64,000 nt of DNA from Siansivirga zeaxanthinifaciens CC-SAMT-1 (lineage in GTDB: Bacteria; Bacteroidota; Bacteroidia; Flavobacteriales; Flavobacteriaceae): the NCBI RefSeq assembly GCF_000941055.1, contig NZ_CP007202.1, positions 1,794,001 through 1,858,000 on the forward strand, written 5' to 3'. Positions 1 through 64,000 of the stretch are shown here, piece after piece (positions within the stretch are counted from its first letter, which is position 1; every line of letters begins with the position of its first letter). The notes under the pieces were generated by a model, which did not search any database, was not told where the DNA came from, and saw only the letters and a list, made by a program, of their open reading frames with translations. The position numbers and the translations under genes were made by a program.

Positions 1-616
1 CTCCGGTTTTATCTGGTAGAATACTTAATTCTTTGTAACCATGAGTTAGATAATCTTGCGAGAAACTAAATAAGAATTTTTTACCCAGATAATAACTTTT
101 ACGCATGGCAGAACCTGCACCGTCGGTAGCAAAAATAACATCGGCATTTATAACATGTTCGTTTTTAGATTCGTAATTATAAAATAGGGCGCTGGTATTT
201 TCAAAATCGACACTTACACATTTGTTATTAAAATAGATGCTTACATTGTTTCGTTTTTCGGCTTCGGTAAGCAATAAGGCATTGAGGTCGTTTCTGGAAA
301 TGGAATTAATATATTCATTTTCGCGTCCGCTATAGGGTGCAAAAATGGTTTTGCCTGCCGTGTCGTGTAACATACGACCATGCATTGGAATACAAAGTGT
401 TTTTACTTGTTGGTCGATGCCAACAAGCTTCATGGCTTTATTGCCTCGGTTTGAAAACGCAAGGTTTATTGAGCGCCCTGAGTCTAAGGTAATTTTTCTA
501 AGATCGGGACGTTTTTCATAAACACTAACCTGATAGCCTCGTTGAGCCATTCGCAATGCCAAAAGACTTCCGCAAAGGCCCGCTCCGATAATTAATACAT
601 GTTGATTTTTAGGCAT
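1..616 (-). CDS. kmo: Kynurenine 3-monooxygenase, partial
   Basis: FAD-dependent hydroxylase converting L-kynurenine to 3-hydroxykynurenine. The reading frame starts at an ATG at 616 and runs off the left edge without a stop, so about 205 N-terminal residues are visible. The N-terminus MPKNQHVLIIGAGLCGSLLA has the Rossmann GxGxxG FAD-binding motif (GAGLCG), followed by YEKRPDLRK and the family-typical SGRSINLAFSNRG segment; FATDGAGSAMRKS is the second FAD contact (DG motif). The start overlaps the 3' end of the kynureninase gene by 8 bp (609-616), so the two are translationally coupled in one operon. The C-terminal membrane-association region is outside the window. Family assignment is firm; kynurenine catabolism via 3-hydroxyanthranilate is inferred from the pair. 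Confidence 0.93.
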   Translation of the reverse strand, partial: MPKNQHVLIIGAGLCGSLLALRMAQRGYQVSVYEKRPDLRKITLDSGRSINLAFSNRGNKAMKLVGIDQQVKTLCIPMHGRMLHDTAGKTIFAPYSGRENEYINSISRNDLNALLLTEAEKRNNVSIYFNNKCVSVDFENTSALFYNYESKNEHVINADVIFATDGAGSAMRKSYYLGKKFLFSFSQDYLTHGYKELSILPDKTG

Positions 617-1880
617 TTAATATGGTTTTTAAACGTTCAACTAAATAATAAACATCTTGAAACGAATTATATAAAGGGGTTGGAGCGCATCGAATAACAT
701 CGGGTTCGCGCCAATCGCTTATAACCCCAGCTTCGGTAAGTTTGTTGTGCAGGGTTTTATTAGCGTTTTTAACTTGAATAGAAAGCTGGCATCCACGTTC
801 GTTTGGATGGTTGGGAGTGATTATTCTAATGGTGTCTTCGCCTAATGCTTTTAATAAGAATTCGAAATAACCGGTTAGTTTCTTCGATTTTTCAACGAGA
901 GTTTCAAATCCAACCGTATTAAAAATATCTAATGACGCACGAATGGCAGCCATCGATAAAATGGGCGGATTCGATAGTTGCCAACCTTCGGCTCCAGGAA
1001 GCTGGTCGAACTCGTCGCGCATATTAAATCGTGTTTGTTTGTTGTGGCTCCACCAACCAGTAAATCGGTTTAGGTTTTTATTGTAAGCATGACGCTCATG
1101 TACAAAACAACCTCCTAAACTCCCAGGGCCGGAATTTAAATATTTATAGGTACACCAAACAGCAAAATCGGCACCCGAATCATGTAAATTAAGAGGCACA
1201 TTTCCTGCTGCATGGGCACAATCGAACCCAACCATGCAACCGTATTTATGCCCTAGGGTTGTAATGCGTTTTAAATCGAAATACTGCCCTGTGTAATAGT
1301 TTAAGCCGCCAACCATGATGAGTGCTATTTCGTTGCCCTGTGTCTCTAAAATAGCTTCTAAGTCGGCGTAGTTTACTAACTCTTCACCTTCGCGTGGTTT
1401 CCAGAGTATAAGACCTTCTTTATCATCAAATCCATGGTGGCGTAATTGCGATTCTACAGCATATTTATCTGAAGGAAAAGCATCTGCTTCAATTAAAATT
1501 TTATAGCGTGTTTTGGTTGGTTTGTAAAACGAAACCATCATGAGATGCAGGTTTGTTGTTAAGGTATTCATAACCACAACTTCAATGGGTTTTGCACCAA
1601 CAATTTTAGCCATGCTTTCTGTTAAAAATTCATGGTAGGGTAGCCACGGGTTTTTAGCTTCGGTATGACCTTCAACACCTAAATTAGCCCAATCTTCGAG
1701 CTCTTGATTTATGTAAGATTTGGTGTTTTTAGGTTGTAAACCAAGCGAGTTTCCTGTCATGTAAATCAAATCATTACCATGTTTGTCTTTTGGAATATGA
1801 AATTGATTTTTATAAGAAGCTGACGGGTCGTTTTCGTCTTGTTTTATAGCGAAATCGAGACCTAATTTATAATCGAACAA
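609..1880 (-). CDS. kynU: Kynureninase
   Basis: PLP enzyme cleaving kynurenine or 3-hydroxykynurenine to (3-hydroxy)anthranilate and alanine. The family core is intact: YMTGNSLGLQP near the N-terminus, WLPYHEFLTE, the cofactor aspartate in GFDCAHAAGN, and the Schiff-base lysine in WCTYKYLNSGPG. No ATG exists near the N-terminus. An upstream TTG at 1907 would give 432 residues, but it lies inside a -7 promoter box (TATTTTTG, 1905-1912), so it cannot be in the main transcript as a start. The next TTG at 1880 gives 423 residues beginning MFDYKLGLDFA, which matches the usual family N-terminus, and I chose it. It overlaps kmo by 8 bp downstream. Confidence 0.93.
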   Translation of the reverse strand: MFDYKLGLDFAIKQDENDPSASYKNQFHIPKDKHGNDLIYMTGNSLGLQPKNTKSYINQELEDWANLGVEGHTEAKNPWLPYHEFLTESMAKIVGAKPIEVVVMNTLTTNLHLMMVSFYKPTKTRYKILIEADAFPSDKYAVESQLRHHGFDDKEGLILWKPREGEELVNYADLEAILETQGNEIALIMVGGLNYYTGQYFDLKRITTLGHKYGCMVGFDCAHAAGNVPLNLHDSGADFAVWCTYKYLNSGPGSLGGCFVHERHAYNKNLNRFTGWWSHNKQTRFNMRDEFDQLPGAEGWQLSNPPILSMAAIRASLDIFNTVGFETLVEKSKKLTGYFEFLLKALGEDTIRIITPNHPNERGCQLSIQVKNANKTLHNKLTEAGVISDWREPDVIRCAPTPLYNSFQDVYYLVERLKTILNA

Positions 1881-1904
1881 AATGAATAGATTTTCGGTTT
1901 CTAA

Positions 1905-1912
1905 CAAAAATA
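1905..1912 (-). promoter_or_regulatory. Candidate -7 promoter box of kynU-kmo
   Basis: TATTTTTG on the minus strand fits the Bacteroidota -7 consensus TAnnTTTG. It sits 24 nt before the chosen TTG start and explains why the more distal TTG should not be the start. No clear -33 TTG was found. Confidence 0.5.
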
Positions 1913-1996
1913 AGAATTCTAAAGTTAGTAATGAACTTATTAATAGGACTAAATTTTAGCATGTAATTTTTGTATATTTAATAAAAATATAATGGT

Positions 1997-2416
1997 ATGA
2001 GCAAAACAAAAGAATACTCAAATGGAGAGGTTACAATTGTGTGGGAGCCAGAAAAATGTATTCATTCTGGAATTTGTGTAAATGGACTGCCTGATGTTTT
2101 TCAACCAAAAGATAAACCTTGGATTAAAATTGATGCAGCCAAAACAGAGGCACTTGTTAAGCAAGTAAAAGCGTGTCCTTCTGTTGCGTTGCGTTTTTAT
2201 ATGAATGATGAAAAAGATAAAACAAGCGAAACTCTAGAGACTAAAGTTGAGGTTTTAGAAAATGGGCCTTTACTTGTTTATGGTACTTTACATGTTACTT
2301 ATAAAGATGGTAGCACCGATACAAAAAACAAAACAACGGCTTTTTGTAGATGCGGACAATCGAACAACAAGCCTTATTGCGATGGTGCTCATGTTAAAGA
2401 GAATTTTGTTGGATAA
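1997..2416 (+). CDS. Ferredoxin-like plus CDGSH iron-sulfur domain protein
   Basis: A 139-residue protein with two small iron-sulfur modules. Residues about 10-70 form a YjdI-like mono-cluster domain (WEPEKCIHSGICVNGLPDVF, then ACPSVALRFY), and residues about 80-137 form a CDGSH domain with the ligands in FCRCGQSNNKPYCDGAH (Cys-x-Cys, Cys, His) that normally binds a 2Fe-2S cluster. The physiological partner is not shown by context: it lies alone, divergent from kynU and followed by a perfect terminator. It is probably a redox or cluster-transfer protein. The ATG at 1997 is the only sensible start. Confidence 0.85.
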   Translation: MSKTKEYSNGEVTIVWEPEKCIHSGICVNGLPDVFQPKDKPWIKIDAAKTEALVKQVKACPSVALRFYMNDEKDKTSETLETKVEVLENGPLLVYGTLHVTYKDGSTDTKNKTTAFCRCGQSNNKPYCDGAHVKENFVG

Positions 2417-2422
2417 AAGGAA

Positions 2423-2455
2423 AAAGCGCTTCCATTTATTTTATGGAAGCGCTTT
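2423..2455 (+). terminator. Intrinsic terminator-like hairpin
   Basis: A perfect 13-bp inverted repeat (AAAGCGCTTCCAT / ATGGAAGCGCTTT) with a 7-nt loop lies just after the CDGSH gene. The A/T flanks allow use in both directions, although the T-run on the plus strand is short. Confidence 0.75.
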
Positions 2456-2536
2456 GAATATATAGAGACGCTTAACGCGGAATATTTTATAATATATACG
2501 TTATGATAGTTTATTTTGGATTTTTAAGCTTAAAAA

Positions 2537-3207
2537 TTAATTTGTTTCAACTTTAATTTTTGTGAAATATAGTTTCCAGTTTTCTCCTTTTTTTCGATGT
2601 TCTGTCGAAATTTTTAAGCCATTAAAATCTTTATAAGCATTCCAGGATGTCACCATTGTTGCTTCTTTAGAATTTCCTCTTCTAAAAATCCATTCTCTTA
2701 TTGTAAAATTATCATCATAAAAAAAATCGTAGGCATCACCAGGAGTGTAACCACCTTCGTTGGGATAGGTTAGAGTGATTTTATTTAATTCGGTGTTGCT
2801 TATTTCAGATGTTGCTTTTACAGGATTGGAAATGCTTGCATTTTTATTTCAGACCAATTGAAATGGTGCTAAAAGCCAGAATTTGTCGTTTATAAAGCCT
2901 TTATCTGCTTTCAATGACAAACTATCTAAAGAGTTACTGTTGTATGAAATGGTATCATTACCAGAAATTAATGTAATGTCTCCTGTTTTTGGTTTCCAAA
3001 TCCAAGAACGCTCGAAGTGTGTTGAGTCTTTATCAACATTAAATGTAAAATGTAATTGGCTTACATCCTTCCAATGTTCGAAACCATGAGCTTTTGCTAT
3101 TTGTTCGCTAATAGGAGGTGTTTTTTCTCCTGTTTTATTGGTTTCTTTTTTTTTTTGCAGGCTAGAACGGCTGTAAAAAGACATGTAATAATTAAAGTTT
3201 TTTTCAT
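2537..3207 (-). pseudogene. Flavobacterial lipoprotein gene, broken by a homopolymer frameshift and a nonsense codon
   Basis: I do not recognise the family. Reading from the ATG at 3207, the frame encodes a lipoprotein signal (MKKTLIITCLFTAVLAC, lipobox VLAC), then enters a run of 11 A (3146-3156). The downstream protein is in another frame: 9 or 12 A would join signal and body. The body (AKAHGFEHWKDVSQLHFTF..., about 200 residues) is interrupted by one in-frame TGA at 2849-2851 (FQLV-stop-NKNAS, probably a former TGG). It then continues cleanly to the stop at 2537 with WNAYKDFNGLKIS and KGENWKLYFTKIKVETN. Two separate lesions suggest a decaying gene; the A-tract alone could be slippage or a sequencing error. 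It lies upstream of, and in the opposite half of the intergenic region from, the CDGSH terminator. Confidence 0.75.
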
Positions 3208-3240
3208 AAATCGTGTTAAAATGAAAAATGAAATACTTCT

Positions 3241-3897
3241 TTAATGATTAGATTTTAACAGCTGTGGAAACTTAGCCTTAAATCTGTTTAATCTTGGAAT
3301 TGATACATTTTGAATGTAAGGATTGTTAGGATGCAGGCGTTCGTAGTTTTGGTGATAATCTTCGGCTACCCAAAACTGTTGAAACGGATAAACTTCGGCA
3401 GCAATTTTAGTATTTAGTTTTTTTGCTAAAGCTTCTTTTTTCTTTAAAATAATTTGCTTTTGCGCTTCATTTTGATAAAAAATAATAGAACGATATTGCG
3501 ACCCAATGTCATTCCCTTGACCGTTTACTTGTGTTGGGTCTTGCGAACCAAAATAAACATCTACCAGCGTTTCAAAACTTACAATGTTTGGGTCGTAAAT
3601 AACTTCCACCGCTTCGGCATGACCTGTTCTTCCTGTATTACTAGCTTCGTAAGAAGGGGTTTTTGTGTGCCCGCCAGAATATCCATTAATAACTTCATCT
3701 ACGCCTTTAACACTCTCGTAAATAGCTTCAACACACCAGAAACATCCGCTAGCAAAATATGCTTTAGCTTTACCGTTTTTTATTGGAACTTCTATTGGTT
3801 TGGCATTTATTACTTTAAGTTGTTCCTCTTTATTTTGGGCTGAATTTTGACAACTCACTAATAAGACTAAAAGCAACGTAGAAAAAAGATGTTTCAT
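3241..3897 (-). CDS. msrA: Peptide-methionine (S)-S-oxide reductase, lipoprotein form
   Basis: Reduces the S epimer of methionine sulfoxide in proteins. The catalytic Cys52 lies in GCFWCVEAIYE, and the family motifs GYSGGHTKTPSYE, TGHAEAVEVIYDP, DPTQVNGQGNDIGSQYRS and YHQNYERLHPNNPY follow. An N-terminal signal with lipobox LLVSC (Cys16) indicates a lipid-anchored envelope enzyme rather than a cytosolic one, so it would repair periplasmic or outer-membrane proteins. At 218 residues it is full length. Thioredoxin-like recycling partners are not adjacent. Confidence 0.93.
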   Translation of the reverse strand: MKHLFSTLLLVLLVSCQNSAQNKEEQLKVINAKPIEVPIKNGKAKAYFASGCFWCVEAIYESVKGVDEVINGYSGGHTKTPSYEASNTGRTGHAEAVEVIYDPNIVSFETLVDVYFGSQDPTQVNGQGNDIGSQYRSIIFYQNEAQKQIILKKKEALAKKLNTKIAAEVYPFQQFWVAEDYHQNYERLHPNNPYIQNVSIPRLNRFKAKFPQLLKSNH

Positions 3898-3961
3898 AAT
3901 AATTTTTTTTTACTTAGACGCATTTTTAATAGAAACCTTAATTTAAAAGGTAAAAAATTGT

Positions 3962-3996
3962 AAAAAAAAAAGCCTTTACAATTTGTAAAGGCTTTT
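3962..3996 (-). terminator. Intrinsic terminator after the coiled-coil protein gene
   Basis: AAAAGCCTTTACA / TGTAAAGGCTTTT forms a 13-bp stem with a tiny loop, followed on the minus strand by a run of T. It ends the nif3-like/coiled-coil transcript. Confidence 0.75.
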
Positions 3997-4013
3997 AATA
4001 TTTATAAATATTA

Positions 4014-4796
4014 TTAGCTCAATTTAGAGAATAATTTTTGCATTTTTTCTTTTTGTTCTTCTGCTAATTGTGCGTCTACTAAAATACGACCACTGTGCTC
4101 ATCGGTAATTACTTTTTTACGAGCAGCAATTTCTACTTGAATTTGTGGTGGTATAGTAAAGAAAGAACCTCCAGAAGCGCCTCTTTCGATAGCAACAACT
4201 GCTAAACCATTTTTTACGTTGTTACGAATTCTGGTGTAAGCAGATACCAAACGCTCTTCAATTTGTTCTTTATATTCTTCAGACTTTTGAATTAAAGCTT
4301 GTTCTTCTTTTTCAGTTTCACCTAAAATATCATTTAATTCATTCTTTTTATGTTTTAAATGATTTTCACGTTCTTTTAAACGTTCTTTAGTTTCGGCAAT
4401 AACAAGTTTTTTCTGTTCAATTTGCGCTTTAAATTCTTTAATGTGTTTTTCGGCTAATTCGATTTCTAATTCTTGAAACTCAACCTCTTTAGTTAAAGAA
4501 TTAAATTCTCTGTTATTTCTAACATTTTTTTGTTGCTCGCTATACTTTTTAATTAAAGATTTAGCGTCTTCAATAAGGTTTTTCTTTGCAAGAATATCAT
4601 TATCTATTAATTGTAAACTAGCAACTAATTTGTCTAATCTAATGCTTAGTCCAGCAACTTCGTCTTCTAAATCACGAACTTCTAAAGGAAGTTCTCCACG
4701 AACATTTCTAATTTCATCTATACGAGAGTCGATGAGTTGTAAATCGTATAAAGCTCTTAAACGCTCTTCTACAGTTACTTCTTTATTTTTAGCCAT
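4014..4796 (-). CDS. Coiled-coil protein of the zinc-ribbon (DUF164-like) family without zinc ligands
   Basis: A 260-residue protein, mostly charged alpha-helical coiled coil (residues about 10-185). Its C-terminal segment corresponds to the C4 zinc-ribbon of this family. In typical relatives that ribbon carries two CxxC pairs; here the equivalent stretches read RGASGGSFFTIPPQ and ITDEHSGRILVD, and the protein has no cysteine in them, so it cannot bind zinc this way. It follows the Nif3-like gene by 3 bp, and this pairing is common in bacteria. Function is unknown; a structural partner of the Nif3 protein is a guess from linkage. Confidence 0.8.
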   Translation of the reverse strand: MAKNKEVTVEERLRALYDLQLIDSRIDEIRNVRGELPLEVRDLEDEVAGLSIRLDKLVASLQLIDNDILAKKNLIEDAKSLIKKYSEQQKNVRNNREFNSLTKEVEFQELEIELAEKHIKEFKAQIEQKKLVIAETKERLKERENHLKHKKNELNDILGETEKEEQALIQKSEEYKEQIEERLVSAYTRIRNNVKNGLAVVAIERGASGGSFFTIPPQIQVEIAARKKVITDEHSGRILVDAQLAEEQKEKMQKLFSKLS

Positions 4797-4799
4797 ACT

Positions 4800-5894
4800 T
4801 TAAAAATACTTAACAGGATTGGTATTTGTCTTTGATAAAATGATTGCAAAATTAGTAAATTTTTTTGTAAGATGCGCTACTAAACCATTTTTTGTGTATT
4901 GTTCACTTTCATAGTGTCCGATATCGGTTAATAATATGCTGTTTTCTGCATTAAAAAAGTCGTGGTATTTTAAATCGGCAGTTATAAAAGCATCAGCACC
5001 AGAGGCTTTCGCGGCATTAATAGCAAAACTTCCCGATCCGCCAAGCACGGCAATTTTCTTTATTTTTTTATTTAAAAAAGCCGAATACCTAATGCATGCT
5101 GTATTCATTTTATCTTTTACATAATTTAAGAAGGCTTTTTCGGTTAAAGGTTCTTCTAATTCGCCAACCATTCCTATACCAATATGCTGGTTTGTGTTTT
5201 CTATTGTGGTTATTTCATAGGCAACTTCTTCGTAGGAGTGCGTTTCAAAAAGCGCTTTTAAAACTTTCGGTTCTAAATGTTTTTGAAATGTTATGGTAAT
5301 TTTTGTCTCAGCTTCGGTGTGTAATTTGCCTCTTTCACCTATTGTAGGCTTGCTACTGTCGTTTCCTTTAAAGGTTCCAAATCCTTCCACATTAAAACTG
5401 CAATTGCTGTAATTACCAATACTACCAGCTCCCGAATTAAATAAGGCGGTTCTTAATTGTTCTGCCTCGTTTTTTGGAACGTACGTGGTTAGTTTTTTTA
5501 TGGTTTCTTTTTGCGGAATTAAAATTCGTTTATTTTTTAATTGCAACTGCTCGCAAATCATGGCATTTACACCATTAAAGGCATTGTCGAGGGCTGTGTG
5601 CATGCTGTAAATGGCAATGTTGTTTTGAATAGCTTTTAAAACAACGCGCTCTACATAAGATTTACCCGTAAGCGATTTTAAACCTTTAAATATAATAGGA
5701 TGAAAACTTACAATTAGGTTACAATTTTCTGCAATCGCTTCATCTACAACGGCTTCTAAAGTGTCTAAAGTAACTAAAACGCCTGTAACTTTTGCGTTTT
5801 TATCGCCAACTAGAAGTCCGACATTATCAAAATCTTCAGCGTAAGCTAAAGGTGCTAATTCTTCTAAATGGGTAATAACCTCTTGAACAATCAT
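4800..5894 (-). CDS. Nif3-like dinuclear metal protein (YbgI/DUF34)
   Basis: A member of the Nif3/YbgI/DUF34 family, often annotated GTP cyclohydrolase 1 type 2; the true activity is unsettled. N-terminal metal ligands are visible in SFHPIIFKGLK and SMHTALDNAFNGVN, and the C-terminal half has GGSGSFAINAAKASGADAFITADLKYHDF and DIGHYESEQ. The insert between halves is the PII-like domain found in longer family members, giving 364 residues. A TTG at 5915 lies inside a -7 promoter box (TATCTTTG, 5913-5920), so I use the ATG at 5894 (MIVQEVITHLEEL). It is co-transcribed with the downstream coiled-coil gene and divergent from lpxK. Confidence 0.85.
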   Translation of the reverse strand: MIVQEVITHLEELAPLAYAEDFDNVGLLVGDKNAKVTGVLVTLDTLEAVVDEAIAENCNLIVSFHPIIFKGLKSLTGKSYVERVVLKAIQNNIAIYSMHTALDNAFNGVNAMICEQLQLKNKRILIPQKETIKKLTTYVPKNEAEQLRTALFNSGAGSIGNYSNCSFNVEGFGTFKGNDSSKPTIGERGKLHTEAETKITITFQKHLEPKVLKALFETHSYEEVAYEITTIENTNQHIGIGMVGELEEPLTEKAFLNYVKDKMNTACIRYSAFLNKKIKKIAVLGGSGSFAINAAKASGADAFITADLKYHDFFNAENSILLTDIGHYESEQYTKNGLVAHLTKKFTNFAIILSKTNTNPVKYF

Positions 5895-5912
5895 GAATTT
5901 ATTTGTTTGTAT

Positions 5913-5920
5913 CAAAGATA
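5913..5920 (-). promoter_or_regulatory. Candidate -7 promoter box of the nif3-like operon
   Basis: TATCTTTG on the minus strand, 18 nt upstream of the ATG at 5894, fits TAnnTTTG. It excludes the in-frame TTG at 5915 as the start. Confidence 0.55.
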
Positions 5921-5941
5921 AAATATTATACTTTCGCTATT

Positions 5942-6946
5942 GTGAAGTTACTCAGAAAAATATTATTTCCTTTTGTTCCTGTTTATTATGCAGTTACTAC
6001 CGTACGCAATTTGATGTACGATTTGGGAATTAAAAAATCGAGGCATTTTAATTTTCCTGTTATCTGTGTTGGTAATTTAAGTGTGGGTGGTACAGGAAAA
6101 ACCCCCATGATTGAGTATTTAATTCGATTATTAAAAGACGATAAGTATGTTGCTACCTTAAGCCGAGGTTACAAACGAAAAACAGAAGGTTTTAAATTAG
6201 CAGATGCAACCGATTCGGCAGAATCGATAGGTGATGAGCCTTTTCAATTTTACAGTAAATTTGGAGCTTCTATTTTAGTCGTTGTCGATGCAAATCGCGT
6301 TAACGGTATTAATAGGTTACAAGCATTAACAAAGGCTCCAAATGTTGTTTTACTGGACGATGCTTTTCAACACAGACAAGTAAAAGCAGGATTAAATATT
6401 TTATTAACTACGTATTCCAATCCGTTTTTTTGTGACTTGGTTTTACCAACCGGCGATTTACGCGAACCTAAAGTAGGAGTGAAGCGGGCAAATATTATTG
6501 TGGTTACAAAATGTCCTACGAATTTAAATCATTCTGATAAAGCCTTTTTTATTAGAAATATGAATCTGAAACCCTACCAAACGGTGTTTTTTAGTTCTAT
6601 TGTTTACTCCAATACAGTGGTTTCGGTAAGTAAAACATTAGAATTAGACGCATTAAACAGGTTTACTTTAATTACAGGAATAGCAAATGCCAGTGCGTTG
6701 GTCGATTTTTTAAAATCTAAAGAATTACAATTTGAGCATTTAAATTTTAGCGATCATCATGATTTTACAAAAGATGAAATTAAAGCCTTTGAAGCAAAAG
6801 AACTTATTGTGACAACCGAAAAGGATTTTATGCGTTTAAAACAATATGATTCGCTAAGTGAAAAGTTGTTCTATCTTCCAATAACAGTCCTTATTTCTGA
6901 ACCAGAAAAATTTAATAAGCTTATTTTAGATTTTGTAGAAAGCTAA
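5942..6946 (+). CDS. lpxK: Tetraacyldisaccharide 4'-kinase
   Basis: Inner-membrane kinase that phosphorylates the 4' position of the lipid A disaccharide precursor. The Walker A loop is GNLSVGGTGKTP, followed by SRGYKRKTEGF, GDEPFQFYSKF, and LLDDAFQHRQVK, all typical of LpxK; the C-terminus has FSDHHDFTKDE. The N-terminus KLLRKILFPFVPVYYAVTTVRN is the membrane anchor. No ATG is available: a GTG at 5942 gives 334 residues beginning MKLLRKILF, while a TTG at 5903 would overlap the divergent nif3 leader. Lipid A synthesis is essential in most Gram-negatives. Confidence 0.93.
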   Translation: MKLLRKILFPFVPVYYAVTTVRNLMYDLGIKKSRHFNFPVICVGNLSVGGTGKTPMIEYLIRLLKDDKYVATLSRGYKRKTEGFKLADATDSAESIGDEPFQFYSKFGASILVVVDANRVNGINRLQALTKAPNVVLLDDAFQHRQVKAGLNILLTTYSNPFFCDLVLPTGDLREPKVGVKRANIIVVTKCPTNLNHSDKAFFIRNMNLKPYQTVFFSSIVYSNTVVSVSKTLELDALNRFTLITGIANASALVDFLKSKELQFEHLNFSDHHDFTKDEIKAFEAKELIVTTEKDFMRLKQYDSLSEKLFYLPITVLISEPEKFNKLILDFVES

Positions 6947-6951
6947 TTTTA

Positions 6952-9183
6952 TTAACTTATTTTAGACTTTTTTGAAGCCAGGGCGTTGTAAAGTTTCTTC
7001 TCGAATTCTTCTTGTTTAAATGGCTTTGGTATGATGTCTGTAAAACCAGCTTCATCAAATTCGTGCATTTTATCTTCAATGGTAACCGCTGTTAATGCGA
7101 AAATGGTTAGTTCTTTATCGAAGGATCGTACAATTTTAGTAGCTTCAATACCACTTATACCTGGCATGTGAATGTCCATTAAAACAATGTCGTATTTATT
7201 GGCTTTAATTTTTTCAACGGCAGCTTCACCATTATCAACGATTTCACAATTAAGATTCATTTTGGTTAAAATCTTTTTGGTAATCATCTGGTTAATTTTG
7301 TTGTCTTCTACAACTAAAATTTTCACATTGGTTAAGTCTAAATCTTCTGTGTTTCCAGAGAAATATTGTGTTGTTTTTTCGGCAGCTTCTTTAACCGATG
7401 TGTATTCAAGTGGAATTTCAAAATAAAAAGTGGTGCCTTTATCTAACTCACTTTTTACATAAATTTTTCCTTTTAACAAGTCAATTAAACCTTTAACGAT
7501 AGATAATCCTAGGCCTGTGCCACCATATTTTCTGTTAATTTGGATGGAACCTTGAGAAAAACTCTCAAACATTTTATCTTGTTTTTCCTGGCTAATACCA
7601 ATACCGTTATCTTCAACTTCAAATCGTAAAGTATAGATATTACCGTTTTCTTCAATTTTGTATATTCTAATCCAGATATCTCCGTCTTTAGTAAACTTAA
7701 TTGAGTTCCCTATAAGATTGATTAAAATTTGAGATATTTTTAATTGATCGGCAATAAAGTTTTCTGGTAATTCGGTATCGTATTCTAAATGAATTTTAAC
7801 ATTGTTGTCTTGTGCCGAATTATTTAAGGCTAAAATGATGTTGTTAATTTTCTTCTTTAAATTAAACGGTTCTGGTTCAATATCTACTTTATTTGCTTCA
7901 ATTTTGTTAATTTGAAGAATGTCGTTGATAAAGGTTAATAGGTAGTCTCCCGAAAATTTCAACGATTTTAGATGCTGTATTTGTTCGGGTTTTGGGTTTT
8001 CTTCTAACAACATATTACTTAAACCCGTAACGGCATAAAGCGGAGTTCTTAGCTCGTGCGTAACCGTAGATAAAAAGTTAGCTTTGGTTTTTGAGGCTAA
8101 TTCTGCTTTTTCTTTGGCTATAATAAGTTCTCCATTTTTTTTATGAAGCATATTATTTGTTTTAAGCCTGATGTTGTTGTTTTTGTATAGCGATAAAGTA
8201 AGAAGCGATAAAATGGTAATTAAAGCAACACTTAAAATAGAAATAAGTGTTCCTAGATTTTTATCGTCTTCAAATTTTTCTAATTTTTCTTCAATTTCGC
8301 TGTTTTTTTGCTTTTCCTCATTTAAAAGATATTGAGTTTCTTCTGCTCTTGATGAATTAGCGCGTTTTAAATTAGCTAGCGAATCGGATAATTCTAAGTG
8401 CATTTTTAGAAGTTCTCTTGAAAGTTTATAGTTAGTTGTTTTATTATAAACATCACTTAAAACCAGGTATCCTTTATTTAAAATATTTAAGTAATTATGC
8501 TCTTTAGCTAATTTGATGCCTTCCTTCGCCGAGGTTATAGCTTGGTCGTCATTATTTAGCTCCATATTAACTAAACTGCTGTAAATTAGAGCCTCGCTTT
8601 CAATTCTTGAATAATCTTCTTTTTGAGAAAGTACAAGCGTCTGATTTAAAACTTCTTTAGTTTTAATGTAATTTTTTAGATAATAATTAGCTTTTCCTTC
8701 ACACAAAAGAATTTCTATTAACTCTTTTTCCAGTTTTTCTTCTTCGAATTTTGTTCTGGCAGCTTTATAGGAATCTAAAGCCTGATGATAGCTTTTTTGG
8801 AACGTGTAAACATCGCCAAAAATTTTATAAGAACGGGCTAAGTTTTTATTATCGTTAATTATTCTTTGAATTTCAATCGCCTTGTTAAGTGATTTAATGG
8901 CTTTTTCGGGTTCTTCGATGGCTAATTGTAGCTTGCCTCTGGTAGTGTGAATTACGGCAATACTTGATTTGTTTTCAATTTTTTCGGCTAAAGTAGAAGC
9001 TTCGTCGAGACTTTTTTGCGCCTGAAAAAAATTGTAGTTTTTAATATCTGCTGTGGCCTTTTCTATGTTGTAATTGATACTATTTTGAATTAATTCAGGA
9101 TCATTCTCAATAGTATTTTGTGATAATAAGTTTAAACTAATTAGAAAAAAAACAATAAAAATTTAGTTTTTAATTGGGTGCAT
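6952..9183 (-). CDS. TPR hybrid sensor histidine kinase with response-regulator domain; in-frame TAA at codon 7
   Basis: Full reading frame: ATG at 9183, MHPIKN, then TAA (9163-9165), then IFIVFFLISLNLLSQN, a clear signal peptide, with no other ATG nearby. Tetratricopeptide-like helices fill the sensor region, followed by a coiled coil, one membrane span (TLISILSVALITILSLLTLSLY), a HisKA domain (STVTHELRTPLYA, His phosphoacceptor), and an ATPase domain with N (NLIGNSIKFTK), G1 (DNGIGIS) and G2 (GGTGLGLSIVKG) boxes. A receiver ends it (VVEDNKINQ; Asp in IVLMDIHMPG). Either the TAA is a real loss mutation, an ATT at 9162 is used as the start, or it is an error. A TTG at 8706 would remove half the sensor. 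No adjacent output regulator is seen. Confidence 0.8.
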
Positions 9184-9213
9184 ATATTTTTGGTTTTCAG
9201 ACAAATATGGTTA

Positions 9214-10227
9214 TTAGCTTGTTAAAATACATTTTTTTTGAGATATATAGAGAATTAAATCGGTTATTCTTTTTGAATACCCGCTTTCATTATCGTACCA
9301 ACCTATAATTTTCACCATATTTCCAATAACAGACGTCATACCAGAATCGAAAATACAAGAATGTGTATTTCCTATAATATCTATAGAAACTATGGGGTCT
9401 TCTGTATATTCGAGGATGCCTTTGTATTTGTTTTCGGCGGCATTTTTAAAAGCCTTGTTTATAGTATCTATTGAAACGGTTTCCTTAACATTAAAAGTAA
9501 TATCGGTTAAAGAGCCATTAATAACAGGTACACGAATTCCGCAGCCTCCAATAACATCAGATAGTTCAGGGAAAATTTTGGTGAGTGCTTTGGCAGCACC
9601 AGTTGTTGTTGGCACAATAGACTGGCCAGCAGCACGCGAGCGTCTTAAATCGGGGTGAGGTTGGTCGTGTAAACTTTGGTCTGTGGTATAAGAATGGACT
9701 GTTGTAATGTAAGCCTGGTTTATACCACAAAGTTTGTTTATTATATCAATCATAGGAGCTGCATTGTTTGTAGTGCATGAAGCATTAGAAACAATGGTTT
9801 CGGTTCCATCTAAAAGATGTTCGTTAACTCCTAAAACAATGGTTTTTATATCATCATCTAAGGGCGGTACGCTAAGAATAACATTTTTAGCCCCATTATT
9901 AATATGATGTTGTAAATCGCTTGTTTTTTTATATTTCCCAGTAGATTCAATAACAAAATCAACATCAAAAGATTTCAAGTTAATATCTTTTGGATGTTTA
10001 GAATTTAATAGTGCAATAGAACGATTATTAACTATTATATGATTGGCATCATGTGAAATGCTTCCTTTAAAAACGCCGTGTATACTATCGTATTTTAGAA
10101 GATGACTTAAAGTATGTGCATCTGCTAAATCATTTATAGCTACAACTTGTATGTTTTCGTATTCTTGTAATAACCGGAATACGCGTCTGCCAATTCTTCC
10201 AAAGCCATTAATAGCAATATTAATCAT
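9214..10227 (-). CDS. gap: Type I glyceraldehyde-3-phosphate dehydrogenase
   Basis: NAD(P)-dependent oxidation of glyceraldehyde 3-phosphate in glycolysis or the reverse in gluconeogenesis. The N-terminus MINIAINGFGRIGRR is the Rossmann motif; the catalytic cysteine is in SNASCTTNN and the catalytic histidine in TTVHSYTTDQ. The region DLRRSRAAGQSIVPTTTGAAKA is conserved, and the C-terminus has WYDNESGYSKR, where most family members carry W, not S, after NE. At 337 residues it is full length. It starts 2 bp after lipA ends, so the two are in one operon. Flavobacteria usually have more than one gap gene, and which copy this is cannot be told here. Confidence 0.9.
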   Translation of the reverse strand: MINIAINGFGRIGRRVFRLLQEYENIQVVAINDLADAHTLSHLLKYDSIHGVFKGSISHDANHIIVNNRSIALLNSKHPKDINLKSFDVDFVIESTGKYKKTSDLQHHINNGAKNVILSVPPLDDDIKTIVLGVNEHLLDGTETIVSNASCTTNNAAPMIDIINKLCGINQAYITTVHSYTTDQSLHDQPHPDLRRSRAAGQSIVPTTTGAAKALTKIFPELSDVIGGCGIRVPVINGSLTDITFNVKETVSIDTINKAFKNAAENKYKGILEYTEDPIVSIDIIGNTHSCIFDSGMTSVIGNMVKIIGWYDNESGYSKRITDLILYISQKKCILTS

Positions 10228-10229
10228 AA

Positions 10230-11108
10230 TTAATTAATGTGTTTTTGCGCTTTGTAAGACGAACGCACCAAAGAACTGCTTTCAACATGACGGAACCCTA
10301 ACTCTAAACCAATTTTTTCATATTCTTCAAATTGTTCTGGAGTAATAAATTGTTTTACCGGTAAATGTTTTTTACTAGGTTGTAAATATTGACCAATGGT
10401 AACAACATCTACGTGATTTGCTTTTAAATCGTGAAGCGTTTCAATCACTTCTTCACGTGTTTCACCAAGCCCTAACATAATTCCCGATTTAGTACGTCGT
10501 TGGCCTTGTTTTTTCAAATATTTTAAAACACCCAAACTACGGTCGTACTGCGCTTGTATTCTAACTTCGCGAGTTAAGCGTCTTACGGTTTCTATGTTGT
10601 GTGAAACAACCTCTGGGGCAACTTCTATAATTCTGTCTATATGCTGCTCAATCCCTTGAAAATCTGGTATAAGCGTTTCAAGGGTAGTTTCTGGGTTCAT
10701 TCTGCGAACCGCTTTCACTGTTTCAGCCCACATAATGCTTCCCATATCTTTTAAATCGTCACGGTCTACGCTGGTTAGAACGGCGTGTTTTATGTTCATT
10801 ATTTTAATAGAACGGGCCACTTTTTCTGGTTCGTCCCAATCGACTGTTTCTGGGCGCCCTGTTTTTACACCACAAAAACCACATGAACGCGTGCAAATAT
10901 TACCTAAAATCATAAACGTCGCGGTGCCTTCTCCCCAACATTCGCCCATATTCGGACAACTGCCCGAAGTACAAATGGTGTTGAGCTTGTATTTATCTAC
11001 TAAACCTCTCAATTCGGTGTATTTCTTTCCCGTTGGAAGTTTTACACGTAACCATTTTGGTTTTGGTTGTCTTTCTGGTAATATATTTGATTCGATTTCA
11101 GATTTCAT
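10230..11108 (-). CDS. lipA: Lipoyl synthase
   Basis: Radical-SAM enzyme inserting two sulfurs into protein-bound octanoyl groups to make lipoate for 2-oxoacid dehydrogenases and the glycine cleavage system. The auxiliary cluster cysteines are C46, C51 and C57 ([12 protein letters not shown]), the radical-SAM motif is CTRSCGFC (C72, C76, C79), and the C-terminus carries VRSSYKA with the serine that ligates the auxiliary cluster. It is 292 residues, full length. It is the first gene of a pair with gap, with a 98-nt leader after a candidate promoter. Confidence 0.95.
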
Positions 11109-11205
11109 GCGTGTTTTTTTTATTTAAACAGGTAGCATAAAGCTTAAAAAATTAGTTTAATTGATTAAAGGTAATTTATAATTTTTATGCTTAAAATTTA
11201 AAGAG

Positions 11206-11213
11206 CAAAGATA
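11206..11213 (-). promoter_or_regulatory. Candidate -7 promoter box of lipA-gap
   Basis: TATCTTTG on the minus strand matches TAnnTTTG exactly, 98 nt upstream of the lipA start. No clear -33 element. Confidence 0.4.
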
Positions 11214-11236
11214 CAAAGTATTCTTTTAAAACGAAC

Positions 11237-12481
11237 CTAAAGTGTTGTTAGAAACCAAATACTAAATCCTATTAAAAAAACAATGCCTAAGAGACTCAAA
11301 ATGTGAAGTCCTAGGGTTGGGCGCCAAGCCTTAGGAGTATGTTTACTGCAAATTAAAATATAATTAGTAATCGCGTAAAAAGGCGCTGTAATAAATGAAA
11401 TAATGGTTACAATTTTTATAAGTAATCCCATTTCTGAAGCTAAAAATAAAAATACACCAATGGTTCCTATGGTTAAAATAACGATCCAGAATTTATAGTT
11501 TAGTGGTGTTTCCTTTTTATAAAGAAGCTGTGAAGCTCGCGACATAGCTCTGGGGGAAGCATCTAAAGTAGTTAATGTGGTACTAAACATGGTTGTAAAT
11601 GCTGCAATACCAATAATTATGTAGGCCCAACTTCCTAAATTTTGGGTGTACATATTAATTAACTGACTTGAAAAAACATTTGCCGAATCACTGAAAGTTT
11701 CGCCACTGTTAAACATGACCAAGGCTCCTAGAATTAGAAACCCTAGTCCAATAATAATGGTGCTTAAATATCCAATATTAAAATCGAATAAGGCAGATTT
11801 TGGAGTATATTCTATGTTGTCTTCCACTTTTTTAACCGTCCATAGCGATTGCCAAATAGAAACATCCAAAGGAGCAGGCATCCAACCCATAAACGCTATT
11901 AAAAACCCTATTTCAATGGGAGCTTTAGGCAAAATTTGAGAAAAATTATAAGGGTGATTATTATTAGAAATAGCCATAATTACTGCTGTAAGAGTACTTA
12001 TTGTTAAGGTTATTACGATAACCTTCATGAGTTTGTCGAGTAATTTGTATTTGCCAATAATTAAAAGTGCGAAACATAAAAATAGAATAATGGCTGTCCA
12101 GATTTCTGTACTAGAAATTATTTTAGATCCTATTTGAATGCTTGAAAATTCTCCAAATAATGTAGAAGCTAAACCTGCAGTTACAATGGTAACGCCTGCC
12201 TGTAAGGTAAAAATGGTAGCTACATTTAAAATGAAAAAGGCTATTAATACAGGGGTTCCTAACTTTTTATAGCCGTCTAAAAGGCTTTCGCCAGTGGCGG
12301 TAGCGTATCTTGGTCCAAACTGAAAAAATGGATACTTAAAGATATTTACAAGTAATAAGGCCCAAATTAAACCAAATCCAAAACTTGCTCCAGCTCTTGT
12401 AGATTGTACTAAGTGAGAAACACCAATTGCCGCGCCAGCAAATAATAAACCAGGACCTAAATTTTTTAGTTTAGTTATCAT
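11237..12481 (-). CDS. Nramp-like transporter lacking canonical metal-binding residues
   Basis: A 414-residue integral membrane protein with about 11 predicted spans and the Nramp (SLC11) fold signature. The first helix aligns without gaps to the family, but where metal transporters have Asp-Pro-Gly-Asn it reads Gly20-Val-Ser-His23 (AAIGVSHLVQSTRAGA). In helix 6 the usual Met-Pro-His is Met-Pro-Ala (GWMPAPLDVSIW), keeping only the methionine. Thus the ligands for Mn2+/Fe2+ are mostly absent, and the substrate may not be a transition metal. It starts 1 bp after the sigma factor gene, in the same operon. The fold is confident; the function is unknown. Confidence 0.8.
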   Translation of the reverse strand: MITKLKNLGPGLLFAGAAIGVSHLVQSTRAGASFGFGLIWALLLVNIFKYPFFQFGPRYATATGESLLDGYKKLGTPVLIAFFILNVATIFTLQAGVTIVTAGLASTLFGEFSSIQIGSKIISSTEIWTAIILFLCFALLIIGKYKLLDKLMKVIVITLTISTLTAVIMAISNNNHPYNFSQILPKAPIEIGFLIAFMGWMPAPLDVSIWQSLWTVKKVEDNIEYTPKSALFDFNIGYLSTIIIGLGFLILGALVMFNSGETFSDSANVFSSQLINMYTQNLGSWAYIIIGIAAFTTMFSTTLTTLDASPRAMSRASQLLYKKETPLNYKFWIVILTIGTIGVFLFLASEMGLLIKIVTIISFITAPFYAITNYILICSKHTPKAWRPTLGLHILSLLGIVFLIGFSIWFLTTL

Positions 12482-12482
12482 T

Positions 12483-13028
12483 TTAATTTTTCTGAATAAT
12501 CTCAGACAATAATTTCTTGGCTCGCAACAATTTCACTTTAACGTTACTAATAGGCTCATTAAGTTCTACAGAAATTTCTTTGTAACTTAATTCCTGAAAG
12601 TATCTTAAATTAATAATCTCTTGATAATGAGGTTTTAGTTTTTTTATATCGCGAAGCAGTTTGGCTAAATGTTGCTCTGTAATTATAATGTCTTCGGGCG
12701 TAGGCGATTCATCTAAAATCTGATAAACCGTTTTATCATCGTTAGATATAATTTGCGAAATGGAGTTTTTGGCTTTTCGTAATAAATCAATATGAATGTT
12801 TTTAGATATAGTGATTAACCAAGTTTTAAATTTGTAGTTTTCATCGAAAGTATCAATTTTATCGAAGGCTTTCGAGAAGGTTTGTATGGTTATATCTTCG
12901 GCATCATTTTCATTTTGAATACGCTTTAGTTGAAAACCATAAACATCATCCCAATAAGTGTCTAATAAAAAGTTAAACGCTTTTTGGTCGTTTTGTTTAG
13001 CACGTTTTATGGCTTCAATTATTTCCAA
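12483..13028 (-). CDS. ECF-type RNA polymerase sigma factor
   Basis: A 181-residue sigma-70 family factor of the extracytoplasmic type. Region 2 (ENDAEDITIQTFSKAFDKIDTF, FKTWLITISKNIHIDLLRK) and region 4 (KPHYQEIINLRYFQELSYKEISVELNEPISNVKVKLLRAKKLL) are both present. The 5' end overlaps the glycosyltransferase gene by 10 bp and its 3' end abuts the Nramp-like gene, so it is in the middle of an operon. No anti-sigma gene is next to it, which is unusual for ECF factors; its signal and targets are not apparent. Confidence 0.9.
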   Translation of the reverse strand: MEIIEAIKRAKQNDQKAFNFLLDTYWDDVYGFQLKRIQNENDAEDITIQTFSKAFDKIDTFDENYKFKTWLITISKNIHIDLLRKAKNSISQIISNDDKTVYQILDESPTPEDIIITEQHLAKLLRDIKKLKPHYQEIINLRYFQELSYKEISVELNEPISNVKVKLLRAKKLLSEIIQKN

Positions 13029-14131
13029 TGATTTGGTTTTGAAATGATATTATTTATAAAGATAGTTAATTGTATGAATATTAAAAAAACTTCTAGAAAA
13101 GGGGTGAAAATAACTAAATCTGATTCGTTTAATTTTTTTGATGCTGCACCAAACACTACATATTGTGTGGTAATTCTTAAAACAATAAGTGCTGTTACAA
13201 ACATCCATAGATGTTGAGAAATTAATAAAATGGTAGCAAACACCCAAAAAAGGAATTGTAATAAATAAATTGAAGAAAGTAATAATTTATGTGAAGTTTT
13301 GTAATACTTCGCAGTGGAAATATGTCTTCGTTTTTGTTTAATCCAACTCTTAAAATTGTTTTTAGGAATCGATTCGGTAAAACTATTTTTAGAATCGCAA
13401 ATGATTGTATTCGATTTGGTTGCCGCTTCATTTACAAATAAATCGTCGTCGCCAGAAAGCACTTTTATATGCTTAATAAAACCATTTGTTTTAAAAAATT
13501 CAGATTTGTTATAGGCTAAGTTTCGGCCAACACCCATGTAAGGAATTCCAGCATTCGCAAACGAAAAATAGTTTAATGCCGTATTTAAAGTTTCAAAACG
13601 AATTAATTTATTTAAAAACGAGTTTTTAATTTTAGAGTAGGCACCATAGCCAAGCACAATTGTTTTTTCTTTGGTAAACTTTCCCGTCATTTCTTGAATC
13701 CAATACTCCGAAACAGGCATGCAATCGGCATCGGTAAAAAGTAAATAATCTTTTGTAGCGGCTTTAATGCCTAGGGTTAATGCATATTTTTTATTTCCCC
13801 AAAAGGCTTCAATATTTTTTACATCAACAATTTTGATGTTGCTATGAAGACTTTGAAAATGTTCCATAACATCTAAAGTATCGTCACTTGAAGCATCATT
13901 AATTAATACCACTTCAAAGTTTGGATGCTTTTGAGAAAGTATTTTAGGAAGATTGTTTTTTAAATTTTCAGCCTCATTTTTGGCACAAATAATAACCGAA
14001 ACAGGAACGTTAGTAAGTGTTTGTTTTTTTTGTTTTAAGAAGGCAAACTTTCCGAAAAAAAATAAATAAAAGACAACTTGAATAACTACTACAGCGGCGA
14101 ACGCGTAGAATAAAAAATCAAGTAAACCCAT
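13019..14131 (-). CDS. Family 2 glycosyltransferase, membrane-anchored
   Basis: A 370-residue inverting glycosyltransferase of the GT2 (GT-A fold) type. An N-terminal membrane helix (residues about 5-30) is followed by PVSVIICAKNEAENL, LINDASSDDT (nucleotide binding), LLFTDADCMP (DxD) and SGDDDLFVNE. The acceptor-site motif reads KQKRRH in place of QxxRW, and two C-terminal helices complete it. The donor and acceptor are not known. It lies 6 bp after a small Cys-rich protein gene and overlaps the sigma factor gene, in one operon. Confidence 0.88.
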   Translation of the reverse strand: MGLLDFLFYAFAAVVVIQVVFYLFFFGKFAFLKQKKQTLTNVPVSVIICAKNEAENLKNNLPKILSQKHPNFEVVLINDASSDDTLDVMEHFQSLHSNIKIVDVKNIEAFWGNKKYALTLGIKAATKDYLLFTDADCMPVSEYWIQEMTGKFTKEKTIVLGYGAYSKIKNSFLNKLIRFETLNTALNYFSFANAGIPYMGVGRNLAYNKSEFFKTNGFIKHIKVLSGDDDLFVNEAATKSNTIICDSKNSFTESIPKNNFKSWIKQKRRHISTAKYYKTSHKLLLSSIYLLQFLFWVFATILLISQHLWMFVTALIVLRITTQYVVFGAASKKLNESDLVIFTPFLEVFLIFIQLTIFINNIISKPNHWK

Positions 14132-14137
14132 AAAGAT

Positions 14138-14341
14138 TTAAGAATGTTGAGGTTCGTTACAGGTATCGAATTGGTCTGGTGTTTTACCACAAAATCCACA
14201 AGATTCCCCTGTTTTGTTTAACATTGGGTTTTGACTTGCACAGGTTCCAGAAAATTTACCGTCTTTTTTTGCCCACAATTTAATGGCAATGCCGGCTATT
14301 CCAAGACCTAGTAGAATTAATGTAATGAATAAAAGTTTCAT
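14138..14341 (-). CDS. Small membrane-anchored cysteine-containing protein
   Basis: A 67-residue protein with one N-terminal hydrophobic helix (LLFITLILLGLGIAGIAI) and a short tail with four cysteines (GTCASQ, SCGFCGK, DTCNE). The tail looks small enough for a metal or disulfide knot, but I do not recognise the family. It is the first gene of the glycosyltransferase-sigma-Nramp operon and has a good promoter. The length, ATG start and operon position support a real gene. Confidence 0.7.
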   Translation of the reverse strand: MKLLFITLILLGLGIAGIAIKLWAKKDGKFSGTCASQNPMLNKTGESCGFCGKTPDQFDTCNEPQHS

Positions 14342-14417
14342 CTGCTTTTCGTTTGTTTTTATATGTAAAGAACCAAAAGTGTGTTTTGATTGCTTAATTT
14401 AAAAATAAAATATAATG

Positions 14418-14448
14418 CAAAGATAGTTTATTCGCTAGGAATTAGCAA
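14418..14448 (-). promoter_or_regulatory. Promoter of the small protein-glycosyltransferase-sigma-Nramp operon
   Basis: A TATCTTTG -7 box (14418-14425) and TTG (14446-14448) on the minus strand are separated by 20 nt, which fits the Bacteroidota TTG-N19-21-TAnnTTTG pattern. Confidence 0.6.
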
Positions 14449-14549
14449 TGAATTTGATGCTAACAAGTGCCTCTAAATTTTTAGCTAATAAGTCTTTTGT
14501 TTTAAGTTATTTATTACATTTATATATTAACTGAAACCAATAAATAAAA

Positions 14550-15248
14550 ATGAAAAAATTATTTGCAGAATTTTTTGGAACCTTCTGGCTAGTTTTTGGA
14601 GGTTGTGGTAGTGCTGTATTTGCAGCAGGATACCCAGAATTAGGTATAGGATTTGCTGGTGTTGCACTAGCTTTTGGTCTAACCGTATTAACCATGGCAT
14701 ATGCTGTAGGCCATATTTCTGGAGGGCATTTTAACCCTGCTGTTTCCTTAGGTTTGTGGGCTGGCGGAAAGTTTGAAGCCAAAGATTTGTTAGGTTATAT
14801 TATAGCCCAGCTTATTGGAGCCATTGCAGCTGCGGGAGCTTTATTTTTAATTTTATCTGGAAAATCGGGCTTTGAAACTATTGGAGGCTTTGCTTCAAAC
14901 GGTTACGACTCATTATCGCCCGACGGATATTCTATGACAGCTGCTTTAATTGCAGAGTTTTTATTAACGGCATTTTTCTTGTTAATTATTTTAGGCAGTA
15001 CCAACGAACGTGCTCCAAAAGGTTTTGCACCTATTGCCATTGGTTTAGGTCTTACCTTAATACATTTAATTAGTATTCCTATTACTAACACTTCTGTTAA
15101 TCCGGCTCGTTCAACCAGTCAGGCGTTGTTTGCAGGTGGCGAGTATATGGGTCAGTTATGGTTGTTCTGGTTAGCTCCAATTGCTGGTGCCATTGTTGCA
15201 GGATTTATTCATAAAGCTTTATTTGATAAAGAACAGATTTATAAATGA
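14550..15248 (+). CDS. aqpZ: Aquaporin Z-type water channel
   Basis: A 232-residue inner-membrane channel with six spans and both NPA half-helices: [13 protein letters not shown] and [15 protein letters not shown]. The N-terminus [25 protein letters not shown] is typical of AqpZ, including the residue pattern (F, H, T/C, R) that favours water over glycerol: the Arg after the second NPA is present. It has its own terminator, shared with the convergent anti-sigma gene. Role: osmotic water flux. Confidence 0.93.
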
Positions 15249-15251
15249 AAT

Positions 15252-15288
15252 AAAAAAAAGCCTCGTTTATTTAAACGAGGCTTTTTTT
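15252..15288. terminator. Bidirectional terminator between aqpZ and the anti-sigma gene
   Basis: AAAGCCTCGTTTA / TAAACGAGGCTTT forms a perfect stem with A and T runs on both sides, so it can end both convergent transcripts. Confidence 0.85.
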
Positions 15289-15307
15289 ATGGATTAATGG
15301 AATATTA

Positions 15308-16087
15308 TTATTGTAAATCGATTTCTGCTACAGAATTATCTAATGAGGCTGTGGTGTTACCACCTTTAGGCTCTATGGTAATGTTTAAAGCTGTTGCATT
15401 TTCTGTGTATGGTATGGCTCGTAATTCGCGATCTGTTTGAGTTAAAATACCAAGGCTTACCATTTTGTCCTGAATTTCTGCCCATATCTGGTAACATTGT
15501 TCTTCTGGCAATTGCGGTAAAGAAACCACATCAATCATGGAAGTTTTGTCTTTCGGATTGATGTAAGCAACCGTTTTTAAATTTTTAGCACGGTAATTAC
15601 CTTGCATGATGTATTTATATGTATCAGGATCGTTAAGTTCTTTAAACTGATTCATAACATCATCCAATTTACGGTTGTTCATTTCAATGTCACTACGTAA
15701 ATCGAAAATTTCATCTACAACAATTTGGTTTTCTTCGCTAAGCTTTTTGTTTTGGTTATAAAAAATATACGAAGTTCCAGCAAAAAGTAGAGCAGCTACA
15801 CTGGCTGCAACGCCAATTTTATGCCATTTTTTGTATTTTTTTAATTGAATAACAGGCGCTTCGTCTAGCTCGTTTAAAATATTATCTAAAATATGTCTTG
15901 GTGCTTCAACCGCATTACTTTTTGCAACAATTTCTAAGTTATATTGTAAGGTGTTGTAAGCATTATGTACTTCTGGATATTTTGAAATATAGGTTTCTGC
16001 CAATTCGGTTTCAGCCATATTGGTGTCTCCTAAAAGATATTTTTCTAATAGGCCAGAATTTAAAAAAGTAATTATTTTCTCATTCAT
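15308..16087 (-). CDS. Anti-sigma factor, RskA-like
   Basis: A 259-residue single-span membrane protein: cytoplasmic N-terminal sigma-binding region (residues 1-90, LLEKYLLGDTNMAETELAETYI), a membrane helix (IGVAASVAALLFAGTSYIFY), a short coiled coil, and an extracytoplasmic RskA-type C-terminal domain (LPQLPEEQCYQIWAEIQDKMVSLGIL, NITIEPKGGNTTAS). It lies 11 bp after the ECF sigma gene and would hold it inactive at the membrane. The inducing signal is not evident. Confidence 0.88.
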   Translation of the reverse strand: MNEKIITFLNSGLLEKYLLGDTNMAETELAETYISKYPEVHNAYNTLQYNLEIVAKSNAVEAPRHILDNILNELDEAPVIQLKKYKKWHKIGVAASVAALLFAGTSYIFYNQNKKLSEENQIVVDEIFDLRSDIEMNNRKLDDVMNQFKELNDPDTYKYIMQGNYRAKNLKTVAYINPKDKTSMIDVVSLPQLPEEQCYQIWAEIQDKMVSLGILTQTDRELRAIPYTENATALNITIEPKGGNTTASLDNSVAEIDLQ

Positions 16088-16098
16088 GACGGTTTTTA

Positions 16099-16629
16099 TT
16101 AAGGATTATAAATTTTCTTTAATTCACGTAATCCAATTTTTAATCTCGATTTTATAGTACCTAACGGAATATTTAATTCGTCGCTAGCTTCTTGTTGGGT
16201 CATGCCCTCAAAAAAAAGGGCGTTTAATACTATTTGATATTTCTCGTCTAAGTTATTAAGATGCTTTTTAATATCTAAAACTTCTTCATTTAATGCATTT
16301 GTTGTTATTTTATATACGGTTGAAGTTTCGATTTGGATTTCGTTTTCATCTTTGTTTTTTAAAGATCTCACTTTATCGATGGCTGTGTTATAGGCAATGC
16401 GGTACAACCATGTAAAAAGTTTAGCTTTGGTGGCATCGTATTTACCAGAATATCGCCAAATTTTTATAAAAGTTTCTTGAAGCACATCTTGCGCTGTATC
16501 ATCATCGGTAATAATTTTTTTAATGACACCGTATAAAGCGTCACCATAGTTGTCGTACAAAAGCGTCATGGCTTTCTTGTCGCTTTGCTCAAGTAGACTA
16601 ACTATTTGTTTTTCGATTGGTGATATCAA
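16099..16629 (-). CDS. ECF-type sigma factor (SigK-like)
   Basis: A 176-residue sigma factor. Region 2 reads DDDTAQDVLQETFIKIWRYSGKYDATKAKLFTWLYRIAYNTAIDKVRS and region 4 LDEKYQIVLNALFFEGMTQQEASDELNIPLGTIKSRLKIGLRELK. It is the cognate partner of the RskA-like anti-sigma immediately downstream. In related bacteria such SigK/RskA pairs respond to redox or envelope stress; that is family knowledge only. Confidence 0.92.
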   Translation of the reverse strand: MISPIEKQIVSLLEQSDKKAMTLLYDNYGDALYGVIKKIITDDDTAQDVLQETFIKIWRYSGKYDATKAKLFTWLYRIAYNTAIDKVRSLKNKDENEIQIETSTVYKITTNALNEEVLDIKKHLNNLDEKYQIVLNALFFEGMTQQEASDELNIPLGTIKSRLKIGLRELKKIYNP

Positions 16630-16695
16630 TGTAATTTGTTTTAAAGTTGAAACTTTAATGACATGCTGTAAAGTTAGAAATTCTTTTGAGATTAA

Positions 16696-17709
16696 TTAAA
16701 TGATATTAACCTCGGCCTCAATAGATACGTTAAACAGGCGTTTTATGGTTTCTTGTATGAGTTTTGAAAGTTCTAAAATGTCGTTTCCAGTGGCATCTCC
16801 GTAATTTACAAGCACTAAAGCCTGGTTTTTATGCACCCCATAATCGCCAAAGCGCTTGCCTTTAAAACCTGCTTTTTCAATAAGCCAACCTGCTGGAATT
16901 TTTACTTCGGTTTCTGAAACAGGATAACTTGGAAGGTCTTCGAAATTTTGAAGTAATGTTTGATAGAGTGATTTTGAAACAATAGGATTTTTAAAGAAAC
17001 TACCGCTATTACCAATAACTTTAGGGTTTGGAAGTTTGCTTTCTCTTATTGAAATAACTGCTTTTGAAATATCTTGAATACTCGGGTTTTTAATGTGCAT
17101 TTGTTCTAACTCTAATGCTATTGTACCATAGTTAATATGAAGCTTATGCTCATGTTTAGTTAGTTTAAAAGTAACCTGAGTAATAATGTATTGGTCTTTG
17201 GCTTCTTGTTTGAAAATGGAATGACGGTAGCCAAATTGACATTGGGCGTTTGTAAACGAGGTTATTTCGCCGGTGTTTATATGCATAGCTTCACAGGTGT
17301 GAAACACATCTTTTAATTCTACACCATAAGCACCAATATTTTGAATAGGTGCCGTACCTACATTACCTGGAATAAGCGATAGGTTTTCAACGCCACCATA
17401 ATTATGGCTTAAACACCATAACACAAAGTCGTGCCAGTTTTCGCCAGCATGGGCTTTTACATAAACAAAATCGGAATCTTCATTTACAACTTCAATACCT
17501 TTTAGGTTGATGTGAATTACCAATCCGTTAAAATCTTTGGTTAGCAGCATGTTGCTACCGCCACCGAGTATGAGTTTTTTAGGGTATTCTTTTAAACTTA
17601 AAACCGATTTTAATTCGGAAACTGTTGAAACCGATACAAAGTGACTGGCATTTACATTAATACCGAATGTATTAAAAGGTTTTAATGAAAAATTTTGTTG
17701 TATGTGCAC
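16696..17709 (-). CDS. murB: UDP-N-acetylenolpyruvoylglucosamine reductase
   Basis: FAD/NADPH reductase making UDP-MurNAc for peptidoglycan. FAD-binding motifs LILGGGSNMLLT, ENLSLIPGNVGTAPIQNIGAYGVEL and FGYRHSIFK are present. The catalytic serine is in GNSGSFFKNPIV and the catalytic glutamate in the C-terminal region. At 337 residues it is the E. coli-like type I form, with the loop insert. It stands alone, transcribed in the same direction as the downstream sigma genes. The start is the ATG at 17709. Confidence 0.95.
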   Translation of the reverse strand: MHIQQNFSLKPFNTFGINVNASHFVSVSTVSELKSVLSLKEYPKKLILGGGSNMLLTKDFNGLVIHINLKGIEVVNEDSDFVYVKAHAGENWHDFVLWCLSHNYGGVENLSLIPGNVGTAPIQNIGAYGVELKDVFHTCEAMHINTGEITSFTNAQCQFGYRHSIFKQEAKDQYIITQVTFKLTKHEHKLHINYGTIALELEQMHIKNPSIQDISKAVISIRESKLPNPKVIGNSGSFFKNPIVSKSLYQTLLQNFEDLPSYPVSETEVKIPAGWLIEKAGFKGKRFGDYGVHKNQALVLVNYGDATGNDILELSKLIQETIKRLFNVSIEAEVNII

Positions 17710-17737
17710 CTATGAAAATTTATGTTTAGTTATTACT

Positions 17738-17822
17738 GCGTTAGGGATAGCAATGGAAATCCTTTTTTTGAGGTACGAAAAAAAAGATTGTAATGAATAG
17801 CCCGACCCTTGTGGTAACGCCC
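17738..17822 (+). repeat. Interspersed structured repeat, copy A
   Basis: An 85-nt intergenic element closed by GCGTTA (17738-17743) and TAACGC (17815-17820). It contains the blocks GTTAGGGAT, AAATCCTTTTT, AAAAGATTGTAA and AGCCCGACC, shared in order with a second copy on the minus strand at 44466-44575. An internal stem pairs TTTTTTT with AAAAAAA here; in the second copy the same stem has a G-C pair at one position, a compensatory change. Function unknown; it is either a small mobile repeat or a structured RNA. Confidence 0.7.
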
Positions 17823-17856
17823 TAAATGTAACTAAAATTTCTAGCTTTTTATTGTA

Positions 17857-19047
17857 TTAGTCTTTATAAACTTTTAAGGCTTCTTTTAAAATATGAACGG
17901 CTTTTATAAGGCTCTCTTTTTTAAGCACATAGGCGATGCGTACTTGGTTTAAGCCCAGGCCTGGTGTGGAATAAAATCCGCCAGCGGGAGCTACCATAAC
18001 GGTTTCGCCATTAACGTCGAATGATTCTAGAAGCCACTGTGCAAAGTCATCGGAATTTTTTATTGGCAATTCTACAATGCAGTAAAATGCGCCTTTTGGG
18101 GTTCCTACTTTTACACCGTCTATTTTACGTAATTCGGTTATTAGGGTGTCGCGACGCTCTACATATTCGGCAATAACATCGTCGAAATAACTTTGTGGCG
18201 TGTCTAAAGCTGCTTCACTGGCTATTTGAGCGTAAGTTGGCGGACTTAAACGTGCTTGTGCAAATTTTAAAACCGTTTGCAACACTGTTTTGTTTTTTGA
18301 AACTAAACAACCCACGCGCGCACCACACATACTGTAACGTTTTGAAACAGAGTCTATTACTACGGCATGCTCTTGGAGTCCTTCTACTTGCATGATGGAG
18401 TAATGTGATTGGCCGTCGTAAACGAATTCTCTGTAAACTTCGTCGGCAACTAAAAACAAATCGTGTTTTATTGCTAAAGAAGCGAGTTTGTTTATTTCTT
18501 CTTTTGAATATAAGTAACCGGTAGGGTTTCCTGGGTTACAAATTAAAATAGCTTTGGTTTTAGGCGTGATAAGTTTTTCGAAGGTTTCGATAGATGGTAA
18601 TGCGAAATTATCTTCGATGCTACACACGGCTGGTACGACGTTTACTCCCGATGAGGTTGAAAACGCAATGTAATTTGCGTAAAATGGCTCGGAAATGATA
18701 ACTTCATCGCCGGGATCCATGATGCTGCTAAATAAAAATAATAATCCTTCGCTAGCTCCTGTTGTTACAACAATGTCTTTGTGAGTTACATCAATATCGA
18801 ATTTATTGTAATAGGCCGCTAGTTTTTTTCTGTAAGTATCGGAACCTTCAGATCTTGAATATGATAATATTTCTACCGTATTGTTTTTTACGGCTTCAAG
18901 TGCTACTTCTGGTGTTTTAATATCGGGTTGACCAATATTAAGGTAATATATGGATTTACCGTCTTTTACAGCTTGTTCTGCAAACGGCACTAATTTACGT
19001 ATTGGAGATTCTGGCATTAAAAGCCCTTTTCTAGAAATAGTTGGCAT
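17857..19047 (-). CDS. Class I/II aminotransferase, aspartate aminotransferase-like
   Basis: A 396-residue fold-type I PLP enzyme. LNIGQPDIKTP and YSRSEGSDTYRKKLA start it, ICNPGNPTG binds the cofactor, VADEVYREFVYDGQSHYSI supplies the Asp-x-x-Tyr pair, the Schiff-base lysine is in DSVSKRYSMCGARVG, and QVRIAYVLKKE has the carboxylate-binding arginine. Exact amino-donor specificity (Asp, aromatic or Ala-type) cannot be fixed from the sequence. It is a single gene. Confidence 0.88.
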   Translation of the reverse strand: MPTISRKGLLMPESPIRKLVPFAEQAVKDGKSIYYLNIGQPDIKTPEVALEAVKNNTVEILSYSRSEGSDTYRKKLAAYYNKFDIDVTHKDIVVTTGASEGLLFLFSSIMDPGDEVIISEPFYANYIAFSTSSGVNVVPAVCSIEDNFALPSIETFEKLITPKTKAILICNPGNPTGYLYSKEEINKLASLAIKHDLFLVADEVYREFVYDGQSHYSIMQVEGLQEHAVVIDSVSKRYSMCGARVGCLVSKNKTVLQTVLKFAQARLSPPTYAQIASEAALDTPQSYFDDVIAEYVERRDTLITELRKIDGVKVGTPKGAFYCIVELPIKNSDDFAQWLLESFDVNGETVMVAPAGGFYSTPGLGLNQVRIAYVLKKESLIKAVHILKEALKVYKD

Positions 19048-19173
19048 TTTTTAAAAATTATAGGGCGCAAAGTTGAGAAAATTATCTTAAAGTTTTTTTA
19101 AAATAGCGATTAAATTGTTTATAGTAAATTAAAGATTTGTAAATTAAACAGGTTTACCTTTTGTGTAATTGAA

Positions 19174-20520
19174 ATGAAAAAATCTTGTTATTTTTTATGG
19201 ATTCTTTGGCTGTTGAGCAATTTGGCATTCTCGCAGGGCAAATTTTATGTTCAAAACGATAAGGAAACCGATAAAATCAAGTTTCAATTAGTTAATAATT
19301 TAGTTATTCTGCCCGTTGAAATTAATGGTGTAACCCTCTCTTTTTTGCTAGACACCGGGGTTAGTAAGCCTATTGTGTTTAATATTTTTAATATTTCTGA
19401 TAGTTTAAAAATAAAAAAGACAGAGAAGGTTTTTTTAAGAGGTTTGGGTGAAGGAGAACAAATTGAAGCCTACAAATCTGAAAAAAATATGTTTCGAGTG
19501 GGCGATGCTATTAATTTAAATCAGGACTTATATGCTATTTACAATGCAGATTTAGATTTTTCGTCTAAGTTAGGATTTCCTGTTCATGGTATTATTGGGT
19601 TCGATTTGTTTAAAGATTTGGTAGTGGAGATTAATTATGCGAAACAATATTTAAAATTAACAAACCCCAGTAAGTACAAGTATAAAGTTTGTAGAAAGTG
19701 CGAGCTTTTAAATTTGGAGTTTTATAATAATAAGCCATTTGTTGCTGCATCGATTGGAAAAGAAAATGCTAAAATACCTGTGAAATTACTTATAGATACG
19801 GGTGGGAGTGATGCCTTGTGGTTATTTGAAAGTGATTCACTAGGAATAAAATCTGATAAAGCTTTTTTTAATGATTTTTTAGGGCACGGCTTGAGTGGAA
19901 GTGTTTACGGGAAGCGATCGAAGTTAGATCGATTTACTATTGGTAGTTTTAATTTAGAAACCACCAATGTAGCTTATCCCGATTCGTTGTTTATAGTTTA
20001 TGCAAAAAAGCACACCAGTAGAAATGGTAGTATTTCGGGAAATATTTTAAAGCGTTTTAATCTGGTTTTCGATTATAAAAATGCGATTGTTATGTTAAAA
20101 AAGAACAAATATTTTAAAGAACCATTTTATTACAACAAAAGCGGTATTGAATTACATCATAACGGATTGCGATTGGTTCGGGAACAAGATGATAAAATCG
20201 ATTTAGAGAAATCGAGTATGTTAAGAAACGAAAATGCTTCGAATAGCACTCGAATAATTTTAAATCCACAATACAAGCTAACATTGAAACCAGCATATGC
20301 AGTTATAGAACTCCGTGAAAACTCTGCAGCATACAAAGCAGGTTTAAAAATTAACGATATTATTTTAACTATAAACGGAAAGCCTGCGCATCAATTTACA
20401 TTACAGCAAGTTATGGAGAAATTTTATGATGACGACGGTAAGCAAATTAAATTACGCGTAGACAGAAAGGGTATCATTCTCAATTTTAATTTTAAACTGG
20501 AAAGTCCTCTTTTAAACTAA
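19174..20520 (+). CDS. Retropepsin-like aspartyl protease with PDZ domain
   Basis: A 448-residue secreted or envelope protein. An N-terminal signal peptide ends near FSQ. Two pepsin-type half domains follow in tandem, with catalytic DTG motifs in SFLLDTGVSKP and LLIDTGGSDALW, and flap-like LRGLGEGEQ. A C-terminal PDZ domain (VIELRENSAAYKAGLKINDIILTING) binds peptides. Single-chain proteins with this order are common in Bacteroidota, but the substrate is unknown. It has its own terminator shared with the convergent DUF1573 gene. Confidence 0.85.
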   Translation: MKKSCYFLWILWLLSNLAFSQGKFYVQNDKETDKIKFQLVNNLVILPVEINGVTLSFLLDTGVSKPIVFNIFNISDSLKIKKTEKVFLRGLGEGEQIEAYKSEKNMFRVGDAINLNQDLYAIYNADLDFSSKLGFPVHGIIGFDLFKDLVVEINYAKQYLKLTNPSKYKYKVCRKCELLNLEFYNNKPFVAASIGKENAKIPVKLLIDTGGSDALWLFESDSLGIKSDKAFFNDFLGHGLSGSVYGKRSKLDRFTIGSFNLETTNVAYPDSLFIVYAKKHTSRNGSISGNILKRFNLVFDYKNAIVMLKKNKYFKEPFYYNKSGIELHHNGLRLVREQDDKIDLEKSSMLRNENASNSTRIILNPQYKLTLKPAYAVIELRENSAAYKAGLKINDIILTINGKPAHQFTLQQVMEKFYDDDGKQIKLRVDRKGIILNFNFKLESPLLN

Positions 20521-20524
20521 ATAA

Positions 20525-20551
20525 AAAACGCTGAGATATTCTCAGCGTTTT
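20525..20551. terminator. Bidirectional terminator
   Basis: AAAACGCTGAGA / TCTCAGCGTTTT with a 3-nt loop lies between convergent protease and DUF1573 genes. Confidence 0.8.
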
Positions 20552-20574
20552 AATTTATTGTGTTTTAAATGTGC

Positions 20575-21000
20575 TTATTGTTGCACGATACTTTTTCCTT
20601 TTTTTTCTAAAACATTAGAACTGTTAGACTCAATAACTTCACCTTTAATTTTTAAAGCTACCGTAGGTGTTGTTGCGTTAGACATTACCGTAATGGTTTT
20701 TCTAATAGGGCTTACTCTGTTCGTGTCGTATTTAACTTCAATTTTACCAGAAGCTTTTGGCATAACAGGATCTTTAGTCCAACTTGGTACTGTACAACCA
20801 CAGCTAGATGTTACATTCGAAATAATTAATGGCGCATCACCTGTATTTGTAAATTCGAAAACACGAACCCCGTTTGCTCCTTTTTCAATAGTTCCGTAGT
20901 CTATAGTATCTGTTTTAAATTCAATTTTAGCTGCTTTATCTTGAGCATTCATTGTTAAACTTAATACACCTATAAATAAAATAGTAATTATTTTTTTCAT
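20575..21000 (-). CDS. DUF1573 secreted protein
   Basis: A 141-residue exported protein. The signal peptide (MKKIITILFIGVLSLTMNAQ) is followed by one immunoglobulin-like DUF1573 domain with FEFTNTGDAPLIISNVTSSCGCTVPSW, whose Cys-x-Cys pair is family typical. Function is unknown; related domains bind partner proteins in the periplasm. It has a near-consensus promoter. Confidence 0.88.
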   Translation of the reverse strand: MKKIITILFIGVLSLTMNAQDKAAKIEFKTDTIDYGTIEKGANGVRVFEFTNTGDAPLIISNVTSSCGCTVPSWTKDPVMPKASGKIEVKYDTNRVSPIRKTITVMSNATTPTVALKIKGEVIESNSSNVLEKKGKSIVQQ

Positions 21001-21056
21001 GATTTTAATGTTATATTGTTAATAATATCTTCCGTATTTATAATCTTTTTAAAGTT

Positions 21057-21088
21057 CAAACATAGTTACTTTTTAGTCAAACCCCAAA
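21057..21088 (-). promoter_or_regulatory. Promoter of the DUF1573 gene
   Basis: On the minus strand TTTG (21085-21088) and TATGTTTG (21057-21064) are 20 nt apart, a full match to the Bacteroidota pattern. Confidence 0.65.
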
Positions 21089-21215
21089 AATATTGGACGT
21101 AATGCATGTTTGTTAACATAATTTTAATTAAACACGTCATTTTAAACTATGATTTTAATTGTTTGCAAACCTTAAATTTTTAGCGTTGCACATTTCACAA
21201 CACAAGAAATATAAG

Positions 21216-21223
21216 TACTTTTG
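21216..21223 (+). promoter_or_regulatory. Candidate -7 promoter box of valS
   Basis: TACTTTTG matches TAnnTTTG and includes the in-frame TTG at 21221, which therefore is not the valS start. Confidence 0.5.
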
Positions 21224-21253
21224 CAAACTAATATTCAAAAACTATTCCAAAGT

Positions 21254-23890
21254 ATGCAAATGCCTTCAAAATATGATGCAAGTCAGGTAGAAAACAAATG
21301 GTACGACTACTGGATGAAACATAATTATTTTCATTCCACACCAGATGAGAGAGAACCTTACACCATAGTAATTCCGCCACCAAACGTTACTGGGGTCTTA
21401 CACATGGGGCATATGCTTAATAATACCATTCAAGATGTTTTAATTCGTCGTGCACGTTTACAAGGCAAAAATGCTTGTTGGGTGCCTGGTACAGACCATG
21501 CCTCTATTGCTACCGAAGCAAAAGTAGTAGCTAAATTAAAAGAGCAGGGCATCGATAAAAACGATTTATCACGCGATGAGTTTTTAAAGCACGCTTGGGA
21601 TTGGACCCACGAATATGGTGGTGTTATTTTAGAGCAACTTAAAAAGTTAGGCTGTTCTTGCGATTGGGATAGAACTAAGTTTACTATGGATGACGATATG
21701 TCTGAAGCAGTAATAAAAGTTTTTGTCGATTTATTTAATAAAGGACATATTTATCGTGGTTACCGCATGGTTAACTGGGATCCGGAAGCGCAAACAACCC
21801 TTTCGGACGAAGAGGTTATTTATGAAGAAAAACAAGGAAATCTTTACTATTTAAAATATAAAATTGAAGGCAGTAACGATACCTTAACCATTGCAACAAC
21901 GCGTCCTGAAACCATTTTTGGAGATACCGCTATTTGTATTAACCCAAACGACGAACGTTTTGCACACTTACGTGGAAAAAATGCCATAGTGCCTATTTGT
22001 AATCGTGTTATTCCTATTATTGAAGATGACTATGTCGATATGGAATTTGGTACAGGTTGTTTAAAAGTGACGCCTGCACACGACGAAAACGATAAAAATT
22101 TAGGCGATAAACATAACCTAGAAGTCATCGATATTTTTAATGCCAATGCCACTTTAAATAGTTTTGGTATGCATTACGAAGGGCAAGATCGTTTTGTGGT
22201 TCGAAAGGCAATAGCCAAAGAACTAGAAGAAAATGGTACGCTGCTTAAAACAGAAACACATATTAATAAAGTTGGTACATCAGAACGTACCAAAGCGGTT
22301 ATCGAGCCTCGATTAAGCGACCAGTGGTTTTTAAAAATGGAAGAACTCGTAAAACCAGCCATTGAGGCCGTTTTGGGTGAAGATTCAGAAATTAAATTAT
22401 TCCCTAAAAAGTTCGAAAACACCTATCGTCATTGGATGGAAAATATCCGCGATTGGAATATTTCTCGTCAGTTATTATGGGGACAACAAATACCAGCGTA
22501 TTACTACGGCGATGGTAAAGAAGATTTTGTAGTTGCCGAAACCATTAATGAAGCTTTAGAATTAGCAAAACAAAAAACCAATAACCACAAACTAACGCTT
22601 AAGGATTTAAAACAAGAAACCGATGCTTTAGATACGTGGTTTTCTTCTTGGTTGTGGCCTATGAGTGTGTTTGATGGCATTAGAAATCCTGAAAACGACG
22701 ATATAAAATATTATTACCCAACAAACGATTTGGTTACGGGTCCAGATATTTTGTTTTTCTGGGTAGCACGTATGATTATTGCAGGTTACGAATACACCGG
22801 TGAAAAACCATTCAACAATGTGTATTTAACTGGTTTAGTGCGCGATAAACAACGTCGTAAAATGAGTAAATCGTTAGGGAATTCACCGGATGCCTTAAAA
22901 CTTATTGAAGAATATAGCGCCGATGGTGTTCGTGTTGGTCTGTTGTTAAGTAGTGCAGCAGGAAATGATTTAATGTTCGACGAAGCGCTTTGTCAACAAG
23001 GAAAAGGTTTTGGTAACAAAATTTGGAATGCTTACCGATTAGTTGATGGTTGGGACATTAGCGAAAACATCGAACAACCAGAAGCTAGCAAAATTGCTAT
23101 CGAGTGGTACGAGTCGAAGTTTCAAAAAGCCTTAATCGAAATTGAAGATCACTTTAGTAAATACCGTTTAAGCGATGCGTTAATGGCTATTTACAAATTA
23201 ATTTACGACGATTTCTGTGGTTGGCTATTAGAAATGGTAAAACCAGCGTACCAACAACCTATAGACCAAGTAACTTACAATGCTATCATTGCAATTTTCG
23301 AAGAAAATTTAAAAATTGTGCATCCGTTTATGCCATTTTTAACCGAAGATATATGGCATTACATTAAAGAGCGTACACCAGAAGAAGCTTTAATTATTGC
23401 AAAATGGCCAGAAGCTAAACCCGTTAATGAAACTTTAATTAATGAGTTTGAATTTGCATCAGAAGTTATTTCGGGAATAAGAAATGTTAGAAAACAAAAA
23501 AACATTGCTTTTAAAGATGTTATTGGTTTTTCTGTAATTAACAACGAAAATACCAGTATTACGTTCGATGGCATCATTGCTAAACTCGGCAACTTAGAAA
23601 GCATAGACTATGTTACAGAAGCTGTTGAAGGCGCTTTAACTTATCGTGTTAAATCTAACGAGTATTTTATTCCTATGGCAGGAAGCATCGATGTAGAAGC
23701 CGAAATAAAAAAATTAACCGAAGAGTTAAATTACACCGAAGGCTTTTTGAAATCGGTTCAAAAGAAACTGTCTAACGAGCGTTTTGTAGCAGGAGCACCC
23801 GAGCAAGTTATTGCAAACGAACGCAATAAGGAGGCAGATGCTCTGGCAAAAATTGAAACGTTAAAGGCAAGTTTGGCAAGTCTTAACTAA
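21254..23890 (+). CDS. valS: Valyl-tRNA synthetase
   Basis: Class I synthetase charging tRNA(Val), with editing of threonine. The HIGH motif is in [17 protein letters not shown], the editing domain has [13 protein letters not shown] and TPAHDEND, the KMSKS motif is [13 protein letters not shown], and a C-terminal coiled coil ([24 protein letters not shown]) is the tRNA arm. The first ATG at 21254 ([16 protein letters not shown]) fits the family N-terminus; a second at 21260 is possible. At 878 residues it is full length. Confidence 0.95.
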
Positions 23891-23969
23891 TTGGTTTATT
23901 TTCTTGATGCTTTTTTTTGTCACAATTTTTTGTTTGTGAAATGCCTCATTGTTTAAATTTTGTTAAACA

Positions 23970-25604
23970 CTACATTTTAATCACTTTATGAATTTCTTTT
24001 TTACCACCAGTCGTTATTTCAATGATGTAAACACCAGAACTTAGATTTGATAAATTCATGCTTAATTTTCCAAAAGTTGTGGGTTCGGTTTTGTTAAAAA
24101 GTAAATTCCCTGAAGTATTATAAACTTTGTAGTTTACAGAATGTGTATCATCTTCAAGAGATAAATGAAGCACATTGTTAAATGGATTGGGGTATAAAAT
24201 CCATTTTTTTTCAGAATTTGTGGGATCATCTGTATTCAAAGATCCTAAACAACTTGCAGTAACAGCGTAAGGTTCTTTTATGAGGTCACTTATTTTTAAA
24301 TCTGTAAAACTTTCGTTGGTAGTGTGGTTAAAAAAGGTGCCATCTATAATAGTATTTGGCGCTCCTAAAAAGTCCTGTAATAATGTAGCAAAGGTTTGTC
24401 GGTAATCATATTGTACCGTTTGTATTTGGTAATTATTACTACTAGTAGCTTCTGTTAAATTAGGGTTTATCCCTGAAACGCCACCATAAACAGGTTCTCC
24501 AAAAACAAACATAGGTGCAATTTCTCCATGGTCGGTGCCTAAGCTGCCATTTTCTCCTGCTTTTCTTCCAAATTCAGAAAATGTTAAGCCAACAACATCT
24601 TCAGCTATATTCTGACTTTTTAAATCGTTCATAAAAGATTCAATAGCTTGTGATAATTGCGTTAGCAAATCGTAATGTTTACCAGTAACATCTCCTGTTG
24701 CTTGTACCTGAGCATTGTGTGTATCAAAACCGCCCAAACGTACCATATAAATTTTGGTTTGTAAATCGCCACTAATTAAACGTGCCACTGTTTTTAATTG
24801 GTTTGCAATATCGGTATTTGGGTAACTTATATCATTTTGTCCAGAATTAAAAGCATTGGAAATAGATTGCGCATATTGGTTTGATAGCGCATCCGTATTT
24901 TTTATAAATTCCAGTTCTTTGCCATAATCGGTATTAGGAATGTTGGTAGGTGGCACACCACCTAAACCATTTAAAATAGAATAAAACCCCGAAGGATCTT
25001 GTCCTGTAATATTTAACGCTAAACCGTGAGCTTCTTCACCATGAAACCCAAGTGATGTTTTGCTAGAGCCAATTTCAACAGCAAGTGGAAAATTTTCTAT
25101 GATAAGGTTTGGATAGTATAATTCCATAAAGCGTCCCATCCAACCAGAATCTACACCATTTAAAAGACTATTGCCATCATTTCCAGTTAAATATAAATCG
25201 GTTGATTTAAAATGACTTTTATTTTGTGATGGATATCCAACAGATTGTATAATGCGAAGCCAACTTTTATCGTAAAGTGATTTAAAACTTGTTAACGCAG
25301 GGTTTAAACCTACTTGCTGGTTTGAAGGCAACGTAGTATCTAAGGTTATGTATTTATTTAATCCAGTTTCTGGAATTTTTATGTTTGGTCTTAAATTGCT
25401 ATACGTATCGTATTGGTTTAAGGGAATTACTGTATTTAAACCATCATTGGCACCTGCTAAATTTATTAACACCAGTTTCCTGTTAGACACGTTAGGGCAT
25501 CCAGCAAAAGGTAAATACGATTTTAATGCAGCTTGTAATTGAAAAGGTGTAAGTCCTATAGCAGAAGCGGCAGCAGAGAGTTTAATAAATTTTCTTCTTT
25601 CCAT
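23970..25604 (-). CDS. DUF1501 protein with type IX secretion sorting domain
   Basis: A 544-residue exported protein of the alkaline-phosphatase-like DUF1501 family (LINLAGANDGLNTVIPL, GFDTHNAQVQ, TFSEFGRKAGENGSLGTDHGEIAPMFVFG). The N-terminus MERRKFIKLSAAASAIGL resembles a twin-arginine signal. The last 75 residues (WILYPNPFNNVLHLSL ... GVYIIEITTGGKKEIHKVIKM) are a type A T9SS C-terminal sorting domain, so it is likely moved across the outer membrane. It starts 11 bp after the DUF1800 gene, its usual partner. Activity unknown. Confidence 0.88.
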   Translation of the reverse strand: MERRKFIKLSAAASAIGLTPFQLQAALKSYLPFAGCPNVSNRKLVLINLAGANDGLNTVIPLNQYDTYSNLRPNIKIPETGLNKYITLDTTLPSNQQVGLNPALTSFKSLYDKSWLRIIQSVGYPSQNKSHFKSTDLYLTGNDGNSLLNGVDSGWMGRFMELYYPNLIIENFPLAVEIGSSKTSLGFHGEEAHGLALNITGQDPSGFYSILNGLGGVPPTNIPNTDYGKELEFIKNTDALSNQYAQSISNAFNSGQNDISYPNTDIANQLKTVARLISGDLQTKIYMVRLGGFDTHNAQVQATGDVTGKHYDLLTQLSQAIESFMNDLKSQNIAEDVVGLTFSEFGRKAGENGSLGTDHGEIAPMFVFGEPVYGGVSGINPNLTEATSSNNYQIQTVQYDYRQTFATLLQDFLGAPNTIIDGTFFNHTTNESFTDLKISDLIKEPYAVTASCLGSLNTDDPTNSEKKWILYPNPFNNVLHLSLEDDTHSVNYKVYNTSGNLLFNKTEPTTFGKLSMNLSNLSSGVYIIEITTGGKKEIHKVIKM

Positions 25605-25615
25605 GGTTTGTGGTT

Positions 25616-27256
25616 TTACATTAATTGAAATTCTGCTGCGTTAATCATGGCTGTAATTAAAGCATCTAATCTTACTTTTACGGTTGTATTATCGTTTGTA
25701 CTTATATAGTCGCTCCAAGCACCTGTCCAGTAATAATCAGGGAAACCAGCATCCACTAAAAAGCCTTTAAAATAATTGGTTCTATCGGTATCTATACTTT
25801 CTGGATATAGTAAATTGGCAATTTCAGTTACTAAATCGTTAGGGTTTGATGGATTTAAAATGTTATTTTTAACAAACAAAACGGTATCTAGCTTAACAAA
25901 AATGTTACCAGAGGTTATGGTATTTTTTCCTAGAATTAAACTTTCAATTAATTTATATCTGGAAATAAGTGTGTTTGATGAAAACCAAAGTCTATCAAAA
26001 TCGGGTTCTTGATAATGTGCTGGATAACCTGCAACAGAATCTGGATTGAAAAAATCCATACTAGCACCTTTTAAATACACATTATGCACAAAATAAAAGA
26101 AGAAGTTAGCATAGTATTGTGCCGCATTGGTGTTAGGGTTTGGTAATTCAAGATTGAATAAGGTAGAAACTTCGTTTAATAGTTGCATCGGGCTTTTAAC
26201 AATAGAACCTATAATGTTATCAGATGGATTGCCATCATCGGCATCATAAAAATGCTCGCTAGCCAATAATGCTTTTACCACAGGTAAAATATCGTAATTA
26301 TTAGTAATAAGTATCTGTGAAAGTGGTGTAATAATATCGTTTTCAACAGTTTCATTCCATTCACTTTTCACATAAAATTTATATAATTTTCGGCAGTAAG
26401 CTTTTGCAGTTTCGGGTTGTGCAAATACCATTTCAACAAAATCATGTAATTCTTCAAACATGCCAGTTTCAGTATTTTTACCAATAATTACTTGGTTATT
26501 AAAGGCAGCACTAAATGTTTTGTTGCTTGTACTGTGTTGGTTTTTGTTTGCATAACCACTTGGTAAATTTGTTTCGGTATCAATAATGGCTCTGCTAAGT
26601 TGTTGTTTAAATCCAGAAAATACTTTGGCAGCTTGCTGTACATCAATTTCTGTATAGTTGGTGTAGTTACCGTTACCTATTTGTGGGCCTTTTAAAATTG
26701 TGAATAACTCTAGAAACTCTCGGGCATAATTTTCGTTTGGATTTGTTGCCACATTGTTTGTGTTATCTAAATAATCGAGCATCGAATTATCTAAAGTTAT
26801 TTTTTTGGCTAAGGTTTTTAAATTTCCGTAGGCATATAAATCTAGTAATTGAATGTGGTCATAAAAGTTAGTAGATAAACCAGCGCCCGAATCTTTACCA
26901 ACTGTAAAACTAGTATGTATAAAAAAACTTAACTTATGTTTTAGCGTTACTTGATTTATCGCATTGTACCACCACCACGCTGTAACCAATGCTCTTTTGC
27001 GTGTTTGTCCTGTAAACGTGTTGGGGTGATTTGTAGATGAGGTCCAAAACCCATCGGGATTTGAGGTTGGTAACGGATCGTATGGTTCTGCTAAGATGTT
27101 TGGTGGCAAAGTAGCTAAACTATTAACAGCATCGGTAGCCGTCATATCTGCAATGGCATCTAACTGTGATTTAGAATAGTTAAATGTGGCGCGTCTAAGC
27201 AAATGTTTTGCTTTTCTAAAGCCTAATTTTGAAGTTAACGGATTTAGTGATGCCAT
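25616..27256 (-). CDS. DUF1800 family protein
   Basis: A 546-residue DUF1800 protein: KAKHLLRRATFNYS near the N-terminus, NENYAREFLELFT, and the C-terminal FNPDSVAGYPAHYQEPDFDRLWFSS. DUF1800 and DUF1501 genes are paired in many bacteria, as here, and presumably make one extracytoplasmic complex. No convincing signal peptide is visible at the annotated start (MASLNPLTSKLGF), so export may depend on the partner. Function unknown. Confidence 0.88.
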   Translation of the reverse strand: MASLNPLTSKLGFRKAKHLLRRATFNYSKSQLDAIADMTATDAVNSLATLPPNILAEPYDPLPTSNPDGFWTSSTNHPNTFTGQTRKRALVTAWWWYNAINQVTLKHKLSFFIHTSFTVGKDSGAGLSTNFYDHIQLLDLYAYGNLKTLAKKITLDNSMLDYLDNTNNVATNPNENYAREFLELFTILKGPQIGNGNYTNYTEIDVQQAAKVFSGFKQQLSRAIIDTETNLPSGYANKNQHSTSNKTFSAAFNNQVIIGKNTETGMFEELHDFVEMVFAQPETAKAYCRKLYKFYVKSEWNETVENDIITPLSQILITNNYDILPVVKALLASEHFYDADDGNPSDNIIGSIVKSPMQLLNEVSTLFNLELPNPNTNAAQYYANFFFYFVHNVYLKGASMDFFNPDSVAGYPAHYQEPDFDRLWFSSNTLISRYKLIESLILGKNTITSGNIFVKLDTVLFVKNNILNPSNPNDLVTEIANLLYPESIDTDRTNYFKGFLVDAGFPDYYWTGAWSDYISTNDNTTVKVRLDALITAMINAAEFQLM

Positions 27257-27408
27257 ATTTAGTTTACTTAGTTAGTGGTTGGTTGTATCTAAAATAGATA
27301 ATTTAATATTACAATTTTTTTAAAATATCATTAAATCGTTGAAAAACATTTTTATTGTGTTATTTATCTGATTTTATGATGTTTATAAGAGTAATGAAGG
27401 AAGTGTAA

Positions 27409-29559
27409 TCATCTATTTTTCCGAAAAACATTAGCAATGTTTTTGCCTAATTCATCAAGTTTTTCTATGGGTTCCAATAATGAAGGATTATTAAACTCGA
27501 TGGTTTCATTAATAGGAAGGGTTTTCATTATTGGGCAAACCAAAATAAAATTATTCGATTTAAAATAGCGGTTTAAGTAAATAGAAATGTTTTTTATGTT
27601 TTTGTTATAAGACGGTTCGTCTTTTCGGGTTAAAATAAAAATTAAATTATCATCTAACTTTATATTGCTAGAAAGCGCTTTTGTATTATTCCAACTATCG
27701 AATGTTATAAAATCAGCATCAATAGGATGTTCTGCATGAATATTTTGAATGAATTTTATGGTTTGTTGGGTGCCATAAAAAATTATTTTAGCGCCTGTAT
27801 TATACGAGATATTCCAAATATTATCTAACCAAAACGGAAATCCAACTTCGTTTTCTACATTGTTTGGCATAATAACAATGTGCCGTTTTATAGTAGCAAT
27901 GGTTTGAGACGCTTTGTAAATAAAACTTGTAGCGTTGCATTTAGATAAAACTCCTTCGGTTAAACTGCCTAAAAATGACTCGGAGATATTGGTTTTAACA
28001 TGTAAACCTAAAATCAAATCTGTGGCTTTTTTTTCTTTGGTAACATTTAATATACCGTTCATAATATTCAAATCATAACGCAGTAATTTGTTTAGTTTTA
28101 TATCTGTAGAAGCTCCTATTTTTACAGCTTTATCAAGAAGTTTTATAGCATTGGTTTCGGCATGAACATCGGTAGTATCATGATTTATTACATGCATTGC
28201 AAACAACGCATTTTTATTTTCTTTAGATTTTAATATCGTACTTAAACTAATTAATTCTTCAACAGTTTCGGTGTTATTAATTGCAATGATAAATTTTTCC
28301 TGATTAACTAAATTCTTTTTGTCTTTTGCTGTAGATTGAAAAAGCGATAGGTTTCTAGCTCCTTTTTGTACCACAAACGTTGAAATGGTGCAGGTTACTA
28401 AAATCATGATAATCGTGCCATTTAAAATACTTTCACCTAAAAGCCTAATAGGTTCGCCAGTTTCGGTTTCGCCAATAATAATGTTATAACCTACCGATAC
28501 GGTTGCCAATGTAACTGCAGCATGAGCAATACTTAAACCAAAAATGATACGGCGTTCATCTACTGAAAATTTAAACGATTTTTGCGTTGCCCAAGCCGCT
28601 ATAAACTTAGCTAGTGTAACAGCAATCGTCATAACTATAGCAACTAAAATAGTTTCAAAATCCGTGAAAAATGCCCGATAATCAATCAGCATACCAACAC
28701 CAATAAGGAAAAAAGGAATAAAAATGGCGTTTCCAACAAACTCAATACGGTTCATTAAAGCCGATGTAGAAGGGATTAATCTGTTTAAAGCAAAACCAGA
28801 AAGCAATGCGCCAATTATGGCTTCAACACCAGCAACTTCAGCTAAAAAAGCACCCAAAAAAAGCATGGCTAAAACAAAAATATATTGCGATATATTATCA
28901 TGATAACGCTTTAAAAACCATCTTGCAATAATGGGGAAAATGTGTAAAACTATAAATCCGAATATGATGACCGATATAAAATGGCGTATCCAGAATTCGC
29001 TACTTACAGAGCCTTTAGTCATACCAACTATTACTGCTAATACCAATAATGCTAGGGTGTCTGTTATCATAGTACCGCCAACCACTAGGTTTACAGATTG
29101 GTTTTTGGTAACACCAAATTTTCCTAGAATAGGGTATGCAATTAAGGTATGAGAAGCAAACATACTGGCAAGAAGTACCGATGTAAGTATTGAAAATTTT
29201 AATATAAAAACCCCAACTAAAACACCAAATAACATAGGGATACTAAATGTGAACAAACCAAACAAAAGACTTTTGAATTTGTTTTTTTTAAATTCGTTCA
29301 TATCTATTTCTAACCCTGCTAGAAACATAATATAAAGTAAACCTGCTGTACCCGATAATATAATACCACTATCGCGTAATAATAAATTAAACCCATTTGG
29401 ACCAATGATGGCACCAGCAACTATAAGTCCAAGAATATGAGGGATTTTTAATTTATTAAGCAGTATTGGAGCTAATAAAATAATGATTAAAATAACAAGA
29501 AACTTTAATACAGGATTTGTAAACGGAAGCGAGAAATCCATGATGTTTAAAAGTAACAT
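27409..29559 (-). CDS. Cation:proton antiporter (CPA2 type) with C-terminal UspA-like domain
   Basis: A 716-residue protein: about 12 membrane helices (residues 10-400) of the Na+/H+ or K+/H+ exchanger fold (LLNKLKIPHILGLIVAGAIIGPNGFN, GTMITDTLALLVLAVIVG, VAGVEAIIGALLSGFALNR), then two universal-stress-like cytosolic segments (residues about 425-710). The ion is not certain. A candidate -7 box lies upstream. The ATG at 29559 is used; M7 at 29541 (MDFSLPF) is an alternative. Confidence 0.85.
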   Translation of the reverse strand: MLLLNIMDFSLPFTNPVLKFLVILIIILLAPILLNKLKIPHILGLIVAGAIIGPNGFNLLLRDSGIILSGTAGLLYIMFLAGLEIDMNEFKKNKFKSLLFGLFTFSIPMLFGVLVGVFILKFSILTSVLLASMFASHTLIAYPILGKFGVTKNQSVNLVVGGTMITDTLALLVLAVIVGMTKGSVSSEFWIRHFISVIIFGFIVLHIFPIIARWFLKRYHDNISQYIFVLAMLFLGAFLAEVAGVEAIIGALLSGFALNRLIPSTSALMNRIEFVGNAIFIPFFLIGVGMLIDYRAFFTDFETILVAIVMTIAVTLAKFIAAWATQKSFKFSVDERRIIFGLSIAHAAVTLATVSVGYNIIIGETETGEPIRLLGESILNGTIIMILVTCTISTFVVQKGARNLSLFQSTAKDKKNLVNQEKFIIAINNTETVEELISLSTILKSKENKNALFAMHVINHDTTDVHAETNAIKLLDKAVKIGASTDIKLNKLLRYDLNIMNGILNVTKEKKATDLILGLHVKTNISESFLGSLTEGVLSKCNATSFIYKASQTIATIKRHIVIMPNNVENEVGFPFWLDNIWNISYNTGAKIIFYGTQQTIKFIQNIHAEHPIDADFITFDSWNNTKALSSNIKLDDNLIFILTRKDEPSYNKNIKNISIYLNRYFKSNNFILVCPIMKTLPINETIEFNNPSLLEPIEKLDELGKNIANVFRKNR

Positions 29560-29578
29560 AGTTCTTATATTTTATAAT

Positions 29579-29586
29579 CAAATATA
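29579..29586 (-). promoter_or_regulatory. Candidate -7 promoter box of the antiporter gene
   Basis: TATATTTG on the minus strand lies 19 nt upstream of the ATG at 29559. Confidence 0.45.
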
Positions 29587-29655
29587 TGAAATGGATTGTT
29601 TCGTTTTCTAAAATAAAAAAGTAGAGATTATTTTAATTTAAGATGAAAAATAATT

Positions 29656-31974
29656 TTAAAAATGCACTCTAAAACTTATGTTTGGTGTAATGCCTAACGA
29701 TTGGTTTTCAATGGTGTTAACCACATTATTATCATCTAAAGTGTAATAGGTATTTATAATATTTTTTCTGTTTAGAATATTCCATACAGAAATACCAAAA
29801 CTACCGCGTGCGGTATTTGTTATGTTGAAATTGTAAGTAGCGGAACAATCGGCGCGTAAATAATTTTGCAATCTGCTACTATTTGGTGATTCATAAGTAA
29901 TTACATCATCATCTGGATTATCTGAAGCACTTGGAACCGTATGGGGTTTTCCAGAAAACCAATTGACGCCCAAAGCAAACTTTATGTTGTTTAAAGCACA
30001 GGTATTTGCAAAGGAGATAGCATGTCGAATATCGGTGTTATTCGGTAAGGCTTCTCCATTGTTTAAATTTTTAAAATGGTAATTATTACTGCTGTAAGAA
30101 TAAGAAATCCAGGAACTTAAAAAGGTGTTGAATTTCTTGTTAATTAATACATCAACGCCTTTTATGGTGTAGTTTCCAGTATCGTTTACAAACTGAAACT
30201 GGTTTTGAAATCCTTGGCTACGAGCAGTAATACCATCTACTTTTTTAATATAAGCCTCGGTACTAATTAATAATTTATTCTTATTAAAATGGATGCCAGC
30301 AGAAGCTTGTTTACTTTTTAAAATGGGGATGTTTTCATTATTAGATAAAATCCATCGACGCTTCTCGATACCTAAAAAGTCGTTTTGTAAATCGATGATT
30401 TGTGAGGTGGTCTGACTTTTAAATTCTCCAAGTATTTCAACTCTAAAATGATTTAAAAACCGTTGGCTAAAACTCAATCGAGGTTCGGGAATAAGCATAT
30501 CGAATTTCTGAAAATAGTTAAGTCTACCTCCTAATTTTACTCTGGTTTTAGTATTGTTTGATAGGTATTCGGCTTCGTTGTATATGGCATGACTTCTTAT
30601 TACTTCTTTAATATAACTTCTAAAAATAGGGTTGTTAACATCTTCTAAATTACTTATGCCTACTTCATTAAATTGATAACCACCATTTATTTTGAATGAG
30701 GAATTGCTATTATAATTAATGTCTAGTTTGAAAGCACCATCAAACACTTCGTTTTCTTGAATTAAACGTTGATTTTTAGTGATGTCGAAGTTGGTAGCAT
30801 TTAAATCGTAATTAGAAACATATAATTGCGCTGTTGTAGATAATTTAGGGCTCCAATCTCTGGTGTAGGTGATGCTGGTTGCTAAATTTTCTTGCGATAA
30901 TTTACTGTTTAAAGCTTCACTTTGGTTATTTACGGTAGATTGTTCATCGTAATTCAAATCGTTATTCACATTTAAAAAGTGAATACGAATTTTATCGTTC
31001 TCTGTTATATCATACAAAAATTTTAAAGTAACATCGTAGAAATAAAACGATTCGTTTTGTGAAATGGAAGTGGAGTTGTTATTGTTCGATAAATCGGAAT
31101 CTTGAAATATGCGTTTAAAATATTGGCTGTATGTAGGTGTTACAATAAAATCGGTAATTGAACGGCGCAACGATAGTTGAAGCTCTGTTTTTTTTGATAA
31201 GGGTATTTTTGCAAACGCATCGCCATTAATTAAATTAAATCCTGCACCAGCTTTAAATTCATTATCAATATCGTTAGGTAGTTGCATGTCTATAACACTC
31301 GATATGCCATCGCCATATTTCGCATTGGTTCCGTTTTTATAAATAGTTACTCGTTTGGTGGTGTATGGGTTGAATGCTGAAATTAATCCGAAAAAATGAC
31401 CCGACTGATACATTTTGATGCCATCCCAAAGTAGTAAATTTTGGTCGTGCGTACCACCACGCACATTAATATTCGATACGGTTTCATCGGTACTCATAAC
31501 ACCCGGAATGGCTTGAATGGTTTGTAAAACATCTGGTTCTATAAGACCAGGTAAAATGCCAAAAATTTCAGGTTTTATAGTAATAGAACCATCGTTTAAT
31601 TTAGTAATACCCGTGGTTAGGTAATTACTAACTATAATTTCATCCAACCGTTGGATATTAAATGTTGAAGTTTCGGTTTCGGCGATGTCTTTAATTACAA
31701 TAAATCGATTATTTAAAACCTCAAAATCTAAATGAGTTTCCTTTTTTAAAATGTTTAAAGCATCGTCTAGCAATACATCTTCATCGGGTAATATGGTTGT
31801 TTTATTTTTAATAACACGATCAACATAAGAAAAACGGACGTTGTAGCGTGTTTCTAAAATTTTTATAACACGAATTAAAGGTTGTTTTTCTTGTGGATGG
31901 TTTTGACTTTCTACAACGTCAATTTTCAAAAAAAACAATAGGTAAAAAATAGAAATGGTAAGTTTTCTACTCAC
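29656..31974 (-). CDS. TonB-dependent receptor with N-terminal signalling domain
   Basis: A 772-residue outer-membrane receptor. After a signal peptide (MSRKLTISIFYLLFFLKIDVVES) there is a secretin/TonB short N-terminal domain (residues about 35-95; LIRVIKILETRYNVRFSYV), as in FecA-type transducers. The plug follows (VLQTIQAIPGVMSTDETVSNINVRGGTHDQNLLLWDGIKMY), then a beta-barrel ending in an aromatic residue (SFRVHF). It overlaps the fecR-like gene by 8 bp. With the FecI/FecR pair it forms a cell-surface signalling relay; the ligand is unknown. Confidence 0.92.
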   Translation of the reverse strand: MSRKLTISIFYLLFFLKIDVVESQNHPQEKQPLIRVIKILETRYNVRFSYVDRVIKNKTTILPDEDVLLDDALNILKKETHLDFEVLNNRFIVIKDIAETETSTFNIQRLDEIIVSNYLTTGITKLNDGSITIKPEIFGILPGLIEPDVLQTIQAIPGVMSTDETVSNINVRGGTHDQNLLLWDGIKMYQSGHFFGLISAFNPYTTKRVTIYKNGTNAKYGDGISSVIDMQLPNDIDNEFKAGAGFNLINGDAFAKIPLSKKTELQLSLRRSITDFIVTPTYSQYFKRIFQDSDLSNNNNSTSISQNESFYFYDVTLKFLYDITENDKIRIHFLNVNNDLNYDEQSTVNNQSEALNSKLSQENLATSITYTRDWSPKLSTTAQLYVSNYDLNATNFDITKNQRLIQENEVFDGAFKLDINYNSNSSFKINGGYQFNEVGISNLEDVNNPIFRSYIKEVIRSHAIYNEAEYLSNNTKTRVKLGGRLNYFQKFDMLIPEPRLSFSQRFLNHFRVEILGEFKSQTTSQIIDLQNDFLGIEKRRWILSNNENIPILKSKQASAGIHFNKNKLLISTEAYIKKVDGITARSQGFQNQFQFVNDTGNYTIKGVDVLINKKFNTFLSSWISYSYSSNNYHFKNLNNGEALPNNTDIRHAISFANTCALNNIKFALGVNWFSGKPHTVPSASDNPDDDVITYESPNSSRLQNYLRADCSATYNFNITNTARGSFGISVWNILNRKNIINTYYTLDDNNVVNTIENQSLGITPNISFRVHF

Positions 31975-32863
31975 GTTTTAAAGTTATAGTATTGTTGGTT
32001 TTACTATAGGTTAGGTGTAAAGGTAGGGTTATAGATTTTAAGGCCAAATCTAGGTTTGAGTGTGTAAAACTTCCTGTAAATAGCTCGTTAGTATCTATAT
32101 TTTTTAGAGTTATATTAACGTTATACTGTCTTTCAAATTCGGATATAACGTATTTATAAGGTAAACTTTTAAACGTACTTTCATTATTTAACCACGAAGG
32201 TGTTGCGCTGTTTTCTTTTTCATTAGCAATTATTTTCCCATTAATCATTAAAAAACTGTCACCAGGTTTTAATTTAGTTTCTTGAGAATTGAAAGTAACA
32301 CCAACTAAACCTTCGTAGCAAATAACTTCAAAATAGTTTTCTCTTTGTTTAACATTAAATTGAGTACCGTATACGGTTACTGTTCCTGTTTTAGTTTTTA
32401 CTTGAAACGTCGCGCCTTTTGCTACTTTAAAAAAGCCTTCGCCTTCAAGTTCTACTTCTCGTTCTTTATTCCATGAACTTTTATTAAATGCTAAATAGGA
32501 CTTTGCGTTTAAGTTTACAGTAGAATTATCGGGTAAATCTACCAATGTTTTTTGAGCCACATCTGTTGTTATTGTAGTATCTATGGTGGTTGTATAGTAA
32601 TATAAACCAAAGCAAATAGCAAGTATTGCTGCCACGCGCATTAATGGTTTAAACCAATGTGTTGTTTGCTTTTTGGTAGTTTTAATGGTTTTTAAAACAC
32701 GTTCAAGTTCGTTAGTAGTATTGTAATCGTCTACTTTAAATGCTTGTAAACCACTGTGTAATTTCACTAAATCATCATAATCTTCAAGCAATTTAAACGC
32801 TTCAAGTTCTTCAGGATTTAGGTTGTTATCCAACCATTTCGATATTAAAATTTCTCTTTCCAT
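31967..32863 (-). CDS. FecR-type anti-sigma regulator
   Basis: A 298-residue single-span protein: cytoplasmic N-terminus (EILISKWLDNNLNPEELEAFKLL), membrane helix (VAAILAICFGLYYYTT), a FecR domain (TLVDLPDNSTVNLNAKSYLAFNKSSW, REVELEGEGFFKVAKG, FQVKTKTGTVTVYGTQFNVK), and a C-terminal STN-like domain that contacts the receptor. A TTG at 32875 would add 4 residues; the ATG at 32863 is chosen. It should relay the receptor signal to the sigma factor. Confidence 0.92.
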   Translation of the reverse strand: MEREILISKWLDNNLNPEELEAFKLLEDYDDLVKLHSGLQAFKVDDYNTTNELERVLKTIKTTKKQTTHWFKPLMRVAAILAICFGLYYYTTTIDTTITTDVAQKTLVDLPDNSTVNLNAKSYLAFNKSSWNKEREVELEGEGFFKVAKGATFQVKTKTGTVTVYGTQFNVKQRENYFEVICYEGLVGVTFNSQETKLKPGDSFLMINGKIIANEKENSATPSWLNNESTFKSLPYKYVISEFERQYNVNITLKNIDTNELFTGSFTHSNLDLALKSITLPLHLTYSKTNNTITLKRE

Positions 32864-32948
32864 GTGTTTATACAACTATATAACAGTTTGCTTTTATTTT
32901 TTCCTACCCTTAAATAAATTTTTTTTAACAACACTTAATAAATTCAAT

Positions 32949-33164
32949 CTATGTTGTTTTTAACCTAAGTTTTATTAGGTAAATTATATACTTTACTAAA
33001 AAGTAAAAACAGTTAATTAAAATAAAAAGCAAAAGAGTCATAAGTAATATGTCTTTTAAATTTGTCAATATACTTGAATCTCGTTTACCTAAATCTAGAA
33101 TAAATCCAATTAAAGTTATTGAAAAAGAAATAATTATAATTCTTAGTAATATGCTTTGCTTCAT
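32949..33164 (-). CDS. Small two-helix membrane protein of unknown function
   Basis: A 71-residue ORF with two hydrophobic helices (SILLRIIIISFSITLIGFIL and IYLIKL preceded by LLMTLLLFILINCFYFLV) and basic ends. It starts 9 bp after the sigma gene and precedes fecR, so it is in the operon. It is not a usual member of FecI-FecR loci. I do not recognise it; the ATG start and position make it plausible. Confidence 0.5.
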   Translation of the reverse strand: MKQSILLRIIIISFSITLIGFILDLGKRDSSILTNLKDILLMTLLLFILINCFYFLVKYIIYLIKLRLKTT

Positions 33165-33173
33165 TGTAGTTTG

Positions 33174-33689
33174 TTAAAGTTCCTTAATATCTTTTCTTAA
33201 TTTTTCTAAAGCACCATAAATACGTTTTTCAACAGCTTTAGTCGAAATTTCTAAAATATCTGCAATTTCTTTAAAGCGTTTACCTTCAACTCGGTTCATC
33301 ATAAAAGCTTCACGTTGTGCATCTGTTAAGTTAGATAGGGCTTTTTGTAATTTATCCATATACTCGGTTTCCTGCATTAAAAATTCAGGGCTCTCGTTTG
33401 TATACATTTTTTGTTTGGTTTGTTGGTGCTTTAAAACAACCTTTTGGTGTGCCGCTTCGTTAAGCATTAAATTATTGGCGGTAGTAAAAACAAAACTTTT
33501 GGCTTTATCGGGTGTTATTTTAGAACAATTTTCCCAAAGTTTAACAAAAGCTTCTTGTACTTTATCTTTGGGGTTTAAGAGGTCGCCAAACTTATAATAT
33601 AAAAAGTTATGTAAATCTTTAGCGTATTTATTAAATATAGAAGTAAACATACGCTCTTCGCAAATGTTTTCCTGTAATTGTTTTTCCAT
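33174..33689 (-). CDS. FecI-type ECF sigma factor
   Basis: A 171-residue sigma factor of the Bacteroidota expansion type: region 2 (FNKYAKDLHNFLYYKFGDLLNPKDKVQEAFVKLWENCSKI, FVFTTANNLMLNE) and region 4 (LTDAQREAFMMNRVEGKRFKEIADILEISTKAVEKRIYGALEKLRK). It heads the operon with the small membrane protein, FecR-like regulator and TonB receptor. Confidence 0.92.
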   Translation of the reverse strand: MEKQLQENICEERMFTSIFNKYAKDLHNFLYYKFGDLLNPKDKVQEAFVKLWENCSKITPDKAKSFVFTTANNLMLNEAAHQKVVLKHQQTKQKMYTNESPEFLMQETEYMDKLQKALSNLTDAQREAFMMNRVEGKRFKEIADILEISTKAVEKRIYGALEKLRKDIKEL

Positions 33690-33803
33690 ATTTATCTATA
33701 GTTGGTTTTACTAAAATAAAAAAAAAGCAAACATAGGGTAGGGATTTTTTAAGTTATCCTGTTTTATAATCAAAAAGCTATGTTTAACCCAAAATCAAAC
33801 GTC

Positions 33804-35558
33804 ATGAAAACTAAAATGAGAACACTATTATTAATACCTTTTTTTGCCCTTTTATTATTTACATCTTGTCAAGATGAAGTAATCGAAATTACAGAACCAA
33901 CCGAAGCCGAAGCATTAACAGCCAGTTCCGAACTTACAGCTATGATAAGTTCTACTGCGAAAATGGACGGTTCTAAAGACAACGTTATAGATAATGCCAG
34001 TTGTTTGTCGGTACAATTACCAGTAACGGTTATTGCTAACGGAATTGAAGTAAAAATAACAACCGTTGAAGGTTACAAAACCGTTGCAGCCATTTTTAAA
34101 GAGTTTGATGACGATGATGATAAACTTCAAATAATGTATCCTATTACAATTATATTATCAGACTACACCGAAGTTGTGGTTAATAACCGCGAAGAATTTA
34201 TAAACTTAGCAAAAGATTGTAAAGGTGAAAATGAAGAAGACGATGATATAGAATGCATCGATTTTCAGTACCCTATTTCATTTTCAGTGTATAATAGAGA
34301 ATTTCAGTTAATTAACACTGTAACTATTGAAAGTGATAGACAACTATTCAAATTCATGCATCGTGTTAAAAATAACGAAGTGATAGCAAAATTAAACTAT
34401 CCTGTAACCATGGAATTAGCTGATGGAACAGAGATTATAGTTAAAAACAATATCGATTTAAGGAATGCTATTGCCGAAGCTAAAAATGCTTGTGATGAAG
34501 ATGATGACAACGATTTTGGCGACGACGATTTCACAAAAGAACGTTTAGATAATTTATTAAAACAATGTCCTTGGGTTGTTTACGAATTTGAGCGAAATGA
34601 CGATAATCTTATAGAGATTTACAGAGAATATGCCATTGTTTTTAAAGAAGATAATGTGGTTAGGGTTAGAGCCAGAGGCGGCAATATTTTAACAGGCACA
34701 TGGTCTACACGTGTAATTAATGATGGTGCTTTAATAAAACTAGAGTTCGAAACCTTAGTAGATTTCTCGCTAGAGTGGTTTGTTTACGATTTAGATCCTG
34801 GTAGAATAAAATTATTCAAAGCTGGTGGTAACAGAGCCATTTTAAAGAAAAACTGCGATGTTGTTATAGATTTCACTAAAGAACGCATTGAAAACTATTT
34901 ACAAGAATGCTTATGGAGAGTTGCAAGATTAAGCGTTAATGGTATAGACAACGAAAAAGAGTATATAGGGACGCCTTTAAAATTCTTTCCAAATAATGTT
35001 GTTAAAATTAGAGTGAATGGTGAATTTGTTGAAGGTACTTACCAAATAGGTGTTAGAAATACTGGGTTTGTATTGCAAATAAATTTGGCAGGTCGTCCTA
35101 ACTTACAACTAGAATGGTTTATTACATTACTTGAACCTGGTTTAATAAAATTAGAGAATGCCAATAGTAGAATGGTTTTAGAGAGACATTGTCCAGATGT
35201 TGATGGCGACTTAATTTTTATTGATGGTGCACTTGTTACTGGTTTGTGGGAAGTAGCCTTATACAAAGATGGTAATGAAGACAAAACTAGCAACTACGCC
35301 ATGTATTCTATAGATTTTAGAATTACAGGTAATGTTAAAGTTTTTAACCCTAACAATGTACTGGTTAATAATGGGTCTTGGTTAACGTATAGAAATAACG
35401 GTTTGTTTTTAGGTTTGCTGTTTGAAAACCAACCACCTTTTGGAGCTTTAACTCACAGATGGGTAATTAAAGAAGTTTCAGCAGGTAGAATAGAGCTAAA
35501 AGATTTAAGTGCATCAGGCTCTATTGAAAAAATATTAGTACTAGAAAAGAAAAGTTAA
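33804..35558 (+). CDS. Large lipoprotein with internal repeats, divergent from the FecI locus
   Basis: A 584-residue lipoprotein (signal MKTKMRTLLLIPFFALLLFTSC, Cys22 lipidated). After it come two copies of a domain of about 85 residues (SVQLPVTVIANGIEVKIT and FQYPISFSVYNREFQLIN), each with a YPITIILSDYTEVVVNN-like second strand. Three copies of a lipocalin-like domain of about 100 residues follow, the first two starting FTKERLDNLL and FTKERIENYL, each having a LEWF...PGRIKL block. Asp-rich linkers (EEDDDIE, DEDDDNDFGDDD) separate the blocks and could bind Ca2+. An earlier ATG at 33780 adds 8 residues. Family unknown; being divergent from sigma/anti-sigma genes suggests co-regulation and a surface-ligand role. 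Confidence 0.8.
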   Translation: MKTKMRTLLLIPFFALLLFTSCQDEVIEITEPTEAEALTASSELTAMISSTAKMDGSKDNVIDNASCLSVQLPVTVIANGIEVKITTVEGYKTVAAIFKEFDDDDDKLQIMYPITIILSDYTEVVVNNREEFINLAKDCKGENEEDDDIECIDFQYPISFSVYNREFQLINTVTIESDRQLFKFMHRVKNNEVIAKLNYPVTMELADGTEIIVKNNIDLRNAIAEAKNACDEDDDNDFGDDDFTKERLDNLLKQCPWVVYEFERNDDNLIEIYREYAIVFKEDNVVRVRARGGNILTGTWSTRVINDGALIKLEFETLVDFSLEWFVYDLDPGRIKLFKAGGNRAILKKNCDVVIDFTKERIENYLQECLWRVARLSVNGIDNEKEYIGTPLKFFPNNVVKIRVNGEFVEGTYQIGVRNTGFVLQINLAGRPNLQLEWFITLLEPGLIKLENANSRMVLERHCPDVDGDLIFIDGALVTGLWEVALYKDGNEDKTSNYAMYSIDFRITGNVKVFNPNNVLVNNGSWLTYRNNGLFLGLLFENQPPFGALTHRWVIKEVSAGRIELKDLSASGSIEKILVLEKKS

Positions 35559-35632
35559 TTATCTTTTGGTAAAAGGAAATCTTAAATCTTTTTTGGTTTG
35601 TTAGGTTAATTATCAAGTTAAGTTTCCTTTAT

Positions 35633-35670
35633 AAGGTCTGTTAAAACTTTGTTTTAGCAGACCTTTTTTT
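35633..35670 (+). terminator. Terminator after the lipoprotein gene
   Basis: AAGGTCTG-TTAAAAC / GTTTTA-CAGACCTT with a T-run forms a long stem with a single mismatch. Confidence 0.75.
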
Positions 35671-35717
35671 GTTTCATATTTTATAAAATGATACTTCAAT
35701 AATACACTTCAAATCAC

Positions 35718-35725
35718 TAAATTTG
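35718..35725 (+). promoter_or_regulatory. Candidate -7 promoter box of ffh
   Basis: TAAATTTG, 27 nt before the ffh ATG, matches TAnnTTTG. Confidence 0.45.
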
Positions 35726-35752
35726 CAATTCTTAAAATTTCAATAAAAAATT

Positions 35753-37081
35753 ATGTTTAATAATTTAAGCGATAAATTAGATAAAGCGTTACACGTTCTT
35801 AAAGGACACGGAAGCATCACCGAAGTAAACGTAGCAGAAACGTTAAAAGAAGTGCGTCGTGCCTTACTAGACGCCGATGTTAACTTCAAAATAGCTAAAG
35901 ATTTCACAACCCGAGTTAAAGAAAAAGCACTGGGTCAAAATGTATTAACTACATTACAACCTGGGCAATTAATGGTTAAAATCGTAAAAGACGAGTTAAC
36001 CGAACTTATGGGTGGAGATGCCGAAGGCATTAACCTTTCTGGTAACCCAAGTGTTATTCTCATGTCGGGTTTACAAGGTTCTGGTAAAACAACGTTTTCT
36101 GGTAAACTTGCTAATTATTTAAAAAACAAGAAAAATAAAAAACCATTATTGGTAGCTTGTGATGTGTATCGTCCTGCCGCTATAGACCAATTACATGTGG
36201 TTGGCGGTCAAATTGGTGTTGAGGTTTATAGCGACAAAGGAAACTCCGATCCTGTAGCTATTTCTAAAGCTGGTATTGCTCACGCCAAAGCGAATGGTTA
36301 CAACATTGTTATTATAGATACTGCAGGTCGTTTAGCTGTAGATGAAGCGATGATGACCGAAATTTCTAATATTCACAAAGCGATTAAGCCACAAGAAACC
36401 TTGTTTGTTGTAGATTCTATGACAGGTCAAGATGCTGTAAATACAGCAAAGGCATTTAACGATGTTTTAAATTTTGATGGTGTAATTCTTACCAAATTAG
36501 ATGGTGATACCCGAGGTGGTGCTGCAATTACAATTAAATCTGTAGTTAATAAGCCTATCAAATTTATTGGTACTGGCGAGAAAATGGAAGCTATTGATGT
36601 TTTCTATCCATCACGTATGGCCGATCGTATCTTAGGCATGGGAGACGTTGTGTCGCTGGTAGAAAGAGCTCAAGAACAGTTTGATGAGGAGGAAGCTCGC
36701 AAGCTTCAAAAGAAAATTGCTAAAAATCAATTTGGTTTCGACGATTTTTTAAGTCAGATTCAACAAATTAAGAAAATGGGTAACATGAAAGACCTTATGG
36801 GTATGATTCCTGGTGCCGGAAAAATGTTGAAAGATGTCGATATTGATGACGATGCTTTTAAAGGTATTGAGGCTATAATTTATTCCATGACGCCTAAAGA
36901 AAGAAGCAACCCGGGTATATTAAACGCTAGTAGAAAACAACGTATAGGTAAAGGTTCTGGTACATCGGTACAACAAGTAAATCAGTTGTTAAAGCAATTC
37001 AACCAAATGAGCAAAATGATGAAAATGATGCAAGGTGGTGGTGCTAAGAAGATGATGCAGATGATGAAAGGAATGCGTTAA
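35753..37081 (+). CDS. ffh: Signal recognition particle GTPase
   Basis: Binds 4.5S RNA and signal peptides, targeting nascent membrane proteins. N domain, then G domain with SGLQGSGKTTFSGKLA (G1), DVYRPAAIDQL, DTAGRLAVDEAM (G3), TKLDGDTRGG (G4), and a methionine-rich M domain (QMSKMMKMMQGGGAKKMMQMMKG). 442 residues, full length. It is followed by folD at 48 bp, probably co-transcribed. Confidence 0.96.
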   Translation: MFNNLSDKLDKALHVLKGHGSITEVNVAETLKEVRRALLDADVNFKIAKDFTTRVKEKALGQNVLTTLQPGQLMVKIVKDELTELMGGDAEGINLSGNPSVILMSGLQGSGKTTFSGKLANYLKNKKNKKPLLVACDVYRPAAIDQLHVVGGQIGVEVYSDKGNSDPVAISKAGIAHAKANGYNIVIIDTAGRLAVDEAMMTEISNIHKAIKPQETLFVVDSMTGQDAVNTAKAFNDVLNFDGVILTKLDGDTRGGAAITIKSVVNKPIKFIGTGEKMEAIDVFYPSRMADRILGMGDVVSLVERAQEQFDEEEARKLQKKIAKNQFGFDDFLSQIQQIKKMGNMKDLMGMIPGAGKMLKDVDIDDDAFKGIEAIIYSMTPKERSNPGILNASRKQRIGKGSGTSVQQVNQLLKQFNQMSKMMKMMQGGGAKKMMQMMKGMR

Positions 37082-37129
37082 TAGAATGTAAATAAAAAGA
37101 TTTTCTACAAACAATCAACAACCAAAAAG

Positions 37130-38011
37130 ATGACGATTTTAGACGGAAAGAAAGTAAGTAACGACATAAAAAACGAAATTGCCGACCAAGTAAAAGCCAT
37201 GGTTGCTAAAGGCGAGAAGGTGCCACATTTAGCAGCTATTTTAGTTGGTTCTGATGGAGCCAGTATGACTTATGTGAATGCAAAAGTTAAAGCTTGCGAA
37301 AAAATTGGTTTTAATTCTACTTTAATTGAGTTACCCGAATACACTTCAGAAGACGAATTATTACAGAAAATAAACGAACTTAATACTAATGATGATATCG
37401 ATGGTTTTATTGTTCAATTACCGCTTCCAGATCAAATTGACGAGCAAAAGGTATTAATGGCAATTCATCCCGATAAAGATGTAGACGGATTTCATCCAAC
37501 CAACGTAGGTAGAATGGCTTTAGATTTACCAACTTTTTTACCAGCTACACCTTACGGAATTATGGAGTTGTTAGAAAGATATCAAATTGAAACCTCAGGT
37601 AAGAATGTCGTTGTGATGGGACGCAGCCATATTGTTGGTCGCCCAATGAGTATTTTAATGAGTCAGAAACGAAAAGCTGGCGATGCCACTGTAACTGTTG
37701 TTCATAGCCGTTCGAAAAACTTAGCCGATATTACCAGAGAAGCCGATATTATTGTTGCTGCTATTGGTATTTCTGAGTTTTTAACAGGCGATATGGTTAA
37801 AGAAGATGTCGTTGTTATAGATGTTGGAATTACTCGTGTACCAGATGCGACCAAAGCAAATGGATACCGATTGGCGGGCGATGTGCATTTTGAAAGTGTA
37901 AGTAAAAAAGCGAGTTATATTACACCAGTGCCGGGAGGTGTTGGCCCAATGACGATAGCTATGTTACTAAAAAACACCTTACTATCTAGAGAAAGACGCA
38001 ACCAAAACTAG
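37130..38011 (+). CDS. folD: Methylenetetrahydrofolate dehydrogenase/cyclohydrolase
   Basis: A bifunctional enzyme interconverting methylene-, methenyl- and formyl-THF. The catalytic lysine region reads [28 protein letters not shown] follows, the NADP site is [15 protein letters not shown], and the C-terminal signature is [19 protein letters not shown]. 293 residues, full length. A strong bidirectional hairpin follows it. Confidence 0.96.
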
Positions 38012-38023
38012 AAATATAAAAAC

Positions 38024-38056
38024 AAAAAAGGACACTAATTTTAGTGTCCTTTTTTT
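38024..38056. terminator. Bidirectional terminator between folD and the pseudouridine synthase gene
   Basis: AAAAAAGGACACTAA / TTAGTGTCCTTTTTT forms a near-perfect stem with flanking A and T runs. Confidence 0.85.
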
Positions 38057-38062
38057 ATGCAG

Positions 38063-38833
38063 TTAATGTCTTCTTCGCGGTTGTTTTTTTACGGCCTTCG
38101 GTTTGTATTCCTTAGTAGACTCGCTTATTAACTTATTCAATTCCTTAAATTCCTCTTTTGTAAGTTCTCTATACTCTCCAATAGGCATATCGAGTTTTAT
38201 GTTCATAATACGAACACGTTTTAACGTTTGCACTTCATAATTTAAATACTCACACATACGCCGAATTTGTCGGTTAAGACCTTGCGTTAAAATAATTTTG
38301 AATTCGTAAGTACTTAACTTTTCAACATAACATTTATTGGTTGTTTTTTTTAATTCTTCCAATGGAATGCCACCCGCCATGCGTTCTATAAAGGTTTGCG
38401 AAATGGGCTTGTCTACGGTTACAATATATTCTTTTTCATGGTTATTGCTGGCGCGAAGTATTTTGTTTACTATGTCGCCATCATCGGTTAAAAGAATTAA
38501 ACCTTCACTGGGTTTATCTAATCTGCCAATAGGAAATATACGTTTAGGATAGTTTATAAAATCTATAATATTATCCTTTTCTACATTGGTATCGGTAGTA
38601 CAAACAATGCCAACAGGTTTGTTAAAAGCAAGATAAACAAACGTTTGTTTGGTGTTTTTAACCTCTTGGCCATCTACATGAATAATGTCGTTGGGAGCAA
38701 TTTTAGTCCCCATTTCTGGTACAGCACCATTAATTGTTACACGGCCGGCTTCAATAAGTTTATCGGCTTCACGGCGAGAACAATAACCAACTTCACTTAA
38801 ATATTTATTGATGCGTTTTAATTCTTGTTCCAT
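38063..38833 (-). CDS. rluF: 23S rRNA pseudouridine synthase, RluF-like
   Basis: A 256-residue enzyme: S4 RNA-binding domain (LKRINKYLSEVGYCSRREADKLIEAGRVTING) then the RsuA/RluB/E/F catalytic domain, with the catalytic Asp in IGRLDKPSEGLILLTDDGD and QGLNRQIRRMCEYL. A basic tail ends it (KKQPRRRH). A TTG at 38878 lies in a -7 box (TATTTTTG, 38876-38883), so the ATG at 38833 is the start. The RluF name is by likeness; RluB/RluE cannot be excluded. Confidence 0.85.
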   Translation of the reverse strand: MEQELKRINKYLSEVGYCSRREADKLIEAGRVTINGAVPEMGTKIAPNDIIHVDGQEVKNTKQTFVYLAFNKPVGIVCTTDTNVEKDNIIDFINYPKRIFPIGRLDKPSEGLILLTDDGDIVNKILRASNNHEKEYIVTVDKPISQTFIERMAGGIPLEELKKTTNKCYVEKLSTYEFKIILTQGLNRQIRRMCEYLNYEVQTLKRVRIMNIKLDMPIGEYRELTKEEFKELNKLISESTKEYKPKAVKKQPRRRH

Positions 38834-38875
38834 GTAATTTGAATAATTTATGGTATAAATGTTTTTTTCTGATTG

Positions 38876-38883
38876 CAAAAATA
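38876..38883 (-). promoter_or_regulatory. Candidate -7 promoter box of the rluF-like gene
   Basis: TATTTTTG on the minus strand lies 42 nt before the ATG at 38833 and fits TAnnTTTG. Confidence 0.45.
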
Positions 38884-38891
38884 CAATAATT

Positions 38892-39716
38892 CTATTCCTT
38901 TATGAATTCTAAAATATGATTGTAAACTTTATCAGATTTTAAACCATGGCCAAAACCAACTGTTTTAATAAGTTTCGAGTTTTTGTAGTGTTTGGCAATT
39001 TGTAAAGCATCTCTGTAAGAGATGATACGATCTTTTTTATCGTGTATAATAAGCCCCTTAGCAGTTATGTTTTGAGAAAAATTCTCAACACAATAAAATG
39101 AAGGTAATTGTCCGAAGTACTTCAAATAATAAGCAGTCATGGCATTGGTAACTTTTTTATTGTAGCCCATGGTTTCAATATAATGATTTATAACTTCATC
39201 AAAATTTGAAGGCGCACCCAATAAAATAAGTTTAGTAATTGGTGGTTCGTATTTATTTAAAGTTAATGCAGAAGCTGTGCCACCAATAGAATGCCCAATA
39301 ATGATATCTATTTTAAAATGTTCAAGTACTTTATTAATGCATTCTGAATATAAAACCGCATTAAAAATTTTATTGCCAGTAGCGCCGTGTGCAGGAGCAT
39401 CTAATGCAATAATATTATAATCTTCTAATTGTAATAAGTTTATTAAATCTTTCCAACGGGCGGTATTACTTTCCCAACCATGAACTAATAAAATAGTTTC
39501 TTTTTTTCCGCTCCAGTGGTATGTTTTTATTTTGAATTTTTCATATTGGATACTGGTATGCTTGGCTGCGCTTAAAAATTTAATGTCTTTCTCTTTTAAT
39601 TGACCTTTTCGGGGTGTCGAAAATAAAGTAACAGCTATTTTTGCGGCATATTGCGGAGAGAAATAACTAATGGAGTTGATGGTTTTACCAATAGTTTTAA
39701 TAAGGTGTTTTTTCAT
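38892..39716 (-). CDS. Alpha/beta hydrolase
   Basis: A 274-residue serine hydrolase: oxyanion region LLVHGWESNTARW, nucleophile elbow IIGHSIGGTAS, acid in IHDKKDRIISYRDA and histidine in VGFGHGLKSDKV. No signal peptide. Substrate not known. It lies 3 bp after the cupin gene, so it belongs to the lipoprotein-cupin-hydrolase operon. Confidence 0.85.
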   Translation of the reverse strand: MKKHLIKTIGKTINSISYFSPQYAAKIAVTLFSTPRKGQLKEKDIKFLSAAKHTSIQYEKFKIKTYHWSGKKETILLVHGWESNTARWKDLINLLQLEDYNIIALDAPAHGATGNKIFNAVLYSECINKVLEHFKIDIIIGHSIGGTASALTLNKYEPPITKLILLGAPSNFDEVINHYIETMGYNKKVTNAMTAYYLKYFGQLPSFYCVENFSQNITAKGLIIHDKKDRIISYRDALQIAKHYKNSKLIKTVGFGHGLKSDKVYNHILEFIKE

Positions 39717-39719
39717 GTA

Positions 39720-40118
39720 TTAGTCTTCTCTATTTACTAAATCCATAGAAAAGGCAGGTGTGCAAATAGCGATATATTCGCAAACTTCGGTAAACGGATT
39801 AGAATATTGTACTCGGGTATTTTTTTCAATTTTAATAGATTGACCGGCTTCTAAAATAACGGTTTCGCCTTCAATAATAAATTGTTTTTTACCTCTAATA
39901 ATAAAAGTGTATTCATCGAACTCTGGTGTTTGAAAAGGTTCACTCCAACCAGCAGGCGCAATCATGTGTGCTAAACTCAGTTCAGTGTTGCCATTTGTTG
40001 GTACACCAAAATGTTCTTTTATAACTTTTCCATCTGTTGTAGGAACAACAAAGGGCTTATTTTGTACTATGTATTTTTTGTTTGCCAAGGTGCTTTGTTT
40101 AGTTGCTTTTAATACCAA
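39720..40118 (-). CDS. Cupin-domain protein
   Basis: A 132-residue single cupin: ETYFIIRG-like DEYTFIIRGKKQFIIEG and EAGQSIKIEKNTRVQYSNPF are the two cupin motifs, with few classical metal histidines. No ATG is available; a TTG at 40118 (MVLKATKQSTL) overlaps the lipoprotein gene by 10 bp. Function unknown. Confidence 0.75.
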   Translation of the reverse strand: MVLKATKQSTLANKKYIVQNKPFVVPTTDGKVIKEHFGVPTNGNTELSLAHMIAPAGWSEPFQTPEFDEYTFIIRGKKQFIIEGETVILEAGQSIKIEKNTRVQYSNPFTEVCEYIAICTPAFSMDLVNRED

Positions 40119-40663
40119 TTAATAAAGAAATATTTTATTTTGGCATTATCGGGTATGTTGGTTGTTTCAATATTTGTATTCATATCAAACCTTAGATTTG
40201 CCGGTAATTCGTTTTTATCGATTGTAAAACTTGCATTTATTTCATTTACAGATAATACAACAGAATTTATTAAATTATCAATTCTTGAAATGGTATAATT
40301 ATCATTAATATCGGCAAAAGTACTAGAAACACTAATGTTTTTGTCTGTTTTATAACGCGCATCAATAATTTGAACACTCTTCACAACAGCTGTGGTATCA
40401 GATTTGTATTCGGGTGTTAATATTAATAGTTTATTGCCTGATTTGTCAAAAACTTCAATGGTTTTGTTAATATTAGAAAACCCGCTGTTGTTTATTTTTT
40501 CGGCGATGGAATCGTTTATAAAAATAGCTTTAAGATCTTTAACTAAGGTAGAGTCTGTTAATAAACCAACATGTTGTTTAGAAACCTCAAAAGGGCTTTG
40601 TTCTTTTTTACAACTTATAAAAAGGGTTGTTAAAGATACTATGGCAATAAGTGTTTTTTTCAT
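40109..40663 (-). CDS. Lipoprotein of unknown function
   Basis: A 184-residue lipoprotein (signal MKKTLIAIVSLTTLFISCKK). The mature part is a mostly beta-strand domain with no motif I recognise. It is first in an operon with the cupin and hydrolase. Confidence 0.75.
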   Translation of the reverse strand: MKKTLIAIVSLTTLFISCKKEQSPFEVSKQHVGLLTDSTLVKDLKAIFINDSIAEKINNSGFSNINKTIEVFDKSGNKLLILTPEYKSDTTAVVKSVQIIDARYKTDKNISVSSTFADINDNYTISRIDNLINSVVLSVNEINASFTIDKNELPANLRFDMNTNIETTNIPDNAKIKYFFINWY

Positions 40664-40708
40664 TTGAATGGCTGCAATTTAAAATTTAAATCTGGGGTTT
40701 TTATAAAC

Positions 40709-42253
40709 TTATTTTTTCATCACTTTAGTTAGAATACCAAAAACACTTCTAATAAATGTTGCGCTGGTTAAAACCTTAACAATGGGATTCATGGCCGAGC
40801 TTCTGGATCTGGAAGTTGTAGTTGTGCGTTGTTTCGATTGCGCTTTTTTAAGTTCTTCTTGTTCTTTTTTAGCTTTTTCTTTTGCTTCTTCGGCTTCAGA
40901 TTCGGCAATTTTTTTGTTTAGTAATTCGTAAGCACTTTCACGATCGATGGTTTCGTTATATTTTTTAACCAGTTTCGATTTTACCAATAATTCTTTTAAT
41001 TCAGCATCGGTTAAAATATCCATTCGGCTCATAGGGGCTCGCATCATGGTAGCAGCAAGTGGCGTTGGGCGCCCTTTTTCATCTAAAGCGGTTACTAAAG
41101 CTTCACCAGTACCTAAGGCTGTTAAAACATCTTCGGTATTATAATACTCCGAATCTGGATAGTTTTGAGCTGTTAATTTAATGGCTTTTCTATCTTTAGC
41201 AGTAAAGGCTCTTAAGGCATGTTGAATTTTTAATCCTAATTGTCCTAGCACTGCTTCTGGCACGTCGGTTGGGTTTTGAGTAACAAAATATAAACCAACA
41301 CCTTTACTTCGTATTAATTTTACAATGCTTTCAATTTGATTTAACAATGCTTTAGAAGCTTCGTTAAAAATTAAATGCGCTTCATCAATAAAAATAACTA
41401 ATTCCGGACGATCGGCATCGCCTTGTTCTGGGAACGTAGAATAAATTTCGGCCAATAAACTCAACATAAATGTAGAGAATAATTTAGGTCTGTCTTGTAT
41501 GTCGGTTAAACGTAAAATGTTTATGTAGCCTCTGCCGTTTTCGTCTATGCGCTGCAAATCCGATACTTCAAAGGAGGTTTCGCCAAAAAACAAATCGGCA
41601 CCTTGTTGTTCTAATTCAACAACTTTTCTTAAAATTGCGCCTGTTGAAGCAGTTGAAATTCGTCCGTAAGCATCAGCAAATTCTTCTTTGCCTTCTTCGG
41701 TGGCGTACTGGAGTATTTTTTTAAAATCTTTTAAATCTAATAAGGGTAATTTATTGTTGTCGCAATACTGAAAAATAACAGCAACAACACCCGCTTGGGT
41801 GTCCGATAATTCTAAAATTCGCGACAGTAAAACAGGACCAAATTCGCTAACGGTAGCACGAAGGCGTACGCCATTTTGTTCAGATAAGGTTAATATTTCA
41901 ACAGGAAACCCTTTGGCTTCAAAGGGAATACCAATTTTTTCGTGGCGCTCTGTAATTTTTGGGTGTCCCGGGCTTGGTTGCGCCAAACCACTCAAATCCC
42001 CTTTAATATCCATAAGTAAAACAGGAATACCTTTATCACTTAAATTTTCGGCTAAAACCTGTAACGATTTTGTCTTTCCAGTTCCCGTAGCACCAGCAAT
42101 TAAACCATGACGGTTTAATGTTTTAAGCGGTATTTTAACATGAGCACCCGTAATGGTTTCGCCGTCTAACATAGCAGCACCAACAGGTATAAAATCGCCT
42201 TTGGTAGTGTTTCCCTCTGTGATGTAGTTGAAAAAAGTTTCCTTCTTGTCCAT
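40709..42253 (-). CDS. HerA-like P-loop ATPase (DUF853/YjgR family)
   Basis: A 514-residue ATPase: Walker A LIAGATGTGKTKSLQ, MDIKGDLSGLAQP, Walker B LVIFIDEAHLIFNEA, and arginine-rich SKGVGLYFVTQNPTDVPEAVLGQLG. A charged helix (SEAEEAKEKAKKEQEELKK) precedes a basic C-terminus with KQRTTTTSRSRSS. YjgR-type proteins have no firm function. A TTG-derived extension to 42325 looks spurious; the ATG at 42253 (MDKKETFFNYITEG) is the family start. Confidence 0.88.
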   Translation of the reverse strand: MDKKETFFNYITEGNTTKGDFIPVGAAMLDGETITGAHVKIPLKTLNRHGLIAGATGTGKTKSLQVLAENLSDKGIPVLLMDIKGDLSGLAQPSPGHPKITERHEKIGIPFEAKGFPVEILTLSEQNGVRLRATVSEFGPVLLSRILELSDTQAGVVAVIFQYCDNNKLPLLDLKDFKKILQYATEEGKEEFADAYGRISTASTGAILRKVVELEQQGADLFFGETSFEVSDLQRIDENGRGYINILRLTDIQDRPKLFSTFMLSLLAEIYSTFPEQGDADRPELVIFIDEAHLIFNEASKALLNQIESIVKLIRSKGVGLYFVTQNPTDVPEAVLGQLGLKIQHALRAFTAKDRKAIKLTAQNYPDSEYYNTEDVLTALGTGEALVTALDEKGRPTPLAATMMRAPMSRMDILTDAELKELLVKSKLVKKYNETIDRESAYELLNKKIAESEAEEAKEKAKKEQEELKKAQSKQRTTTTSRSRSSAMNPIVKVLTSATFIRSVFGILTKVMKK

Positions 42254-42327
42254 GAATATTAATTTTGAGTAAAAATACATGAAATAAGAGGAAGAAAAAA
42301 ATGCATTTATTCTACGTAAACACAATA

Positions 42328-43047
42328 TTATATTTTCTCTATGTAGATGTTTGATGAACCAGCGGTTCTTAAATTAACAACACCAGCATTTCCAGTTCTA
42401 ACAATGGCCAAAGAAACAACATCGTTGGCATTTAACTGAAGAACTTCTGTAATGTGAAGTGAGCTTTCATCATGGGCATTATTGGTTCTAATATATCCTG
42501 TAGAAGCAAATGTACCTCTTTGGGTGCCATTAACTTCAATCCACATTTCCGGAGCTAGTCTATCAGTATTAATAGCTGTAGATAAAGAAACATTAACACT
42601 TATTCGGTATCTTCCGGTTTGATTAACTGTAATTGTATTAGTTGCCGTATTTACGGAATAAAGGGTTGTGTCATCATTCCACTCTAATGTGCTAATTATA
42701 GGTGCGTTAATAGCAGTATTTGCATTAACATTAACAGAAGTGTCGGCAGCATTATTGCTGTACTTAACAGATATATTTCTTGAAGTGCTTATCCAATTAG
42801 GAATAGCAGCCGTACCATAATTAAATCTAAATTCTTTTCTATCGGTATTAAAAATAACTAAACCAGTTTCAGGGCTTACAATAGCACTTTCTTGGGAGTT
42901 TGTTAGTCTAGGTAATAAAACACCCGAGTTTGTTGATGTAATATCTAAAATTGAAGAAGAATTAGGGTTTGTCGTACCAATACCAACTTGAGCATAATTA
43001 TAAAAATGGTATAATACCAGTATTAAAAATAATGATATTTTTTTCAT
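42328..43047 (-). CDS. Secreted protein with a GIGTTNP-type N-terminus
   Basis: A 239-residue exported protein (signal MKKISLFLILVLYHFYNYAQ). The mature start VGIGTTNPNSSSILDITSTNSGVLLPRL is typical of a large class of flavobacterial surface proteins, and the rest is predicted beta-rich, jelly-roll-like (ISVNVSLSTAINTDRLAPEMWIEVNG, VVSLAIVRTG). Function unknown. Confidence 0.8.
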   Translation of the reverse strand: MKKISLFLILVLYHFYNYAQVGIGTTNPNSSSILDITSTNSGVLLPRLTNSQESAIVSPETGLVIFNTDRKEFRFNYGTAAIPNWISTSRNISVKYSNNAADTSVNVNANTAINAPIISTLEWNDDTTLYSVNTATNTITVNQTGRYRISVNVSLSTAINTDRLAPEMWIEVNGTQRGTFASTGYIRTNNAHDESSLHITEVLQLNANDVVSLAIVRTGNAGVVNLRTAGSSNIYIEKI

Positions 43048-43153
43048 TCTTTGAGAGATTGAGAGGATTTATATAGCAATTTAATTTTTACAAAAGCTAA
43101 AATACTCAAATTAAATTGAAAATCAAAAATTAAAAAATAACTAATGGAATATG

Positions 43154-43161
43154 TATCTTTG
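43154..43161 (+). promoter_or_regulatory. -7 promoter box abutting the queE start
   Basis: TATCTTTG ends 6 nt before the queE ATG at 43168, so transcription should begin at or next to the start codon (leaderless). It excludes the more upstream in-frame ATG at 43144. Confidence 0.6.
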
Positions 43162-43167
43162 CCCCTT

Positions 43168-43797
43168 ATGAAAAAAGAAATTAAAGATTTAGTTGATACA
43201 GGTGAAATGCTGCCGCTTATGGAAGAGTTTTACACCATTCAAGGAGAAGGATTTCACAAAGGAACAGCAGCCTATTTTATTAGAATTGGCGGTTGCGATG
43301 TAGGCTGCCATTGGTGTGATGTTAAAGAAAGCTGGAATGCCGATATTCACCCACCAACCGAAACTACTAAAATTGTTGAAAACGCCAAAAAATACAGCGA
43401 CACCATTGTAGTTACTGGTGGAGAGCCTCTTACTTGGGATATGACTTTGCTTACCTCTAAATTAAAAGCAGAAGGCTTACAAGTACATATTGAAACCTCT
43501 GGAGCTTACAAGTTAACAGGAACTTGGGATTGGATTTGCTTATCTCCTAAAAAAATGAAGTTGCCAACCAAAGAAGTTTACGAAAAAGCCAACGAGCTTA
43601 AAATGATAATTTACAATAAAGACGACTTTCGTTTTGCCGAAGAACAAGCCGCTAAAGTAAATAAAGATTGTATTTTATACCTGCAACCCGAGTGGAGTAA
43701 GCGCGATAAAGTTGTACCCGAAATTGTAGATTATGTTATGGCAAATCCCAAGTGGAAAGTGTCATTACAAACCCATAAATATTTAAATATACCCTAA
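43168..43797 (+). CDS. queE: 7-carboxy-7-deazaguanine synthase
   Basis: Radical-SAM enzyme of the queuosine/preQ0 pathway, ring-contracting 6-carboxytetrahydropterin. The motif is IRIGGCDVGCHWCDVKESW (CxxxCxxC), preceded by EEFYTIQGEGFHKGTAAYF, and VVTGGEPLTWD follows. The ATG at 43168 gives 209 residues starting MKKEIKDLVDTGEMLPL, the usual flavobacterial N-terminus. No other que gene is near. Confidence 0.93.
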   Translation: MKKEIKDLVDTGEMLPLMEEFYTIQGEGFHKGTAAYFIRIGGCDVGCHWCDVKESWNADIHPPTETTKIVENAKKYSDTIVVTGGEPLTWDMTLLTSKLKAEGLQVHIETSGAYKLTGTWDWICLSPKKMKLPTKEVYEKANELKMIIYNKDDFRFAEEQAAKVNKDCILYLQPEWSKRDKVVPEIVDYVMANPKWKVSLQTHKYLNIP

Positions 43798-43800
43798 TAA

Positions 43801-43828
43801 AAAAGCCTTGAATTTCAAGGCTTTTTTT
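43801..43828. terminator. Bidirectional terminator between queE and DUF2911
   Basis: AAAAGCCTTGAA / TTCAAGGCTTTTTTT with a very short loop. Confidence 0.8.
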
Positions 43829-43843
43829 ATGTTGTAAACGTTT

Positions 43844-44371
43844 TTATTTACTAATAGGCACACTAACTCGCACAGTGCCCCAACCCAAATACATATGGTC
43901 TTTATCGAAAGCAATAGAAAAAGCCTCAAGAGCCTCACCAGAGCTTACAGGCGCCATAACACGTAAAACATCGTTGCTTTCCTTGTAATTGTAAGCACCC
44001 CAAACATCGGTATCTTTACTTAAAATAATGGTCCATTCGCTGTCTCCCGGAATGGTGTATAACGAGTACGTTCCTGCTTTTACCATCTTGCCACCAAAAC
44101 TCATGTCGCTATAAAATTTAATTTCAGTTGCCTCATTTGCACCCGTTCTCCAAACTTTACCATTAGGAGCTAACGTACTAACCGCTCTATCTTTAAGTTG
44201 TGGGCGGCTATAAATAACTTTTGCCATAGGCGGCGCATTTCTATCGGTTCTAAAATAAGCAACGTCTAACGGACTCTTATCTAATCCCGCAAATTTCTGT
44301 GCATTAGAATTAACAGAAACAAGCATAATAAAGGCTAAAGCAACCGTTGTAATAAGTGATTTTCTTTTCAT
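43844..44371 (-). CDS. DUF2911 exported protein
   Basis: A 175-residue protein with a signal peptide (MKRKSLITTVALAFIMLVSVNSNAQ) and one DUF2911 domain (VIYSRPQLKDRAV, WRTGANEATEIKFYSDMSFGGKMVKAGTYSLYTIPG, VWGAYNY). Function unknown. Confidence 0.88.
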   Translation of the reverse strand: MKRKSLITTVALAFIMLVSVNSNAQKFAGLDKSPLDVAYFRTDRNAPPMAKVIYSRPQLKDRAVSTLAPNGKVWRTGANEATEIKFYSDMSFGGKMVKAGTYSLYTIPGDSEWTIILSKDTDVWGAYNYKESNDVLRVMAPVSSGEALEAFSIAFDKDHMYLGWGTVRVSVPISK

Positions 44372-44465
44372 TTTTATCTTTTTAAAGTTTTATAATTTAT
44401 AAAGTTAAGCTTATTTATTCTTAAGTTTTTTATAAAAATTACAATTACCATGTTAAAGTTTATTT

Positions 44466-44575
44466 GGGCGTTACCCCATACCTTCCATTTCATTTCAGGT
44501 ATGCGGTCGGGCTGTACGTTACAATCTTTTTGTTCGTACCCTCACAAAAAGGATTTTCACTGCCATCCCTAACGC
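44466..44575 (-). repeat. Interspersed structured repeat, copy B
   Basis: A 110-nt element on the minus strand, with the same ordered blocks as copy A at 17738-17822. GCGTTA and TAACGC close it. The inner stem TTTTTGT / ACAAAAA differs from copy A by a compensatory G-C for T-A change. A variable arm (CATACCT / AGGTATG) replaces the short arm of copy A. It lies between the aspS terminator and the DUF2911 start. Confidence 0.7.
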
Positions 44576-44593
44576 AAACTTTAGTACATAAAA

Positions 44594-44621
44594 AAAGCTT
44601 CAGAAATAACTCTGAAGCTTT
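44594..44621 (-). terminator. Terminator of the gatCAB-aspS operon
   Basis: AAAGCTTCAGA / TCTGAAGCTTT with a 6-nt loop, followed by T residues on the minus strand, 23 nt after the stop codon. Confidence 0.8.
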
Positions 44622-44644
44622 CATTACTTATTATTTTAAGAATT

Positions 44645-47600
44645 TTATTTTCTCATAATTTTCACATTCATTTCCTCAACTTTTTTATCAGAAAGTAGGG
44701 AAGGAGCGCCAAATAGTAAGTCTTCGCTGGTACCTGTTTTCGGGAAAGCCATCACTTCTCTAATCGATGCTTTTTTCTCTAAAATCATCATCAATCGATC
44801 GACACCCCAAGCAATACCACCATGTGGCGGTGCACCATAATGAAACGATTTGTACATTGTACCTACACTTTTAAGCATCTCCTCTTTCGTGTAACCCATG
44901 TTTCTGTAAGTAGCTTCTAAAATTTCGGGTTTGTGTGCACGCACAGAGCCACCACCAATTTCGTAACCATTTAATATTAAATCGTATTGCTGCGCGATAA
45001 TGCTTCCTATTTCTTCGTCTTTGCCATTCATGTGTTTTTCAATATCATAAACAGCAGGCATCGAGAATGGGTTATGGGTAAACGTCCAGCGACCTTCGTC
45101 GGTTCTCTCAAACATAGGGAAATCTACAACCCAAGCCGGTCTTAATTCTTTCGGATTAATTAATTTAAGCATAGCGCCTAATTCCTGTCTTACAGCATCT
45201 AAAGCTTTATTGGCTGTTGCATAATCTGCCGCCGAGAAAAATACAATATCGCCAACCTGAGCATTTGTGGCTGCAATAATGCCAGCAGCAATATCTTCAC
45301 CTAAAAACTTAATTATAGGCGATTGTAAATCGTTTTCATTAACAATAATGTAGGCTAAACCACCTAAACCGTGTTGTTGGGCTATGGCTGTAAGTTTTTC
45401 AATCTGACCTTTCGATAAACGTTTATCGCCTTGCTCTTGGGCAGATACTTTAATACATTTTACAATACCGCCTTCTTCAATAGGTTTGCTAAAAACCTGG
45501 AACGTGGTTTCTTTTACAATGTCTGTAATGTCTTGAAGTTGTAAACCAAAACGCAAATCGGGTCGGTCGCAACCATAATAATACATCGCGTCTTGATAGG
45601 TTATCACTTCAAAAGGATGTAAAATCCATTTGTTACCATAAATTTTGGTAACAACTTCATTAAACATTTTGGTGTTTAAATCTATAATTTGTTGCATGCT
45701 GGCATAGGCCATTTCTAAATCTAACTGTGTAAATTCAGGTTGGCGGTCGCCACGAGAATCTTCATCTCTAAAACAACGTGCAATCTGGAAATATTTTTCG
45801 TAACCAGACACCATCAGCATTTGTTTAAATTGTTGAGGTGCTTGTGGCAAGGTGTAAAATGCACCAGCTTGTTTACGAGAAGGCACAATAAATTCACGGG
45901 CACCTTCATCGGTTCCGGCACTTAAAATAGGTGTTTCAATTTCCAGAAAATCCTGCTCGTCGAGAATATCGCGAAGCAACTTAATAACTTTGTGACGGTT
46001 TACTATAACGCGACGCACATCGTCGTTTCTGTGATCTAAATATTTGTATTGAAAACGTGTGTTTTCGTTGGTTTTTGTAGCACGCTTAATTTCGAAAGGC
46101 AACGTTCTTGATAAATTTAAAATATCTAATTGCGACGCTTCCAATTCTATTTTTCCAGTTCTTAAAGCAGGATTGTAATCGTCTTCTTTACGTTGTACAA
46201 TAGTACCTGAAACCGTAATAACAGACTCTGGTTTTAATTTTACCAGGTCGTCTAAATTAGGAAACGATTCTCTGCTTAAACGCACTTGAAATATTTGTGT
46301 GCTAGAATCGCGTAAGTCTATAAAAATAAGTTCTCCATGGTCGCGCACACTCGAAACCCATCCCGCCAGAGTCACTTCTTCGGCAATATTTTCTTCAGAA
46401 ATATTTGAAATTAAGTGTGTTCTGTATTCTTTCTTAATGATGATGGGAATTTGTGGTAAAACTTCTTCTTTGGTTGTTGGTTGTTGGTTGTTGGTTGTTG
46501 GTTGTTTGGTTTTACCACCTTCTTCGGTCTTCGTGCTTCCGTCATTTCCACCGGCTAACTGACTTAAAATGCCTTCACGAATTACTTTTCCAGAGGCGCC
46601 TTTACCAATAATAGCTATAATTTTTCCAACTAAAATACCAGCTTTTCCTTGGTTTCCACCTTTAATTTCATCGGCTATGGCTGAGTTTTCAGAGATAACC
46701 TTAGCAATGGCTTCTTGTATTTTTTCTTCAGAAATGGTGTTTTCTGCGAAGTAGGTTTTATAATCGAAATGCGCATCTTCTAAAATCGATTTGATGGCAT
46801 TTTGAGCTAAAACAGGTGTTACTTTTTCATCTTTAAATAAGCTGAAAATATCAATAATATCTGAAATATTTTCAATGCGATGGTAGTCCTCAGGCTTTAT
46901 ATTATTGGTTAATGTTTTAGCAACAAACGATGGGTCTTTAACGGCTTCGTTTATGGCAACAAAGGTTTCAGAACGTAACGAATCGGCTGTAAAGAATTTA
47001 GCATCTTGAGGTAAAACACCACCTTTAATAAGTATAGATTCTACAGCGAAAGGCAACGAACTTAAATCGACATTAATAGTTTTAACAACATCTTTAATAT
47101 TTACAAAAGGTAAATCGGGCTCCGAGATAAAACGATAATCTGCTTCGTATTCCTTTTTACGCATGGTTTTGGTTTGCTTTAAATCGGCATCCCATAAAAC
47201 CGTGGTTTGGTCGGGTCTAAACTCTTTGTGCTCAATATAGTAGTTTAATTGCTTTTCAACTTCTTCTTTTAAAGCATCTACCATAAACTTAAACGAGTTT
47301 AAGTTTTTAATTTCTGTACGCGGATTTAAATCGTACGTATGCTTTTTACGCAACGACACCGAAACATCCGATTTAAACTCCCCTTTTTCAAGATTGGCTT
47401 CCGATATTTTTAAATTTTGCACAATACGCTGAATGTACTGTGCATAGGTTGAAGCATCTTCGATATGGCGAATACAAGGTTCTGTAACAATTTCAATAAG
47501 TGGCACGCCCGCTTTGTTGAAATCGACTAGCGAAACAGTTTTTTCGTGCATCAATTTAGCCGCATCTTCTTCGATGTGTACTTGTGTTAAATTAACAGTA

Positions 47601-47983
47601 AACTGCGATCCATCGTTACGAAAACAAGAAACTTGTCCGTCTGGAATTACAGGATTGTGAAACTGTGTAATTTGAATGTTTTTTGGGTTGTCTGGGTATT
47701 CGTAATGTTTTCTATCCCATGAAATAACATCATTTTCAAACGATGAATTTACCGCTTTACCAAAATAAATAGCCTTTTTAATAGCTTCTTTATTTATGGC
47801 TGGTAAAACGCCCATTTGCCCTGTACATACAGAACATATATTTTGATTAGGTATTTCTATTTCTTGATTCGGACAAGAACAGAATAATTTTGTTTTGGTG
47901 TTTAATCGAACGTGTGTTTCTAATCCGATTACTAATTCTAAATCATGGGCTTTTAAAGCCGCGTCTAATTGCTCCAGTTTCAT
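44645..47983 (-). CDS. gatB-aspS: Fused GatB amidotransferase subunit and aspartyl-tRNA synthetase
   Basis: A 1112-residue fusion. Residues 1-about 480 are GatB: HDLELVIGLETHVRLNTKTKLF, zinc cysteines C35, C37, C50 and C53, the cradle domain, and a complete YqeY-like C-terminal domain (GNQGKAGILVGKIIAIIGKG). Residues about 480-512 are a Thr/Asn/Gln-rich linker encoded by five 7-bp repeats. Residues about 513-1112 are a full bacterial AspRS: anticodon domain, motif 2 (FRDEDSRGDRQPEFTQLD), GAD insert, motif 3 (GIAWGVDRLMMIL). In the anticodon domain the fold's specificity position reads RDHG (His549); a histidine here is the mark of non-discriminating AspRS that also charges tRNA(Asn). The product would make Asp-tRNA(Asn) and, with GatA and GatC, amidate it. 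Confidence 0.95.
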   Translation of the reverse strand: MKLEQLDAALKAHDLELVIGLETHVRLNTKTKLFCSCPNQEIEIPNQNICSVCTGQMGVLPAINKEAIKKAIYFGKAVNSSFENDVISWDRKHYEYPDNPKNIQITQFHNPVIPDGQVSCFRNDGSQFTVNLTQVHIEEDAAKLMHEKTVSLVDFNKAGVPLIEIVTEPCIRHIEDASTYAQYIQRIVQNLKISEANLEKGEFKSDVSVSLRKKHTYDLNPRTEIKNLNSFKFMVDALKEEVEKQLNYYIEHKEFRPDQTTVLWDADLKQTKTMRKKEYEADYRFISEPDLPFVNIKDVVKTINVDLSSLPFAVESILIKGGVLPQDAKFFTADSLRSETFVAINEAVKDPSFVAKTLTNNIKPEDYHRIENISDIIDIFSLFKDEKVTPVLAQNAIKSILEDAHFDYKTYFAENTISEEKIQEAIAKVISENSAIADEIKGGNQGKAGILVGKIIAIIGKGASGKVIREGILSQLAGGNDGSTKTEEGGKTKQPTTNNQQPTTKEEVLPQIPIIIKKEYRTHLISNISEENIAEEVTLAGWVSSVRDHGELIFIDLRDSSTQIFQVRLSRESFPNLDDLVKLKPESVITVSGTIVQRKEDDYNPALRTGKIELEASQLDILNLSRTLPFEIKRATKTNENTRFQYKYLDHRNDDVRRVIVNRHKVIKLLRDILDEQDFLEIETPILSAGTDEGAREFIVPSRKQAGAFYTLPQAPQQFKQMLMVSGYEKYFQIARCFRDEDSRGDRQPEFTQLDLEMAYASMQQIIDLNTKMFNEVVTKIYGNKWILHPFEVITYQDAMYYYGCDRPDLRFGLQLQDITDIVKETTFQVFSKPIEEGGIVKCIKVSAQEQGDKRLSKGQIEKLTAIAQQHGLGGLAYIIVNENDLQSPIIKFLGEDIAAGIIAATNAQVGDIVFFSAADYATANKALDAVRQELGAMLKLINPKELRPAWVVDFPMFERTDEGRWTFTHNPFSMPAVYDIEKHMNGKDEEIGSIIAQQYDLILNGYEIGGGSVRAHKPEILEATYRNMGYTKEEMLKSVGTMYKSFHYGAPPHGGIAWGVDRLMMILEKKASIREVMAFPKTGTSEDLLFGAPSLLSDKKVEEMNVKIMRK
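46471..46505. repeat. Five tandem 7-bp repeats in the GatB-AspS linker
   Basis: TGGTTGT repeated five times exactly (read on the plus strand), coding on the minus strand for part of the QPTTNNQQPTT linker. The unit is not a multiple of three, so a change in copy number shifts the frame between GatB and AspRS unless three units change together. Confidence 0.95.
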
Positions 47984-48070
47984 CTGCTTATTTTATTTTT
48001 TTAGAGGTCAGATGCAATATCCAAATAGAAATATTTACTAGTCTCATAAATTTTGCTAATGTATATTTCA

Positions 48071-49471
48071 TTATATCGTGTCTTTTAAGAAGTTAGCAAA
48101 CTTCAAAACAAGTTCGTCGTTATGTTTTGCGGCTGTAATTTGTAAGCCTGTTTCGGTACCTTGCGGTACGGTAAGTGTTGGTAATTGTCCTAAACTAAAG
48201 CCAACCGTATATGCATCGCTTAAATACATGGCGTGCGGGTCTTTTAAGCTGCTGCCAATTTCTGGCGGCGTGCTTGGAGTTACAGGAGATAAAATAATGT
48301 CTACTGCTTCAAAATCTTTTTCAAAATTTTCTGAAATCGCATCGCGAAGCGCTAAACCTTTTAAATAAATTTCATCTGAAAACCCCTGAGACAATACTTG
48401 GTTTCCACCAACAATTCTGCGTTTGGTTTCTTCTGAAAAATTTTCAGAACGCGTTACAGCGTACGATTCTTTTAGGTTTTTATCCTCAATACGATTACCG
48501 TAGTTAGAACCATCTAAACGCGATAGGTTAGAGGCTGTTTCGGCCATAGCTAAGGTGTAATAGGTAGATACTAAAATATCCGACTTAAAAAAGTCTAATG
48601 CCTTTACTTCAATACCTTTAGCTTTAATTTTTTCGATAGTTGCTAAAAAATCTGCTTTAATTTTAGAATCGATGGCATCGCTATCAATAAAGTTTTTAAA
48701 GTAACCAACGGTTTTTATGTTAGAGTAATCTGAAATAGTTTCAGCTTCAATAGCCGAAGCATCGTAAGTGGTTTGGTCTTTTGGGTCTTTTCCACTCATC
48801 ACATTTAACACGATACGAATATCTTCAACTGATTTCGCAATAGGACCTACACAGTCTGTTGATGAGGCATAGGCCATCAATCCGTAGCGAGAAATACGTC
48901 CGTAACTAGGTTTTAAACCATACACATGGTTGTAACCGGCTGGTTGTCGTACCGAACCACCCGTATCGCCACCAATAGAAAACACGGTGTAGTCTTTGGC
49001 CACATTTACTGCCGAACCACCACTAGAACCACCACCTACTAAATTTGGATTTAAGGCGTTTTTTACAGCTCCAAAAATGGTGTTTTCACTCGAAGATCCA
49101 TGTCCGAAACTATCACAATTTTCTTTAACCACCGGAATAGCGCCCGCATCTAGTAATTTTTGAATAGCGGTAGCTGTGTAAGCCGATTTGTAGTGCTTTA
49201 GTAATTCGGAACTTGCGGTGGTGTACGTGCCTTGCAGCATGTAAACATCTTTAATTCCGAAGGGAATACCTTCTAATAAACCAATAGTTTCTCCCTTAGC
49301 TATTTTTGCATCTACTTTAGCTGCTAAATCTAAAGCAAAAGTGTCTAGTAAGGCATTTACAGTTTGGTTGGTATTGGGTTTTAAAGCATCTAATTTTTCC
49401 TGAATTAAAGCAGTACAAGAAATTTCTTTATTTACCAATTGTTGGTGTAATGTATGTATTTGAGACGCCAT
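48071..49471 (-). CDS. gatA: Glutamyl/aspartyl-tRNA amidotransferase subunit A
   Basis: The glutaminase subunit, which makes ammonia for amidation of Asp-tRNA(Asn) and Glu-tRNA(Gln). The amidase-signature triad is Lys74 (GIKDVY), Ser149 (GGGSSGGSAV) and Ser173 (GGDTGGSVRQP), with the 24-residue serine spacing of other GatA. It is 466 residues, full length. It starts 2 bp after gatC and is followed by gatB-aspS after an 87-bp gap. Confidence 0.95.
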   Translation of the reverse strand: MASQIHTLHQQLVNKEISCTALIQEKLDALKPNTNQTVNALLDTFALDLAAKVDAKIAKGETIGLLEGIPFGIKDVYMLQGTYTTASSELLKHYKSAYTATAIQKLLDAGAIPVVKENCDSFGHGSSSENTIFGAVKNALNPNLVGGGSSGGSAVNVAKDYTVFSIGGDTGGSVRQPAGYNHVYGLKPSYGRISRYGLMAYASSTDCVGPIAKSVEDIRIVLNVMSGKDPKDQTTYDASAIEAETISDYSNIKTVGYFKNFIDSDAIDSKIKADFLATIEKIKAKGIEVKALDFFKSDILVSTYYTLAMAETASNLSRLDGSNYGNRIEDKNLKESYAVTRSENFSEETKRRIVGGNQVLSQGFSDEIYLKGLALRDAISENFEKDFEAVDIILSPVTPSTPPEIGSSLKDPHAMYLSDAYTVGFSLGQLPTLTVPQGTETGLQITAAKHNDELVLKFANFLKDTI

Positions 49472-49473
49472 AA

Positions 49474-49743
49474 TTATTCTTCTATAACTTTAGAAACCAC
49501 TAAATAGCCATTTTTCTCTTTTGGAAAATTTTCAATAATGATTTGTTTTTCCAATGCCGAACTTTCAATTACGACATCCTCTCTTAAGTCATCTAAAGAC
49601 ACCCCGTTGTTATGATTATTATTAAAGGAATTATTATTTGTTGGTTGTGCATTTTTAATTACTTCAAATAATTTGTTTACAGCCTCACTAGGTTGCGCCC
49701 CTTTAATACTCGACAATACGTCGACTGTCATAATTTTACTCAT
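49474..49743 (-). CDS. gatC: Divergent GatC-like subunit with an Asn-rich tract
   Basis: An 89-residue protein placed where gatC is expected, first in the operon. Its C-terminal half (DDLREDVVIES, then LEKQIIIENFPKEKNGYLVVSKVIEE) matches the end of GatC, where LRxD and a VPKxI-like ending are conserved. The N-terminal half is not the usual pair of GatC helices but a short MTVDVLSSIKGAQPSEAVNKLFEVI segment and an Asn-rich tract (residues 36-46, NNNSFNNNHNN, 49606-49638). This tract resembles the leader peptide upstream. GatC helps assemble GatA with GatB. Assignment is by position and C-terminus. Confidence 0.75.
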   Translation of the reverse strand: MSKIMTVDVLSSIKGAQPSEAVNKLFEVIKNAQPTNNNSFNNNHNNGVSLDDLREDVVIESSALEKQIIIENFPKEKNGYLVVSKVIEE

Positions 49744-49761
49744 GTCTTACTTTTTTAGATT

Positions 49762-49792
49762 AAAAAAAGCCTTCCGAACTCCGGAAGGCTTT
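49762..49792 (-). terminator. Attenuator terminator upstream of gatC
   Basis: On the minus strand AAAGCCTTCCG / CGGAAGGCTTT is a perfect 11-bp stem with a 5-nt loop and seven T after it (49762-49768). It lies between the promoter and the first gene and ends 18 nt before the gatC ATG, so it can only act as a conditional terminator in the leader. Confidence 0.85.
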
Positions 49793-49820
49793 ATATATTT
49801 TTTAAACAACAACCTTCCGA
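49766..49820 (-). promoter_or_regulatory. Putative antiterminator of the gatCAB-aspS leader
   Basis: The strand at 49813-49820 (minus TCGGAAGG) can pair with the first arm of the terminator (CCTTCCGG), giving 8 pairs including one U-G, and would prevent the terminator stem. The strand begins 2 nt after the leader-peptide stop codon, so a ribosome finishing the peptide would cover it. Confidence 0.65.
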
Positions 49821-49822
49821 CC

Positions 49823-49870
49823 CTAATAGTTAGGATTATTGAAATTATTATTGTTGTTATTATTTCTCAT
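49823..49870 (-). CDS. Asn-rich leader peptide of the gatCAB-aspS operon
   Basis: A 15-codon ORF, too short for usual gene calling: MRNNNNNNNFNNPNY, ten of 15 codons Asn (AAT and AAC), ending with TAG at 49823-49825. It starts about 12 nt after the predicted transcription start and is directly followed by the antiterminator/terminator pair. This is the classical layout of a leader-peptide attenuator that senses charged Asn-tRNA. A small hairpin (CCTAA/TTAGG) overlaps its last codons and may cause RNA polymerase pausing. Evidence is purely from sequence layout. Confidence 0.8.
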   Translation of the reverse strand: MRNNNNNNNFNNPNY

Positions 49871-49887
49871 GTTATCTTTTTGCGCGT

Positions 49888-49917
49888 CAAATATATGTAG
49901 AATAAATAAACTAGCAA
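49888..49917 (-). promoter_or_regulatory. Promoter of the gatCAB-aspS operon
   Basis: On the minus strand, TTG (49915-49917) and TATATTTG (49888-49895) are separated by 19 nt, a near-perfect match to the Bacteroidota TTG-N19-21-TAnnTTTG pattern. It predicts a start of transcription near 49882, upstream of the leader peptide. Confidence 0.75.
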
Positions 49918-50274
49918 CTATTTAATAGTATATCCTTTATTATAATTATCAGATTAACAAAAAACATAAAAATATGTTAGTAGTTCTATAATATATGTCT
50001 AATTTTTGTTCAATTAGGTTAATAAAATCTCTTTAAAATAATGGTTTTGCGACTAAATTGCTCCTTTTTTATGGTTAATAGGCTTTTAATAAAAAGCAAA
50101 ATATTGGCTATAAGACATTTTTTTGTTTTTCAATTTTTATGAAAGAATAAAATAATATCGAAATCAATTTTAAGCCCTTTTTTAAGCGATTTAAGACACT
50201 TTTAGGTAATTAACAATTGTTGATAATTTTGCCTTATAATCGATAAATTACTTTTAAAACGCTTGCAATTTTCG
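49918..50274. other. Intergenic region between the gatC and gyrB promoters
   Basis: An AT-rich stretch of about 360 bp between two divergent promoters. I see no convincing gene or repeat. A 34-codon plus-strand ORF starts at 50041 but has no support. Confidence 0.5.
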
Positions 50275-50282
50275 TATATTTG
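50275..50282 (+). promoter_or_regulatory. -7 promoter box of gyrB
   Basis: TATATTTG, an exact consensus match; predicted start of transcription is near 50287, giving a 70-nt leader to gyrB. Confidence 0.55.
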
Positions 50283-50292
50283 TTTGTATTCA

Positions 50293-50318
50293 GAAGGATG
50301 CCAAAAGCATCTTTTTTT
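50293..50318 (+). terminator. Hairpin with T-run in the gyrB leader
   Basis: GATGC / GCATC (extended by A-T and G-T pairs to 9) with a CAAAA loop and seven T, only a few nucleotides after the predicted gyrB transcript start. It could be an attenuator-like terminator or a 5' stabilising hairpin. Confidence 0.5.
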
Positions 50319-50347
50319 ATGTGTAAAAACTAAAAAGATTTAGATAA

Positions 50348-52309
<1,962 letters not shown>

Positions 52310-52330
52310 TTTTTCGATAAAAAAATTAAA

Positions 52331-52368
52331 AAAAAACACCTTCAAAAAAACCTTTGAAGGTGTTTTTT
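52331..52368 (+). terminator. Terminator after gyrB
   Basis: ACACCTTCAAA / TTTGAAGGTGT with flanking A and T runs. It also shows that an in-frame ATG at 52354 is not the start of the next gene. Confidence 0.8.
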
Positions 52369-52398
52369 CGTTATATATGTATAACCAAAATCAAACTT

Positions 52399-53415
52399 AT
52401 GAGAAAAATAACTTGTATTCTATTGTTTTTTATGGCGGGCCATTTTGTAAAAGCACAAAACGATATTGACGCCTTGTTAGCTGCTGGTATAAAAGATGCA
52501 CAACGCTTCGCAACCGATTATTTAAAGCCAGGATCCGATGGTTTAATTTACAGCATGAATGCTAACTGGTTTAATTCAGGAAAAGTGAAACCACTGGGAG
52601 GCTTTGAAATTTCGGTAATTGCCAATGCGTCTTTAATAAACGACGATGATAAGATGTTTTTAATGAATACTGCCGATTACGATAATGTTAAATTTAAAAA
52701 CATAACCAATCCAAGTTCTAAAATGGTAGCAACAGTTTTAGGCGAAAATAACCCAGACGTTATTGTGGAGGTTACTTACGACGATCCTATTTTTGGAAGT
52801 TATACCGAAGATGTTATTCTACCCAATGGGATAACAGAAAATTTAAATATGCTACCAACTGCTTTTATACAAGGGGCCATTGGGATAAGTAAAGGTACCG
52901 AAATAAAAGCGCGTTTTGTACCTAAAATAAATACCGATGATGTAGAATTAGGTATGTACGGTGTAGGTTTACAACATGAGTTTACAAATTGGCTTCCTGC
53001 CGATAAAATTTGGCCTATTGCAGTTTCTGGTTTGGTGGCTTATACCCATTTAGATGCTAATTACGATTTAACAGATTCATCTGGAATTGACGGCGATAAT
53101 CAACATCTAGAAAACAAAACGAATACATGGTTATTTCAATTAATAGCATCAACCAAGCTCCCGGTAATTAATTTCTATGGAGGTATTGGCTATATAAGCG
53201 GAAAATCGGAATCCGATTTATTGGGAACCTACAGAATTTCAAACGGATTACAAACAAAAACCATTGAAGATCCTTTTTCAGTTTCAAGTAAAGCTTCAGG
53301 AATGAGAGGGTCATTAGGAGCCCGATTAAAATTAGGATTCTTTAGATTAAATGCCGAATATCATTTAGCCGAATTCGATGCGTTTTCTGTGGGTATTAAC
53401 TTCGGTTTTAGATAA
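52399..53415 (+). CDS. DUF6588-like outer-membrane protein
   Basis: A 338-residue exported protein. Signal MRKITCILLFFMAGHFVKAQ; then NDIDALLAAGIKDAQRFATDYLKP, conserved in flavobacterial proteins of this kind, and a likely beta-barrel whose last strand ends FSVGINFGFR. Function unknown; an outer-membrane location is inferred from the C-terminal aromatic strand pattern. Confidence 0.75.
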   Translation: MRKITCILLFFMAGHFVKAQNDIDALLAAGIKDAQRFATDYLKPGSDGLIYSMNANWFNSGKVKPLGGFEISVIANASLINDDDKMFLMNTADYDNVKFKNITNPSSKMVATVLGENNPDVIVEVTYDDPIFGSYTEDVILPNGITENLNMLPTAFIQGAIGISKGTEIKARFVPKINTDDVELGMYGVGLQHEFTNWLPADKIWPIAVSGLVAYTHLDANYDLTDSSGIDGDNQHLENKTNTWLFQLIASTKLPVINFYGGIGYISGKSESDLLGTYRISNGLQTKTIEDPFSVSSKASGMRGSLGARLKLGFFRLNAEYHLAEFDAFSVGINFGFR

Positions 53416-53495
53416 TTAATAAGCACTTATTCTAAATAAAACGTATTAAAAAAGTTAGTTATTTAATTTTAATTAAGTTTTTCGTAAAAGTATTT

Positions 53496-53527
53496 AAAAG
53501 CACCGTATTTAATACGATGCTTTTTTT
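53496..53527 (+). terminator. Terminator after the DUF6588-like gene
   Basis: AAAAGCACCGTATT / AATACGATGCTTTT with one mismatch and a T-run. Confidence 0.7.
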
Positions 53528-53592
53528 ATTTAACGTTTTTTAATTTGTAAATTTGTCTGATAATTATCATTTATTTAATTCTTTTGGAATGT

Positions 53593-53600
53593 TATTTTTG
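53593..53600 (+). promoter_or_regulatory. Candidate -7 promoter box of mdh
   Basis: TATTTTTG, 62 nt before the mdh ATG, matches TAnnTTTG. Confidence 0.35.
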
Positions 53601-53662
53601 AATATAACTTTTTTTCAAAAGAAAATATATCAAAATATATAAAATCAATTAAAATTTAAGAC

Positions 53663-54583
53663 ATGAAAGTAACCGTAGTAGGAGCAGGAGCAGTTGGTGC
53701 AAGTTGTGCAGAGTATATTGCTATTAAAGATTTCGCTTCAGAAGTTGTTTTGTTAGACATTAAAGAAGGCTATGCCGAAGGTAAAGCTATGGATTTAATG
53801 CAAACCGCATCGTTAAATGGATTTGATACCAAAATAACCGGTGTAACAAATGATTATAGCAAAACAGCAGGTAGTGATATTTGTGTAATTACCTCTGGAA
53901 TACCTCGTAAACCAGGAATGACTCGTGAGGAATTAATTGGTATTAATGCTGGTATTGTAAAAACAGTATCATCTAGCTTAATTGAACACTCTCCGAATAC
54001 CATTATAATTGTTGTTAGTAATCCAATGGATACCATGACGTATTTAGTACACAAATCTACAGGATTACCAAAAAACAGAATTATTGGTATGGGTGGTGCT
54101 TTAGATTCTGCGCGTTTTAAATACAGATTAGCTGAAGCGATTGGTGGCCCAATTAGCGATGTTGACGGTATGGTTATTGGTGGACATAGCGACACTGGAA
54201 TGATTCCTTTAACACGTTTAGCAACAAGAAATGGTGTGCCAGTTTCTAACTTTATTGCAGCCGATAGATTAGAGCAAGTAAAAGAAGATACTAAAGTTGG
54301 TGGTGCTACATTAACTAAATTGTTAGGTACATCGGCTTGGTATGCTCCAGGGGCTGCCGTAAGTGGTTTAGTTCAAGCTATTGCTTGCGACCAGAAAAAA
54401 GTATATCCATGTTCTGTTTTATTAGAAGGTGAATACGATTTAAATGATATCTGTTTAGGTGTACCTGTTATCTTAGGTAAAAACGGTATCGAGGAAATTG
54501 TAAACATTCCTTTAAACGATGCAGAAAAAGCAAATATGCAAGAAAGTGCAGATGCTGTTAGAAAAGTAAATGAAATGCTTTAA
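53663..54583 (+). CDS. mdh: Malate dehydrogenase
   Basis: NAD-dependent malate/oxaloacetate interconversion in the TCA cycle. N-terminal VTVVGAGAVGASCAEYIA, substrate arginines in GIPRKPGMTREEL, VSNPMDTMTYL, and the catalytic His in VIGGHSDTGMIPL. It is 306 residues, the LDH-like type. Confidence 0.93.
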   Translation: MKVTVVGAGAVGASCAEYIAIKDFASEVVLLDIKEGYAEGKAMDLMQTASLNGFDTKITGVTNDYSKTAGSDICVITSGIPRKPGMTREELIGINAGIVKTVSSSLIEHSPNTIIIVVSNPMDTMTYLVHKSTGLPKNRIIGMGGALDSARFKYRLAEAIGGPISDVDGMVIGGHSDTGMIPLTRLATRNGVPVSNFIAADRLEQVKEDTKVGGATLTKLLGTSAWYAPGAAVSGLVQAIACDQKKVYPCSVLLEGEYDLNDICLGVPVILGKNGIEEIVNIPLNDAEKANMQESADAVRKVNEML

Positions 54584-54619
54584 TTTTAGCAATTAATAAA
54601 TTAAAATAGAATTTTTTGT

Positions 54620-54643
54620 AAAGACTGTAGAAATACAGTCTTT
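54620..54643 (+). terminator. Terminator after mdh
   Basis: AAAGACTGTA / TACAGTCTTT with a 4-nt loop and a T-rich end. Confidence 0.75.
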
Positions 54644-54648
54644 ATTTT

Positions 54649-54656
54649 TATATTTG
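54649..54656 (+). promoter_or_regulatory. -7 promoter box abutting the secDF-upstream gene
   Basis: TATATTTG lies 4 nt before the ATG at 54661, implying a leaderless transcript. It directly follows the mdh terminator. Confidence 0.6.
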
Positions 54657-54660
54657 GCGC

Positions 54661-55287
54661 ATGAAAACAAAATGGTACTTTGGTGCTTTATTAATTGTAT
54701 TTACTCTGTTGGGGGTTTATCAGAACCAAGTTTCTGAGCCCAATCAACAGATTGTTGTACAATTTACCAATGTTTCCATTACTTCAGATGAAGCGCAAAG
54801 CAGCATCACCACATTAAAAAAGCAGTTAGAGGCTTTAGGTGCTACTAAAGTTCAGGTTAAAGATTTAAAATCTGGACAACTAAAAATCACTTATTATTGC
54901 GATGCCAATGTTAAAAATGTAAAAGAAATCCTTTCAAACGAAAGTCATTTTGCATTAAAATATGCTTCAAATAATACCTCTAAATCTTCTAATAAACCAT
55001 CAGATAAAGATTCAAAAAACTACAAATTTGATGTTTTCGAAATTCACAAAACCACCGATATTCAATCGGGATTAGATGGTAAATGTGTTTTAAATTTCAA
55101 ACAAGATTTCGACAGATTCTATAATCCGAATGTTTATATTTTTTCTGAAGAAATTAATAATAAAGAAAAATGCTATTTTGTAAAATTAGCTTATAAAATT
55201 CGAAGAAATATTGCTATCACTATAGATAATATTTCCGGTAATATCCCAGAAGTACGGGCAGGGCCTGATGCTTTCGGGAACGTGTAA
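54661..55287 (+). CDS. Membrane-anchored protein upstream of secDF
   Basis: A 208-residue protein with a single N-terminal helix (WYFGALLIVFTLLGVYQ) and a periplasmic domain. The segment VVQFTNVSITSDEAQSSITTLKKQLEALGATKVQVKDLKSGQLKITYYCDANVKNVKEIL has a fold order like the SecD periplasmic region, which is a guess. It precedes secDF by 146 bp. Function unknown. Confidence 0.7.
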   Translation: MKTKWYFGALLIVFTLLGVYQNQVSEPNQQIVVQFTNVSITSDEAQSSITTLKKQLEALGATKVQVKDLKSGQLKITYYCDANVKNVKEILSNESHFALKYASNNTSKSSNKPSDKDSKNYKFDVFEIHKTTDIQSGLDGKCVLNFKQDFDRFYNPNVYIFSEEINNKEKCYFVKLAYKIRRNIAITIDNISGNIPEVRAGPDAFGNV

Positions 55288-55433
55288 TCTCAAGACACGA
55301 TTATTTTAAATTTGTATTCCCAACAATTATTCTTTTTACCATGGCTTCTGTTTTTAGAAGCTAAAAAACAACTAACATTAACGGTCTAGTTAAACCAAAA
55401 TATGGGTTTATAACGGACGCAATTTAACAAACA

Positions 55434-58424
55434 ATGCAAAATAAAGGATTAGTAAAACTGTTTGCAGTTTTATTTGGGTTGGTAAGTATTTATCAACTAT
55501 CATTTACATTTAAGGCCAATCAGATTGAAAGTAAAGCTGAAGAAGTTGCCATTAACAAAATTCCGGAAACAGAGGATGATTACCGTGCTAAAAGAAGTAC
55601 CGAAGAAGCTAACTACTTAGAAGCGGTAGCTAACGATACCGTTTTTAATATTGGTATTGCTAAATTTACTTATAACGAAGTAAAAGCAAAAGCCATGAAT
55701 TTAGGTTTAGACTTAAAAGGTGGTATTAACGTTATTCTTCAAGTTTCTGTAAAAGACATTTTAAAAGGATTAGCAAATCATACTAAAAATCCAGTATTCA
55801 ATAAGGCGTTAGACGATGCATCAGAAATGCAAAAAAACAGTCAGAATACATATTTAGAAGATTTCTTTATTGCTTTCGATAAAATTAAAGGCGATACTAA
55901 ATTAGCTTCTCCTGATATTTTCTACACCAAAGCATTAGATGGTGAAATTGAAGGTAGCATGACCGATGATCAGGTTAAAACTATCATTTCTACTAAAATT
56001 GATGAATCTATCGTTTCTGCTTTCGAAGTATTACGTAAGCGTATCGATGAGTTTGGTGTAACGTCTCCAAATATTCAGCGTTTAGGAACTTCTGGTCGTA
56101 TTTTAGTTGAGTTGCCTGGAGTTAAAGATGTTGAAAGAGCAACCTCTTTACTACAAAGTACGGCTCAGTTAGAATTTTGGGATGCCTACAAAGGAGAGCA
56201 ATTATTTAACTTTTTAGCGCAGGCTAACGAAGTTTTAAAAGATATTGTTGTTGATAAAAAAGAAACAACTCAAGACGAAAATAAAGATGGTGAAAACACC
56301 GAAGATGCTATCGACGATCTTTTAGGTGATGCTACTACAGATTCTACTGCAGTTGCTACTGTTAATCCTATTTTCGATTTAATTCGTGGTCAAGGTTACC
56401 AAGGTGGACCAATCATCGCTAGATTTGATGTTAAAGATAAAGCGACTGTGCTAAATTACCTTAACATGCCTCAAGTTAGAGCCTTGTTACCAGCAGAGAT
56501 GCGTTACACAAAATTCGCTTTTGGTAAACCAGAAAAAGATAGTGAGATTGTAGATTTATATGGTTTAGTAGGAAACAGAGATAATACTCCAGAATTAAGT
56601 GGTGCTGTTGTAACCGATGCTAGAAATGCTTTTGGACCAACAGGAAAACCAACAGTTTCTATGCAAATGAATGCAAAAGGAGCTAAAATTTGGGAAGAAA
56701 TGACTGGAAAAGCTTTCTCTCAAGGAAGTCAAATAGCTATCGTATTAGATAACGTTGTATATTCTGCACCAGGTGTAACTACAGGTCCAATCTCTGGAGG
56801 AAATTCAGAAATTTCAGGAAACTTTACATTAAACGAAGCTGTCGATTTAGCAAACGTTTTACGTGCAGGTAAATTACCAGCATCTGCAGATATTATTGCT
56901 AGCGAGGTGGTAGGACCATCATTAGGTCAAGAAGCGATTGATAGTGGTACAATGTCTTTCATTATTGCTTTAATATTAGTGTTAGTGTGGATGGTTGTTT
57001 ACTATGGTAAAGCTGGTGGTTTTGCCGATGTTGCCATGGCTTTAAACATCTTGTTAATTTTTGGTATTCTATCGGGCTTAGGAGCTGTACTAACATTACC
57101 TGGTATTGCGGGTATCGTGCTTACTATAGGTATGTCGGTGGATGCCAACGTAATTATTTTTGAACGTATTCGCGAGGAAATTGCCAAAGGTAAAGGACAG
57201 AAAGAAGCTATTCAAGACGGATTTAGCAATGCGTTATCATCTATTTTAGATGCGAATATTACTACAGGCTTAACGGCTTTAATATTATTTGTGTTTGGTA
57301 CAGGTCCAATTAAAGGTTTTGCAACAACCTTATTAATTGGTATTGGTACTTCGTTATTTACTGCAATTTTTATTACGCGTTTATTAATTGATTGGTATGT
57401 AAACAAAGGAGGTAATTTAGATTTCTCTACGGCTTTAACTAAAAACTTATTCAGAAACATAAATATTGAATTCTTAAGAAAACGTAAGGTTGCTTATATT
57501 GTTTCAGGATTGTTTATTGTAGTAAGTTTAGGATCTTTATTTACTAATGGATTAGATCAGGGTGTCGATTTCGTTGGGGGTAGAACGTACCAAGTTCGTT
57601 TTGCGCAAGATGTAAATGCATCAGAGATAACTAAAACTTTAGTAGGTACTTTTGGAAGTGCAGATGCTAAAACTGTTGGTAGCGATAATCAATTAAAAAT
57701 CACGACTAAATATAAAGTTAATGAAACTGGTGCCGAGGTTGATGAAGAAATAAGAAATCAATTATTCAATTCATTACAGCCTTATTTATCTGGTGTTACT
57801 TACGAAGAGTTTATCGATAACACCAACTCTAATAAACAAGTAGGTTTAATGGAATCATTTAAAGTAAGTCCAACAATTGCCGATGATATTAAACAAGCAT
57901 CGTTCTGGGCTATTTTAGGATCTTTAATTGTTGTATTCCTTTATATACTTTTCCGTTTCAAGAAATGGCAATTCTCGTTAGGAGCTGTTGTTGCAGTTTT
58001 CCATGACGTGTTAATTACTTTAGGTGTATTCTCAATCACTTACAAATTCATGCCTTTCGGAATGGAGATCGATCAAGCCTTTATTGCAGCGATTTTAACG
58101 GTTATTGGTTACTCGTTAAATGATACGGTAATTGTTTTCGATAGAATTAGAGAGTTTGTGAACGAACATACTAACTGGCCATTCGAAAAAATTGTCGATA
58201 CCTCATTAAGCAGTACTTTAGGTAGAACCTTAAATACGTCTTTAACGACTTTAGTGGTGTTATTAGCTATTTTTGTGTTTGGAGGTGAATCTATTAGAGG
58301 TTTCATGTTTGCATTAATAGTGGGTATTGTTGTAGGTACGTATTCATCATTATTTATAGCATCACCTTTAATGTATGATACTGTAAAACGATTAGAAAAA
58401 AAGAATAAAAAAGAAGAAAACTAA
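55434..58424 (+). CDS. secDF: Fused protein translocase subunit SecDF
   Basis: Proton-driven membrane machine that pulls exported proteins across the inner membrane after SecA. SecD half: LGLDLKGGINVILQVSVKD, large periplasmic domain, then GPSLGQEAIDSGTMSFIIALILVLVWMVVYYG and SVDANVIIFERIREEIAKGK. SecF half: QGVDFVGGRTYQVRF, SLNDTVIVFDRIRE. The fusion at 996 residues is usual in Bacteroidota. A strong terminator follows. Confidence 0.95.
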   Translation: MQNKGLVKLFAVLFGLVSIYQLSFTFKANQIESKAEEVAINKIPETEDDYRAKRSTEEANYLEAVANDTVFNIGIAKFTYNEVKAKAMNLGLDLKGGINVILQVSVKDILKGLANHTKNPVFNKALDDASEMQKNSQNTYLEDFFIAFDKIKGDTKLASPDIFYTKALDGEIEGSMTDDQVKTIISTKIDESIVSAFEVLRKRIDEFGVTSPNIQRLGTSGRILVELPGVKDVERATSLLQSTAQLEFWDAYKGEQLFNFLAQANEVLKDIVVDKKETTQDENKDGENTEDAIDDLLGDATTDSTAVATVNPIFDLIRGQGYQGGPIIARFDVKDKATVLNYLNMPQVRALLPAEMRYTKFAFGKPEKDSEIVDLYGLVGNRDNTPELSGAVVTDARNAFGPTGKPTVSMQMNAKGAKIWEEMTGKAFSQGSQIAIVLDNVVYSAPGVTTGPISGGNSEISGNFTLNEAVDLANVLRAGKLPASADIIASEVVGPSLGQEAIDSGTMSFIIALILVLVWMVVYYGKAGGFADVAMALNILLIFGILSGLGAVLTLPGIAGIVLTIGMSVDANVIIFERIREEIAKGKGQKEAIQDGFSNALSSILDANITTGLTALILFVFGTGPIKGFATTLLIGIGTSLFTAIFITRLLIDWYVNKGGNLDFSTALTKNLFRNINIEFLRKRKVAYIVSGLFIVVSLGSLFTNGLDQGVDFVGGRTYQVRFAQDVNASEITKTLVGTFGSADAKTVGSDNQLKITTKYKVNETGAEVDEEIRNQLFNSLQPYLSGVTYEEFIDNTNSNKQVGLMESFKVSPTIADDIKQASFWAILGSLIVVFLYILFRFKKWQFSLGAVVAVFHDVLITLGVFSITYKFMPFGMEIDQAFIAAILTVIGYSLNDTVIVFDRIREFVNEHTNWPFEKIVDTSLSSTLGRTLNTSLTTLVVLLAIFVFGGESIRGFMFALIVGIVVGTYSSLFIASPLMYDTVKRLEKKNKKEEN

Positions 58425-58441
58425 TTCTAATTTATTCCTAG

Positions 58442-58479
58442 AAAAAAGCCTCTCAGCAATTTGTTGAGAGGCTTTTTTT
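58442..58479 (+). terminator. Terminator after secDF
   Basis: AAAGCCTCTCA-CAA / TTG-TGAGAGGCTTT with a bulge and a T-run. Confidence 0.8.
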
Positions 58480-58596
58480 GTGTTTTAAAATTAACATATC
58501 AAAAACATAATTCTTTGTAAAGAAATCAAATATTTATATACATTTACATCAAAATAAAGTGAGTTATGTATATTAAATTAGCTCTTGATTGCTTCG

Positions 58597-59892
58597 GTGA
58601 AAACTAAATCAAGTCTTCAAAAAAAATTTCTTTTTGTATCACGTTGGGGTGAATCATTAGACATTGTAAATACCATAAAATTAGAGGGTCACGAAGTTAA
58701 ACTATTCATTGAAGATAAACCTTCAAAAGAAATAGGATATGGTTTTGTGCCTAAAGTAAACCAATGGGAAAAGCATATCGATTGGGCCGATATTATTGTT
58801 TTCGATTATACCGGTTATGGTAAAATAGCTTCAGAGTTACGTAAATCTGGTAAATTGGTTATTGGTGGTACCGAGTACACCGACCAACTGGAATTGGATC
58901 GTAATTTCGGGCAATCGGAACTTAAAAAGCATAAAATAAAAGTGATTCCTTCAAAAGAGTTTTCCACTTTTAATGATGCCATTTCATATATCGAACAGCA
59001 TCCAAACTCGTATGTTTTAAAACCTTGTGGTGAAACACAGGAATTGAAACAACTGCTTTTTGTTGGCACCGACGATGAAGGTTTGGATGTTATAAGGGTG
59101 CTTAAAGCCTACGAGAAATCCTGGGGTAACGATTTTGGGAACTTTCAATTGCAGCGTAAGGTAAAAGGTGTTGAGGTTTCTATTGCGGCATTTTTTAACG
59201 GACACGATTTTATTTACCCTATTAACACTACTTTCGAACATAAAAAATTGTTTCCTAAAGAACTTGGTGTCTCAACAGGCGAAATGGGAACGAGTATGTT
59301 TTGGACTAAAGAATCGCCTATTTTTGAAGCCACACTTTTAAAATTTAAAGAGACACTGGCAAAGCATCAATTTGTTGGGCATATTGATATTAATTGCATT
59401 GTAAACGGCCATGGAATTTACCCTTTGGAGTTCACTTCCAGGTTTGGATATCCTCAAATTCTCATTCAGCGGGCTGGGATTAACGAACCTATGGGGCTTT
59501 TTCTTTTAAAGTTAGCCTCTGGCGAACATTTTAAACTTCAAACTAAAAAGGGGTTTCAGGTGGGTGCGTTTATTGTTGTGCCACCTTTTCCTTATGATGA
59601 TAAGAAAACGTTTAACTTGTTTTCTAAAGATGCCGTGGTTGTTTTTAAAAGAAATGGCAAAGAAGGCGTGCACCCAATGCATTTAAAACAAGTTAATGAT
59701 GAATGGCTAATAACAGGAAATACAGGCATCGCGGTTTTGGTTACTGGTTTTGGTAATACCATGAAAGATGCTCAAAAAATGATGTATAACCGCATTAGCA
59801 ACGTTATTATTAATAATGGATATTACAGAACCGATATTGGCGATCGCTGGAGTGAAGATTCAGATAAATTATGGTCTTGGGGATTACTTTAG
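58597..59892 (+). CDS. ATP-grasp protein related to PurD
   Basis: A 431-residue ATP-grasp ligase-like protein. The N-terminal pre-grasp domain (FLFVSRWGESLDIVNTIKLEGHEVKLFIEDK) resembles phosphoribosylglycinamide synthetase, with QSELKKHKIKVIPSKEF, YVLKPCGETQ and IDINCIVNGHGIYPLEFTSRFGYPQ in the grasp domain. It lacks the usual PurD operon context, so the substrate is unknown. No ATG is available; a GTG at 58597 (MKTKSSLQKK) is chosen over a TTG at 58585. Confidence 0.7.
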   Translation: MKTKSSLQKKFLFVSRWGESLDIVNTIKLEGHEVKLFIEDKPSKEIGYGFVPKVNQWEKHIDWADIIVFDYTGYGKIASELRKSGKLVIGGTEYTDQLELDRNFGQSELKKHKIKVIPSKEFSTFNDAISYIEQHPNSYVLKPCGETQELKQLLFVGTDDEGLDVIRVLKAYEKSWGNDFGNFQLQRKVKGVEVSIAAFFNGHDFIYPINTTFEHKKLFPKELGVSTGEMGTSMFWTKESPIFEATLLKFKETLAKHQFVGHIDINCIVNGHGIYPLEFTSRFGYPQILIQRAGINEPMGLFLLKLASGEHFKLQTKKGFQVGAFIVVPPFPYDDKKTFNLFSKDAVVVFKRNGKEGVHPMHLKQVNDEWLITGNTGIAVLVTGFGNTMKDAQKMMYNRISNVIINNGYYRTDIGDRWSEDSDKLWSWGLL

Positions 59893-59908
59893 TTAAAATT
59901 TAGTGAGC

Positions 59909-60352
59909 ATGGTTTTTCAATTATGTAGAGAACCTAATGAATTTCTTAAAATACTTCCATTAGATTGGCAAGAATTTTTAGAGCCTTTTTGGGATGAAAT
60001 AAAACCATATACAGCCTGTTACGTTATGGTTGATGCCGGGCAAATTTTAGCTGGAGGTTTGGTTTTTTATAAATGCCCTCCAGATATGCTATATGCAAAA
60101 TCTGAAGCTAATAAATGGCTGGAATTGGGGTATAAGTATTTAGGTTTTATTTTTGTTAAAGAAGCTTTTAGAAACCGAAATTTAGGTTCGTTGTGGCTTA
60201 AAAATTTAAAAGCAACTTTTCCAGAACAAAAATTTTGGCTAACTATTGAAGATTTTAAATTGGATGGCTTCTATACCAAAAATAACTTTAAATTGGTTAA
60301 AAAACTCAATAATGAAGGCGAAGAAGAGGGATTGTATGTTTATGAAGGCTAA
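59909..60352 (+). CDS. GNAT-family acetyltransferase
   Basis: A 147-residue N-acetyltransferase: FVKEAFRNRNLGSLWLKNLK is the acetyl-CoA pyrophosphate loop, LDGFYTKNNFKLVKK the C-terminal motif. The substrate is unknown. It follows the ATP-grasp gene by 16 bp, so the two are likely one operon. The ATG at 59909 is chosen over a GTG at 59903. Confidence 0.75.
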   Translation: MVFQLCREPNEFLKILPLDWQEFLEPFWDEIKPYTACYVMVDAGQILAGGLVFYKCPPDMLYAKSEANKWLELGYKYLGFIFVKEAFRNRNLGSLWLKNLKATFPEQKFWLTIEDFKLDGFYTKNNFKLVKKLNNEGEEEGLYVYEG

Positions 60353-60353
60353 A

Positions 60354-60830
60354 TTATTTAAATTGAATTCTATCGCCAATACGAAGCGACCAAGCATCGC
60401 TTAAACCAGCATTTACCTCTAAAACATATTTGGCAGGGAAAGTTGAAGGTAGCGCAGATTCATCGAAAGGTTTTGCGTTTTTTTGAAAACTAACTATGGT
60501 TTTATTGCCTGAGATATAAATAATATCTAAAGCAATTTTTGTGTTCTTCATATAGAAATAACGCTGAGTTTCATCTGGAAAAATAAAAAGCATGCCTTGA
60601 TTTGTTTCCATAGCATCCCGATACATTAATCCGGTTTGGGTTTCGTATTCAGAATTGGCAATTTCAATATCTAAATTTACAGTGGTAGAATCTGCTTTAA
60701 AAATAGTGAGTTCTCCTTCTTTTTTAAAACTTACTTGAGTTTGTTTAACAACCTTTTTATCTTCTTTACAAGACGACACACTTAAAGTAAGTACAGTAAA
60801 AAATAATAAAAAGGGTGTTAAATTTTTCAT
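60354..60830 (-). CDS. DUF192 lipoprotein
   Basis: A 158-residue lipoprotein (signal MKNLTPFLLFFTVLTLSVSSC). It has one DUF192 domain with TQTGLMYRDAMETNQGMLFIFPDETQRYFYMKNTKIALDIIYI and KYVLEVNAG. Function unknown. It starts 7 bp after lgt on the same strand, so the two form a pair. Confidence 0.88.
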   Translation of the reverse strand: MKNLTPFLLFFTVLTLSVSSCKEDKKVVKQTQVSFKKEGELTIFKADSTTVNLDIEIANSEYETQTGLMYRDAMETNQGMLFIFPDETQRYFYMKNTKIALDIIYISGNKTIVSFQKNAKPFDESALPSTFPAKYVLEVNAGLSDAWSLRIGDRIQFK

Positions 60831-60837
60831 TTATAAT

Positions 60838-61767
60838 CTATTTTACGGGTTGTTTTGGTTTGTAAACAAACATAAAATATAAGCCAATTAAAATAAAAGG
60901 GATGCTTAACCATTGACCTGTATTAAAACCGAACCAGTTAATATACTCGTCGCCCTGAGGTTCTTTAACAAACTCAACAAAGAATCTTACGGTCCAAAGT
61001 AGAATTAAAAACAAACCAAATAAAAACCCGGTTTGATCTCTTTTGCTTGTTTTTGCATAGAAAAACAGTAAAATTAAAAACACAAAAATATAACAAAACG
61101 ATTCGTAAAGTTGTGCAGGATGTCTATAAGGAACGGCTTCAAGTAATTCGCTAAATTGCGGATTGTTCGCTACGGCATCATAAGCTTTTTGTACATCGTT
61201 AATACCTGTTAATTGCATCACTTGATTTTTGTAATATTCATCTTGAATGAAACGAACCCCAAAAGCAGAATCTGTTACTTTTCCAATAATTTCAGAATTT
61301 ATAAAGTTACCAATTCTAATAAATATGGCTCCTGAAGCGACAGCAATTACGATACGGTCTAAAATCCAGAGTAAAGATTTATAGTTGTATTTTTTACGGT
61401 ATAAGTACATGCCTGTAATTATTCCTATGGCAGCGCCGTGACTTGCAAGTCCTTGAAAACCTGTAAATTCTATACCACCTTTAAATTTGAAAGGAAGGAA
61501 TATGCTAAAGAAGTCTTGCGAAATTAATTCAGATTGGTAAAATAACACATGACCTAATCTGGCGCCAATCATGGTTGCCAGAACGGTGTAAATAAATAAA
61601 GGGTCTAAATATTCTAACGATACTTTTTCTTTAGTGAAAATACGTTTCATGATATACCAGCCAAAAACAAAAGCTGTTACCCACATTAAACTGTAAAAAT
61701 GTAATTTGAAATTTCCAATAATATCAATGCCAGATATTGGATTCCAATCGAATTTTAATAAATACAT
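60838..61767 (-). CDS. lgt: Prolipoprotein diacylglyceryl transferase
   Basis: First enzyme of lipoprotein maturation, adding diacylglycerol to the lipobox cysteine. It is a 309-residue polytopic membrane protein with GARLGHVLFYQ, FQGLASHGAAIGIITGMYLYRKK and RIGNFINSEIIGK, which carry the conserved arginine, histidine and asparagine. Essential for the many lipoproteins in this window. Confidence 0.94.
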   Translation of the reverse strand: MYLLKFDWNPISGIDIIGNFKLHFYSLMWVTAFVFGWYIMKRIFTKEKVSLEYLDPLFIYTVLATMIGARLGHVLFYQSELISQDFFSIFLPFKFKGGIEFTGFQGLASHGAAIGIITGMYLYRKKYNYKSLLWILDRIVIAVASGAIFIRIGNFINSEIIGKVTDSAFGVRFIQDEYYKNQVMQLTGINDVQKAYDAVANNPQFSELLEAVPYRHPAQLYESFCYIFVFLILLFFYAKTSKRDQTGFLFGLFLILLWTVRFFVEFVKEPQGDEYINWFGFNTGQWLSIPFILIGLYFMFVYKPKQPVK

Positions 61768-61817
61768 AATAGATTGTTTTCTTTATAATTTGAAAAACTA
61801 CAAGTAATTTTTATGGG

Positions 61818-62945
61818 TTATTTTTTAATTTCTAAAATTTCAACTTCAAAAATTAAATTAGATCTAGGCGGTATGCCTCTGTTTCCAGATTCTCCATAAG
61901 CCAAATGATAGGGTATAAATAATGTGGCCTTATCTCCAACGCTTAATTGCTGTAAACCTTCTTTAAAACCTGCAATCATTCGAGCATTTGGTCTGATATC
62001 GCAAACGATTGGCTCGTATTTACCAGCTTCTTTACGTTGTTCGTTTACAGCATCATTCGCTTCTGCAGCTTCTAATTTGCTAGTTTCTAAAAATTTTCCG
62101 TCTTCAAAATAGAGGGTGTAATTGGCTAATACTTCTGCCGATTTTTTTAAGGGCTCTCCTGTGCCTTTTTCAGTGATATAATATTTTAACCCAGAATTTA
62201 AACTAATAGCTTTTTCTCTTTGCATATTAAATTTTTCAACATTGGCTTTAAGTAAAGCCTCGGCTTTTGCTATTTTTTCTTTTTCTAGGCGTTCGGCTTC
62301 AATAAAATGACCTTTAAACATTTTTGGAGCATCAAATGTTTTCGCTTCTTTTCCTTTTCTAATAATGTTTAACTCTTTTATTACGACGTCTACCACAGGG
62401 CGATTACCCGCTTGAGTTTCTACATTGGAAATGCTGTCTTGAACATCGAGACCCAAAACCAGTTCTCCAAAAACCGTATGGCGATTGTCTAAATGCGGTG
62501 TCGCCACCTCGGTTATAAAAAATTGGCTGCCATTTGTTTTAGGACCCGAGTTAGCCATAGATAAAATTCCGGGTTTATCGTGTTTAAGATCCGGGTTAAA
62601 TTCATCCATAAATTTGTAACCAGGACTTCCGCTACCCGTTCCTTTAGGGTCGCCTCCCTGAATCATGAAACTATCAATTACACGATGAAAAATGGTGCCG
62701 TTATAAAACTTCTTTTTTAAATAAATACTGTCAACTAACGTATTTGTTCCTTCGGCTAACGATACAAAGTTTGCCACCGTTACTGGGGTTTTGTCGTAGG
62801 TTAGTTTTGCTAACATCGTGCCTTTTGTTGTAACAAATTCGGCATATATTCCATCTTCTAAATCTGGATATTGCGCCTTACAAGAGGTAAAGCTTAATAT
62901 AATTAAAACAAGAAAAATTTTAATTGTATGCATTGTTTGGGGCAT
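61818..62945 (-). CDS. Lipoprotein peptidyl-prolyl isomerase, cyclophilin plus FKBP domains
   Basis: A 375-residue lipoprotein ([10 protein letters not shown]). It has an N-terminal cyclophilin domain ([42 protein letters not shown]), a charged helix, and a C-terminal FKBP domain ([48 protein letters not shown]). Both are proline isomerase folds. It starts 1 bp after gldI ends, so they are co-transcribed; a downstream ATG at 62933 is an alternative. A role in folding of outer-membrane proteins is inferred. Confidence 0.88.
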
Positions 62946-62946
62946 T

Positions 62947-63492
62947 TTAATTAGTGGTGTTTTCAATGATAGAATTTAAAGTTACTTCGCAAATTATAGG
63001 TGTATTGCTTCCTATTTTATTTTCGTCGCCATAATAACCAAACGCCTTTTGTGAAGGAAATAAGAACGTAACTGTTTCTCCTGTTTTCATTAGTTTTAAG
63101 CCTTCTCTTAAGCCAGAAAATAATTCTTCTTTATCGATGGTATATGTGCGAGTTTTTAGTTCTTCTGTTGTGTAAATAGTTTGTCCGGTAAAAGATTTTA
63201 AATTGTAATTGTAGTTTACAATATCTCCAAAATCTGGAGTTTTAAGCGAATCGACATCGTTCTTTACGTTGTAATAATACCAAAAACCATTACCAGAGGC
63301 AATGTATTCATTGTCTTTACGAAGCTTCATATACTTGTTAATGATGGCTTCTTCTTTGGCGTTTAATTTTTTGTTTCTTTCTACCGAAGCATCAATAAAA
63401 GAGCCACTTTTAACCGAAATTGGACGGCGGGCTTCGGGTGATTTACAGGCTATTATTACTAATAACAGTATAAATGTGATTAATTTATTCAT
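62947..63492 (-). CDS. gldI: Gliding-motility FKBP-type lipoprotein GldI
   Basis: A 181-residue lipoprotein ([22 protein letters not shown]) with one FKBP domain ([52 protein letters not shown]). This matches GldI, which in Flavobacterium supports gliding and, through it, the type IX secretion machinery. It overlaps the DHH phosphoesterase gene by 8 bp upstream. The GldI name is by likeness and gene order. Confidence 0.85.
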
Positions 63493-64000
63493 TAGTTAGG
63501 GCTTTTTTATAACTAGGCAATATACTAATAAATTTATCAACAGTTTCTTTTAAAGATAAATAGCTTTTGCCACCTGCAGCGTTAATATGTCCGCCACCAT
63601 CAAAGTGTGCACGAGACATTTCGTTTACAGAAAAATGACCTTTAGATCTTAGTGATATTTTAATAATACCTTCTTGTTTGTCTTCAATAAAAATAGCTGC
63701 TAAAACAATGCCTTGTACCGATAAACCATAATTTACAATGCCTTCGGTGTCTCCTTTTTTGTAGTTGTATTTATTTAATTCTTCTTGAGATAAGGTAATG
63801 TATGCCGTTTTGTAATCTTGTAAAACTTTTAAATTTGTTAAGGCACAACCCAAAAGTTGTAGAGCTTCAAAACTGTTGGTGTCGTAAATGTTATTATGAA
63901 TTTGTGAGTTGTTAGCTCCTTTTTTAATAAGTTTTGAAATAATTTTATGGGTTTCACTGGTTGTACAAGGAAACCTGAAAGATCCTGTATCGGTCATGAT
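63485..64000 (-). CDS. DHH-family phosphoesterase (NrnA-like), partial
   Basis: The C-terminal part of a DHH/DHHA1 protein; the beginning lies beyond the right edge. MTDTGSFRFPCTTSETH and the DHHA1 signature HFDGGGHINAAGG are present. Such proteins degrade nanoRNA and pAp. It is upstream of gldI in the same operon. Confidence 0.88.
   Translation of the reverse strand: MMTDTGSFRFPCTTSETHKIISKLIKKGANNSQIHNNIYDTNSFEALQLLGCALTNLKVLQDYKTAYITLSQEELNKYNYKKGDTEGIVNYGLSVQGIVLAAIFIEDKQEGIIKISLRSKGHFSVNEMSRAHFDGGGHINAAGGKSYLSLKETVDKFISILPSYKKALTNE

Follow-up and report, generated by a model that had tools for sequence, protein, structure and literature searches.

In the attenuators of the trp, his, and pheST operons of Escherichia coli, a leader open reading frame (ORF) rich in codons for the regulated amino acid has its stop codon just before RNA segment 2, the transcript can form mutually exclusive helices between segments 1 and 2 (1:2), 2 and 3 (2:3), and 3 and 4 (3:4), and the terminator is located before the first structural gene. 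In Clostridium, a T-box riboswitch has been reported to bind tRNA and thereby to control a gatCAB-type pathway. For the Flavobacteriaceae, the available text of a transcriptome study of Flavobacterium psychrophilum speaks of strong clues that leader peptides attenuate transcription ahead of operons for amino-acid biosynthesis (PMC9723704), and short ORFs reminiscent of leader peptides are mentioned for Bacteroides thetaiotaomicron in the accessible part of another report (PMC7366714). Asparagine synthesis that is tRNA-dependent, in organisms that have AsnRS and GlnRS and no Asn synthetase, is described in the available portion of PMC4206432 for Deinococcus, Thermus, and Bdellovibrio. In the openly licensed literature we found no report of an Asn-reading leader on a gatCAB operon, nor of a GatB/AspRS fusion in flavobacteria.

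The locus considered here lies on the minus strand of a 64,000-nt stretch of DNA (the window; contig NZ_CP007202.1, positions 1,794,001 to 1,858,000) from Siansivirga zeaxanthinifaciens CC-SAMT-1, the genome of which consists of one contig and is 99.84% complete. Its features are, in the order in which they would be transcribed:

49888..49918, minus strand: predicted promoter GTTG-N19-TATATTTG, with GTTG at 49918-49915, a 19-nt spacer, and TATATTTG at 49895-49888
49823..49870, minus strand: leader ORF MRNNNNNNNFNNPNY-stop, 15 codons, 10 of them Asn, from the ATG at 49870 to the end of the TAG at 49823
49830..49858, minus strand: segment 1, leader codons able to pair with segment 2 and the stop-codon region (from the minimum free energy (MFE) fold of the element and from RNAalifold)
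49822..49834, minus strand: small stop-codon hairpin CCTAA-CTA-TTAGG (from pair counts in the leaders)
49805..49820, minus strand: segment 2, composed of TCGGAAGG (the antiterminator arm, 49820-49813) and TTGTTGTT (from its pairing with segment 3 and with the ORF)
49782..49792, minus strand: segment 3, AAAGCCTTCCG, first terminator arm and partner of segment 2 (from the fold and pair counts)
49766..49776, minus strand: segment 4, CGGAAGGCTTT, second terminator arm (from the fold and pair counts)
49762..49768, minus strand: U-run of the predicted intrinsic terminator (from the sequence)
49474..49743, minus strand: gatC, divergent (TIGR00135 at 19.6 bits, under the cut-off of 47.1; named from position and operon context)
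48071..49471, minus strand: gatA (TIGR00132, matched over almost the full length with E 3.7e-127 and 424.9 bits, the cut-off being 481.1)
44645..47983, minus strand: gatB-aspS fusion, 1112 aa (GatB NF004012 at 393.4 bits and aspartate--tRNA ligase NF001750 at 710.7 bits, both over cut-off)

Since GatC and GatA score under their curated cut-offs, their names rest on best match and context. The leader reads ATG AGA AAT AAT AAC AAC AAT AAT AAT TTC AAT AAT CCT AAC TAT TAG and starts 17 nt after the end of the promoter motif; segments 2 and 3 are separated by a 12-nt AT-rich stretch, the terminator stem has 11 bp (arms 49792-49782 and 49776-49766), and gatC starts at 49743, 18 nt past the T-run. 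A preliminary description of this DNA had named the 15-codon ORF with its ten Asn codons, a strand able to pair with the first arm of an 11-bp terminator, and gatC 18 nt further on, and all of these are present in the sequence. Its near-consensus promoter is present as a motif but had to be corrected in type, GTTG-N19-TATATTTG fitting the Bacteroidota promoter consensus and not that of sigma-70; in all of 40 leaders, TAnnTTTG or TAnn[TC]TTG occurs 5-35 nt before the ATG. The pairing with the first terminator arm also stands, but the set of helices was incomplete, the pairing 1:2 between Asn codons and the stretch after GGAAGG having gone unmentioned; with this pairing added, the element becomes a full three-helix attenuator.

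The two strands of the window contain 814 ATG-started ORFs of 8-30 aa, among which only the leader ORF has at least seven Asn at 45% or more. When the 320-nt upstream region was shuffled with its dinucleotides preserved, an ORF with at least ten Asn arose in 0 of 20,000 sequences (at least seven Asn: 7 of 20,000) and a terminator comparable to that of the leader in 1 of 20,000. The folded element, taken as a single strand, has a z of −4.03. The window's genome holds no second copy of the leader, the next match to the covariance model described below scoring 36.8 bits as compared with 116.9.

The element shares with the E. coli attenuators the leader ORF, the placement of its stop codon, the helix set, and the place of the terminator; it differs from them in that the codons are for Asn, that the operon is one of tRNA-dependent amidation, and that the Asn codons themselves make up most of segment 1. 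Comparison of sequences and fold modelling support well the view that it is an Asn-reading leader-peptide attenuator, a new one among these systems. We regard it as highly probable that the ORF encodes the leader peptide of a ribosome-mediated transcription attenuator by which gatC-gatA-gatB/aspS are turned on when charged tRNA-Asn is scarce, and we infer that it is the charging of tRNA-Asn that is sensed. With Asn-tRNA plentiful, the ribosome would reach the TAG and cover segment 2, 3:4 would form, and transcription would end. A ribosome stalled on an Asn codon would cover segment 1, so that 2:3 could form before segment 4 is made, resulting in readthrough into gatC. If there were no translation at all, 1:2 may form, which would also favor the terminator.

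The ORF, its position, its stop codon, the complementary segments, and the conservation of all these can be read directly from the aligned DNA. From 257 loci encoding a GatA relative the best 80 were taken, of which 78 had readable DNA upstream of gatC, two being too short. In 39 of these 78 named loci an orthologous short Asn-rich ORF with N[F/S]NN[P/S] precedes gatC; the leader is absent from the other 39, which include 21 titled Flavobacterium, three titled Lutibacter, and the close relative L059. A covariance model built from the 39 leader loci and the window and run on 397 Flavobacteriaceae genomes gave 37 strong matches at 89-128 bits, one per genome, and then a gap to 58.7 bits. Of the strong matches, 17 recur from the training set and the other 20 are new; the ORF is found in each of the 37 (36 with ATG, one with a start read as GTG), and gatC lies behind the match in every case, either within 260 nt or directly visible. 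It should be noted that the model scores both letters and pairs and that its training rows had been selected for the ORF, so that finding the ORF in the new matches is supporting rather than independent evidence. The conserved Asn-rich ORF that had been anticipated upstream of the operon in Flavobacteriaceae is thus found in both searches. A lack of conservation of ORF or stems among relatives was looked for and not encountered; half of the relatives are nonetheless without the element.

Outside the Flavobacteriaceae the element was not found with a strict pattern, which misses variants: the five genomes that fit it among 395 of the order are all from within the family. On a tree of 78 fusion proteins (40 rows with the leader) the distribution of the leader needs 9 changes, a number as low as which was reached in 0 of 500 label shuffles (mean 26.2), indicating that the leader is clustered, yet has been lost or gained repeatedly. 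In genome G146 the leader and gatC are present and GatB was not found. An operon from Polaribacter (L092, 4625-4650) has no Asn leader and carries a different stem, AGCTCGATCGAGCT, with a T-run about 107 nt upstream of gatC.

The 58 aligned leaders (57 distinct) all end with TAG and have 14-16 codons, of which 7-10 are for Asn in each; Gln codons occur twice in total. Counted back from the stop, codon −11 is Asn in 57 of 58 leaders, spelled AAT in 29 and AAC in 28, and this constancy of the amino acid with a split third base is as expected for selection at the amino-acid level. AAC is used at codon −10 in 44 of 58 leaders and at codons −9, −7, and −4 in only 1, 0, and 0 of 58, and the third base of codon −10 lies opposite a G of segment 2, giving C-G in 44 and U-G in 13 of the 57 distinct rows. 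Moreover, in 53 of the 58 leaders the ORF contains an exact complement to the 8 nt that follow GGAAGG, and in 57 it does so if G-U pairs are allowed. From the AAC bias of codon −10 and the complement of segment 2 within the ORF, the Asn codons appear to be RNA segment 1 as well. Two constraints, one for Asn at the protein level and one for pairing at the RNA level, would accordingly appear to act on the same codons.

These codon data bear on the possibility of a terminator/antiterminator switch that works independently of translation, by binding a protein or, like a T-box, a tRNA, and in which the ORF is incidental. We consider such a switch unlikely: a non-coding device has no need to keep Asn through changes between AAT and AAC or to keep the ORF intact in 37 of 37 strong matches, and at Rfam gathering scores neither a T-box nor any other riboswitch is matched in the window. 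A T-box or another known riboswitch was dismissed as a candidate, the sole two window matches at these scores being to the RNA Flavo-1.

The RNAalifold consensus consists of 1:2 plus 3:4, and the helices 1:2, 2:3, and 3:4 are predicted from the folds to be mutually exclusive. In 1:2 plus 3:4, standard pairs fill 98.6% of the cells as compared with 38-67% when the partners are slid, and by pair count segment 1 is paired in 99.3% and 100% of cells in its two helices; in 2:3 plus the stop hairpin, the value is 94.2% as compared with 34-66%. The pairing of GGAAGG with segment 3 is kept in each of the 57 rows. Five of the pairs counted for the stop hairpin are standard in all 57 distinct leaders, and the innermost one is so in 43 of them. 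A predicted stem followed by a T-run of 5-9 T is present in 58 of 58 aligned leaders.

Compensatory changes contribute much less. The covariation in 1:2 plus 3:4 is not above that in shuffled letters, the observed values being reached in 172-180 of 500 shuffles (the paired percentage in 180, the covariation score in 174), because the arms are nearly invariant; the use of covariation as the main proof was therefore dropped. With 2:3 plus the stop hairpin, the covariation score or the paired percentage is reached in 0 of 500 and the number of two-sided cells in 30 of 500 shuffles, which ignore relatedness; the number of two-sided pairs is reached in 277 of 500 and that of pair types in 373 of 500. 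A single pair next to GGAAGG:CCTTCC, formed in only 28 of the 57 rows, accounts for ten of the 12 two-sided cells of the 2:3 structure. Covariation for 2:3 plus the stop hairpin appears to be modest, and the alignments thus support the pairing by conservation and by the slide controls and hardly by compensatory change. Of the covarying stems that had been expected in relatives, conservation and standard pairing were found, and covariation was weakly seen, the arms hardly varying.

Of the 58 leaders, 57 have F at codon −6, all have N at −5 and −4, and 57 have P at −3, a conservation that could point to nascent-peptide arrest, in which FNNP rather than tRNA-Asn charging would stall the ribosome, perhaps via a ligand or slow incorporation of Pro, and set the same RNA switch. 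The invariance of many of the FNNP nucleotides can, however, be put down to their pairing with segment 2 and the stop region, and the operon concerns Asn and not Pro, making arrest a very improbable cause of the stall even though the AATAAT before CCT is mostly unpaired in the fold and its invariance is left unexplained by pairing.

How ribosomes on the leader would affect these helices was modelled with folds of nascent RNA ending before segment 4, using footprints that extend 9, 12, or 15 nt past the A-site codon in 58 leaders. With the A-site on any of codons −13 to −4, which are upstream of the Pro codon, all three footprints give 2:3 as the nascent MFE structure in no fewer than 57 of the 58 leaders. 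A ribosome that has reached the stop codon covers segment 2 in all 58 leaders and leaves 2:3 free in none, because the stop codon is close to segment 2. Codon −2, in most leaders the last Asn codon, behaves differently: as the footprint goes from 9 to 12 to 15 nt, 2:3 is free in 58, 13, and 0 of the 58 leaders, and a ribosome stalled there with a footprint of 12 nt or more would hide segment 2 in most of them, which counts against the model. In RNA free of ribosomes, 2:3 is the nascent MFE structure in 39 of 40 leaders, so that 1:2 could protect only through the kinetics of folding during transcription; full-length RNA favors 1:2 plus 3:4 in the six leaders taken as examples. The leader geometry, which had been said to fit attenuation, does so as a prediction in the 58 leaders modelled.

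The short distance of 18 nt between T-run and gatC in the window could also mean that the leader acts on the translation of gatC or on mRNA stability, with constitutive readthrough and no termination. This reading has little to commend it, as stem and 5-9 T are kept in the 58 aligned leaders and the predicted helices leave the gatC start uncovered. A chance meeting of an AAT run with an unrelated terminator, for which one could cite the AT-rich intergenic region and the Asn-rich linker that GatC itself has with or without a leader, can practically be dismissed in view of the shuffle controls and is refuted by the conservation found.

The Asn-rich linker of GatC lies at positions 49603-49641 (minus strand) of the window, and why an enzyme of Asn-tRNA formation should use so much Asn is unexplained. 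Its mean Asn content per 22 residues is 8.6 in loci with and 8.8 in loci without the leader (39 loci each); being equal in both, the linker is independent of the leader and was rejected as a part of the switch.

That the operon makes Asn-tRNA is a statement of the preliminary description with which the gene content agrees. AsnRS, GlnRS, and a second, unfused AspRS are present in the window's genome, AsnA has no match in it, and AsnB none over the cut-off, its profile being covered only in part by two weak matches, whose frames have 620 and 640 aa. The fused AspRS has the motif RDHG, as has chain 4wj3_M, which is named an Asp/Asn ligase; 6hhv_A and 1efw_A have RDLG and the other AspRS of the genome has RDKG. 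We take the residue in RDHG to mark the non-discriminating class of AspRS, and from it we infer that the fused AspRS is non-discriminating. The tRNA-Asn gene (one gene, found by pattern) has U1-A72, according to the available text of PMC4206432 the pair that bacterial GatCAB recognizes. Judged from these genes, the probable function of the operon is to form Asn-tRNA from Asp attached to tRNA-Asn. Since AsnRS and GlnRS are present and AsnA and AsnB were not found, the GatCAB-AspRS operon is probably the asparagine route of this genome, with the leader as its feedback sensor; asparagine synthesis would then in effect be controlled by its own end product, Asn-tRNA.

Other genomes of the family point in the same direction. 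GatB was found in 22 of 149 Flavobacteriaceae genomes (one per genus), always in a frame of 1115-1123 residues and fused to AspRS; in other families of the order GatB is in frames of approximately 480-510 residues among the matches listed. With AsnB counted as lacking when its best E was no better than 1e-24, which agrees with the 126 of 149 genomes over the cut-off, 13 of 22 fusion genomes and 10 of 127 others lack it (Fisher p 1.8e-7, ignoring relatedness and genome incompleteness); among genomes at least 90% complete the numbers are 12 of 20 and 5 of 104. AsnA is present in 0 of 22 fusion genomes and in 2 of the 10 other genomes that lack AsnB. The enrichment of AsnB loss in fusion genomes suggests that the operon is probably the asparagine pathway. 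The leader itself is present in 12 of the 21 fusion genomes with readable upstream DNA (G162, which ends too early, was left out), and AsnB is lacking in 9 of the 12 with and 4 of the 9 without it, a difference that is not significant (p 0.20), so that a firm link between leader and AsnB loss was not borne out. Indeed, 3 of the 12 leader-bearing fusion genomes still carry AsnB.

We think it likely that this family of flavobacterial attenuators is the first asparagine sensor read by a ribosome, in which the Asn codons would serve both as the sensor and as one arm of the RNA switch and which would give feedback on an amino acid that the cell makes only attached to tRNA; the Asn-tRNA sensed would be the direct product, and the leader would decide between scavenging via AsnRS and synthesis via GatCAB. 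If true, asparagine joins the amino acids that are read by leader peptides, and tRNA-dependent amino-acid synthesis would be under ribosome-based feedback, where Clostridium reportedly uses a T-box. Both are cases of RNA control of a gatCAB-type pathway by tRNA, with the difference that here the translating ribosome would be the sensor. With Deinococcus, Thermus, and Bdellovibrio the gene inventory is the same, including U1-A72 in tRNA-Asn; no leader attenuator is described for these in the available text of PMC4206432, and here GatB is fused to a second AspRS, which matches the bacterial-type model. As nature offers operons that have or lack the leader and genomes that have or lack AsnB, the logic of the proposed control is testable.

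Just past the end of the gatB-aspS fusion, at 44501-44578 (minus strand), lies one of the two matches to the Flavo-1 RNA (RF01705) in the window, the other being at 17724-17811 (plus strand); in F. psychrophilum, Flavo-1 matches offered no real functional clue, as far as the available text of PMC9723704 goes.

Some match to the covariance model at E 0.01 or better was present in 181 of the 397 Flavobacteriaceae genomes, and among these the eight next best after the 37 strong ones were inspected. They lie in places unrelated to gatC. Four (L195, L197, L199, and L205) are Ile/Val-rich leaders before ilvD, which is over its cut-off, and two (L196 and L198) are tandem-Trp leaders before a gene with trpE as best match, below the cut-off, all six being candidate attenuators with a stem and a T-run; the remaining two, L194 and L204, are plain terminators and were rejected as leaders. 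The ilvD and trpE leaders have the same arrangement as the gatC leader, a leader ORF and then a stem and T-run before the gene, and differ from it in reading Ile/Val or Trp, rather than Asn, and in preceding genes of branched-chain or tryptophan synthesis. The leaders proposed in PMC9723704 are from the same bacterial family, and the word asparagine occurs 0 times in the main text of that paper. Together with these, the ilvD and trpE leaders make the mechanism one to be expected in Flavobacteriaceae, the Asn case being an added member and not a new kind; if true, it in turn lends comparative support to the leader-peptide attenuation proposed for the family. Three of the four ilvD loci (L195, L197, and L199) have a further small Ile-rich ORF past the terminator.
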